A program made the position numbers and the translations under genes. Below, piece after piece: positions 1 to 64,000 of a stretch of DNA of 64,000 nt (positions are counted from its first letter, which is position 1; each line of letters starts with the position of its first letter). The notes under the pieces were generated by a model. That model searched no databases, was not told the origin of the DNA, and saw only the letters and a list, made by a program, of their open reading frames with translations. The DNA lies in the NCBI RefSeq assembly GCF_008831285.2, contig NC_045145.1:20724040-20788039 (forward strand), read 5' to 3'. Origin of the DNA: Nymphaea colorata. Its lineage: Eukaryota; Streptophyta; Magnoliopsida; Nymphaeales; Nymphaeaceae.

Positions 1-2689
1 TTAAGGCCGTCCATCTAAAGTAAATAGACGATTAAAAGGAAAACAAATAAAAAAATTTGTAAATTAATATTAAATAACAAAAATGTCCAACACATTTTTC
101 TCTTAACTGTCCATCTTATTTGATTGGATGGTGTAAATTAGATGACTAAGTAAGACTCCAAAAAATTAGAGTCACAATTCAGTTTATATATATATATATA
201 TATATAAAAGAAAAGGTGCTACATGTAGGTTAGGTTGGTGTGGACAGTTCCCTACACCTACACCTCTACAATTGACTGTATTTAAACTGGGTTCAGTTTT
301 ATCTTTGGTACATAGAAGATAAGAAAAGAGTGAACCGGAAACCTAGCGGTTTATCTTAAAGAAAACTCCCACTTATTTAGCGTTTGACTGTCTTCAAGTT
401 AACACACGACATTTAATTGAAAACCAGTAACTATATAGCATATCACCAAATATAGTCTGTCGAAATTGTAAAAAAATTGTCCACTGATCATTGAGCCCTT
501 CTTTTTTTTAACCTTTTTTTACTCAGGGGTAAGAATGCAAACTCAGATTATAACTAACCTGAACTGTCCAATTAAAAATATTAAGAATAAAGAATAAATT
601 CTCTGAAATAACAGCACGGACCATTAATTTCTATATTATTTCTTTGACCAACTATGCCAAATGACCTGCATTTGCAATTTGATGAGAGGTTGGAACTGTT
701 CCCGTTTTCTTATAGGCAGGGGCCAAAAATAACTTTTTTTTTTCCCTCAAGAGCCGAATTATTTCTTCAAAACTTTAATGGAGGTTTTAATATAATTTTT
801 CAATTTTTTATGTGGGTTAAATTAAAATTTTTAAATTTTACAAATATAATTTTTATTTTCTAAAAATATGAGGAAGGGCCATGGCCCTCCCTCCCTTTTG
901 CCTTTGTCCTTATCCCAGGGTTTAACGCTGTTTTTGGCAGTGCATCTATCATTTAGTCGCTGTTGAAGGACAATGGCAACATAAAACTTTCACCAACCAA
1001 ATTAACCACTCGCATTTACTTTTCAATAATTTGAAATGACACTTTCAATTCATCCGTATCCCAGCCGCAGCAGTCCCCAAAGATATTTTCTTTTGTTAAT
1101 ATTTACCCCACACTACATTGATGCATGGATGTATGATTTTAGTTTTAAGCTTTTTTATAATTCTCCTAAGCTCTCTCCTAATTTTCATTAGGAGACTAAA
1201 TTTTAAGACTGAAATCAACTCCGAATAATGGACGAGCAGCCATGGAATCAACAGCATATTACCATGCTAGTCATCGCCATCGCCGACTTCATGCTTCTAT
1301 GGCTAAAGATTGGGTGCTATTCCCCATAGCCATGGCGGTGCAGTCGATGGACAAAAACAAAACGGGACTAAACTTAGGTTCAGAAGCCGAGAGGGCAAAG
1401 GAGAGTCGATAAAGTTGGGCCAACCAACAAGGATCACTCTAAATGGGCTTTGTTAGCATGGGAAGGCTTTCACATGGGCCCTACTCCACTCAAAATGTTT
1501 TTTATAAAGTTATATATAAATTTTAAACCATTTTACTTGTTTTATATAAAATTTTTGAAAAATAATATAAATTTGAAAACTTTAATTCAACTTTTTTCGT
1601 GAAAAATTTCTAACTTTGCCCCTGATGTCATGTATATGTACACATAGTCGTTTGTCTTTTAGTCTATATAAATTCAGGTGACATATTTTACGTGTTGGCC
1701 CATACGTTGCCGTATTTCCTTGAACAAAAATAAGATAGAGTTGAATTAGGGGTGGAGACATAAATTTTGTATTAGAATGGTCGAATTAAAGCTTCACAAC
1801 TTTAACTCGAGCCGAAATATAGTTTTTTCAAAATTTTTATGTAAGGCAATTGAAAATTACGTGTAAATAAAACTTTTAATATTTGAAAACATTGCAAATT
1901 GTAAGTAAAATTCTCGCTTGCGCTTAAAAAAAAAAAGAGTACGGGAACAACGTCATATTGGGAAAGTAATTTCGTGTTAGTGTACTCTCAATCTTCTCCA
2001 CTTTCTTTGGTCAGTTTGTTTTCCCCATCATAGCTTCACCAGTGTATTCCGTCCTCGTTTACTATGCATGATATGCAGAAAACAGCTAGCATCAATGGCG
2101 GCACACCAGGCAGCGGAAAATTAAATTTACAAGCAAACCTTAGAGGGAATTTTGATGGCAGCCCAAAACCAGGTTTTTTGGTGTTGGTTTTACTTCAAAA
2201 ACATGGTTTCAAGTGGGTTTAAATGACATCAAAACCGAGTTTTTGTAGATAAAACTAATTTAAAGTTTTCGTGAAAACTTAATTTTTCACTAAATCAAGT
2301 GTTTTTTTCAACCCCTTAATGTTTTTGAAAGAGCAACAAAATTCTGATCCCATCCGAGCATTTTGTATGAAAATTAAGAGGCATCAATTTTAATTTTAAC
2401 ATTTGAACGCGGCCACGATATGACGAAGGAGAATGATTCAAAAATGAAGAGAACACTCAAGAGGATGTCACGATGAGGAGGGAGATGACTTAGAGCGGCC
2501 GTGGAAAGAGGGAAGGCGTTGATGGCATGAGCTTTCCCTTGGACGGTGGGAGGGGCGGAGAAAGAAAGGAAGGGAGCAGGAGACGTTGCGGCAGTGTCGA
2601 CTAACAGAAGGAAGGAAGGGAAGCGGCTGCCGCCGCAAACGTAGTCATACGTCCTCTGATAGCGACGCCTTCGTGACCACGTCTACGGG
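1..2689. other. AT-rich intergenic sequence, no gene seen
   Basis: No open frame with recognisable product. There are poly-A/T runs and one TA tract. A palindromic GGGCCATGGCCCTCC patch near 876-892 resembles the inner ends of the GCGGAGCCA MITE-like family. Confidence 0.5.
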
Positions 2690-3560
2690 TTGAAGTGGCC
2701 ACCGGTGCCGGTGCCTTCTGCCACCAGTTCAGCAAGAAATTCTGTCTATGCCGACGCCTCATCTAGTCCACCTAATTCCGAAGCTACCACCTGTAAATTT
2801 CAAGTTTGGTCTCAAACTTAGAGATTTTTTTTTGTTCATGGTGGAAACAGAAGCCGCAGTGTTGACGGTTATACCACGAATCTACTTAGGTCCTAAACAA
2901 CCATATGAACTAAGAATAAAGAGTGAGGCTTTTGAAGGATGGGGCCGGTGCCGGTGCCTGCTGCCACCATCCTCCCTACTGTTACACTGACTCTTGTGCC
3001 GGTTTAGGAAAAAAAAAGGTTCCCAAATGCCGGCCCTTGATTTCGTCCACCTACTTTCGAAGCTACCACCTAAACTTCAAGTCGTGTTTGAAAGCTGGAA
3101 CTTTTTTTTTTTTTTTTTTTTTGAAAAATTTGTCGGTCAAAACATAGGCTCAAATGTGAAACTCTAGAAACTCTAGTTGACGGTTGTACCATTGATCTGC
3201 CTATATCCTCAAACAGCCCTTAAGCTCTGGAGGGTGGGTTGAAGTGGCCACCATGTCCGTCCTTGTTTTCACTATCCTCCCCATTAGTATGCTAACTCGT
3301 GCACCTGTTCAAGAAAAAAATTCTTTCAATGCGGACACCTGATCTCATTCACCTATTTTTGAAGCTTGCACCTTGCAAACTTTGAGTTTGTGTTTGAAAG
3401 CTGGAGAAAGTTTTTCTTGTTTTTTTCTTGTAGGCCAAAACATAACATGCATGACGAATTCTACGAATTCTAATTGATAGTTGTACCATAGGTCTACCTA
3501 GATCATCAAACAGTTCTTTATGGATGAGCCCCGAGGGTTTCCGGTGCCCTTTACCAAAAA
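2690..3560. repeat. Three diverged tandem copies of a unit of about 280 bp
   Basis: Landmarks recur in order at about 2690-2915, 2935-3225 and 3230-3520: GAAGTGGCCACC or GCCGGTGCC, a CTGCCACCA-like block, CC(T/A)CATCTAGTCCACCTA or its variants, TTCGAAGCTACCACCT, a TTTGAAAGCTGGA block with a T-run, TTGACGGTTGTACCA, and GGTCTACCTAGATC...AAACA. The copies are well diverged and not open in any shared frame, so this is an old tandem duplication of non-coding sequence. Confidence 0.7.
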
Positions 3561-5425
3561 ATATAAGCTGATGTTGTAGGGTTTTACGTGCCGAAAACTC
3601 TTTCTTTTTTTTTAAAAAAAAAAAAAATAGTTAATGTTAGGGATAACATTAGTCCAAGTTGGACGCACAAGATGAGTACTCCAAGAAACCTGGGGTATTT
3701 TTGTGATTTCCAAAAAAGAGAAGCACATTTTGGGATACAAACCCATTGGAATCCAAACAAAAATACCCTTTATCATTAGATTTATTATGTGCTCCATGTT
3801 TGAATTTGAATTGAAATGTGAATGGTAGAAGCGACAGAGCCAGAAATTTTTGGCTAAGGAGTATAATTGTAGAATTTTTCATTTTTCATGAGAAAAAACC
3901 ATATATAAATAACTAAATAATTGTAAGACATATATATATATATATATAATTGTTGCTGGCATGAGCAAATACAAGCTAGATGAACGAAAAAAGTTATGTG
4001 AATCCTAGTCTGACTTTCGTATTCAAATATGCATTGTATAGGAATATGGCCTTTAAATTCAAATTCTAATCTGAATCCAACTTTTCAATTAACAACTGCA
4101 ATCAAACCGCCCTATGATACATTAACATCCCGCTTTCGGAATGTATGCATATTGAATAGGGAGAGTTTAAACTGACCATGTTAATGTTTACTGTCCGATC
4201 ACAAAAATCATTCAAAAGATGCCTCTCATACTTGGTTCTTTATAAAACGATATATGGAATTTTTTTTTCAAATAAAAAAATAATTGTTACAAAAAAGACT
4301 TTCGCATGTAACACTTAACAAAACTGTTCATCAGACATTTTGTAATCGGGCAGCATGATTAAATCTTATATAAAAAATGTAATATTGAGAACGCATTATT
4401 AATGAACGTACTTTGTGGCTATTGTGCTTCTTACTAAATGCTTCATAATGAAAATTCAAAACAGACAATTATAAAATGAGTAGTGCATTAGACTTACGTA
4501 GATAATATCCATAAATGTGACAGTACTCAAGTATTTATAGTCGTTTGGTGGTTTTATTAAAATTTGACTTTATAAGGTCCAAAGTCTACACAATCCAAGA
4601 AAAAATTAATTTAAATGCTATGCATAAATTTGAATTTGTTGAAGATAAAAAATCAATGATCTTAAATTGTTTTAAATTGATAAAAAAAAATTGAATTGTC
4701 ATAAAACGCAATCCACGCGTCGGATTTAGGGTGATCTTTCTTAAAAACCCTTAGGACTAAGTATTCTAAGTTCATTGCTCTGTGAAATTTTAAAAAACAC
4801 CAGCCAAAATTTCAACCGACCAATAGGACAGAGACAAACAGAAAAAAAATGTGACTCTTCAATTCACTTGTTTGATACATTATATATATATATATATATA
4901 GCATGGCTTAACGAATATGACCGCATAAAATAATGAAATTGCCAAAAATACACCTGATTTTATAAAATCATTAGTATAAACTATTTTTTAGTTTGGTTAT
5001 GTTATAAGGTTGTAACTTTTATGAAATCTTGATCAATCAAGGCATGATGTTTTTTCTTCTACTTCTTCTTTTACTAGAGTCGTGTAAGGAATAGCTTGAA
5101 ATTGTTCATGTATCCCCGTCCGTTGGATTCTGACGGGGCAAACTAAACTGGTCAAGGGCCAGTTTAGTAATGCTCACAGAAAGAATGTCAAATTTGCTTA
5201 GCACAAGTACCAACCTTCTCCTAATTCGTCTCGACATTTATTGAAATCTTTCATTCTTGTCGTCAATAAAGTGCAAAAACCATGTTTTGTTATTCTGGAA
5301 ACAAAGACTTTGAGTACTACTTTAGTAGTTTATCTTTTGAACTGGTTTAGTGGTTGAGTCCATGCGTCCACACCAACCTCACAAAGTATGTTTAGTTTTA
5401 CATTATTGTTTTGGATATATTTCAT

Positions 5426-5460
<35 letters not shown>

Positions 5461-6420
5461 CATTAAAGTTATTGAATTAATGCTTTTCATATAAAATTTC
5501 TGGCTCTATCGGTGGCAAATTTGACTGGATTCCTGAGTTTCTCTTTGGAATGTGTAGCCATTCTCGGTGGTTTGGTGGGTTTTTGGAAGGCGACGATTAT
5601 CAAGAAGCCAAGTTTCCATGAATGAGCAGACAAAGAAATTTTCTTTGCACACTAGTGCTTCTAATTCTCATGCATTTTTCCATATTTTTTGGTTCGCTGC
5701 TCCTATACGTAAAGGGTTTGAAAAAAATCTTAATGAGTATGTAGAAACTATCTGCGCAAGCAATGACAATGAGTGCACGGGCGGAGGGAGGGGGGGGGGG
5801 GGCGCCTAGGCTATTGCCCCAACCCCACCAAATGAAAAAAAAAATTACAATGTAAAAATTAATATTTTTTAAATGTGAGTTCAGTTTGGCTTTATCCAAA
5901 TCCAACCCACAAAACTCAGTTCTCATTTGGCTCGCCCCTTAAAAAAATCCTGACTTCGTCCCTGAATGCGGGCTAAGTAGAGCCAATCTACGGAATTTTG
6001 GAACCCTTGAATACATAATAAAATGTGCGAGGGGTTTCAATGTACAAAATAAGCATATGATCGGAGCTGATCGATGTGTAAATAAACAAATTTTGTGGAA
6101 CTGCCATAGGTCTGTGCACTCCATAGCCATGGGCGGCCCCAGGTTGAGCTGCTTCCCGGAAACTTTCACTGTTTGAAATCCAGGGCTTCTTGCCGCACAA
6201 AAACAAAGTTTGGTATTCTCTACACTGGTGCATATGGTATGGACCTCAGCAGTTTGTTCTTTTGGGCAATAGTGTGCTGCCAAAGATAAAGTTTTCGCTT
6301 GACCCCGCCCGCCCCCTTTGATCACAAAGACATTGGGCACCGACCATAGTAAACATCGCTTTTCGTATGAGATATAGAATTGAGAAGACAACATATATCA
6401 GTATATGTACGTGTTAATTG
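3561..6420. other. Intergenic repeats and microsatellites, no gene seen
   Basis: Holds TA tracts and a single MITE-like end near 3831. There is a run of 13 G at 5790-5802 directly before GGCGCCTAGGCTATTGCCCC, and a repeat block to about 5965 that recurs at 16880-17050. The minus-strand open stretch at 5939-6394 has no family resemblance. Confidence 0.5.
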
Positions 6421-7330
6421 ATATTCAGCAGAGACTCGCGGATCATTTGAGATTTCCCGGCGGCGGCCGTCGCAGTCAGTCATGATCACCAATTGCCACT
6501 AGAAATTTGGCGCAGGTAAGCCGACACTGCAAGGCTTTGGACGGACTTCTTCTGGGTGTGGCCGGTAAGTTTTAGGTATCCGACTGGATCCGAATCTTCA
6601 TGTTTGAAGCGCAGATACGAATGCCGACATGCAGGATAGCGATTTGAAGCGACGCAGTCCACAACCTAATTCGATACGTGGTTCTCGTCTAGCTGTCATT
6701 TTGGCAAGCCTAAAGGTGTGCACTCTGATAGGTGAACCGGCCGGCGGCACGAATAGTGCCTTGACAGGTCAGTTGGTCCCGGCCGGCGGCCGGGTAAAAG
6801 CTGCTGCTTGGCCACAAGCTGGGCACTCACACTTCAGCATCGCGGCCGAGTCCGGCCGCACTCGGGTTGAAACTCTGGCATACGTCTTTTGAATTCAAAA
6901 CTTAGATAAGAGTCTTTTAGAGCAGCAAGGAATTTTCGGGGAGATTTCGGCGAGGTTCGGGATTCGCGTTCGGGCGGAGTTCAGAACGCGCCAAACGAGA
7001 CTTTTTTAGGGGGAGATTCTAGAGAAAATGGACGGCGCATGGGACTGGGAGTGTCCCGCAGCTTAACGATCTGCAGCACCGTCCAGCTTTCAACGCCTGA
7101 TGGTGACTGGTCTGAGGTTCGGCTACCTCCGTCTCTCTCGCTTTCACATGGAAAGCACTGGGACGCAACTCCCCCGACCGACCAAGAGGAGCCTTCTCGT
7201 CGTCACCGCCACTCTAGCGGCACTGGTAAAAGGGACGAGCGGCCGCCGGCCGGTGTTCCTTTGCCGGGGGCCGCGCACGACTCATCTCAGTTCAGAAAAA
7301 ATTCAAACCAGTAAGGCCAAACCTCAACCG
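6421..7330. other. GC-rich island without a recognisable gene
   Basis: Composition rises sharply, with CCGGCGGCGG and CCGGCCGGCGG words. Several short open frames overlap on the plus strand (around 6629-6892 and 7039-7396), none with a recognisable product. It could be a decayed first exon plus promoter or the GC-rich core of an old transposon. Confidence 0.3.
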
Positions 7331-10300
7331 AACAGCCACTCTATATGGCGTCAGGAAAAGCATACCTCTTTCTCTATCTTATGCTGCTTTGCATAGAGTA
7401 AGTTGTGTGACATGCAACCAATATACGCCAAAAAAACATGGATATTTATTGGTAATTATTTATAAAATGTCTTTTCGTTAGATTTTCATTTTTACAAAAA
7501 AAAATATATATTTTTTATTAATTAAGAGAATCTTCGTCGCACGAAAATTCATACACTAATATGACATACATAACCAACTTCTGCATTGCAAGTACGATCT
7601 TGATGTGCTCTATATACTTAATAAAAAGATTTTGAGGTATTTTCAGCATTTGTATAAAAAAGAACATATTGTGCGGGAATCAAACATATTGCCACAAACC
7701 AAATATGTCATGCATTTTTCCCCCCGCTCAACCGTATACTTTCGATAGCTAAGGTCACTCTTGATGAATCAAACACTGAAGAGAATCGGACATCTAACCG
7801 AAATGCTTTAAAAAATCAAATATAAATTCACCGAGATTCAGATTTAAATTAAATAATAGAAAAATATTCTATATTCAATATACATACATGTTCAAAGTTG
7901 GAATTTAACATATCATAACGTGATTTAGATTCCGTGTATACGTGGAAGTCAGAAAGTCAGATTCATATGTGAAGAAAAAGCCGGGATTCAATTCTGTTTC
8001 GTGTTGGGAATCTAAAAATTGATTTCAGGTATGCTATAAAATTTTCTTCCTTCGTTGTTGAATTTGGGATTCTGAGTATCTGATCGTTTGAATATAATAT
8101 AGTAAAGAGAACATCAGATTCGAATTTGATTTTGTATGCGTCATATATAATAGCAGGCCATTTGGTAAAAGAACAAACAACTTGCATATAAAAAATCATA
8201 TTCAGAAATTTCATCCAAGGAACTTTTGAAAGAAAAAAGAAAATCTAAAGCTACTGCACGCAAAGAAAAGAAGGCGAGTTTGGTTTGTCTTGTACTGAAG
8301 GTACAAAGGCGACTAGAATCTTCGGTCTAATGCCAATTTAACAACTAACAACTAATGTCGCAGTTTAAATATAATTCCTCGAATGAAATGCTTCGACTTT
8401 TGTTCATGCTTTAGTTTGGTCAATGGGCAGCGTTCTACCTAACCCAGGCTTCTTCAAACTTACAAAGAAAATGCCAAGGGAAGAAGAAACAGATGCAGGG
8501 AAGCGACTACCAAGTCTAAGGACATGTTAGAAAGAAGCTTGCTTGCGAAAGAAGAAGACGACGACGACGAGCATATATATATATACATATAAAGACACTG
8601 CAAAGACACCAATGATCATCCGATCTAGTGCCGAACACGTCTTCTTTCTCCATTCCACTGAAGAATTTTGACGTGAGGGTGTTGGTTTTGAAAAGCAAAA
8701 CGTAGTGAGAATGGCGCAGCCGCCGTCGCGAAGTTCAACGCCAAAGTCTACAACTTAACTTAAAAACATTTTTTACGGGTCGTCTCTGCAACACGAGCGC
8801 ACCGTCCTCGTCTCTCTCAAGGCAACTCGCTTTCTCATGTGCTTTCGTATGTTGCTTCACCTCGACTACACGGGTCCCATTTGCTTCTGCTGTTGTCTTT
8901 TTGTAGAAGTTTGTAGATGGTTTGAGTTAGAGGCAGGTTCAGTATCTACCAAATTCAGCTAGCAATGGCGGTGGCGGAGCCAGAAAAATTATGTTCAGAA
9001 ACACTTATATATTCGAAGGTACACCTCTATATGTGTAAAAGAAAATATTAAATTTACCAATGTAAAAATAAAGGAATTCTAATGAGCTGGCTACCCCGGT
9101 GAGATTTTGTCGGGTTGTTGTTGAATATCATGTGGGAAAGCCGTCTTTGATCCTCTTTTCTTTCTGTCCGTAAGGCACAAAGCTACTTTGGGACATATGT
9201 GGTTCAATGGTATATCATTCAACTTCAGAGTCGTGCATGTCATAGTTTACAGTATAGAGAAGTAGTAGCCATGAAAATCAAGTCGAGGGAGTCAAGTCAA
9301 CTTTATAGTTGAATATCAAAGTCGAACTCCTAGTAATTCGTTATCAAACTGCGGAGTGAATCCCAATCTGATTAGCATTTGGATCCAGATTCCTTTACTA
9401 GATCCAGCTAGCCGAATTTAAATTGAAATTGGATTCGGCATTTGGATATATTTAATTCATTTACATCCCAATTCTTTATCGCCTTTTGTTTGCTAACAAG
9501 TGACAACACCGATGAAAACCACGGAAAGAACCTTGATTCTTGAATCTAGTGTCGGATTTATATTATATATTGTGGATTATTTCATGAATCTCAATGTATA
9601 TTATATATATGTTGATGTGAATTTTGAGTACAAAAAATGGGGAAACGATATAAGATACGTGTGTTGTCCAATAAGTAGGTTTATGAGTTTTTGAACGATC
9701 AGCAGTAAGCAATTTGAAAAATGTCCGGCTTCTAAAATCTAGTTTACATCTTGAGAAAGGTATCTCGAGTTAATTCCTCAGTTTCTAGACATGACGACCA
9801 CTAGAAAAAACTGGTTTCGACAAGGTGGCATAAAATTCAACGAGGACAGAAAAAAAAAAATATGTTAGAAGCACAGTTTCTAGCTATAATCCAAAACATT
9901 AACGTCGAATCATCATATATTGAGAAAAATAATTGCTAACAACTACTAAATGGGGGCCCAAATCACACCTCTTTCGCTTAGTCAAGTTCACATAATAACA
10001 ATGATATTTTCCCCCTTATGATATCATAACTAAGCAATCACTTGCAACGTAAAGGACAAATATGAAAAGGTGAACGATCCCCATATTCCCAATTGACGTG
10101 CCCAAAATCTCAGGCTCTTATTGGGCAAATTATAGTAGGTGCACTAGCAATTTGGGTTCAGATTGATCCAACTTTCACTGAATTTGACTTTGATTTATAT
10201 GTAATATGTTCAATCTTTATATCACTAAATGGTCTTGCATTTTCCTTCAATTAGAAAAAGATATTGTCTTGGGGGTCTCACGCTAAAGGCGGTTTCTCTT

Positions 10301-11080
10301 AAGTAAACATTAATAAAAAGATTGAACATATTCGCTGCATTTACATGGCCAATTATGGCCAAATTCATGACCCCGCAATTTTAGAAAAATCGGGAAACAA
10401 GAGGCCTTTTACAATTAAATAATGGACAGTTGGTTATAGTTGGTAAACCCGTGAATCAAAGCTATCTGCTGACAATGGGGTCCTCGGTCAAGAGTGATTT
10501 GATCGCCGTGTGACTCAAGTGATAAACTTTTGTTGTCTATTTTTTATGCAATTAGACGAAGAAATTCAACATGCTTTAAAATACTAATTATCGGGCATAT
10601 ACAATCAACCGTTGTCTGCGGACATCAAGCACAAATTGCTAGTGTTATACAGCTAGAAAACAACAATAAACAACTAAACAAACAGCAGCTAAAAATCAAT
10701 TGAGTAGGAGGTTAACAACCCATTGCCCGAAAATTACCCTAAAGTCTGTTTGCTTGGTCATTGGTCAAACATTACTTTCAAGATTTGACATTTAACAGCT
10801 AGGTTCATCATGTGAGACACTTATATATACAAACAGCGGGTTTATGTGACCGATTGAAAGCGCAGAAAAAAATTACCTAACATCTTTGCAAGTTCTACTA
10901 ATGGAAGTTGTAAGAGATCAGGTCCCACAGACTGCCCACTTTTTGCAGAAGCAGGCGAACCTATGAAATTATTTTGATTTACATAAAACACAGGCATTAT
11001 ACCATTATACAACCGAATAGAAGGTCTTTTGGTGGAATGGAGATCCCAGTGACAGGCAAAAGGTTGGCTGCTTGGAAGGG
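7331..11080. other. AT-rich intergenic sequence, no gene seen
   Basis: GGATTC-family scraps occur near 7830-8120 and 9355-9480, and a GGCGGAGCCAGAA end is at 8970. Nothing coding was recognised. Confidence 0.5.
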
Positions 11081-11087
11081 GCAGACC

Positions 11088-11314
11088 CTAGAGCTGCACA
11101 CGAGATGAGTCGAACCCGAGCTTGGCCAGTTCGAGCACGACTCGTCCGAGCTCCCTATAGCAAGCTCGAGCTTGACATGACAACACAAAATCGAACTCGA
11201 CTCGTTTATCGTTTCGAGTATTTTGTTAGCTCAAACTTGATTCGTATACAAGAGGGTCGAGCACGAGCAAGTTCAAGTCGAGCCTGAGTTGACTCGACTA
11301 GTTGTGCAGCCCTA
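11088..11314. mobile_element. MITE-like element with CTAGAGCTGCACA ends
   Basis: The left end is CTAGAGCTGCACA and the reverse complement of the right end is CTAGGGCTGCACA (one mismatch). The interior is made of GAGCTCGA and CGACTCG-type palindromic words. About 227 bp, no coding capacity. The same word content appears at 16690-17304. Confidence 0.55.
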
Positions 11315-11636
11315 GTCATATATAATAGCCGGTAGAGCTGAGAGAGCTACAGTGACATTATAGTTCGGAAGTATACTACTTATGTGAATCGAATTAATGA
11401 TAAACCTTCTATCTAAGCATTAACTCGACCAGCTATGTTGAGCCCCTTGGAGAGAGAGAGATTTTGAGCAGTACTCAACCATTTGGGGGGTCAGTAGGGT
11501 CCCTAGTCCTAGAGAGTGGCCCAGCAAGCTGGCTCGGGTGATCCGATCCCTCCTAAAATGTGCCAAACTATAGGAATAACAGTTGGCCTTGAAATAAAAA
11601 TTGACCAATGAGTACATATACTTTATGAGACATAAA

Positions 11637-11779
11637 TGGGGGATGTCAATAGATACATATTTGGATGGGAATTCAAATTTGAAACAAATGAAAAAAATGT
11701 ATATTTGAATCCCAATCTGAAATCTGTTTCTACAATCCAAATCTGATCTAAATCTGACATTTGAATTGACATCCAAATC
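11637..11779. mobile_element. Short GGATTC-family element
   Basis: The left end GGGGGATGTCAATAGATAC pairs with the right-hand ATTTGAATTGACATCCAAAT. The interior is AATCCCAATCTGAAATC and similar words, about 140 bp. Related GGATTC-rich patches without clear ends lie at 7830-8120, 9355-9480, 18410-18500, 20780-20960, 23405-23730 and 48940-49200. Confidence 0.4.
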
Positions 11780-12156
11780 CGAATCTGAATTTTAAGCTGA
11801 TTTTCAAAATGTAAGGGCATTGAATATAAGATATTTATTCCTACAAAAAAGGAAGCAAAAAAAAAAAAAAGAAGAAGACGGAAAAGCAAAACAAAAAGTA
11901 AAAACAGTGAGAAGAAGTATGCGTGCTTGGGACTCAAACAGGGAACCTAGCACAGAGTCCTGTGCTGGGTTCTATACAATTTTTTCTAATAACTCTCAAA
12001 TCCAAACCTAAGTTGAAATTTTGTCAATACATCATATTATTTAAAATGTAGGAATGCAATTTTAGTGGGAGGCATTTTTTTATTTTTTCAGGTTAACAAG
12101 TTAATAATAGTACACACAGTGCAGTGCAGTGCAGTTCATTGTAAACATGCTTCCAA

Positions 12157-12262
12157 AAATTGAGATTAATTCATGAAACATTATTACAAGTATTCTATGA
12201 ATCTGCCCTATTTTTAAATTGAGATTGATTCATGAAACATTATTACAAGTATTCTATGAATC
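12157..12262. repeat. 47-bp direct tandem duplication
   Basis: A block beginning AAATTGAGATT and ending TTCTATGAATC is at 12157-12203 and again at 12216-12262, with one difference (ATTAATTC versus ATTGATTC), separated by 12 bases. A recent local duplication. Confidence 0.9.
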
Positions 12263-12663
12263 CCTATTCTTTCAGTCGGATACTTGGAACAGTAATAAAA
12301 TGTTGTCATTGCCAAACAATCTCTCAAAGTTCAAAGCTCTTTGACCATTGAATGGTTTTTGTGAAAAATGTGAAGGTCGATTAAAATGGGTAACCCAGGA
12401 ACATTTGAGATGCCTTTTTGTTATTTTCATAAGAAGTCACTTGTTGAATTGCAACTTTACGCTTATAAGGGAGGTCTTTAATTTATCTCTAAAGATATTC
12501 TTATCATTTCTAAAGGGCCTAACGTATAGCCTATGCAGCAAAGGCTGACCCTCTTCAAACGTTTACAAAAAAGGTCTTCTGTTTTGCCCTTAGTAAGTAA
12601 AACGTGGGAGCAGAAACACACAGTTTTCCATCATATATATGCAAGTTCTTCGGGCGTTTTAGG

Positions 12664-13109
12664 TAGAGATGTCAATATATTTGATTTGAATCGGATGTCC
12701 GACCATTTCGATCACAAAAAAATTGGATACGAAAGAAAATAATATCTGATTAAGAAATCAGATCAAATTCGGATTTAATAAATGGCATCCGATCGAATTT
12801 GGATTCGGATTCAGATATACATAAACATCCAACCAGATTCAAACACTGATTTGGACTGGATTCGTTTTTAGACAAATATAATGTATCTAATGCTATTAAA
12901 TTTTGAAAATTGGCAAAATCTGGTTCAAAATTCTCATTCGGATATGAATTAAAAGTTGGATTCAGATTGTAAACTCAGATTTTGGATTCAGATTCAGATT
13001 CAGATATGACTTTCTTTATTCAAATTTAAATCCAAATATGTGAATATTCGAAAAAGGAGATATGATTAAAGATATATCCAATCCGAATCTAATCCATTAA
13101 CATTCCTAG
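12664..13109. mobile_element. GGATTC-rich element with TAGAGATGTCAAT-type ends
   Basis: The left end TAGAGATGTCAATAT pairs imperfectly with the reverse complement of the right end (TAGGAATGTTAATGG). The interior is saturated with GGATTC, CAGATT and AATCCAAAT words in irregular tandem order (for example near 12960-13010). It is non-coding. Other members are listed separately. Confidence 0.5.
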
Positions 13110-13581
13110 TTTCAGGTAAATAAGAGATTAACAACGCACTGCTAGGAAAAAAGGTCCTAAGGTCCCCGCCAATTCCAGTTGCTTCGTGGGTCCTGGGCTG
13201 ACTCAGAGTCCCTCAACAGTTCAAGTGCTTGGCGATAGATTGAAGACGTTCGAGTCGAAAGTAGCTTAGACATGGATGTCTCCATGCCTATCTTAACATA
13301 GTAGCTATATAAAAGAATGTAAAAGCTATAGACTGCTGCAACTCAAAAGAGTTCCGCAAGTATTGCGACCACAGAAAAGGTGATGTCTCCATATTGTTGC
13401 ACGTCATGTCTAGAGTTCGATATAAAACCAAACAAATGCGATATTTTTCAGAGATCTGATGCAGTCTATTCAAAAACTAGTTAGGACGAGAAACATGGCA
13501 GCGTTGGTCTACGTAACTGTAGGTCCGTTTCTTCTGCATTTATAAAGTCTGTTAAACCTTTTATCAGGGAAGGAAGAACTA

Positions 13582-13950
13582 TCATGACACGTTCACATTC
13601 TTCTGGAAATGATATCCATGACATGCATTGATTTTCGACCTTGGCGTGGCACTTTCCTTGTTAATGATAGACACGAATCGCATATTGATCCTTCTTTCTT
13701 TTTCCTTCCTTAAGATGAGCCGGAGCACGTCGGCTTCTACTTTTCTTGAAAGAGCTTGTTCTATGTCGCTGTAGATAACCCAGAATTGATGACCATCTTT
13801 CCTCTCGGGATGGTCCATGAAACGAATATCTGATTGTAACGCAACTTCTTTGTTGGCATATAGGGTCTTCTTCCCGAATGATAGATTTTGTCGGCCATTA
13901 GACTGATTAGATGCTTCAAGGAGAGAAGGAAAGGAGAGGGGCCCTGGTGT
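13582..13950 (-). other. Unrecognised open coding-like stretch, about 120 codons, cut by a repeat element
   Basis: The minus strand is open from about 13950 to the stop at 13582. Segments include QNLSFGKKTLYANKEVAL, DGHQFWVIYSDIEQALSRKV and EADVLRLILRKEKERRIN. Composition is balanced and polar/charged, unlike chance frames in this AT-rich DNA, and there is no ATG until MDHPERK at 13818. At its upstream end it runs into a MITE-like repeat (13954-14345), so it may be the 3' exon of a gene or a fragment cut off by that insertion. I do not recognise the family. Confidence 0.35.
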
Positions 13951-13953
13951 GAA

Positions 13954-14345
13954 TTAGGGATATCAATACATCCTTATTTCAATCAGGGACGAAACATTCT
14001 AAAAAACACAAAATAGGATATGGAAAAAGAGAAAAAGTTATTCAATTAAGAAATCGAGTCGGATTCGGATTTAAGAAATGACATTTGATCGTATTCGCAT
14101 ACAAATATCGAATCAGATTTAGTATTAAAGACATAACTCATGTCCAATGTTCTTATATTGTTCAAAATTGTTGTTCAGATTCAGATATAAATATAAAAGT
14201 CGGACTAAGGTCGGATTCAGTTTGTGATTGCAGATTTCAGATTAGGATTCTCATAAGGCTTTTCTTTATTCATATCTGAATCTAAATATGTAAATATCCA
14301 AAAGGAGGATATGATTAAGAGTATATTTTATTTGAATCAACATCG
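13954..14345. mobile_element. Second GGATTC-rich element
   Basis: It starts TTAGGGATATCAATAC and ends near TTTGAATCAACATCG, with GTCGGATTCGGATTT, CAGATTCAGATATAAA and TTCAGATTAGGATTC inside. Same family as 12664-13109. Its left end abuts the open stretch at 13582-13950. Confidence 0.45.
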
Positions 14346-15053
14346 TTGGTTTGATTCTCTTGGGTGTTAACTGTTAGCCTCCTAGGCACGGCTCCCAAGA
14401 GTGCCTCAACCAGGTGCTAACCTCCAAAACACACTTTCGAATGAGCCCGTGTTGGTCCGATAAAAAAAAGGCAAAGTTGGTGCCGTCGGACCCAAAGTTG
14501 ATGACGGACGGACCTTTCATTCTGGTGGCCCAGCTTAGAGGGAAAGACGTGAGATCTATCTACCTGCTCGCTTTAACGCAAGGGTTCTTGACGAACTCAA
14601 GAAAGAAGTGTTTGAACATGGATGTGATAACGAAGTAGGGCCTTCAGTGGTGGAGTCAGAAATTTTTCGCCAAAGCACACCTAAGTCTAATGGGGCATGG
14701 CGCTCATATGACTAGAACTAAGACCCAAGTCCATTTTCGTTCTAAAACTTACGAGCTCGCTCGCCGCCACTAGGCCCATGCCTCGGGCTCCTCGGGCATC
14801 GATCTCTATGCATTGGGACTCACTGTCAACCTTCATCATTCTACCAAAAATGATGTCACATTTTTATGTTTTTTTTTCAGTCCAAGCAGTTACACTGTAT
14901 GTTTTGGATCATAACAGGTTGTTCACATCGAATATAGCATGATAATGTGAACTTTACTATCGCACTCGCTCGTCAAATCCAAACAGAAACTTGGATCTGG
15001 CTTCTCCTCAAGTGGATGTGGGACGTGAAGTCCAGGGCTTCAGTATCCCATTA

Positions 15054-15711
15054 GAAGTGAAAAACATATTCCAATGAAGGATGTTGGGAGGTAGGCTCCC
15101 CACCATTTATTGAGAAGGTATAATATGTACATGAAAAAAAGATGTACAAGATTGACAAGGATGCCATGCATCAACCGGTAAGAAGAGACATCAAAAAACC
15201 AGAGCTGCTAACACAGCAACCCCTCACAAGTAACACAAAAACCAGGCTAAAAAGGCCTCACCCAAAAAACAAAATTGAGCATGTAGGATGATCAACTAGT
15301 GGAGTATCTGTCAAAAGAGTCAGAGCAGTCCCTTACCAGAAAGCATATGTTGAAGGGAATTGTATCATCTTTGAGCCTCCAGTGGCCACTGTGTTCAGAT
15401 AAAAAACGCCATTTCTCAGGCCAGTTCCTTCTACCTTGAATAATAGACTTAAGGCGTCTGATCCATCTTTTGTTGTTGGAATAGATGGCAAGGGGGATCG
15501 GGCTGGTGGAGTGCACAGTTTCCCCCCACTTGAGAATGTTAAATTCTGCATCATCTACACCATAACTTGCTTCTAGGGACAAAGCGCCTTTAATGTTAGC
15601 ATCTGAGTCTTGTAGGCACCCAACCATAATTCTTTTGCATTTAAAGATGAGAGTGATGATATACAACTTATCTAAAATGCCTACATCTTCATTGGAAGTG
15701 AAAAACATATT
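15054..15711 (-). mobile_element. Insertion flanked by a perfect 17-bp direct repeat (possible retroposon)
   Basis: GAAGTGAAAAACATATT occurs at 15054-15070 and again at 15695-15711, enclosing about 624 bp. Just inside are short inverted ends, CCAATGAAG (15071-15079) and CTTCATTG (15687-15694). The minus strand is open for about 130 codons (to a stop at 15292), including IQGRRNWPEKWRFLSEHSG. Its far end contains AATAAATGGTGGGGAGCC, which resembles 3' ends of plant LINEs, but there is no poly-A tail. The 17-bp repeat length suits a LINE target duplication; the short inverted ends do not. I do not recognise the protein. Confidence 0.4.
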
Positions 15712-16051
15712 ACGTGCAGCTATGGTCCAGTGGGAAGAATGCTTGGATTAGAGATCCAAATTTAAGTAATTAATGGTAGGTATCTCTCTCTCCCTCTCTC
15801 CCTCACACACACAGTGATGATCATGACGATGATGACCTTGATACGGAGCTGATAACTATGCCGAATGTGCTAACTATGTATATGATGCTGAAAATGGATC
15901 ACTTTGAAATCACCCTTCCATTAGAATTAGCAAAAGCAATGTCTTCTTGCATAATATGAATTTCAAACATTCATGATCTGTATGTGAATGACTTATCATT
16001 CGGTCTATTAGTGAACCATCTCACCAGGGATTATGAAAGATGTTTCACTAA

Positions 16052-16111
16052 AAATATTAGTGTTATTGCTTTGATTCATATTAAATATTAGTGTTATTGC
16101 TTTGATTCATA
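16052..16111. repeat. 29-bp perfect direct tandem duplication
   Basis: The block from AAATATTAGTG to TTGATTCATA occurs at 16052-16080 and again at 16083-16111, separated by two bases. Confidence 0.9.
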
Positions 16112-16689
16112 CTCCCTAAAAGATACAAATACATGCATTAAGATACAAAGACTTCTTATTCCACAACAAAGAACACACTTTTATTCTTTCATATATTGGG
16201 GGGTTCCGCTTGGAAAAGAAAATGTCCCATACTAATGGATTCATATCCATAACCATGGGTTCCAATGCACGAGACTTGTAGCACTTACCAATGAGGTCAT
16301 ATATCAATTAGTATTACACCAAAAAAAAATTATAGATACTAGTACAATTAGATCAGCTCTTCATAGACAAACTTGGGATTTGGAATCCCAAGTTAGATGC
16401 CCTAGTATCATGCCAATTTATTGGTTCTTGATCCTCCAGGAAACTCACAGCTTAAAAGAAACTTCAATTGTCCAATGTCCAAGCATAGTGAGCTTTGTTT
16501 TTCTAATTTCTCAAGCCACTAGAATTTGCAAAACTTCCCGTGTTTCAACACTTCGTGGGCACCAATTCCAAATGAATCCGCATATAAACGGTGGATGTTA
16601 AAATCGATTCATGTCAGCTAAATCTTTCGTTTCAAATGGGCAACAAAAATGCCATGCAACCATCTATTCAAGAGAATAGGTGGGTCAGT

Positions 16690-17304
16690 AGGGGTGTTCA
16701 CGAGCAAAGCTCGACCGGAGCTGGGCCAGCTCAGATCGGCTCGGACCAACTAAGCTTGAGATGAGATGGCAATTGGCCCAGCTTGATCTTGAATGTGCCA
16801 TTTACAAAAAATATTGTCTTATTGATAAGCAAAACGGGGAGACTCAAACCCTTAGCCTAACTTTTGCTAGGCAGGGGGAGAGGCTAAGCATGGCCCCACC
16901 CTGGCCAATGGAAAAAAAATTGCATTGAAAAGAATGAAATTTTTTAATTGCACCATGTATTTTTTGGATTTGAATTCAGTTTGGCCTACGTGGATTCAAA
17001 GGTTGGACTGTCGGCCCGCCCTTGAAGAAAATCCTGGCTTCGCCCCTACTGCTAGGCAAAAAGAAGCTCATTGGAACAACGTCCTTTTATGATAAAGAAA
17101 AAACATCTTTTATATATTCTCTGTCACAAGCTTTATTGACCTTAACTGAATTGAGTCCGGCTATCTTGAGCTCAACTTGTATGTCTACGCATGTTCATCC
17201 ATTAACTTGAATTTGATTTATTTATTAAATTGTTTGATGTTGAGTCAAGCTTACGCAAGCGAGTTCAAGTCAAGTCCGAGTTGCTTGACTTATTGAACAC
17301 TCCT
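16690..17304. mobile_element. MITE-like AGGGGTGTTCA element interrupted by another repeat
   Basis: The left end is AGGGGTGTTCACGAGC; the reverse complement of the right end is AGGAGTGTTCAATAAG. Inside, GAGCTGGGCCAGCTC and CAAGTCAAGTCCGAGTTG resemble the 11088-11314 element. The middle (about 16880-17050) is a different repeat whose landmarks GGCCCCACC, GATTTGAATTCAGTTTGGCC and CCTGGCTTCGCCCC also occur near 5810-5965. Confidence 0.5.
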
Positions 17305-20080
17305 CAGTGCGTAAACTTGAGGACTTTATCTATAATGACTCGAATTCCTTCTTTTTGAAAAAAAAAATACTACTTTCACTTGAAGGATCCGCTTTTTCGA
17401 ATGAGTCTGATTCAATAATTTGATTCCAAAACTGATTTTAAGAACATCGTGTAAGCACACAGTAGCGTGTGCATGTGCTTAGCTCACCCAATCAGACTTG
17501 TCATATGGTAAACCTAACTGAAGAGTGGTTCATTTTGTCTCTTTGGCGGCCCTCTGTACGTTATTATTTTAATTATATAGCTCAGCAAGGTATAGATTGT
17601 GCCAAGAGATCTAGGTATGAAATGTTGAACTCCCACTATGGTTGGTAAGCAAGCAGCAGGAAAACTAAACAAAAATGCAAAGTCTTTAAAGCTTCTTAAT
17701 CCTTTATATTATTTGTGTAAACTAAGAGATTGAGACTGCAAAGAGTGGTAAGCGGAACACTCTAGTTAACAGGTGCACCGTATATCTCCCCAGATCTTGA
17801 AGCAGACGTAGGGGCAGGGGAACGGGGTGGTATTACGGTCCCACAACCATATGTCACACTCTTTATCGCGAGAACGAGTAATGTATGACATGCTCAATTG
17901 CTGTCACAGCAAAGAGAGCGCGTGTTTGACGAGGCAAACATGCAACCAGTAGTGGAGGCAAGTGTAGGCTGATGTGGTCTATTGCCCACACCAGTCCATA
18001 AAAATGACCTTCGTACTAAAACGCGAACTCAAGATTCAGATTCTCAATTTAAACCTCCTTTAATTTATTAATGTATCCATCCTTACATTATTGGTGTTTA
18101 ATTAGGATAACTAATCAACTCCATTTGAAGGAAATTAATGTTTAAAATTTGGACTCCGATCTTATATGTACCCAAAAAAAAAACCTAAGCATCTGAGAAT
18201 CATCTGGTAGAACCTTCAGCACGAACCACAATGGTTATCAATTTGCTTCAGATCTCATGTCTACTATCTCTACCTTTATTTGAATTCCAAAGAAAAGTCT
18301 CCGTGTAAGTGTCTGTTCCTCTCCTGTGCTAGAAAATATCAAGAAGAAATTGGTATCAACTTTGTTATTTGTTCTTTCATTGATTCGCTTCATTGGTTTT
18401 CGATCTGAATTTCATTCAGAATCAGACGGTATCATATTAGACTAATTGATATGGCAATACAACTAGATCTGAATCCCCACCTAATCCGATTTTAAAGAAC
18501 GAGAAAAATCTGAATTACGTCCCTCTAAGGAAACATCCGAAACGTACTCAAGCAAGATTATAAGACCATATGTGAGTTTTTGATCGGAGCAGATGTGTGC
18601 ATAATTGATCGATCTGCTCCTATCAAATGTTCAATTATAGTTAACATTTTCAAAGATTTGAATGTGACTCTAAAAATTTAGGAAAGATATATTTGGCCCC
18701 TGTGAAAAAATTTTAAAACCTTATTGGAATGTTTGCATCCCTCATTGTATAGCTGGTCAGGCTAGTGGTGATGGACCGGCGAAAGTTTTGTCGTTAGTTT
18801 GATTCTTGCGGGCAGTACTCATTTGGACAGTAAATGGTGAATGTGCGACACTTTAGTTGCTGAGTGTACTGCTTCCCTACCCAAGTCTAAAAACAGCTTT
18901 AAACCCAACGGGCAGAATAAAAGGAAGAGGGGCTTCGACCTTTTCGAGGTACTCCTACTAGGGCATACACGCTGCACAAGGGCGAACACAGGTCGCGCCG
19001 GTGATTTTCTCTCTCTCTCTCTATAATTGATGTGGGGGCCAGGGTAGCCGGAGATGCAGTTTGCTGGTGGCATTTCCAGCCAAAAAGTCATCAACTGAAA
19101 GGGATTGCTTGTTTTTGCATTGTGTTCTCTTGTACAATAATTTTTGGCTCCTTGCTCCTATAATTATTCTTCTAACGCAGATGCCCAAGTTATTTAAAAG
19201 AAACTCCAGCCAAGTTCGGTCTTGCACTTTCCATTCACAGGCTCAATAATTTTGCACCAAGGCCAAAACCGAATTGTTTAACATCATTTGGTTGGTGAGT
19301 TTGTACGTTGTGTTGGCCATCTAGTCCCTGTCGTCGCATGAGAGAAAGAGAAAGATATGGTGATTAATTAAAAGATGCGGGGCGAAAATTTGTTAAATCT
19401 TTTTTAAAAGCATAGTCAAAGATTTTGTTGTCCTTGAAGAACCATTCTTAAGAGTAGTATTATGTATAAAATATAACATTTAAAAAGATGGGCCTCTGGA
19501 TTGGGATCCTCTTAGACTTTTACATCTTTTTCCAAATGTTTGTACTTTTTATAGGTATATATATATATATATATATATATAGGAAGGTGCATTAATTATT
19601 TTGACTAATTGATGGTATGTGAGAGACAAATTCTTTTTTTATCATTTTTAGTGTGAGTGGTTTAATCCAGCACCTTTAAGAGAGGTCACTACTTCCTTCT
19701 GATGTTCGCCACCTGAGTTTTCACAAAATATGCGTCGAGACTTTTTACAGTGTAAAAGTAAAATGCATTAAGACATGCATTAGAACGTGATAGTGACCAC
19801 TATTCGAATATGAGTATGCAGAGGAACCACCTTGTCGCCAATATGCTACCACCCTCATCGTTGTGCGATGCAAATTCACCTTATTTTTCTTAATTAGGTC
19901 CAAAGCTATTAGTATGCCAGTACACCTTTTAATTATCGATTTGATGTGCGCACCGACGACCTTGGTTACCAAAGCAATGAACACACATACACGCATATTT
20001 TTGTACAACTTGATAATTACCATTAATTTTACATGACAGATAAATACACCGCAAAAGAAAAAGAAAAGGAAAACTTAAGA
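17305..20080. other. Intergenic sequence, no gene recognised
   Basis: Contains a GCGGAGCCA-family scrap near 17950-18010, a GGATTC patch near 18410-18500 and a TA tract at 19556-19581. Short overlapping frames on both strands at 18820-19250 show no family resemblance. Confidence 0.5.
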
Positions 20081-20148
20081 TTAACAAAAAAGGAAGCCGA
20101 AATTTTCCAAAAAAAAAAAACAGGGGAAAGGATGGATCGATGGAGCAC

Positions 20149-20610
20149 CTAGCTTTTGAGGGCACCCAAGATTCGGGATGAGGGCGAGGAAGTCGCCTGG
20201 CCGTCGGATGGAAGGATGGACGGCACGGAGACCGGCAGCATGGGGGAGGCGAAGTAAGCGTCCATGAAGAAGCGGGAGTGAGAAGAGTCCATGGCCGCGC
20301 CGGCTTCCACGAGGTCGTTGAGGAGGCGGAGGTAGAGGACCTTGAGCTTCTTCACCAAGAGGGTGGCCCTGCAGCGGAGCCACCCCAGACGGAGCTGCCT
20401 GAAGGCCCGGAACAAGAAGCCCCCCCTCCGGCCGCGCCCCCCTAGCCGGATAGTCAGCACCTTCCTCCTCCTTGGCCTCACCCTCCACGACCCCGACCCC
20501 GACGCGAACTGGCGCCTCGCGTAGAAGAGCGTTGGCGGTATCGGCCGGAATATCTCCTGCCTCCGGCGGTTTCCGGCTGCCGTCAGCTGCTCGTCGCCAC
20601 CTCCCACCAT
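20149..20610 (-). CDS. Small basic plant protein of unknown function, single exon, 153 residues
   Basis: The ATG is at 20610 (minus strand) and the stop is at 20149. The frame is GC-rich in an AT-rich neighbourhood. The N-terminal 90 residues are Arg/Gly-rich (for example RRRKVLTIRL). They are followed by a probable amphipathic helix pair RLGWLRCRATLLVKKLKVLY and LLNDLVEAGAAMDS. The C-terminal part carries FFMDAYFASPMLPVSVPSI. I recognise this pattern (basic helix, D-L-[IV]-E-A-G-A, then F-M-[DE]-x-x-FA-x-P) from a widespread family of small land-plant proteins without an assigned function. The reading frame that overlaps it (20680-20081) is longer but has no family resemblance, so I chose this one. 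A TATA-like box lies 81 bases upstream of the ATG. Probably an intact, expressed intronless gene. Confidence 0.7.
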   Translation of the reverse strand: MVGGGDEQLTAAGNRRRQEIFRPIPPTLFYARRQFASGSGSWRVRPRRRKVLTIRLGGRGRRGGFLFRAFRQLRLGWLRCRATLLVKKLKVLYLRLLNDLVEAGAAMDSSHSRFFMDAYFASPMLPVSVPSILPSDGQATSSPSSRILGALKS

Positions 20611-20690
20611 CTTTCCTCAGCGACAGAGAGATGTGGACCGGGGAGTTCAGAAACCCGAGGGAGAGCAGGGCGCTGGCCACCTGAGCCTTT

Positions 20691-20697
20691 CTTTATA
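20691..20697 (-). promoter_or_regulatory. TATA-like box of the small basic protein gene
   Basis: On the minus strand CCCTATAAAGAAAGGCTC sits at about 20700-20683, with TATAAAG at 20697-20691. That is 81 bases before the ATG, a normal distance for a plant core promoter with a short leader. Confidence 0.5.
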
Positions 20698-21368
20698 GGG
20701 AAGCAGCAAGAAGAAAGCTGTGGGACCCGCTTACTACATGTCGCTTCCTCATCTCACATGGATCCATGTTGTCTACTTGAAGAGGATGGGTCGGTTAAAT
20801 TCGGGTTGGATCCGCGCTTCATTGAATTTGACTAATTGGATTTGTATTCGGACACTTACGAAACTGGATTCAGATAATGCAAGATCCGCCATTTATATAT
20901 AACCTGCTCGAATTTTTTATCCAAATCCATTTGAGTATCAGATTTGGATTCAGTTGTAATATTGGATGCATATCAAACTATGATAGCTCAGCTTAGAGCA
21001 GAGTGACTAACTCTGATTTCTTTTTCTAAGGATCGGCTGACTTGGTAGACCCATTTGGATAAGCTTTGGAGCAACTCCTCGCCACCGCACATTATAAAAA
21101 TATTAAATAACACTATGCAGAGTTCAAGGTGAATAGTGACCGAATTGCAACTATAAACAAATATAATATGATAAAAATGTGACATGTAGCCCGGAAAATA
21201 CTGCTATACTTTGCAAGAAAACACCGTAATCTAATAATTTTAAATGCCAGTAAGTTGACTTTATTTTTGTTATTTTAAGGGCTATTTGGCAACAATGACA
21301 TATTCTTACCTTTTCTCTAAAATTTGAGATAAATTAATGGAATATTGTCTTACATGTTTTTATGAATT

Positions 21369-21537
21369 TGCCGCAGAGCCAGGATTTTTTTGCTAAGGGG
21401 CACATGACAAGTTTGGTGTAGGCATAAGATGTAATTTTTGAGTCATGACAATGTGATCTTCATAAGGTATAATAAGAATTTTGTTGGGCTAGTGTGGGCA
21501 ATTGCCCACTCCATCCAGCAAGTAGCTCCGCCATTGC
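21369..21537. mobile_element. MITE-like element with GCGGAGCCA / TGGCTCCGC ends
   Basis: The left end TGCCGCAGAGCCAGGATTTT pairs with the right end AGTAGCTCCGCCATTGC. Before the right end lies the palindromic GTGGGCAATTGCCCAC. About 169 bp, non-coding. It is the clearest of a family whose other copies or ends are seen at 3831-3860, 8964-9010, 14645-14700, 17950-18010, 52625-52790 and 54522-54693. Confidence 0.55.
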
Positions 21538-23091
21538 TTTCATCTTTTGTTGATAGCCTCGGCTCCGGCTCCCAAATTCGTTGCGGAAATTGGTAGGAGA
21601 TGAGAGCTCTTGGAGTCCTTTCTGTGAGCCTGTAATTGAAAGTTAGAGCTCCATCAGAGCGTATATATCTTCATTTTTTTACTAATAAAGGAAGGGGGGC
21701 TAACGCCCACACAGACTTTATCCCGAATATAATTTAACACTGAAACTTATGAAATAATTTTTTTTTCTGACTTTTCTTTCCAACAAATCCAAGAATAGGT
21801 CCTAGATTAGCCCCACTTGCTACTATCTACTTGGTGCCAGGTCTATATTTGTTTTAGCCTCATGTTATTACTTCGTCTTCATTGAATTGACTGGGCGCGA
21901 TTAGGTATACCTAAGCTGCATCAATAACTCTTTCGTCATGGGCACCTTAAAAGTGAAAAAGTCAAGCAAAATTTTACCTCCAAAATTTTGTATAATATAC
22001 CATCTAAAAGCATCACATAAAAGCATATTGGTGATCACAACATGTTTCCCCAAAGAAGAACATATTCTTCTTCGTCAACATAATCAACATGATATTTTCT
22101 TTACCAGACGCTCTGTCAGTGCAACTCTTGGTTTCGCTTTCCATTTGTTTAAGCAAATGCAGATAGTGAAGCATGTGAACTGCTCTTCACGTACGTATCT
22201 GATTTTGACACTGATTTTTATGGCAGTTCAAGATGTGAAATAGAAAAAGCGAGATACACAGACACTTTGCCACTTGAAAGTATATTTTAGACGGGGTTTC
22301 TCCATCGTCCAAGTAAAAGAAAAAGGAGCAGGTGGCCTCCTAAAAACAATGAAATAAAGTGAGATGACGGCAAGAATTATATGCATTAAATATGTTATTG
22401 CATGTCTCTCTCGAGCACCTAATGAGGCTGATAATCAGAATATATTCCTATTTTGCTGAATAATTTTAGGTCCAGTCTCCGCATTAACGCCAACCACCTT
22501 CGATACATTTCAGAACGACCTCCTGAAGTCGTGAGAGTCCACTGACTTAACTCAACGTCATCGAGCTAACCAAAAAAGTCAATGAGTCGATTATTGATTC
22601 ACCAGCCGTTTTGATTGCGAAATTGTGGATCCCAGCTGCTTCTCCATACATTGACGGATTGGATTCCTACCATTATCTGATTATATATATATATAATATA
22701 TGTATAAGAAAATTATCTAGACGTTTTAAGAAAATCATATGTAGGAGATTAAATTGAAAAAGTAGGAACCTAAGAAGAAATCGAAGTACCTTTAAAGGAA
22801 GTAAAAGATTTCAATTAAGAAAACTCATTTGTTTATTTCATTGAAAGGTATTTCAATCTCTTCAAATGCAACTGGCTTTTCATTTTTTTCAGTTTAATTC
22901 ACATCATTATATATATATATATATATAAGTTATTTGGCATCCCCTCCCATCATGGTTGGACAGATACCTAGGTAGCTGATACGGCAGAGATCACCGAAGC
23001 ACCTTTGAAGAGGTCTTGGGAGATCATGATGGCAGTGAGTTTAGAGGCAGTTTGCAGCGCCCTCAGTATGCGTCCTACCAGTAGCCCAATG

Positions 23092-23093
<2 letters not shown>

Positions 23094-23158
<65 letters not shown>
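23094..23158. repeat. (TA)n microsatellite, about 64 bp
   Basis: An uninterrupted TA tract. Other TA tracts of 16-46 bp are at about 186-206, 3931-3948, 4881-4900, 5429-5458, 19556-19581, 22907-22926, 25729-25757, 51688-51721 and 63356-63402. Confidence 0.97.
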
Positions 23159-23161
<3 letters not shown>

Positions 23162-23999
23162 TCTGATTATGGAGTGAGGGTTATGAATTTTTAAGTAATA
23201 TACTTTGGCTTTTTTCGGTCATACATTTGACTTGAAAACTTTCATAAAAGAAAATGAAAAGTGGGCTCGCCTGCGACAAAACCCTGAAACGTGCATTTAT
23301 TGTGATCAAGTCTATACCAGTCTACCTTTAAGCCACACCTTTGGAAAAAAAAAAAAAAGTATATATTTTGTTCTTCAAAATTATGGCCACCAACCTTTTG
23401 GTAGAGATTTTAACCGTTCGGTTAGCGGGTTTAAGACTAGTCTCTATCTGATTCGACTAATCTATGTATTCAGATTCCTGAAGGTTCAGCCTCCTTTTTC
23501 TAATCTGAGTTCACATCCAACTAGTATAAGATCCAACATTAGTATGCAATCGGGTCCGATCTTTAACTCAGCTGGATATTTGACTAAAATTTAATTAGAT
23601 TCAGTTACGAACTGCATGTTAAATCTAAATCCAAATAGTAATTGGATGTAGATTTCTTTGTCAGAACCATTTAAAGTTATTCAAAGTCAGATTGATAAGT
23701 GAAGGAATTGATCCTTTTACATCCCTAACTTCCAATTCCTTATGAAAAGTTACCCATCTCCAACGGGTTCCTGTCATCTACCAACCACCGGTCCTACTAA
23801 CAATAGACCATTTTGAACTCATATTGTGGACGGATCCGACGAATCGGCCCGTATGAGCTTAGAAGAATCTGCCCAAGTCCACCGATTTCTTCCTTCTATT
23901 CTAAAAATAATAGAAAACTATTTAAAAGATAATTAAAGCATCGAAAGATAAGAAAATTTCTAAATATCATATCGGTTGTATTGTTTGGCAGAACTCATA

Positions 24000-24400
24000 T
24001 GGGCTGGTTCATAGCAACATTGGTAATATCGCTTCAAGTTTGAGTTTTGAAACCAAAAAAAGGCTAGGAATCAAGACAACCATCTTTTTAATAATCTCTT
24101 TTATAAATTCTTAAGATCTTTCACAATTTTTAACATGAGACTAAATTTTTTGAGTGTTACAATCATCTCTGCGTGTGGGACCCTAAGTCCGAGTGTCGAA
24201 CCGACTCTAATACCATTGTAACAGCTCGACCCACTCTTGGGCTAGGGCCCCTAGTTCGGCGGATCCCAACCTGCTTCATAGCAATTTCGGTTCCAACAAA
24301 AAAAAAAACTAGGAATCAGAACAATCATCTCTTTAATAACCCTCTTTATAAGCTTTTAAAGATCTCTCACAATCTTGGATTAATTTTTTGGAGTGTTACA
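24000..24400 (-). mobile_element. TRIM/SMART-like miniature LTR element
   Basis: On the minus strand, one terminal repeat spans 24400-24217 (184 bp) and is bounded by TGTAACA and TGTTACA. Directly after it TGGTATTAGAG (24215-24205) matches the initiator-tRNA-Met primer site TGGTATCAGAG with one change. Only about 55 bp later comes a second, diverged copy of the repeat (24161 to about 24000) that again starts TGTAACAC. Shared blocks include CTAGGAATCA, ACAATCATCT/ACAACCATCT and GAGTGTTACA on the plus strand. Two short LTRs around a tiny internal segment with a primer site and no coding capacity is the TRIM/SMART layout. The left end of the second copy is blurred by an insertion. Confidence 0.6.
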
Positions 24401-25724
24401 CAAGAAGTTTGAGTTTCAAATCCCCTGATTATTGCCACGTTCCGTTGTATTATCCTTTTACATTTCAAATAGTGTTAAGCATGAGACTTAAGTTGAAGGA
24501 TGTACTATATGTCCACCTTAGCCCCGAAGCAATGAAAACCTTAAAGGCAAACAAAAATGTATGATTTTGGAGGGTTTTATATTAAAGATGGTTTCTTTTT
24601 GGTAAACATTAAAAACTTTCGGCCAGCAAACAACTATGTATTGAATATTACAACATTGCTTCTAAACTATAATATATTCCATAAGTGTTGCGTGTTCAGC
24701 ACCCTCGTTTCAAAACCTTCAGTAAAATACTATGAATGAGCTCCAATGTTGCATTCTCATTCATCCAAAACCAAGAGTACAACATTTCCCCACCAGATCT
24801 GTTATTTTGCCATGAAAATCTTCAGGGGACCCATCCTCCAAACAAACAAACAAGAAGAGAACGGAGGACCGGACGGCGAGAATTCCCTCTAAATGGTGGG
24901 GCCGGACGGGTGCTTGATATATAGTGTGGAGATATATAAATGGTGGCTTGCCTTTTCAAGGACCTGAATTGTTTTTTGTGTTCGAAAGGACAAATCTGGA
25001 TCGGGAAAGTGTTCCTTCCGGCCCTCTCCGCATTTCGTGTTCCGCTTGTTCCCCGTTATTCATCCTCCATATAAGGGATTTGTCCAATATCTTGGCACTA
25101 CGTTGTGTCCGACTCTCAAATGTGTTTTGTCCCCGGCACCGGCAGCCGAGGTCCTTATCCCGAGAACACATCCTCGCAACTGAGAGCGACCATTGGAATA
25201 TTTGGTGTCACAAACTCAGCCTCGTTCTAGCTTCTTGAAGATCTCCTTTCAAGTCTCACAACTGATAATTTTTCATGCTTAGGAAGAAAAGATTCGTGCA
25301 CTAACATCTTGAGTATTTATGGGTCAAAGGACACATGTAACACTTTATATATATGTATATATACGCCCACTAATGGCTGCCAAACCTTCATATAAGAGTC
25401 CCAATAAGAACCATTTGGGTCATTGATTCTAAGAAGATAAAATGGTGGATGTCAATTGAAAATACAAAAGCCAAAATATTTTTTCAAGATAACAAAATAC
25501 ATTTCATTGTGGCATAATAGTCTCAATTAAGGAAACTAATTTTGTTCCCTCTCTCTTTCATATGCACACATGCCCAAATGATTTTCCTTAATCAAAATTC
25601 TTAACGTCCTTTAAAGAGTATTTCAGTCATTTGAAAAAATAGCTTAGCTTCTCTTTTCTTAACTTAATTTCTATTATATAATTGCCTTTGAATAAATGGC
25701 CTAGAGAATTCCCATTAATTCTAG

Positions 25725-25761
<37 letters not shown>

Positions 25762-27120
25762 GTAATTGTGTACTTGTACCTGCTTGTGAGAATTCTTACT
25801 TTTGGACTAATCTTGTGCTTCGTTTGGAAACTTATATAAGGCAAAATTTCTTGGCATGTTTAAGTTAGGGTCCGGGGTGGATGGAAGAGGCACTGGTAAG
25901 GACCTTGGCCATCCTCAGAGTTTAAAAACTTTAAAAATTTATATGTAAATCTAAAAAAAAAAATTAAATATATATAAAATTGTTGAAAATTTTTATTTTT
26001 AAAAGTTTGGGTGGTGCAACAAAAAATTCCTGGCTGGGGAAGGGCTAGATTATGGCTAGATTTCGAATCTAAAGATAATATTCCTTTATGAGGTGGCCAT
26101 GGAAGTTCATTGATAACAGTTTTGGTGCTAAACATGAAAAAGAGCTTTGCCGAAAAATACTCGAAAAATCCTCGCCGTTTAAATCATGTTAATAATATTT
26201 ATGAATATGGTTAAAAAAGGATAAATATGAATGTAAGAATGGGATCCATTTTAGAATCTTCTTTATAGAGCGCACACCCCTGCATGATTTTTTTTTCATG
26301 CATATAGATACGCAATGACCAAAATGCCGTCATTAAAATATAAAAAATACAAAGGTGATAAAGGATCGTGGAAAAAGAAAAAGGTTTAAAATGTCCATTA
26401 TTTTTATAAAATGCCAATAAATAATTAGGGTTTCATCACATTCCAGATTGATTTCAAAATGAGCCATTGACACCTTTATATAGCGATCTCTAGATCTGGA
26501 TCTGAATAAAAAATAAATAAATAAAACAAATCTCCGAAACTGGATCTCTCTTGTTTCTATTCCTGCGTCACTGTTGAAATCATGACACACCCTCAAGTCA
26601 TTGTGGAGTCATCAACAAGGACGTCATCAAAATCATGAACTAAAATCATGAATGAAGTCTTGGAGAGTAAAGATCGGCAGGGGAGTAGTGATCCAATATG
26701 ATGGACAGTTAAAAAACAGAAGAATGATAAAAAGATAATAATATTAGTTTATGTCTTTTTTAACCATCAATTTATTTTTTGATGAATGACCTTTATTAAA
26801 TGGCTGGGTTATTTGGATCCTCAAAGTTATCAATTACTCCCTTTATATATATACAATATATATACAAAACAAAGTAACAGCTAAAAAAAGCTAGAGCTAA
26901 TATATTTCGGTCTCTTTAGTAGTTTTTATAAAATATGACTATTTTTAAATGATACAAAAAATCATTTTTTAGTAAAAAATGAGGCTGACCGAAAAATGAA
27001 GAAAGAAAAAGGTCGTTGAGGTATTTTAGAAATTTTTATGATAAATTTATATTTTAAATTTTAAATTTTTTTGTGTTATTCTTTTAATTGTTTTTTAATT
27101 ATCTGTTTTTACTTGATTGG
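24401..27120. other. Intergenic region upstream of RBX1
   Basis: A moderately GC-rich block at 24840-25240 has overlapping short frames on both strands but no recognisable product. The rest is AT-rich with TA tracts. The RBX1 promoter should lie in the last few hundred bases before 27321; I see no clear TATA box. Confidence 0.4.
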
Positions 27121-27320
27121 ATATTTTCGCAACAGCGCAAAATGACCTGTTTCGATATGTCGACACCTGAAGACATCTCGCGTTGCTACTTCATTTGCCG
27201 CGCTTCCGTCGACCGAAGAAAGGGGGAAAGAGGGGAAAGAGGGAAAATCGGAAATCCCTCTGAGATTGTGGGCTTCTGCGGTGTAAGAAGAAGTAGAAGA
27301 GGGAAAGTGCGTGTCGAAAT

Positions 27321-30694
<3,374 letters not shown>

Positions 30695-33552
30695 TGGTGC
30701 TTCTTAAGAGGTTGTTATAATGGACGGCTGGCTTCTGTCCAGGGCCAATTTTTCTTCGCGTGCAGTGAAGATCACTTCATCCTCATATTAACGGCTCAGA
30801 CCTCTGTTCATTGGGTTTCCCTTAAAGCCTGAACCTACTCGCACTTATCAAAGTTGTCTTGTATTCTCATTTGTTGTCTGACCTCTTTTTTCAAGCAAAA
30901 ACTATGTACAGTTTCCGCAGGAACCTCCTGTATGCATCTGGATTTATGTCTCTACTTAGCTGAGTTTTGTCTGTTCGCAAATTACTGATGGTTGTGTTGG
31001 TCGTGGACTCTGGCCTTCATTCTCTGTCACTCCCAAGTGGTAAATTTAGCCCCTCGGGAAGGGGTTGGAACTGGGTAGTGGATGGTTATGTGTGTGTGCG
31101 TGTGCGCATGCGCATGTGTCCATGTGCATGCGCTGGTGCATGTGTTCTTATAGTGTAAAGATGCATGCCAGGTACTTGAGTGTTGATCGTTTTTCTTTTT
31201 GAAGTTTTTAGTTAACCCTCTATCAAGGTTATTATGAAGCGTTTGTCTACTTAGAAGACACACACGCACACACTCTCTCTCTCTCTCTTGTTACCACAGA
31301 AAGTTATATAACTATACTCAAATGTAGAGATCTAAACACTATGATTTGATGATGTTCCGGGTTTATTTCAAATTTTCCAGCTAGAAAAGGTACAAGGGAA
31401 CGATAGAAGAAGACCCGTTGGTATGTTTGATTACTGGTGCTGTGTGCTGGAAATGATAGTGCTTTTGCTAAAATTTTCACATGTTTTTCTCTGATGGAAA
31501 TGCGAACTCTTGTACTTTCTTTTAGTGGATATGGGTGAAGGGTTGGCAACTTGTTAATATGCTACCTTTCAAAGGACAAGGTGGTGGCGCAGTAGCCGCT
31601 CAATTGTTACCAGGGTTTTAAACTTCACAAATTTTTCACGTTAGGAATTTTGAAAATTCTATTATGTATACATTATGTGGGATGAGACTTTGCAGATTAG
31701 ATGGTTTGGGTGGCAGAAAATTGAGTTCGATTTACCGCAAACGATCTTTCAACGAACAGAGCATTTACTTGTGACTCAGGTTCAGTTTTAGATATATGCT
31801 GTTTTAGATCCATGATGCCGCATGAAAGTCGTTTATTTATTTAGATTAATGTTGTAAGAAAATTGGTATACTTACATGGCGTATCTGTTGATATGCATCG
31901 TTGCTTATCTGCCCGTATGCCCCTCTTTTTCGATTTTATGAACTTAAAAATGGATTTTAAATGTTTTAGATTTAAAAAAAAAAATAAGAACCTCCATCGG
32001 GCTTGTTACTACATATATCAGCCAACATCCTCCAATATGGAGCTATATTGATGACATTGGTTCAGGTTGTTAACTCAGAACGTCCATGGCTATCAGGGTT
32101 TTTCACGAGTGTCCATCGCAAAACTTGTAAAAAACCCTACTTTGCTGGCTAAGACAGTCTTTCGATTGATATCTAAGAAGGAATGGACATTAAATTCTGA
32201 TTTTCTTGAACAATTTGGGGGCAGAGATCAAACGTTCTGGATTCAGGTCGTTTCCGCCATTTACTATATTCAATTTAGTCGGGTCTTCTTTAAACTGATT
32301 TCAGCCATGGACTAGGGTTTGAACTTGAATTCGATAAACCGAATCTGGATGTAACAGACGTAAAAGCCAAATTTTACATGTACTTGGGCAGCTTTGGAAG
32401 TGCCAACTGTCATTTTACTAGTACATTGTCAATCTTTTTTCTCATACCTTACTATTTGAAGATCATGGTGGCAGGTCCAACTTCCCAAAAAACAATTTAG
32501 AAAAGCAAGTGTCAATAGGGTTTGTTCTATTTGGATTTTAATTTTTGTCTAATTAGTTTTGAAGTTCTTAAAGTTTAGGGTTTCTTGTCAGAATGATTTC
32601 GTTTTATTATGTAATAGTGCTCCCTTTCGCATCAATCAAACAGCTACTAAGCCATGTTTGTTACTGCATAAATGCAGGTGCAACAAAATTAAGATTCTCA
32701 GTGAAAAACCTTTCGAATTTGAAAGAGAAAGTTATGTTTTAAACATAGCGTTTGAATGGATGTTGTACAATTGCAATCATCTCATCCTGTGAGGCTTGCG
32801 CCTTGGATATTTCAATTGCGCATGAAATAGCAAAAAAAAAAAAAAAAGAATGTTTCGATAAAACGATAGGAGATATTCACAACCGCTCCAGCTGATGTAA
32901 AGCACGACTACCCTTTTTTCTTTTATATGGAAGGGGCAGTCTTGTTAGTTTTGCAAAAGAAATGGACATTTCTATCATTGTGCAAAAAGCAACACCTTTT
33001 GTTTTCACTTTTGCCTGAAAAGAAGAGCATTTCTTTATTTGGGACCCTAAAAAAAATGCACCCTTGGTTCCACATGCAGTAATTACCTTTCAAGTAAGTT
33101 CAAGTAAAGGTGCATTTATTTCATCGGCAAAAAAAAAAAAATAATAATTCGGCAATTAAAAGGTGCACTTGTGTACTTTTTTACTATCAATTTTATTGTT
33201 TTTCTCATTTTCTGGGAGGTAGCCCTTTCAATATTAGCATGTGATTGTGCGGCGATTTGAAATTAACAATAAAACTGAGCTTTTTTACTTTTTACAAAAG
33301 GGACGGGGATGCTGTGATGATATGATATCTTTCCTTTGCCCGTAAGGTTGAACTGTATATTCAAAAGACGCTAACAATGTAATGGGAAATGGAAGCTTCT
33401 CAAAGGGAAACGGAATCCTTCTTCCCCGCCACGATCCTGTCCCTCGTTTAGTCACTCGCTGAGCGGGAAATCTCTCTCTCCCTCATGGCTTCTTATGAGC
33501 CCTAGAGGTTGGGTTTCTTTTTCCTCCGGGGGAGCCCTTCGGTCGGCGAAAA
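30695..33552. other. RBX1 3' flank and GCR1 promoter region
   Basis: After the RBX1 stop come an alternating GT/GC tract (31087-31119) and a CT run at 31271-31288. The 120 bases before the GCR1 ATG are CT-rich (TCTCTCTCTCCCTC near 33472), like a plant leader. No further gene was seen. Confidence 0.45.
31087..31119. other. Alternating purine-pyrimidine tract downstream of RBX1
   Basis: A 33-base strictly alternating run of TG and CG steps (including GTGCGCATGCGCATGTG), with a shorter similar run after 31121. Such tracts can adopt Z-form DNA. No coding frame of note. Confidence 0.6.
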
Positions 33553-36500
33553 ATGGCCAGCGGTTTCTCCGATAACGATCGCCGGATCCTGGAGGCAGTC
33601 GGCGCCGGCGCTTCGGGCCTCTCTTTCATAGGATCGTCTTTCATCGTACTCTGCTACGTCCTCTTCAAGGAGCTGCGCAAGTTCTCTTTCAAGCTCGTGT
33701 TCTTCCTCGCCCTGTCGGTGAGTGCTCGCCACGGTCTCCGTTTTTCCTCGATCCTCTTATGGATCTCTCGAACGCCGGATATTTTCATTGTTTTTGTTTC
33801 TTTGAACTAGGATATCTGTTTGCTGTCGATCTGCATTCTTCCGTTTTATCCTGCTTCGCTGGAATTTGACCGTCTAAGTACCTGAGGAGAGAGATCTGTA
33901 GTTTGGTAATAGTTTTAGGACTCGAGGTAGCTAAGCAAAACAGCAGGAATTTGGTTACAATTCTTGTGTATTGTGGGGCAAAGAATTGTTTAAATCAGGT
34001 GTAAATTAGTTGTCTTGATGTTTCCCACTTGACATGGGTTCAAGGGGAGTGTAATATGCTTGTAAAAGAATGTCGATGCATTATATCCATGCGGACCTTG
34101 ATCCCTTCATATAGGGAAACATTGTCTATTGGTGATGCTATCATAGTCGCGTCTTATTCAGCTAGACTTACACATGCAGGCAAGTGTTTAGTCTTATTAA
34201 AGTTGCACAGGATGGAAGAATTTAGAATGTACAAGCTAGCATGTGTAGATGTTGCTAAATAGGGAAGGAATCTGGGTCCAACATGTCAAACTTTTTTGGT
34301 CATGGATGTATGAGAATGTTATAATAGTTGAAATTGAAAATCACAAAATTTCGAGGTACTAATGCTTGCAAGATTCATATAAGATGTGATGCATCTTGTA
34401 GCCAATCCATCTGGTTAATATCATTGCATATGCAGATTTGCATTAAAAAAATTTGAGAATTTTACTTTTTCGTGGGCACATCAAGTTCTTGGAGGTTTCC
34501 TATATTTATTCATTACTTTTCTCCTGATCCTTTTTGGTTCGCTCCATCTTGTTAGACACTTGAAACCATGTTGAATTTCTCTAGAACTGATACCTTGGGA
34601 GATCAATACGCTTGTTTTCTTCTATGTAGGCATTGTTGCTCTACTGTTTGCTTAAGACAACAATTATGCAACTCTTCATAAGGCTGTCTTTGTCTATTTG
34701 TTACCTCACAAACATGCACCATAAAACAGGAAGGCAGATAGAACGTTTCTTGTCACTGACGAGCCTAAGTTGCCTCTTTGAATGTCAATTTATACTTTTA
34801 AAAGAGTGGGAAGCAAAAGTGCTACAAAGCCCACAAAATTATAACCCTATAGAATCCTAAATGCATGCAAAATGTGAATCAACAGCAATTCTTAGAATAA
34901 TAAAAGTCTAGCCAAAGCTGGCTAACTTGTTTGAAAAACACAGTATTTATCAATGATTCAACAATACTAGGCCATGTGTTAGTGTATATCATGAAGTACA
35001 CATCATACTAATATATATCCAATGCAATGGGATATTCACAACATCAGCCAAAATGCTAGACCAGAGAACAAACTTGCAAGTTCTGCCTTGGATTTTTTTA
35101 AAATAGTGATGCAGGTTCTAACATAAATTGGCTTAGGAAAGATAATTCTCATAGTAATTTTTCCTTTTGTGGTCAATGTGGGCCCAATTTCCATGGTTCA
35201 CCTACACACACACATACGCAGGCACACACACAGACATACAAATATGAGTAATATTTTGAAAATATCATGATATCATGATACATCCACTGTAAAAAACTTT
35301 CTTTATATGTAACTTACATGTATATTTACATTTTTTTGTTTCATAATCCAACAACTCCTTTACTATTCTGTGCATGTTTTTGTTATGGTAATATAACAAG
35401 TTGACATCCTTTACTTTAATGAAGGTTAAACTTAATGGCCTCCGATACCTGGATGTTCTTAAGTTATTTTTTATCAGATGCATCCTGCACTTAAAATCTA
35501 GGTATACTTCCCCTAACATGCCTCCTGCTTTGTCCTTACCATCTTGTCTAGGTGATATAAATGGCCATACGTACCTTTTTATGTTGTCCGTTTGATCTCA
35601 TACTTATGAATTGACGCCGGCGCATATTTCTTTAATCAGTCAATACAGATACTCAATGTTGTTTTCTTTTGTCTGCTCGTTATGGAAGTTTTCTGACACA
35701 TGGTGTTCCTGTTGCAGGATATGTTCTGCAGCTTCTTCAACATATTTGGGTATTCTGCTTCCATCACTGGGTTAAGAATTAGGAATCCAATTGGAAATCA
35801 GAAATCTATTTTATAGAAGAGGTGTTGCATTTATATTCTCCAAATTATCAAGTAAACCTCAACCATCAGTATTGTGTTCATATGCACCATAATCATGTTG
35901 TGGAACCAGCCTACTTGCCAACTCTCTCTGGGCTAGGAAATTCATATTGACCACCATTACCATCACTGTTATATTCCGGCCACCTAATTAAAGTCATTGT
36001 CTTTGAAAATCTTCCTATTCTGATGCTGCCTATACATCCTTGTAGTGATGCATAAATACAGGAGATGCTGAGCTTTTTCTTTTGCTGGTTCAGTGTCATC
36101 AACACCTCTGAGTCTTAGTGATTATTATTTCTTCTGAAAAATATTTTTTTACAATCTCAAGTTTGTAGAATCTCTAAGATTTCTATATTTGTTGGTCATA
36201 ATAAGATTCTGAATTTGTGAATTTCACATTCAAAACCATCATGTTGCTGTTGCAGGGACCCATCAAAAGGATTTCTATGCTATGCACAGGGATACAGCAC
36301 ACATTTCTTTTGTCTTGCATCGTTTCTATGGACCACAACTATTGCATTCACCCTTCATCGTACTGTTGTTAGGCATAAAACTGACGTTGAGGATTTGGGT
36401 CCTATCTTCCACTTATATGTTTGGGGTGAGCATTCTCTTGCAATCATCTGTAGATCTTTATTTGTTGGTGTCATGGGGTTTTCTTGATGGTAAAATTGGA

Positions 36501-38078
36501 TGTTTGTTGGAAAGAACAGGCTGTGGTGTTATGCTCATTGTCTTTTAGTCTTTTTTTGCAAGTTTTGCTTCTAAGAATCAGAATGTTTTCCCTGTTCATT
36601 GCTTTACTAGGTGGCCACTTGTAAGTGTTTGTTGCCCAATTCTTCTTACCTTTTTTCTTTCATTTAGTTAGTTAGAAATAGGTTGTCCAGTGGCTTATAG
36701 GTGGATTTTATTTTTAATAGAAGGATTATAGAAGATATGGACACCCATTTCAGTGTTGTCTACTTCTCTTGTGGAAGATATTTACTTGACTTATCTATAA
36801 GACATGGTCTAGAACAATGGCCTAGTTTGGTAGATTTTTTTGTTTCCAGTACTTCTGTGTGTGTGTGCATGCATACTTATAGTTCCAACTCATGTGCTAT
36901 TATACTTTGGATGTTTATATGTTAAGTTTTTAACTCTGCTTTACATGTCTTATTTAATATGTTTTTTGCTTATTGGAATTACGATAGAAGACAAATTTCT
37001 GGCAAGCAATGTAACATGAAAACATTGATTATATTGAGGATTTATGTTCCTTTTCCTTTGATTAGGTCAGTAGTTTAGTCTTGCTTTTGGGATTTTAGTT
37101 TTAGATATTGGAATTGCAGATAAACAATTGACAATTGGGAACCTGTAACATTGAGAAGCATTGTTATTTATGTTTTAAGTTTTTTTTTGTGCTATATAAC
37201 TTGTTAACTTTAATTCAGTGTCACAGAAAACATGTTTATTTGACAAAAAAAGTTAAAAACAGGTCAGCCAAAAAAGAGAGAAAAAAACATGTTCTTTTGA
37301 AAAAAATGCCAAAATGAAAAGGCAAGGTTTTTTCATGTTTTTTCCATTTTTTTAATTTTTTCCATTTCTTTCATGTTTTTTACATTTTTCGGTTAACAGA
37401 TTTTTATTTTCATGTTTTTCACGTTATTTTTAGGATCTTTCCTTTTTCAATTTTTTTGTTTTAAACTTATTGAGATTTTCCCAAACAACTTTGGCATATT
37501 ATACTGGAGAAGAACCTCGTCGTTTAATACCTGAAAATGATATTTATGACAATGCTATTCAACTTCATCAAATCTAATATTCCAAACTTTTATTTGTGTT
37601 TACCACCAAGTTGCAAAATGTTTAATGTGTTCAAGCTATCATGCATTTTAATTGTTTTATTATTGTAAGTTGATGGTTCTAGGTTTTTCACTGAAAAATG
37701 CTTTAGCTTCACTATTATTTTTAACAATTAATGTTGCATTTTATTGGTTTCCCTTATTATTATTTTTTTTTTATAATTTGGTTTGTGTGGGTGGGTTGGG
37801 GGGGAGGGGGTAGTTTGGGTGCTTAATGTGCTTCGTGCCACCTAAGCTCTAGGGTGATCTAACTACCTAGGCTTTGCCCAATGCTTTTCTGACTAGACTT
37901 TCTACCTCTCTCAAAATTCTGCGGGATGTCGGATGTTGCTGGATGGCAAAAATTTTTGTTGCTAAACAGCAGTCACTACATTGGCATTATTGACGGTTTA
38001 TAGTGGCTCTAGTGATGATTCATGGTTCTTTCAGTGACGAATTTTTAAATTATAGCCGTCTGGCATCTATTGGCGTTG

Positions 38079-38131
<53 letters not shown>

Positions 38132-40473
38132 CTCTCTGTGTGTGTGTGTGTGTCTATATATATATATGCTCAAAGAGCCTAGATTTGCCTATGCTCTATT
38201 CATTGCCTAGGCTCTGCCTAACATTTTAACCACATAAGGTGTGTCTCTTTTGGCAGGAGATATACTTTCTTATTGACATGGTACTTGTTCTGCTTGATTT
38301 TAACTTGCTATATATTATCTTTTCCACTTTTCAGGGACTTCACTTGTGATGACTGTTGTACAGTCAATAGGTAATAATTATGGACAACTAGGTACTTGGT
38401 GTTGGACCCAGACAGGACAAACAAGCAAGGCACGTCCAGTATTTGTTGCTATGTAAATTCTTTCTTATTTCTTAACTCTCATTCGGATACCATCTGGTTT
38501 TGAGAATATACACCCGCATTGACCCATCAATTGATCATATTAGGTGACTGATGTTCATGATAAATAATGTATTGTGGTTTAGTTTGAGTATGAAATTGTG
38601 CAACCCTAATCTGTTACAACTTGTACCATAAATTTTCTTTGCTCCATGAATATTTTTCTGTGAACAGCTTGTTGTTCTGCATGGTTCATGTCCTATTTGT
38701 CTATGCTCTCCACTACTGTTCTATAGATTTATTCATAAAATTCCGTGATAGCACACATTTCCCACATGAGACAAATAAAAAAAGGCAGACAGTAACTGAT
38801 TACCTTTTTGTAACTTTCTTTTGATTTTTGGTTGTTTTCTCCTTTTTCACCTTCTATTCTATTATTCTTAATTAAATATGTGTTATTGTGGAGTAATTGT
38901 TGTGGAGCTCCATTATTGTGTGTCTCAGGAACTCAGTTCATTTGTTCTCATGCCATTTATCCTTCTTTTTCGTAAAGGCTCCTCCATGGTTCTTATTGAA
39001 TATATTCAAGTAGTTTATGAGGACCTTGTGCTTAAGCTTTTGCACTCTTTCGTTTGCCTACTTTGGATGTCAGCTGAATGATTTCATGTATAATGCAGGT
39101 GGTGCATCTGATGACATTTTATGCACCTCTATGGGGTGCAATTCTTTTCAATGGGTTTACATACTTCCAAGTTATCCGCATGCTGAATAATGCAACTCGT
39201 GTAGGTTCATGATTCTGAAAATGCTGAACCTAAAGTTCTTTGTGTTGAAGAAACTTCGCATCTGTTCCTCCATTTAATTTTTTGGAGAATTTTGAAGGGG
39301 TTTGCAGCATAACCTATTTCACTAACAGTTAGTTTTTGAACTTTGTCAGATGGCAGTAGGCATGCTGGATGGGACAACTCAATTTGACACAAGGGCAGAT
39401 ACAAAGGTAGTATTTTGTATATGTCTGCTTGCTAAAGGTTCCATTGATCCAAAATACATTTTGGACTGACATAAAAGCACATTTTGGACCAAAAATGCTG
39501 AACCTAAAAAACACATTTGTGACCGTGTTACTTCTAATAAAATACTCTATGGTTCTAGCTCATTGAGCACAATTAGTAGAAGTAAGTTTTGGAAAGGGAA
39601 TTGTGGAAACTTTCTCATTCATAATGTCCAAAAGAAATTGGAGGACAGCAAAAATGGGATGAATTTATAGTTTTTTGAGCAAATCCAGCTGGAAAGATTA
39701 ATCAAGATGGATGCAGTCCAATTGCCAATACGAATCCCATTACTCCTAATCCAATCGTTGAACACTTGCTGGGCAGAATCACAAACTGACCGGCTTCTTC
39801 AATAATTATTGATGTGATTGTTGTTCACCATAGCAGCAGCCACAAACTTCCAGCAGAAGTAAATAACAGCAATAGACTTTCAAACATTAAATTCAGCCAA
39901 TAGTTGGTGAGCAGAAAACTTCAAGTCAACTTGGAAAACACCTTCCCAAGATGTCTACAGCTTGGAGAACAGGAGAGAATCTGATTGAACAAAGCCCGAA
40001 GCTCTGATACCATGTATACTATACTCCAGTCACCAAAAGAGTCTTCCCACGCGCAAGTGTATCGAGAAACAATTCACAATGAAAACTGAATATTATTCAT
40101 ATGAAACAGTCATACAAGCCTGGCTTAAAAAACCATAGCAATTAACCTTAGGTTGATACAATATTTATAGAGGTAAAGAAACTAAAGGGCGACGAAAGCC
40201 AACTGTTGGACTGAGTTCCAACGGGTAGAAAACTAGCCGTTGGAACTCTCCAACATCTGGAAACACAGAAAAAAGGAAAGAAAAATAAAAACTAGAAAAA
40301 GAAAAGAAATATAAAAAAAAGCACAGTACAGTCCTATGTACATAAAACATATGTAAGTACATATGTATACATACAAACACTTAAATACAGTGATGTATGC
40401 TGAAACATATGTACATACATATATATATGTACTTACATATAAACTAACAGAAAGTAGGTTCAATATAAATCAG

Positions 40474-40507
<34 letters not shown>

Positions 40508-42686
40508 ACTGTGTGTGACTAACCTAAAGTGCATGCTAGATGTCTGACATAACTCTGATCATTAAGTCAGGTAATGGTCTTGTTGGATAATTGTTTGGGG
40601 TGTGGGCATTCATCTGGTTTCACTTGTGTATCTAATTAGCATCTTGGTCAACTCTATTTTCCATGTTTGGGCAGGTCATAAGTTTGTGAATCTTATCCAA
40701 AATACACCATCTACCTCCTTGATATACTCATTGATGATAATGCAAAAGGGTTCTTTCTTTCCGCAGTTGGAAAGGAAACATAGTTGTTTTGTGTATTAAA
40801 GCTGTGCAGTTCAGTGTTGCTTTATGTCACATGAGAAACCTTGAAGCTATCTGTGAAAATTGCTCATATATTACTTTTAATTTCTGTATTTCAGGCATTG
40901 AGCAGATGGGGATACTACCCATTGATCTTAATTGGTTCATGGGCCTTTGGAACTATTAATCGCATTCATGACTTTATTGATCCTAAACATAGAATATTTT
41001 GGCTGTCACTTCTTGATGTCGGAATGGCATCCCTCATGGTATGAATCTTATCTGCACAACCTCTATTTACCGGTAGAAATATTATAGCGATAATCTAGAA
41101 CGAGAGTTCTTTATTTGCCAGTTTTGCTTTTATGCTATTCTACGCCTAGCGAGAAGGGCATATGCAGAAGGACCAGGTATTGGTGACTGTTTATGAGGGA
41201 AGAATAAACGCCTGAGGAGTTGGTGCTAAGATCAATTCCATGTCAGTAATTGGTTGTATTGTTTTCTGTGCAATGTTGAGTGAGTCCTTTCTCTAGTTTA
41301 ATTCATCCAGAAGCTTACAAACATGAAAAATACTTCTAGCCTTATTGGCTTGACTTTTTTTAGTTTAAATTTGTGATGTCATGTTAGGATCATTAACCTG
41401 CCTATGGTTTAATAGATCAGTCACGTATATCTGCTCACTACTTCACCAATTAGACATTTAAAACTTTAAACTAAGACCTTCAGGTTGAAGAAGGCCAAGA
41501 GTTCAATACCAGGAGCTCATCTCTGTTGAAACACGAAATAACCTGGGATCTGCTGCCTAACCCTAACTTGTATATCTAAAGAAGATGTAAAAGTATTTTT
41601 TGTTGATTTTTCTTCACCATTACTAACTTATTATTGAAGCTACTTATCTACATATCATGCATGTTCCAGGGTTTGTTCAATTCAATTGCATACGGACTTA
41701 ATGCATCAGTGAGAAGAGCAATACTTGAAAGGCTAGATCAGTAAGTCAGTTTCCTGGAAATGAATCTAGTTGGATTACTTTTAGCTGTTGGCATTTGTTA
41801 TGATCTTATGGTAGAACTCTACGTGCTTCATTTACAACTCTTATGTTGTTGCTGCTGCCTACTGACTGTCTGTATGCCATACAGATAGTGTATGCCCTTA
41901 ACATAGAACTTGGATGTGTTATTATGTTGATTCTGAAATGTTTTGTTTTGCATATGCTTATATTGGAATGCTTCTATTCATGTAAAATTTACAATATCAG
42001 CTGCCTTTTAGTAGCCGTTTAGTAGCCATTTATTTTTTTCATTTCAGGATTTTATACTCGTCTGAGATGAAATTGGATGTGTTATTATGTTGATTCTGAA
42101 ATGTTTTGTTTTGCATATGCTTATATTGGAATGCTTCTGTTCATGTAAAATTTACAATATCAGCTGCCCTTTCGAAGCTGAACAGCTCACATTTGTGAGG
42201 CAGTGGTCATGTGGATATTTTAGGTTGCTGTTTGGTGGTTTTCCTGTACTCATGAAAATAGCAGCATGGGCCCAACATTACGTTAACATGGTTCAGCACA
42301 CTATTTTGTGCATCTATTCCATAGTTCATGTTCATGTGTGTCTGCATATCATGTGATACTCGATATCCATGAAATATGTTGATCCTTGCTCTGACACTCC
42401 ACTTAGTTATTTAATGTTAGTCCATTTCCTTCCATTTGCTAGGTCACTAATCTAGCTGCATGATATATTGCTAAGCTATGACCATCTTGCTGAAGACCTG
42501 ATATGAAATGTATGTTTTCTGTCTTCATGGGGTGCTAGGGCATTCTTACATATCGTATATACTTTTGCAATTTTTTGCAGGTGTTGGCCTGATAGATTCA
42601 AGAAATTGCTTTCGGCTAAGATACATCTTAGGGGACAACAGCAGGAGAATGAGTTAGTTCCTCTAAGAGTTCACAATCAGCCCTAA
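33553..42686 (+). CDS. GCR1: GCR1, G-protein-coupled-receptor-like seven-transmembrane protein (9 exons)
   Basis: Exons are 33553-33717, 35718-35749, 36256-36425, 38335-38429, 39099-39200, 39350-39406, 40895-41038, 41670-41740 and 42581-42686. They total 942 nt for 313 residues, with continuous frame. The product resembles Arabidopsis GCR1, the plant protein closest to animal and slime-mould cAMP-family GPCRs, reported to interact with the G-alpha subunit; its receptor activity is debated. Conserved stretches: LCYVLFKELRKFSFKLVF in exon 1 (TM1 and the first loop), FLWTTTIAFTLHRTVV in exon 3 (TM3), TFYAPLWGAILFNGFTYFQ in exon 5 (TM5), RWGYYPLILIGSWAFGTIN in exon 7 (TM6), and GLFNSIAYG in exon 8 (TM7). 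The cytosolic tail is short. Length is close to the Arabidopsis protein (about 326). All introns are GT-AG except intron 4, where frame and homology require a GC donor (AAG|GCACGT at 38430). Introns are long and hold a copia LTR remnant, SSRs and a duplication. It converges on the G-gamma gene. Confidence 0.95.
37789..37810 (+). other. Potential G-quadruplex in GCR1 intron 3
   Basis: Four G-runs (37789-37791, 37793-37795, 37798-37804, 37806-37810) are separated by 1, 2 and 1 bases on the sense strand. This satisfies the usual G3+ N1-7 pattern with very short loops, in an otherwise AT-rich intron. Confidence 0.6.
38081..38168. repeat. Compound (CT)n(GT)n(TA)n microsatellite in GCR1 intron 3
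   Basis: About 48 bases of CT, a short interruption, about 18 bases of GT, then TATA repeats. This intron also has a G-run cluster at 37789-37810. Confidence 0.95.
40001..40460 (-). mobile_element. Truncated copia-type LTR with primer-binding site in GCR1 intron 6
   Basis: TGGTATCAGAGC, the initiator-tRNA-Met primer site used by many plant Ty1-copia elements, lies on the minus strand at 40012-40001. Immediately upstream of it on that strand (from 40013 upward) begins sequence ending in CA, as an LTR should. A CTATAAATAT box is at 40170-40161 inside this LTR. Internal sequence may extend down to about 39590, but there is no gag/pol frame and no second LTR, so this is a decayed one-sided remnant. 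The far end of the LTR is uncertain. The element is antisense to GCR1. Confidence 0.5.
41910..42168. repeat. 96-bp near-perfect direct duplication in GCR1 intron 8
   Basis: TTGGATGTGTTATTATG...ATCAGCTGCC spans 41910-42005 and 42073-42168. The copies differ at one base (CTTCTATTCATG versus CTTCTGTTCATG). The 67 bases between them are unrelated. Both lie in intron 8, well away from splice sites. Confidence 0.92.
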
Positions 42687-44058
42687 GTTCATGGCTTTGT
42701 CTTCCACTTGATGATATCATACTGCTTCTCTGCAAGTTTCACTCTTCAAATGGTACTTCAGGTGTTAAGCTTATAAAAATTTGAGAAGAGTGCTGTAAGC
42801 ATACCAGAATGCTTTTTGTACCTTATGACATAAAAATGCAGTTCGTTGTTCATTTCATTGTAAAAGCTCATTTTTTGAGGTTCCAGTATCATGAACGATA
42901 TATGTTTGCCAGGTCAGAGTGGTATTGTATATCTACACTAGAATTATTCACCACATTCGTTTCTTTCTGACTCAATTCATGATTGTTAAGATGGTTGTTG
43001 GTGATCTTGGGCTACAAAGTCAATGGTTTTCTTTTTGGTCTAATGAAATTCCTAGGATTTGCTTTGTTTAGTAGCATCATCTAACAAACTGCTGGGTTGA
43101 GGTGGCAGTGGAAAGTTCTACACCTATGAGGGCCTGCTGGTGAAAGCTAAGTCTCTGAGTCCATCCTCAATTTCCTACTAAAGTTGGCAGTGATTTTATG
43201 AGTATGAGTAAATTTCTTAGATAGGTCATTTTGGATGGTGTAGGCCTGATGGTTTGCTCTTCGAATCATTGCAGCTGTATTTTGATACTTCTTAGGTATA
43301 AGTTTGACAGTGTACTGGGGAGTACCTCCTCTTCACTAAAGCCTACCTATCGGTATATGTTGACCACCACCCTCATATGTCAGTTCTGGTCCCCATACTG
43401 GGTATTGCTGAAAATAGCACTCTGGTGCAGACACTGTCATGACGTTTTAAGGTTTTCAGATTGAGGATTATGCTCATGAAGTCTTGCTGTTTTCCAACAT
43501 AAGTCTGCTCCAGGTGTGCTGATGACTGCATGGTTACTTTATAGTTCATAATTCTTTTCACTTCAATATAGGAAGAAACATAATGCCCGGTGTTGCAGCT
43601 CTTGAATTTGAAGACATGCACCAGAGAGAAAGAGTGAAAGAGGGAGCAAGATTAAGTGAGCTGAGGGATCTGGTTTTGCTGGCCTGATTTTGTACAGGAG
43701 TACCGAACCTGCAGCATCACTTTTAGGCACACTTCAGGATTATGAGCAAATTAATAATTCTGTTGGCAATGCAGTAAGACTTTGTAGTCTTCTTACTAGT
43801 CTTAGCTTATATTTTACCTCACATATTTCGTGAACAAAATCATTACTGCTTATCAAGTCAATGAAAGATACCAAAATAAATGAATAAATCTCTAGTCCCA
43901 TGGGAATGTAGTATGAGGATTCCTTAGGCCAATAACTCCAAACTTCAGAATCGGCAATAAGGCTGGAATCTTACTTAGCACATGGTTCCTTTTGCTTTTA
44001 GAAAATCAAGGAAGGATGACAGAGCAGGCACAGGAAAATTGAGAAAAGTAAGTGCCTT
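42687..44058. other. Convergent spacer between GCR1 and the G-gamma gene
   Basis: 1372 bases between the two stop codons, expected to hold both 3' untranslated regions. A/T-rich words suitable for polyadenylation are present on both strands. No open frame with recognisable product. Confidence 0.6.
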
Positions 44059-47000
44059 CTAGCATAACCAAGAAGGAAGAAAGCAATTGTTTGTACACTT
44101 TGGCCAACACAATAGGCTGGGCCATTTACAGCGTGGCCAACAACATGATGCCTTGGAACAATTTGGCCAAGAGCATATGCAGCAACTGCAGTCTGGGACG
44201 CAGCAGGAGAGGCATGACAAGCTGCAGTCAGGCAGACAGCAAGAACAGCCTGGTAAACTACAATTGCAGCTGGGAGTACAGCAAGAGCAGTCTGGTAAGC
44301 TACAATTGCACTTGGGGATACAACACGAGCAATCTGGTAAGCTACAATTACAGCCAGGTGTGCAACCAGAACAGTTAGGTAAACTGCAACAACACTTGGG
44401 AATACAGCAAGAGCAATCTGGAAGACTGCAACAACACTTAGGATAACAGCAAGAGCAATCTGGAAAACTGCAACGGCACTTGGGAATACAGCAAGAGCAA
44501 TCTGGAAAACTGCAGCTGCACTTTGGAACACAGCAAGAGCAATCTGGTAAACTGCAACTGCACGTGGGCATACAGCAAGAGCAGTCAGCTAAACTGCATT
44601 TGCACTTGGGCATACAGCAAGAGCAATCTGGTAAAGTGCAACTGCACTTGGGCATACTGCAAGAGCAATCTGGTAAACTGCAACTACACTTCGGTGTACA
44701 GCAAGAGCAATCTGGTAAACTGCAACTGCACTTGGGCATACAGCAGGAGTAGTCAGCTAAACCGCACTTGCACTTGGGCATACAGAAAGAGCAGTCAGGC
44801 AACCTGCAACTGCACTTGAGAGTGCAACAGGAACAGTCCGGTAAACTGCAACTGCACTTAGGCATACAGCAGGAGCAGCCTGGTGATTTGCAACTGCACT
44901 TGGGACTGCAACAAGAGTGTTTCGCTAAACTGCAACACTTGGGGATACAAGAGCAAGCCGGTAAACTGCAATTTTTCAGGGTGCAGCAAGAGCAGTCCGG
45001 CTGGCTGCAGTGACACTTGGACTTACAGCGAAAGCAACCTGCCAAACTGCAACCACACTTGGAAGAGCAGCCTGGTATGCTGCATCTGCATTTATCAGCA
45101 CCTCTGGAGCAATCTGCTGAACTGCAACCACAGTTGGGAATACAGCAAGAGCAATCCGGTAAACTGCAACCGCACTTAGGAATACAAGAGGAGCAAACTG
45201 GTAAATTGCGATTCTGATCAGGTTCACAGCAACAGCAATCAGGCAAAGTGCAAGTGCAGTCAGGGCAAGAGAGACTTGGCAGGGCACATGGATTGCAGGT
45301 ACAGCAATATGTCACACATTGCCACTTCCGACGCTTTTTTGCATGGCACGAACAACATGGTTTGGGCAAGCTAAGCTCACAGTTGCTGCTGCTGCAGCAC
45401 AAGTATGAGAAATTGAAGCAGAAAATTACGCTGCAAAACAATACAAAAATAGAAAACGCATTATCTTTATTTTCTTTACCTCAATTAGAGCAAAAATGAA
45501 ATAGTATAAATTATAGAACATCAGAAAGGCATATCCCTCTACAGGGTTATATGATTCCATACCTTCCTTACAAATTAATGCTTAAAGTAGTCCAGTAAGC
45601 AATAAAGTATACATTGCATGGTGCTCATAACAAAGTTTAAAAGCTTGACAACGAGAGATCAAAAGAACAGAACATTTCAAGTATAAACATTTCCAGCCAC
45701 ACAAATTGAAGCATCCAGCATAGAAAAACAGCAGACAATTTGAAGCTGATAAATCCAAGCGATCTCACTCAATTATCTAAAGCATCAAAAGGGAAGATCT
45801 TCAATTAGAGAGGCATTCTTCTGCCCATTCTACTTGACAGAATGGATAACGCATCGAACTTTCAACACTTCAATCTATCCAAACAAGCATGTAGCCCCTG
45901 ATTATGTAATGTCGGTGGAAAGGCCAGATTCCGTCAATTATGATAGAATACCTCCTCATTCTTTTCAACAATGGCAATGCAGTCATTCTTTTCTGGAAGA
46001 TGGCAGTAAGCAACGACCTGATCCAGGTGAATAGCCATATGGGTGCTTAAAGTCGTGGTTTCTATGTGCTTCGAAGAACTACGAATCGTTGCACCTTATC
46101 TTTAGTGTGTTGATGACTTAAACCACCTGCCTATCTTAAAATTCAGTCCAAAGAAAAGGCTATTCTGAACCTGCTCTATGTATCCAAATGACATGCGTAA
46201 TTGGAACCAGATTCAGAAAGTTGTTTCGTCCTGTTCAGTAATTCCAGCTTAGAACTATTGACAGAGAGGAGCTTGAATGCAAGTTCACTTACCTACCCGA
46301 GCATACTGATTAAGCAGGGAAGTTGCTTTTTTTTGGGTCATGCAACATGATAGTTTATTCCATTTGTTTGGGCAATAGGCACACTAAAAACTTCAACTTA
46401 ACACAATAGGCAATGCAGGAAACCCGTAACTCAAGAACATCGCAGTGCAACTCTCGCGGGGGAAATGGGAAAAAAAGAAACAGACGAATGTCATCAACTT
46501 CGTTACTAAATTGTTGAAATTTGGCAACTTGATAAAATATGAAATAAGTACGTTTAATAAAATTCAAATCTGTAGCAAATGTAAAAAAAATATGGTACCC
46601 CAAAATTCTCCAAATCCAACATGATTGAGCTTTCTGAACTCTGCACAGGATCGAAGAGAAACGTAAAAATCCCAAATAGAAAGAAGCTCATGTTCGACAA
46701 AAATATGAAGAGAGGTGCATACATGGGTAATAGGGGATCTGCATTTTCTCGAACAAAATCATCAATCCTGCAGAAGAGCATCCTCTCAGTGACAAGAAAA
46801 AACGACTCCAAGGACTTGAACAGCAGAACCTGAGGTTTATATAAACAAAGAAACATGCGTATTGCGTACTCCTTGCAGCATTGAGAAGCAAGTGGAAAGC
46901 TATCCAGCGACAAAAACTCCTCCTGTAGATGCAATTTTTTTTTTTAGACTATAGAATTGGAAGAGATTAAGTAATGCACAAAAATACTTAAAGACTAGAA

Positions 47001-48017
47001 ACTGCAGATAAAGAATCACTCGTTATAAAATGAATTCAAACACCTGCTTTTTCATGTGTTTCTTCCTATTAGACATCAAAGCATGTAGAGAAAATCTACA
47101 CCAAAACGAGATTTGGATCTGACATAAATCGGTTGTTTAGGACTTCACAAAATCCATAGCGCACATAAATTGGGTGTTTAAAGATTTGGCTTACAATGTA
47201 TCTACAATTCAACTTACAGAAACATTAACTCGATTTATGAATGTTGATTAGTCTCCGCTTGTATATACCTTCTCTAGCTTAATCTTGTATAATAGAAAAT
47301 ATGTATTAAGGATGAAAATATTCGTGATTTATCTGAGAAAAGACAATGGTTCATATTGTTGCACTGCTACATGATTGGAGAATTTGGAGGAATTAAAATC
47401 TTCACTGGTTCTATCCAATATCACCAACAAGAAATGGCGTTCCCTTTTTCCTATATATGTACAGAATAGAAAATGGTTAGAATTTGCTAATTGCACAACA
47501 GACATATACAGGATAGCTTGATTCAATCCTCCCCACTCCCTACTTCCATGCCTAGTTGCTATGGCATGCGCATATAGACACGATAGGAGTCTGCTTGTTG
47601 GATCACTCCGATAAAACATGCAAGCAGTTGAAGAACTAGAAAAATCGACGATCTAGGTCTACAATTTGCTATATTTTACAAAATTGAAGAGAATAATATG
47701 CTCATGAAAAGAAAATCCAAAAGAAAACTTGCTAAAAATATCTGCAGGACTTGATTTGCAGGCTATGGCATGGAAATCATCACAAATTAAGGCCACCCAC
47801 CCGACAGTTATACCGTATAAGAGAGAAAGAAAGAGAGATAGAGAGAGAGAGAGACCTCAAGGGAACCGATCTCGTGGTTCAAGATTTCAATCTGCTTCTC
47901 CAAACGATGCTTTCCGTACGGGTCAGGTTGGGAAGGAGGCGACCTTGGGCAGGGCAGCGGCAGTGGCAGTGTAGCTGAGCAGGTCGTCGGTCTAACGACG
48001 GCTTCCGAGGTCGCCAT
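44059..48017 (-). CDS. Type-C heterotrimeric G-protein gamma subunit (AGG3/GS3/DEP1 class) with very long Cys-rich repeat tail (4 coding exons)
   Basis: On the minus strand the exons are 48017-47856, 46922-46870, 46767-46723 and 45430-44059, giving 1632 nt and 543 residues. Residues 33-86 form the G-gamma domain: DPYGKHRLEKQIEILNHEIG on exon 1, EEFLSLDSFPLASQCCKE across exon 2, and DDFVRENADPLLP on exon 3. The intron positions after SLE and inside CCKE fit my memory of plant G-gamma genes. Exon 4 encodes a short hydrophobic stretch (VIFCFNFSYL), a basic patch (HAKKRRKW), then a tail with roughly one cysteine in three residues, ending without a CaaX box. That is the definition of type-C subunits, which pair with G-beta at the plasma membrane and control organ and grain size in crops. 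Rice DEP1 is about 426 residues and AGG3 about 251, so this is unusually long. The start is the ATG at 48017; the open frame reaches further upstream only through non-ATG codons. The exon-1 donor (GAG|GTCTCT) is weak and worth RNA support. Confidence 0.88.
44224..45174 (-). repeat. In-frame 42-bp tandem repeat array coding 14-residue Cys-rich units
   Basis: About 23 consecutive units run through exon 4 of the G-gamma gene (protein residues about 173-489). The consensus is CSCSLPDCSCCMPK, with five cysteines per 14 residues. The last 16 units keep the 14-residue spacing exactly. The promoter-proximal seven are more diverged, with small length changes (for example NCSLPACSCIPK). The DNA period is 42 bp and the copies remain similar at DNA level, which implies fairly recent expansion or gene conversion. 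Long open frames on the opposite strand over this array are by-products of the repeat composition. Confidence 0.93.
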
Positions 48018-48760
48018 CTCCAGGTCCTCTTCCGCCCCCCTCTCTAACTCCTCCTCACGCACTGAGCCCCCTAATGACAGAGAAAAAAAAAAAAACGGAG
48101 CTACGAGAGAGAGACAGAGAGGAGCGAACGCAGGCAGCGGAAAAGGAAGCGAGGAAGAATAGACGGCAGCCTAACAATGACCATGACCAATAGGAAGAGA
48201 AGGAGAGAAGCAATAATAGAGAGAGAGAGAGAGCGAGCGAGCGTTGCTGCAGCTAAAGGCTGCCACGTCTGCTGCAGCAGCCACTGTTACTGGTGCAGCA
48301 GCAGGAGGTCTGACCGTTCCAGCTGCTGCTGCACATGACGCCGTTGATGTCATCTTATTATAGTTTATAACACACTCTTTCTCTGTCTTCCTTCCAGAAC
48401 ACTGTTTTCGGTAGAAGGAATAATACAGGAAGAAAGGCGAACAGAGGAGATACACAAGATGCTCGGAAAGTGGAGCCCTAGGATTTCCCCAAACGGCTTC
48501 TCTGCCGCTTCCGAGGAATGCCCCCATTTTTGCATCGTTAATTGCAAATTGCATTCCCCTCCTCCTCCTCTCTCCGCAGTGAGAATCTCGGTTCCGTACG
48601 ACGTGGGGAGAAAATCGAGGTTGGGAAGAAGAGAAGGAGGCGCCCCGATTCTCTCTCTCTCTTTTTTCCTTCTCCCTGAGCATGCTCTCGAGTGCGTACC
48701 TGCTCTTCTTGGGTTTCGCACACAGAGAAAGAGAAAGAGAGAGAGACAGAGGAGCCGACG
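48018..48760 (-). promoter_or_regulatory. Probable 5' leader of the G-gamma gene with a leader intron (48699-48071)
   Basis: Reading the minus strand, a CT-rich stretch near 48760-48720 is followed by AAGAGCAG|GTACGC, a good donor with the exon ending at 48700. A poly-pyrimidine run and CATTAG acceptor end at 48071, so the exon resumes at 48070, 53 bases before the ATG at 48017. The implied 629-bp leader intron contains CT microsatellites and a CAG/CTG-rich patch (about 48245-48345). CT-rich leaders with a first intron are common in plant genes. This is inferred from splice consensus only; transcript reads would decide it. Confidence 0.5.
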
Positions 48761-50002
48761 TCTTAACGGAAAATTTCCGTGATTAAAATATCAGTTGGGA
48801 TTTGTTCTCGGTTCTCAACGACTTAGAATTTAGCCATCACGATCATCAATCAGAAGAACTCGCTCTTTTTAAAAAACTTTTTCACAAAGATGACTTTGCT
48901 TAAAGTTTGATGCAATTACAGACCCATAGCAGTTTGACTACGGGTTAGATTCAGCCTCCGCCGAATTCTGTTCATCTGATTGTATGTAACTTGTTAGAAT
49001 TTAGATTCAACTCCGACACTTTTTAATCATAATTGGATCCAACCGCATTTATTTAGACATTTATCAAATTTTAATTGGATTCTACCTCTATGAAATTGGA
49101 TATTCAATTCAAAATGGTTAATCAATTCTATCTTTTTTTGTTTAATCCAACGAAGTAGATTCCAAATCAATTTGAGATTTCTATATCGAATAACATAAGA
49201 TCAAATGAAGAGAAGATTAAGAATGATCCTCTGCCTTTAAAACGTGCCGTTATTTTGGGAACATAGCCAGCTTCATTAGGTCAGCCGCCAGCGAAATCTC
49301 TTTTATGGCAGAGAGAGAGAGAGAGAGAGAGAAGAGGAGCATAAATGGAGCTGGCAGTCTTCCCTTTAGAGCTCCTCCCGGTGCCGTCCATTTTGAAATG
49401 AACGGCGAAGGAGACGCCGGCCCCCTGCCAGAGGACGGCATCAGAACATTCATAACGGTGCGGTGCACGGATGCTGTGTGAAGAAAAGCTCTCCTGCGCG
49501 CCGTCCATCGGCTGGGGACGAACGGCTCCCTGTCCCCGGGTGTCTCGCTCCCTTCCCCTCTTCCGGTCGACGATGAACGGCGGAGATCTGGTTTCCTCTC
49601 GCAGAAGCGGTGGCTTCTCTGACGACCGCCGTACGATCGCTCGGCCCCTTTCCGGGCGGTGGGCAGAGAAGCTCTCGTCCTCCGCCCCATGTGGTGGGAC
49701 ACTTTGACAGACCCCGCAGTGCACATGATCCTCCTTCTCCCGCCCTCATTTTTCGAATCCGAGGCGATGACGGGGCCCGCGCACTTGCCTCCAGCTCACC
49801 GGACGAAGGCTCTGCTGCGTCCAATTGTTTTTTGCCATGGACACTTGCGAATTCATAATCTCTGAAACAACTAATCAAGAAAATTTCTTGTACCAACTTC
49901 AGGAGACTTCCACCTTTTTTATTTGCCGCGAGCTGACCTGTTTTTTTCGAGATCATAGCCACTTGTTGAATCTTTTCTGCTTAGAAAAAAGTTGTTTCTT
50001 TA
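48761..50002. other. Upstream flank of the G-gamma gene, GC-rich block at 49370-49820
   Basis: A GGATTC-rich patch (48940-49200) is followed by a GA microsatellite and a GC-rich block with overlapping frames on both strands, none recognisable. The block may be the core of a repeat; I cannot assign it. Confidence 0.35.
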
Positions 50003-51305
50003 GGGGGCGTTTGACGGGCAGGAAAAATCCTGTAGCAGCAGAAAAAAAATTCAAATTTTTAAAAAATTTCCGGTTTATCAAACGCAGAAAAAAATTTTGG
50101 ACCGTTACGGTCGATTTCGGAAACTTTTTTCCGGAGAAATATTTTTGCCCGTTAGGGCACACCTTGCTTCTCCTTGCTTTCTCCTCCCGCAGCCGCATCA
50201 TCCTCTCTCTCGCCCGCAGCAGCACCAACCTCGCTTTCTCCTCTCACAGCGTCTTCCTCTCACCCGCAGCCGCACCAACCTCGCTGTCTCCTCTCACAGC
50301 GTCTTCCTCTCGCCCGTTTGCCCTCTCGCCTGCTCGCCCTCTCACAGCGTCTTCCTCTCGCCCGTTCACCCACCTGAGGTTTCGCCGGGGAATCCGTTGG
50401 GAGGAAGAATGTCTGCTTCTGTTGGGCGGTTGAGGCTGACCTTGTTGCTGCCGCTGATGGTGGTGGTACTGGCGGTTGTGGCGTTGGATTGGTGCTAGTG
50501 GATGATGGGGGAGAGAGGATAGATGGGGAATGGGGAAGCTTGGCAGGCGACGGTGCCTTCATCTGGGTAGGGTTCTGCATCATCATCTTCTCTTCCTCTT
50601 TCCTTTTGCTTCTTCTTCTTAACCCCTCTGATCAAACGAATTGGTCGTCAACCGTTAGGTGGAATTGGATGTGGCAGAAACCCTTTGAACAAGAGATGGA
50701 ACGCAAAAATTTGAATGCGCAGGCGGATATGGCTGCCCTGATCCACAAGGAGAGACATAGAGAGAGAGGGAAAGGGAAAGGATGAGATTCCTACAGTTCC
50801 TCCCTCTTTTCTCGCGGGTGGAGTTCCGTCCCCCTTTTGCTTCCAGTTGAGAAAATCTTCCAGAGTATATCGGTGGTCATAGATCTCGACGGCATCCTCC
50901 AAGAGCTATTCGACCTCTCTGCAGAGGGTGTGAGAGTCGGGGCCATTGTCGAGCTGGGCAAACTTCGAACCCACAAAGAGGGCGATGTTTCTGGCCCACA
51001 AATGCCACTTCTGCAGGTCCGGGATGGTGGTGGTGTAGACCAGAGGGCGGAGGAAAAGACGACTCGGAGTTTCCTCGGTGATGGCGGTGGTCGTCGTCTT
51101 CCTCTCACACAGAACCGTCGTCCCCTTCCTTCTTTTCCAATTTTTTTTCATCAAACAAAAAAAAAATTTCCAGAAACATAATTCCTATGTAACAAACAAA
51201 ACTTGGTTTTGGACAATTGAAATTTTATTTCCTATTCATTAATTCCAGGAATTTTTTTCTAGAAATTTTTTTCCATTTCCATATTTTCTGCCATCAAACG
51301 GCCCC
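50003..51305. mobile_element. TIR transposon, PIF/Harbinger-like, 1.3 kb, probably carrying captured gene fragments
   Basis: The left end reads GGGGGCGTTTGACGGGCAG and the reverse complement of the right end reads GGGGCCGTTTGATGGCAG. Both are flanked by TTA (50000-50002 and 51306-51308), the target duplication typical of PIF/Harbinger and Tourist elements. No transposase is visible. The interior differs in composition from the AT-rich ends. At 50160-50390 there is a short-period repeat of TCTCACAGCGTCTTCCTCTC-like units. At 50400-50790 lie plus-strand open stretches with a hydrophobic run. At 51061-50850 (minus) there is a coding-like fragment. It looks like a non-autonomous element that picked up host sequence (Pack-type). 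Confidence 0.65.
50850..51061 (-). pseudogene. Captured fragment resembling the N-terminal part of plant HemK/PrmC-type release-factor methyltransferase
   Basis: The minus-strand frame reads RPLVYTTTIPDLQKWHLWAR, then NIALFVGSKFAQLDNGPDSH, TLCREVE, a TAG stop (50908-50906), and continues in the same frame with LLEDAVEIYDHRY. The stop sits where a tryptophan codon would be expected. The pattern PLxxxTxxDLxxWHxWA...VGS...DNGPDS...RE(x)WLLEDA resembles, from memory, the N-terminal region of plant organellar PrmC/HemK homologues. The catalytic NPPY part is absent. It lies wholly inside the TIR element at 50003-51305. The family assignment is moderate; that it is a broken coding fragment is more secure. 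Confidence 0.45.
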
Positions 51306-51686
51306 TTAATGAACACAAAATCCTCTTCGACGAGTTTTTTTTTCCTTTGCTTTTCTAAGTGTTGACAGTCTAAATGCATATTGAGTGATGGATTGGTAGA
51401 ACTTACCTGTGTTTTGGTTTTCTTTTAACGAGGGAAGTGGTTTTTTCATTGCCTTCAAGAGAAGGCTATACTCTCTCCCTACGTTTTTAGGCTCCAATAA
51501 AAATGTTTTATGAATCTTTTATGGTATAGATGGCGAAAAAATTTTCTGTAACTTTAAAGTAGGAATGGCTGTTGACTCTAACTCTATGTTTGATAAGCCC
51601 AGAGCGGAACCATTAATTTTTTATTAAGGAGGCTGAAATATAGTTTCAAAATTTTAACAAAAGCCAAAATAAAAGTTTTTAAAAAT

Positions 51687-51725
<39 letters not shown>

Positions 51726-52155
51726 GGGGGGGGAAGCTTATGATCATAAATAGTTCAACTCTTAGACATGGCATTCGAAGCTCTTTTAACTACCTGCCCT
51801 TGGATAAGCTTATGAATGGTTCAACTCTTAAACATGGCATTCTAAGTTCTTTAACTACAATTTCTCAATTTCTCTCTCTTATGGTGACCAAAGTCTTTCT
51901 CTCTCTCTCTTCTTGTATTTAGGGAATTTGTTGATCTCAAATTTTGTTATGCTCTGTCTCTTTTCTTACCCTAAGAGTGTAGTATAACTGGTCGGGCATA
52001 GAGGGCAAGATGAGACGTGGTTCCTTTGATTCCAGTGGGCACTAATCATCCTTAAGAGCTTGAGATAAAGTAGAGGAAGCTCTCTCTCTCTCTCACTCTT
52101 TCTTTCCTTCCTTGTTCTTGTTTCGTCCATAGCAACCAAGGGTTTATCACTCTTC

Positions 52156-52191
<36 letters not shown>

Positions 52192-52192
52192 C

Positions 52193-52226
<34 letters not shown>

Positions 52227-52624
52227 CGGCCTACTAGAGACCTTCTTTATCACATGCATTGAGGTCTTCAAGGCCACTCTGTACTTTGAAGTGGAAAAGA
52301 GTCCTCCTTTGAAGATCTGTCAGAAAAAAATAAGTGATTTCTAAGCCGAAGGGGGAGACAGGAAGGAGTCGGCCAACTTATTTTATGACCAGTTGAGGAG
52401 ACAGACAACCCTTAGCCACAAGGGTTTGGCAAGCAGAGGTCTGTCGAAGGCCAGGTAAGTGTAGCTTCCCATGCAGATATGAGATTGAACCGCCTTATGG
52501 ATATGAAATCCATGGATCTAAAATCTGTTGTTTGCTAAACCTCAAATATGAAATCCAATGCTAACAAACATGGTTTAAATGTAAACCTTAGGTCTAATTA
52601 AGCGGATGTTAATCTCCTCAGTCA

Positions 52625-52790
52625 AGGGTTGGAGCCGAAAAAATTCGGCTAGGGAACAATAGTTATATAAATGAAATTTTTAAGGGGGCAATGTAAATTA
52701 GAAAAACTATCATCAAATATCAATATAAAAAGTTAACATTTTTTATGAGCCTATGTGGGCAATTGCCCACACCTGCCTTCGCCCCTGCCT
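52625..52790. mobile_element. Third GCGGAGCCA-family element
   Basis: It starts GGGTTGGAGCCGAAAAAATT and ends with GTGGGCAATTGCCCACACCT followed by TGCCTTCGCCCCTG. The ends are less well preserved than in the other two copies. Confidence 0.45.
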
Positions 52791-53658
52791 TACATAGATG
52801 ATCGTCATATGGTGATCGAGTTCCAGGTAGAGTTTAGTGGTATCGACTCAACTGCATCTTTAGATATGCCTAAAAACCTGCAAGAGGTTTGGTAGAGTGG
52901 ACTAGGCTTTAACTTTATAAAAAGAGATTGACTCCATAGTTGGGAAACTCGCCGGGCTGACTAGGGAAGTGCCCGAGCCAGCTCGCACCATCAACAAATC
53001 TGGCCATGACTCAAGGTTTCTTCTGACTTGCCCTTGACTAGCCTCTCATTTCGCCCGACTCAGCCTATCTCGGCCTTGACTCACTCGATTCCACTGCAGT
53101 GATTTACGTTATGGTTATTTGAATACTCGACTGAATTGATGAGTCAACTCGCCGAATCAACTGACTCATTCAATGACCCAGTCATTCATCCACCGATCCC
53201 AGTATGAGTCACGGGTTTACCAACTATAATTGGTTCCATGAGCAAGTTGAAGTAAAAGCAAATCTAGCGCTGAAGGGCAGGGGTCATGACTCTGGTGCAG
53301 GTTCCTTCATAATAAAAATAAAAATTAAAAAAAGACAGCCAGAGAATCATCTTAAATCCTTGGATGGAAGATATGCCCATTCCTAATTTATACTCACTAA
53401 CGAAGCCATTTGATTAAATTAAATTGTTTTATGAATGACAAATCGATTGTAACCATTTTAGATTTTTCTACAAAGAATGATGCAGTGGGAATGGACTCAA
53501 GCAACCTGAGTATATTACGGAACAAAGGAAAAGCTCAATTTCATTTAATTATTTTTTATTGTTCTAGGAATGCAGAAAGAGGATGCAATTGGTTTGCTCT
53601 AAAGTATTCTAACGAAATCGAGGCTCACATTTAGTTTAGTTCGATGCCCCCCAGCCAA

Positions 53659-53659
<1 letters not shown>

Positions 53660-53705
<46 letters not shown>
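53660..53705. repeat. (GA)n microsatellite
   Basis: An uninterrupted GA tract of about 45 bp. Further CT/GA tracts lie at about 47840-47853, 49309-49331, 52156-52223 (two CT blocks) and 59850-59884. Confidence 0.95.
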
Positions 53706-53707
<2 letters not shown>

Positions 53708-54521
53708 CAAAATCTCTAAGTTATAATTGCTTTCATATTTATTTGTAGTGTGAAGTCCCTGTTTCTCCAAGTGCAATACGCGAACTCTTAGAATTTTTTT
53801 TGTCGGGACTAAATGTATGTGATTGAGAATCCAAAACTTTTTCATTGAATAACCAACCAGAAATAAATATTTAGTCAGCCTCAAACGCAAAGACAACAAT
53901 AAGACCATCTCTTGTATTTAGAAGCAAAGCTGGAACAAAGTATTCATGTTGTTAGTAGACCGGCTATATTAAGCTAAAGTTACAAAAAAGTGTATTTTTC
54001 ATCTTTGACAAAGACACTGGCTTAAGCATAGGGTCACTTGTTCGTTAAGAGGTTGTTTGACACTCGTAACAAATTGTTATTATCCAATGATCATGCACTC
54101 AAATTTAGGGTTGATTCAAAGAACATCATGTTATAATGTTCTATGAATTTACTCAAGTGGTTGGAACATTCCAACATTGCATGTAAAATGTCCTAACAAC
54201 TAAAGTGCATCGAGCTAAGTTTGGCGTGAGCGTTGTGTCAAAATGCATCTTGCTAATAGGCTTTTGCCCTCCTTTGACCTCAAAATCTTGATTCCATTCT
54301 TCATTCTTGGCAAAGGAGTCTCAATTGCTGCTTATCCCGACACCACCACCCTTGTTGGAGTGTTAAGCCTGATCCATACATGATAGTCTTTCCTAATTTA
54401 TGTAAAAGCATTTCTTCTCATGTTTATGAGTTTGTTGTTTTAGCTTGTATTTGGTATTCTTTTGGGATAGTGAAAACCTACTCTATGTGGCTCCCCTTGA
54501 ACCTAAGAGAATATTGTCAAC

Positions 54522-54693
54522 CACCACTAGCGGAGCCAATTTTGCTGGTGGTGGTGGGGGCACTAGTTCAATAACAACATTAAGGGGCACCTATATTTAT
54601 AAACAACCAAATACATGAAATTATTAATATAAGTAAAGTTTGTGAGGCTGATGGGGGCAACTGCTCACATTAGCCACAAAGTGGCGGCCACTG
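54522..54693. mobile_element. Second full-length GCGGAGCCA MITE-like element
   Basis: The left end ACCACTAGCGGAGCCAATTT pairs with the right end AAAGTGGCGGCCACTG. A GGGGGCAACTGCTCACATTA block precedes the right end, equivalent to GTGGGCAATTGCCCAC in the copy at 21369-21537. Non-coding. Confidence 0.5.
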
Positions 54694-56399
54694 CTCAACC
54701 ACATAAAACTTTGTGTTCATTCATTTTTTCTTCTTTTGCTTTCTTATTCTCTTGGTGCATTAAGAGTGTGAGAGAGCCACCACGTTCCTAACAACGCCCC
54801 CTACACCCTCAGGCCTTTGTCGTTTGCTTGTAACTTATTTTCAAATGGAACTGTTGACCTCCTTGAAAAGTTAGTTCTAAATGTAAATGGATGATCAGAT
54901 GGTCATCTCCTGCGCTTCGACCACTACTGCCCTTAACTGGCATTCGCTTTTAGTAGCATTCATTTGGTGAGCAGGAGGGAATCCCACCTCTCTCAGGTGA
55001 AAGGCCGAATCTCTTTTTTCTTCCTTTTGTTCATGAAGCTTAGATTTTCACTCGAGAATAATGTCTCCTGCCTTTTGCAGTCTAAAAAAGTAATACTTAT
55101 GAGAATAGAACTGACATCACTTTCACTAACTCGTCAGCTCGACCAGCTATGTTAAGTCACCTGTTAGGCCCCTAACATGAGACTGCGTGTTAGGGGCTCG
55201 TAGCGACAAAAATAACCTTGGATGATAAATTAGAAGACCACCTCTTGATAAGGTCAAAACTAGAATTTGGTATATTTTAAGTAAAAGACAAAAATACCCC
55301 TATTTGAAATGGCTTTTCGTGGCTCTTGATGTCAACGTAACATGCAAATGAGTGAGTTTGGACTTTGGTGTGATCGGGGCATTTTTATGTTTGAGTCTTG
55401 TGGTATTTTCGCTTGGTAATTCGATCAAAGGCAATTTTTGAACTTTTCCATTTTGTCCTTAGTGGGCTTCTTTAATCCTTCTTATTCGTTTCAATGGAAC
55501 GGATCGAACCATTCTTGGAAGCGGCATTGACAACATGTGTCTCAACTCTGAATGTGATAGTCAAAATTTTGACTCTTTTTTTTTTTTATCATTGTCTGTT
55601 GATTTTTTAGATATTGTAATTTCGGTCATTTAAAAGTAAAGTAGATTCTTATAACCTTATTTCGAGCTTCCATAATCTAAATTTCTTGTGTTGTGAAGAG
55701 TGGGAGGGACACCGATATGTAAGTGGAAGTATAGTGTTAGTAGCACTTTAAGGCACTAAAAGTAAATTCATAGATGGAGGAAGAGTGAAAGATTTTGCTC
55801 TCAGCCGCACAATAAGATAAACTCATCCCATTCATCCAAAAAAGTAAAGGCGTTTGATAGCCATGGATTTTGATCATAGAATCAAAATTCCACCTCAAAT
55901 TGGAATTAAAATGAAAATTCTAGTTACAATTCATATGTGTGTTTGATAGCATAAAATTTTGATTCTATAATTGAAAATGATATTTTTGATCAAATACGGA
56001 TAAAAATGATAGACTTGACCATCATGACATGTGCTGTAAAGTGGTAAAAAATTTATAGAATTTCGAAATCATAATCCCACCCCTATGGTAGAATTAGATG
56101 TTATTTAAAAACTTTAATTCAAGAATGTACCTATAATTCCATAATCAAAATCCTTTATTTGATAACATAAATCTTGGGAACAAAAATGAAAGTTTTAATT
56201 CTAAAATTCTAGAATTCTGGTTAGACCCGACTGGTTAAAGTGATTAAACGTTAGACGCCAGATTAACATTAACAAAACGTTCTTATATCTCCACCGTCCG
56301 TTTGCAGGGATGAACATCACCGTCAAGATTAATTATGTTGCGACCACCATCAGGATCATTGCCGCGGGCCCCTTCTTATGGCGCGCTTGATGGAAGTAT

Positions 56400-59300
56400 C
56401 GATGAACTTCTTGCGGGTAAAATTCGTGGGATTCGATTTTGGGTGATTTAGTTTTTTGTCCAGTTGCTCATACCAGCCCCTTTTTCTCATTCCGCGGCCG
56501 ACGCTCTGTATCCTGCGCGCTCCCTCTCTTTCTGTGCTGCTGCTGCTCTCTGCCGCATCCGCCGACCAGATCGTGCTCTGAGGCACCAATTTCGTCCTTT
56601 ACAGGAGATCAGCTTACGGCTGCATCAGATCGTGGAATAAGAGCTGGTTGCGATCCACATTACCATCTTATCCCTCGAGTGTCGCATCTTGCAAGTTGGT
56701 GCGTCATTTCTTTCTTTCTCTTTTTCGTGTCGTCCTCTTTGGGTCGGTTGCTTCTTATCCCGAAGCGAATTAGAGGTTTGCTAGTGAAGGAATTGCAAGG
56801 GCTTTCTTGCAAATGGAGTAGGGATTTTCCGTAATTCCTTGAATGTAAATGGTTTTTTATGCTACATTTGGTCGCCAGAAAATGGCGAAGGAATTGGGGA
56901 GTGATGAAGGAGATTTATCTCGTTGAATGAGTCGAGGGTTATCGATTTGGAGTTGTCTTGGTGCAGATTGCTCGTTAAAGTGTGTTTTTTGAAAGTTTTT
57001 CTTTTGAGTTGGGTCGATTTTGAAATAGGGTGAGAGGGGAGGGTTAGAGCGCTACCGCCTTCCTTCTTCCTTTCCATGGAAGAACCGAGAGAGTTTGAGA
57101 GAGCGAGAGAGGGAGACAGGGAGAGAACGGGAGAGAAAGAGCGGGAAAGGTGAAGAGAGAAAGAGGGAGAACGACAGAAGAGACGACGGAGAAAGGGAGG
57201 AGACGAGGGATTGAGAAATAGAGGAAGAGAGTAACGGTAGAGAAGTAAAGTTATCAGTATTTCTGTTTCTTCAATTAGTATTATTATTTTTAAATTCTTG
57301 TTAGATTAGAAGTTTGAATCTTTACTTTGTTAATTTGGGATAGAAAATCACGTTTTGTCAGTTTGAGCATGGGATTCATCATGGATGTGATATTTCTTGT
57401 CTACAGAGGGCTGAATGGGTCATACGGTTGAATTTTTGAATGCTGTTTTTATGAGTTCGGGCACTTGATGGCTAAGGAAGAAGTTTTGAGTACAGAATGT
57501 TGGAAAAAGAGAGAAATTTTACTTCTGTGTTAGTTTGTGGTGGGGCTGAAGCTGTACGGTTCCGTTTTGGTTTTAATTAGAGTTAATTTTAAAATAAATG
57601 GGCCTTTTTATAATCTGGTGTGAGTTAGATTAAAAGAAAATGAAGTTAGGGAAGACTTGGTATCACAGTTGAGGGATTCATTGTTGGTTAGGCAGCTGGA
57701 CATATAAGAAGCTTGAGACACCTGATCGCGACACCGCACCCAAGGACATACCGGGAGAACATCTTAATAGTGTTTTATTCATTAATGAGCAGATTTTAGT
57801 ATAATTTCTTTAAAGCATGTATGTATATTTGTTTAGACAGTTATAGCATTGATGGTTGCGTTCTAGTATGCAATAGATTGTTAGCAGAGGACACATTTTA
57901 ATGTCTGGTTATGAAATATTTAATTATTTGATGTATAGATCATGAAACAGATAATTATAGTGACTGAAGCATGGTTGAACCCTTGCCTAACCGTGATTTG
58001 TTAGTCATATGCTAAACAGTTTTAAATTTAGATGGTCATGGCTACTTGAGATTGCTTAAAGCATCCTTTATGATTATATCATTATATCATTTATGATTGA
58101 GCCGTATGATGAAAGAATGGACTTCAGTCTACAGGCATGGTTAGAATTACGATTAAAAATATCACATTATGTTATACTACTGAGATCGATTTGTTATGAA
58201 ATGAGAAGACAAGTTTTTGAGGATTCTAATAAAACTTTTCAGCAAGTCTCTATCGTGACTGGTTGCAATGCTGCCTAAGAGTGGTAACCAATAATAGGCC
58301 GCAAGGGACGAGAGCAAGTCCTTTATTAAAAAAGAAAAAAAGAAAAAAAAGAAAAAGAGATGGTCATTAGTTGTAAGATTCCACAAAGGAGCAAGTCCTT
58401 CAAGTGTGGGATCTCAAGTGGAGAGCAAGCCTCTCTTGAGGCGATAGAGCAAACTTAAGTAAGAAATTGATATGAGAAAGTTAGAAATCCAATATCAGAC
58501 AATTAAGTTTTAAGCTTAAAACAATTCTAAGAGATGTGCTTGAAAGTTGTATGTAGTGTTATCTCTAAATTGTTGATGTATGTATTTGCTTTTTATTGTT
58601 ATGATCTTACAGTGTGATGCTCACAGAGTCAGTAGGATTCATTCTTTTGTATTTTCTCTTTTTCGGCTGCGCGAGATAGAATTTTCTGAGCAGGCGGCTA
58701 AGCATCGGTTATAGTTAAGCCTCTGAGTTCCCAGAATACTAGGTAGAAATTAGATTCGTATTTATTGATTATGCATTGTATATCATGTAGAAAATAGCCT
58801 TTACACTTCTCTTCCAGCTCATAATATCAGTTTTGATTGAAAATGCATTCATATGATCGTTAGATTTGGAATTCTGAAAGGAAGTTACTGTTTTCTCCTC
58901 ATGCCCTAGAGCAGAGGGTGACAATAGTACTGTGTATTTTCCCTATTATTAGCTCAAAATCCATTGAATCTTGATGCGATCAATGGTCAATGTTGCATTA
59001 AAACTGGCATTGGCACTGTTTTTTTAATCTTTGCAGTTTTTGCAACTATTCTCTGTCTCCCTCTCTCTTTCTCCCTTTCTAGTTTCCTTTTGATATATCA
59101 AAATGGAAAGACATTAAGAAAGCTCAATCAATTTCGTTAACATTTCTTGACTTTAACAAACGAAACCTGTATTTTCAATAAAGTAACAAACAGAACCTAT
59201 ATCTTAACCTGTATCAACTATCAACGGAATAAAATATTGAAGCATGAACTAAAACAAGTCCACCTACTGGGTTGACCCGGTAGGGGATGAGCTGAGCCGA

Positions 59301-60047
59301 GTCACTGGGTTGACTTGCTGAGTTGTTAGACGTTGGTTCCAACTGTTTCTGGCATAATATCTGGCTTTCTTCTTTTCTTGATTTGGGGGTCCAACAATTG
59401 ATATAGAATTTGTCTTTTTCATGCCCTTGCCTCTTCGTTCCACAAGCCAACCTGCATCATTGTGTTCCTAAATAATGCTCTTGAAGTAGCACCATGCAGA
59501 AACCAAGCAAAAGTCATCAGATTAAGCTGATAAATGATGTAGGAGACTACTTCTAAGTCCAGTCACTACCTCTTATTCATTTTGTTTTAGCAATTTGGAG
59601 AAGGTTTTATCTTGCTTCTTGGGTGTTCCCTAAGAATCTTCAAAAACTCAACCGTGGGTACTAGAATATCTATGGGCATGTTGCTTCGATTAACTGCATC
59701 TGTTTTGCTTAATTGCTTTTTTATTTCCCGCCAATATTTATATTGTACAGCTCCAATTCAGTGCTCTGAAACATGTTTAAGTTTTTCGTTGAGTATGGGA
59801 TGGACCTAGAAAATTTGATAATTGGAAGTGCCAGACCTAGTATTAGAATGCTCTCTCTCTCTCTCTCGTTCTCTCTTTCTCTCTAACAACATACAAATGC
59901 TCAGACAATCTTGCAATTACTCACTTACACATGAGATATTTCTACAAACTGCAGTTGATTCTCTAGATCTTGAAAAATCATGTTTCTAAAGCATGATAAG
60001 AACCAGCAAGGTTGTTTTGTTGCTTACTTTATATCTGAAGTCTGAAA
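56400..60047 (+). promoter_or_regulatory. Upstream region and probable leader of the DUF616 gene
   Basis: At 56440-56830 composition changes to GC- and CT-rich, as at the first exons of the other genes here. The region 57085-57240 is strongly GA-rich. No in-frame coding potential joins this area to the ATG at 60048, and an in-frame stop sits just before that ATG. I read 56.4-56.8 kb as promoter plus non-coding leader exon(s), followed by a long leader intron ending near 60040. The exact donor is not clear to me. Nothing else gene-like was seen between 57300 and 60000. Confidence 0.35.
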
Positions 60048-61771
60048 ATGGACAAAGACATCGCATGTTCATTCTCTTCAAGAGCAATCCATAGACCAGA
60101 AAGAAGTAATCGTGGTCAAAGGGTAGCAGGTAAAAATTTTATTTTTACATGTTATTAAATTTAAGGACATTAAGAAGTTGATCATTTCACTAATCCTAAA
60201 TTGTGCTATATGCAGATGATGAATACGGCCTTCTTTTGTCTGATAGGAGCTTTCAAGAGTCTTCACTAAAACCTTTTTGGAAGAAGCGTTCTATACGACT
60301 AGTCCTTGCTGCTGGAATATTATGGATATTTTTAATGCTTGTTGTGTTATTATTTCAAGTCTGGTCCTGCCAATTGACAGTGGTGTCTTTTCCAGGTGTG
60401 TTTTGTAACAGTCATTCATTTATGTTGTATCAGTTTTGGGTTAGTTATGAATTTATACTGTAACTAGGTTGATATTTCTTCTTGGGACATCGAAAAGTGC
60501 AACTTCTTTTCTTGTATTGGGTGTTGATAGAACAATTCCTAGGAACGATTTCTATGTGATTTCACATCGATACAACAGTTTCTGAAAGTACACATATTAA
60601 ATGCTTTGTGCTGGACTATTGGTTATCTTTGATCTTGTTGCTTTATATTCAGGCACTTCCTTTCTAATTTCCATAACCTGTCATGCTTCATACATATTTC
60701 TTTTTTTAATCCGTTTGTGAAAAATTAAGGTTATTATAGGTGTCATGGGTATATAAAAATTTGCAGATTACATACTCAACTGCACCATACTCCACAGGAA
60801 ACCTGTATATTCGGCGTTTAATTTGACAAGGCTTGACCCTGCAGATATATTTGTAGTGTTTCTCTTTCTTTGGGTTTGGTTTCAGCATCCATGTCTTTGG
60901 CATATGTGTAGGGAGTAGCTAAGCAAGGACAGGGAGCTCAAAATCTTTCTGCAGAGTAATTTGAGCAGCTTTCTTATAATTATTGTTATCATATTCCACA
61001 AACATATTTCAATTTGTCTTATATGTCATGTATGTTTATGAATGAGTCTCATGTCTTGAATGAATGCTAAGATTCACTGGTATGATGTTGGTGATTTGGC
61101 TGGCCCTTCTTAGGTCCTACTCACAAGCCTTTATTTGTTTCTGCTGTTTATTATGAGTATTAGTTGTGTATCTGGCATGGCTATAATGCTGCCTACATGT
61201 CAAAATGGAATAATAAGGAAAAATCAGCTACAATGCTGAGGGTAGAACTTTCATTGAAAAGATTCAGCATTATTTGCTTCTAATATTAACCTGTAATTTA
61301 GGTTTTATTGGTCCACGCACTTAGTTTTCTTTCTCGTTTCTTTACTTTGGTCTATTTCACTTTGCTTATTCTTAGGCTCCAAGAATACCTTTCTGTCTGC
61401 AGGTCTATGTAGAAAAGATGGACAGGTATATCATATGTTGGATGCAGTGGGACTTATACAAAAGCCAATACATCGTAAGATTGATTTGCTTTTAGTCTAG
61501 CTATTTGTTGACAATTATCATCAGCAATTTGTTAGTGTTATACTCTTATTGTTGTTTTCTAACGTGCATAGGTTGCCCTATCCCTCTTGCTGATGATCCT
61601 AGTAGCGTAGCTATTCCAGAGAAGAGGAATTATGATGACATTCCTCAAAAGCTGTCTTTTTTTGTGGAAGATGAATTTGTAGACTCTGACTCTCAGAATC
61701 AACCTTTATTTGGAGGACATGAGAGCTGGAAACAGAGAAATGAATCCTTTAAACTAAACACAACAATGAAG
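60048..61771 (+). CDS. DUF616 / MUCI70-like putative Golgi glycosyltransferase, 5' part (4 exons, continues beyond window)
   Basis: Coding exons are 60048-60129, 60216-60395, 61403-61474 and 61572-61771, with GT-AG introns and consistent phases (178 codons so far). The ATG at 60048 has an in-frame TGA 12 bases upstream, so the start is firm; the leader probably begins near 56.4-56.8 kb. The protein has a short basic cytosolic N-terminus, a single hydrophobic segment at about residues 54-78 (RLVLAAGILWIFLMLVVLLF), then a lumenal stem: a type II signal anchor typical of Golgi glycosyltransferases. The pieces LCRKDGQVYHMLDAVGLI, LFGGHESWKQR and SFKLNTTMK match the region just before the DUF616 core of Arabidopsis MUCI70 (At1g28240), which is needed for pectin in seed mucilage. 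The next expected motif, VHCGF, was not found up to base 64000, so the catalytic part must lie past the edge or be missing. Enzyme activity is inferred from family only. Confidence 0.82.
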
Positions 61772-62170
61772 GTAACTTAAATGCTTCTGTGTTCACTTGT
61801 TTTAGGTTTTCTTCTTATTGCTTATACTAAATATGGATTTGATGGTAATGCGTTTTCTTTTGAGTTCAAGAGATAATCCTTTACCACCATATCTACATTT
61901 GCTCTACAAATTTATGATTTTTTTTGGTTAAATTTACCTTTTTTGCTATGTTTTCGATTGCACGAGGCATTCAAAATGCATGGCCATGATAGCATGATAC
62001 TTATGATGAGTAGGCATTTTTTTAATATAAATGTACTTCTGTTATGGTGTTAAGCACAGCCTAGGCAGTGAGTTGAGCCTCTAGCCTAATGCTATATTAC
62101 ATGGGTATGGATACAAGTGCGGATACGGTTGAGGAGAACTTTAAGAAAAACTTGGGAATGGGGATACGGC

Positions 62171-62172
<2 letters not shown>

Positions 62173-62214
<42 letters not shown>

Positions 62215-62228
62215 CATATATATATATA
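62173..62228. repeat. Compound (CA)n(TA)n microsatellite in the DUF616 intron
   Basis: About 30 bases of CA followed by TA repeats. Lies in the long fourth intron. Confidence 0.95.
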
Positions 62229-62559
62229 AGAAAAAAGAAAAAGAAAAAGTGTGGATATTTGAATTCATAACATACCCGACCTCACCATGCCTTTTTGATC
62301 TCTACCATGAGGGGCAGTTCAAACGTGTTATAAATTCACATAAATGTGTCTTTTCTCACTTTTGGTTCTGCATCACATCTCAAAAATTTGTAGATCTTTC
62401 TTTAATTTATATAGATATTCTATATGTGTATATTGAAGAGAGCAGCAATGACATCAAAATAATTAAGAAACGCAAGAGAGGTTGTCGTTTGTTTAGTATG
62501 ATAAACTGCCATGAAGGGAAGATAAGTTAGACAGGCAGGTCCTGTTGTTTACACATTTT

Positions 62560-63140
62560 CATTACTTGGCTTGACGCTGAAATGAACACCATTCCATGTG
62601 TTCGAAGAACCTTCCACCCATCAGTTTTAAGTACATCTCTTCCTCTGGCCGCTAGGGGCATTCAATTTCAATCTGCTTATCATTCATCAGCAAGAAAGGC
62701 CCGGGGAAAATCTCAACATGGTCGAAAGGCTTCAAGATCTGTCTTAGACCATGCGCCGGTTTGCAGTGGGATGGGCAGAAGTTGCCACCCACTCATCTCT
62801 ACACCAAACATGCTGCTCTCTCTCAACGGAACTGAGAAGAAAAAAAATCTTCTGCAAAACAAGGGCTCACTTGAGGGAAGGAGGAAAAAAAAAACAGGAC
62901 ACTAGAGAATGCTGATTGTTCCTTAGATGGGTGCTGGAGATCTTCAGCCTGCTCCAACCCTACAACTTCTGTCCAAAATTGGAGAAATCACTGTGCTTTT
63001 ATTCACGCCTCATGATGTATTAAAAAGGTCCCAAATTTTGGATGGTCTTGCACTTGGTCAAGCCCAAAATATGGCCTCGGGTGCATTGACTATACCCGAC
63101 ACAACCGCACATGCACCCAAGGCTACCCATAATTAAGTCG
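62560..63140 (+). other. Coding-like but interrupted stretch in the DUF616 intron
   Basis: One plus-strand frame is open from about 62632 except for a single TAG at 62744-62746, and includes PGENLNMVERLQDLS, stop, TMRRFAVGWAEVATHSSLHQ. It reads like a decayed exon or retrocopy but I do not recognise it, and it does not match the expected next DUF616 exon. Confidence 0.25.
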
Positions 63141-63353
63141 TACCAGTTTGACACAGGTACTGCGCCATTTCAGCAGTATCTGTGTTAGATAGCTTAGGAT
63201 TAGGAATGTTAAGCTGACCGATAAAAAAAATAAAATAAAATGCATTGTTAATTTTTAAAATAAACTATAAAGCTGAAGCATTACTGAATGAAATTGAAAA
63301 CCTATAGTCATTATCCCCCATGTAGGCGTTCCCCAGAAAACGTAGTCATCACA

Positions 63354-63408
<55 letters not shown>

Positions 63409-63581
63409 AAAGAAAGAATGTTCTCAAATATAATGTTCTCAAATATAAACTTGATTATCAAAAATGTATATAGTCAATTTACAGTTTTATGAAAAATTGA
63501 TACACAATAACAATTTGTCTTTGTGTCTGCCACTAATATTATGCATATAAGAAACAATCACTCTACTGCAGAACATGTTTT

Positions 63582-63728
63582 TCATACTTCAAACATCCCT
63601 GCAAAATCTACCTCTATAACAGGCATTGCCACAACTCTATGGACACAGTTCTGGGATGCAAATTCAGTGAGAACTTCATCGAACTGATCAGTGTCAGAAT
63701 CATAGTTCTTCTGCAGCTTCAGTCTCTT
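63582..63728 (-). other. Unrecognised short coding-like stretch with stop, antisense in the DUF616 intron
   Basis: The minus strand is open for 48 codons to the TGA at 63582. It includes LQKNYDSDTDQFDEVLTEFA and HRVVAMPVIEVDFAGMFEV. An AG acceptor-like site with a T-rich tract lies at its upstream edge (TTTTCAAG). It is 138 bases downstream of the UGT80-like fragment on the same strand but does not match the UGT80 sequence I would expect next. It may be the 3'-terminal exon of a minus-strand gene entering from the right edge. Confidence 0.3.
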
Positions 63729-63865
63729 GAAAAGAATCAAAGATAGTTATAGAAACACCAGATAAATAAACATCATGTTGGTATTTGGTAGTCCTGATTT
63801 GGACCGATACATAAGTGACATGATAATAATCAAATAATGAGTCTTATTTGATACAGAATGGTGAA

Positions 63866-63943
63866 GTAAAACTTCAACCCAGCAGCCAACACGAATTCGT
63901 CCAAATTTGAATGAGTTGCTACTCGAACATGGTGATCATATTC
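63866..63943 (-). pseudogene. Exon-like fragment resembling UGT80 sterol 3-beta-glucosyltransferase, antisense in the DUF616 intron
   Basis: After a plausible acceptor (ACTTCAG, ending at 63944) the minus strand reads EYDHHVRVATHSNLDEFVL then AAGLKFY. UGT80 enzymes have [DE]YGHRVRLATHxNFxxFVxxAGxEFYPLGGDP immediately after GTRGDVQPFxAIGKRLQ, and an intron just before this segment is plausible. Here the diagnostic PLGGDP that should follow is replaced by unrelated residues and a stop. It is therefore a degenerate fragment or an unusual exon whose neighbours lie beyond base 64000. Sterol glucosyltransferases transfer glucose from UDP-glucose to membrane sterols; this piece alone could not. Confidence 0.45.
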
Positions 63944-64000
63944 CTGAAGTTGTATCCAGAAAGTGCTTATATTTAAAAAGCACAATGCACTATTGAAAAG

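Follow-up and report, generated by a model that had tools for sequence, protein, structure and literature searches.

Rice DEP1 (426 aa; PMC3718340, PMC3808331), with 120 Cys (PMC3808331) and a tail of 305 aa (PMC5829277), is a long-tailed heterotrimeric G-protein gamma subunit (G-gamma) of type C, and rice GS3 with its 231-232 aa is a short-tailed one (PMC5179111). The rice grain is reported to be lengthened by the long-tailed DEP1 and shortened by short-tailed or tailless forms; the G-gamma-like (GGL) domain alone shortens the grain, and a long tail reverses this effect (PMC5829277, PMC6357212). According to the model published for rice, DEP1 promotes grain size and the short-tailed GS3 blocks this via competition for G-beta (PMC5829277, PMC6357212). 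Arabidopsis, in contrast to rice, is reported not to have distinguished between tail lengths (PMC5829277). Arabidopsis AGG3 comprises 251 aa with a GGL domain, a putative transmembrane stretch and a Cys-rich tail, which is reported to be extracellular (PMC4877378, PMC5179111).

For the class in general, tails of approximately 70-350 aa with 19-38% Cys are given in print, tail lengths are said to differ even among close species, and tail repeats 5-10 residues long are described as frequent; a tail with twelve tandem repeats is described for a type-C G-gamma of Gossypium raimondii (PMC3508898). The type III G-gammas of Rosaceae are mostly encoded by five exons and have 204-265 aa in the eight species covered (PMC8518290).

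Here we report on a window of 64,000 nucleotides of Nymphaea colorata (C8:20724040-20788039) and on relatives of its G-gamma gene in the genome assembly it belongs to (408 Mb in 783 contigs). On its minus strand lies a gene with a predicted protein of 557 aa and 147 Cys, the last 456 aa of which form a Cys-rich tail. DEP1 (also DEP1/qPE9-1 or OsDEP1) is likewise a long-tailed type-C G-gamma, but the window tail is longer, and the preliminary description of the locus was right in calling the whole protein longer than DEP1 (557 aa compared to 426 aa). GS3 is less than half as long as the window protein and similar in size to a paralogue of 259 aa on contig C10 of the same genome. The likeness to GS3 and DEP1 is meant as one of class and tail size, and no orthology is assigned. 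The Rosaceae proteins belong to the same class and mostly share the five exons, but are shorter. With AGG3 the window protein shares a Cys-rich tail and may share the GGL domain and the putative membrane stretch ahead of it, with 557 aa as opposed to 251 aa. The repeats of the cotton protein are also tandem, a comparison made by description only; in the window a unit comprises 14 residues (2 x 7), and the tail is 456 aa long. The unit size, the regularity, the length and the occurrence of a long and a short form in one genome seem to be new; in the literature searched, with supplements and most subscription journals outside its range, no published description of such a tail was found.

Gene model and class of the protein

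All exons are predictions from the sequence alone. The gene is made up of five coding exons of 162, 53, 45, 42 and 1372 nt with canonical splice sites, all on the minus strand. Exon 1 (47856-48017, 162 nt, donor GAG/gtctct) carries the start codon, the N-terminus and the first part of the GGL domain, and equals exon 1 of the C10 paralogue in length. Exon 2 (46870-46922, 53 nt), encoding EEFLSLDSFPLASQCCKE, and exon 3 (46723-46767, 45 nt), encoding IDDFVRENADPLLP with a DPLL motif, are bordered by ag and gt sites and have 53 and 45 nt in the C10 gene as well. Exon 4 (46599-46640, 42 nt) encodes VQKAQSCWIWRILG and lies in phase between cag and gtacc. After a last intron of approximately 1.2 kb, exon 5 (44059-45430, 1372 nt) encodes the tail of 456 aa with 142 Cys and the stop codon; its frame is open over 473 codons from stop to stop.

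The length of 543 residues given in the preliminary description is indeed what four exons yield, but the fifth exon at 46599-46640 had been missed, and with it the protein reaches 557 aa. Mechanically, 35 in-phase exons would be possible at this place, of which exon 4 is one. It was chosen on account of its family match and of a 45-nt counterpart with the residues IWRIL in the C10 paralogue, the strongest of the checks on it. The peak hydropathy over 19 residues is 1.53 (aa 96-114) if exon 4 is included and 1.63 if it is not, so that exon 4 gains no support from hydropathy. Despite this slightly higher peak, the four-exon model of 543 aa was rejected on the in-phase exon 4 matched in the C10 paralogue. 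At aa 96-114, across exons 4 and 5, the hydrophobic stretch has the location expected for a membrane segment, but is weak.

The first 101 aa matched the Pfam family PF00631 (G-gamma) at aa 49-90 with an E-value of 6.5e-4 and 20.1 bits, which falls short of the curated cut-off (27.1). The full protein of 557 aa matched no Pfam family, even at E 10. Among solved structures, transducin gamma chains came closest, with an E-value no better than 0.14. A search of the whole genome with PF00631 returned a single weak match, on C11, and did not list the window gene itself. We accept the GGL domain, weak as it is by score, because the gene structure and the paralogue agree with it. The protein also contains the DPLLP motif.

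A five-exon layout is published for type-C G-gamma genes (PMC3508898), and in the soybean group III genes exon 2 has 53 bp, exon 3 has 44 bp and the Cys-rich region lies in the last two exons (PMC3154445). The predicted exons of the window gene correspond to this, with five coding exons, conserved sizes of exons 2 and 3 and a Cys-rich last exon, and the tail with its 31% Cys (142 out of 456) falls inside the type-C range. A CaaX box is absent, as the protein ends on FLPSWLC with no Cys at position -4. This is compatible with type C, since a CaaX-like motif is present in only about half of the type-C proteins (PMC3508898). By its exon layout, its Cys content and its C10 paralogue the gene looks like one for a type-C (AGG3/GS3/DEP1-class) heterotrimeric G-protein gamma subunit, in agreement with the G-gamma assignment made before.

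A GCR1 orthologue, recognized over 33562-42686 of the plus strand, lies tail to tail with the G-gamma gene, with the two stop codons 1.4 kb apart. GCR1 is a plant receptor-like protein, the candidacy of which as a GPCR has been proposed and disputed. Its identity was recognized from six stretches matched by tblastn with an Arabidopsis query and from the Pfam family Dicty_CAR (E 2.8e-11 for the joined pieces). The genome search gave no second full copy of GCR1, only a match of 37 residues on C7. That two genes of the G-protein pathway are adjacent may be chance, and the literature matches listed contained nothing relevant on a neighborhood of GCR1 and G-gamma. The last GCR1 intron contains an imperfect direct repeat (41910-42175), in which a stretch starting gatgtgttattatgttgattctgaaatg is present twice. 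Also on the plus strand is an RBX1-like RING-box gene (27327-30691), in which Arabidopsis RBX1 matches five stretches at 64-100%. Tandem Repeats Finder reports a 50-bp tandem repeat with 3.2 copies and 85% matches at 50207-50364, upstream of the G-gamma gene.

The repeat array of the tail exon and its constraint

The tail starts with an N-terminal cap (aa 102-158; 45259-45430, minus strand, as for the following parts), in which the hydrophobic start VIFCFNFSYLCC is followed by a non-repeat Cys-rich stretch and which can be aligned to the beginning of the C10 tail. Degenerate or shortened units (aa 159-278; 44899-45258), delimited by wraparound alignment, come next and can be aligned with a fragment on contig C2. 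They are followed by 16 successive units at a spacing of exactly 42 bp (aa 279-502; 44227-44898), which form the unit table and encode repeats like their consensus CSCSLPDCSCCMPK. The C-terminal cap (aa 503-557; 44062-44226) ends on FLPSWLC and aligns with the C10 end CIPSWLC.

The preliminary description had reported approximately 23 tandem Cys-rich units of 14 residues, at least 16 of them consecutive 42-bp copies with exact spacing. Both counts were borne out. Tandem Repeats Finder gives an array of period 42 with 23.6 copies, 72% matches and a score of 721 (44236-45209). In a wraparound alignment of the whole tail, 25 out of 34 rows (aa 159-502) were taken as units, several of them degenerate or shortened, and the 9 poorer rows at the ends were left out of the count. 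The total is thus approximately 23-25 once degenerate units are included. The tail exon (44059-45430) extends beyond the interval of 44224-45174 proposed for the feature. The tail scored 1773 against the unit, compared to 562 on average and at most 649 for 100 shuffles of its residues. Its strongest periodicity is an identity of 0.485 at lag 14. In a DEP1 sequence that agrees with print in length and Cys count, the tail periodicity peaks at 0.28 identity at lag 20.

The unit of 14 residues consists of two heptads, each of the form C-x-C-x-x-P-x. The two halves of the consensus unit are identical in 13 of 21 bases, a value that 0.05% of 20,000 base shuffles and 0.11% of 20,000 codon shuffles attain. 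The known tails had been characterized as irregular or as carrying shorter repeats. Tandem repeats of 5-10 residues are indeed in print as frequent (PMC3508898), and the 14-mer itself is composed of two heptads.

The 16 units are on average 76% identical, and neighboring units are slightly more similar than in shuffled order (0.792 vs. 0.764, p 0.006). No 41-mer of exon 5 occurs twice, and exact direct repeats inside it reach at most 34 nt. The units differ pairwise by a mean of 0.13 at the first, 0.16 at the second and 0.42 at the third codon position, with a dS of 1.24, a dN of 0.17, a dN/dS of 0.14 and no stop codon. As dS is near saturation and many Cys codons are two-fold, it is to be taken as high and not as a date. 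The array does not resemble a young satellite, and a young slippage array was rejected on the high synonymous divergence and the uniqueness of all 41-mers; the differences lie mostly at third positions, and the cysteines are kept.

The retention of single residues was compared to a neutral simulation of 2000 runs, in which the number and type of changes were as observed and selection was left out. In the five Cys columns 76 out of 80 cells are kept, compared to a neutral mean of 55.5 and a maximum of 68. Pro is kept in 29 out of 32 cells (neutral mean 23.4, p 0.011) and Ser9 in 16 out of 16 (neutral mean 11.8, p 0.002), which indicates that some spacing residues are retained besides the cysteines. 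The absence of stop codons is by itself weak evidence (p 0.04 in the neutral simulation). The antisense frame of 44227-44898 on the plus strand is Gln-rich (QQEQSGKLQLHLGI) and contains two stops within the 16 units. It has a dN/dS of 0.144, close to that of the coding frame because the third positions overlay (mirror effect). The units of the array are under coding constraint.

Relatives within the Nymphaea colorata genome

Tail-like matches were found on at least C8, C2, C10 and C6 among the best-scoring candidates. The C10 paralogue (C10:5672253-5689991) is an open gene with five exons of 162, 53, 45, 45 and 475 nt, encoding 259 aa. Its tail has 157 aa with 46 Cys as opposed to 456 aa in the window gene, and its exon 4 (45 nt) bears IWRIL like exon 4 of the window. 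The last intron is approximately 16 kb long, compared to 1.2 kb in the window gene. Both proteins are 56% identical over 112 aligned codons, which comprise the GGL region and the first tail residues, with a dS of 0.88 and a dN/dS of 0.33.

The tail ends are common to the C8 and C10 proteins, with YCCTCxPC...PDCTCTLPDCxCC near the start and SCCICSxPxC...PSWLC at the end. As both ends can be aligned, the difference in length lies mainly in the inner array. The C10 tail contains four unit-like stretches, of which the first and the last pair best with the first and last of the window; one of the other two pairs best at aa 489, towards the C-terminal end, and the other is tied between aa 187 and aa 377. 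The similarity of units is 0.64 between window and C10 and 0.66 within the window, for a set that includes half-shifted units. The mean dS among units (1.24) is higher than the dS between the domains of the paralogues (0.88), which would allow for an array of old age that C10 has lost in part. As judged from these sequences, either direction of the change in tail length is possible and neither is proven. The preliminary description had suggested that the tail serves as a tunable length domain. On the evolutionary side this is backed by the 157-aa tail of C10, but a fast polymorphic array is not favored, given the 76% identity and the high synonymous divergence of the units.

The fragment on C2 (L009:4072-4512) has 147 open codons and comes closer to the degenerate stretch (aa 158-307) of the window tail, with which it shares odd units, than to the regular one; its alignment scores are 520 and 477, respectively. 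In the DNA alignment and in the MAFFT protein alignment it is one whole 42-nt unit longer, which is not the case in three local alignments with BLOSUM62. Depending on the alignment, the fragment may have one unit more than the window. No GGL exon was found within approximately 13.5 kb on one side of it and 14.5 kb on the other (plus-strand motif scan and blastn), a weak negative, since of the C10 gene, with its last intron of approximately 16 kb, the same blastn picked up exon 1 alone. A poorer tail fragment is present on C6 (L011 around 4185-4343), and a plus-strand motif scan of its 9.5-kb locus recognized no GGL exon beside it.

Possible functions of the tail

We consider it probable that the gene encodes a type-C G-gamma with a tail formed by repetition between caps shared with the paralogue, which pairs with G-beta, is held at the membrane and acts like DEP1, its output being set by tail length. 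This view draws on the predicted protein and on the analogy to rice. Exons 1-5 would be joined by splicing, the GGL domain would pair with G-beta, and the hydrophobic stretch of exons 4 and 5 could fix the protein at the membrane or across it. The long Cys-Pro tail would work as it does in the long-tailed DEP1, with a corresponding effect on growth, and the C10 paralogue could work as the short-tailed form, so that output would be set by tail length. By analogy, the likeliest role is that of a DEP1-like long tail on a predicted G-beta-binding subunit, with a sister gene of GS3 size. Against this view stand the PF00631 score below the cut-off, the Arabidopsis work in which tail lengths were not distinguished (PMC5829277), and the equal dN/dS of the antisense frame, which does contain two stops.

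It is possible, if rather unlikely, that the expansion was near-neutral, with selection on Cys-rich composition only and a number of units that drifts through unequal exchange. Such drift would be in line with the variable tail lengths reported even among close species (PMC3508898), with the 157 aa that suffice in the C10 paralogue, with the 42-nt insertion that the C2 fragment shows in the DNA alignment and one protein alignment, and with the slight excess in similarity of adjacent units. It is at odds with the exact unit length held through 16 successive units, and with Pro and Ser9 being kept above their neutral means, which indicates that the retained feature exceeds Cys content.

The tails of DEP1 and AGG3 are predicted to contain von Willebrand factor type C (VWFC) modules. 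The VWFC pattern matched the window tail at 14 start places, compared to a mean of 8.0 and a maximum of 20 in shuffled tails. As 299 out of 300 shuffled tails (99.7%) contain at least one match, a VWFC match in the window tail would mean little. The TNFR/NGFR signature did not match the tail, and 84% of 300 shuffles match it by chance. VWFC and TNFR modules were rejected on the basis of this shuffle control and the absence of a Pfam match. Neither the tail nor its repeat stretch matched a Pfam family, metallothionein included, and a search of solved structures up to E 0.1 gave no relative of the repeat stretch (224 aa). AlphaFold2, run on four units with the remaining ones supplied as alignment, gave no confident structure (pLDDT 45).

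Metallothioneins have C-x-C and CC pairs, and the window tail contains 44 C-x-C and 30 CC pairs. That the tail serves chiefly as a metal-binding (metallothionein-like) or redox rod, in which these pairs chelate soft metals or form disulphides while the G-protein role is secondary, seems to us quite unlikely. The C-terminal half of DEP1 alone is reported to give Cd tolerance in yeast and in Arabidopsis, and direct trapping of Cd was proposed (PMC3808331); the retention of Cys, Pro and Ser9 among the units would also suit a rod. However, several Arabidopsis G-beta and G-gamma mutants are described as equal to wild type in Cd sensitivity (PMC3808331), so that chelation may not be the physiological role. 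The tail is also without a Pfam family, a solved relative or a confident predicted structure. Compared to metallothioneins the Cys pairs are alike, but the Cys array is far longer, lies behind a G-gamma domain and has no family match.

It is very improbable that the array is non-coding, belongs to a decayed copy or lies in an exon that is not used: tail fragments without recognized GGL exons do exist on C2 and C6, but the window gene has five predicted exons with no internal stop and a strong synonymous bias in frame, and a second open gene of equal layout exists on C10. Misassembly is a well-known problem with tandem arrays, but an assembly artefact as the cause of the array length is hardly credible and was rejected on the unique 41-mers of exon 5 with no exact direct repeat beyond 34 nt, the absence of N in the window and its position beyond 20.7 million of the contig.

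Within the preferred reading of a type-C G-gamma with a DEP1-like tail, a more specific proposal is put forward tentatively, and we regard it as unlikely in its full form. The tail could be a modular spacer of doubled heptads that has grown by whole units, and the proteins of 557 aa and 259 aa could compete for G-beta, with organ size set by the number of units. This would amount to an antagonism of the DEP1/GS3 kind reached by a countable route. The comparison of both paralogues suggests that the change in tail length apparently took place mostly inside conserved ends. The type-C tails published so far are irregular, which makes them difficult to take apart experimentally; countable units of 14 residues together with a short-tailed paralogue would allow for a separate variation of length, Cys number and sequence.
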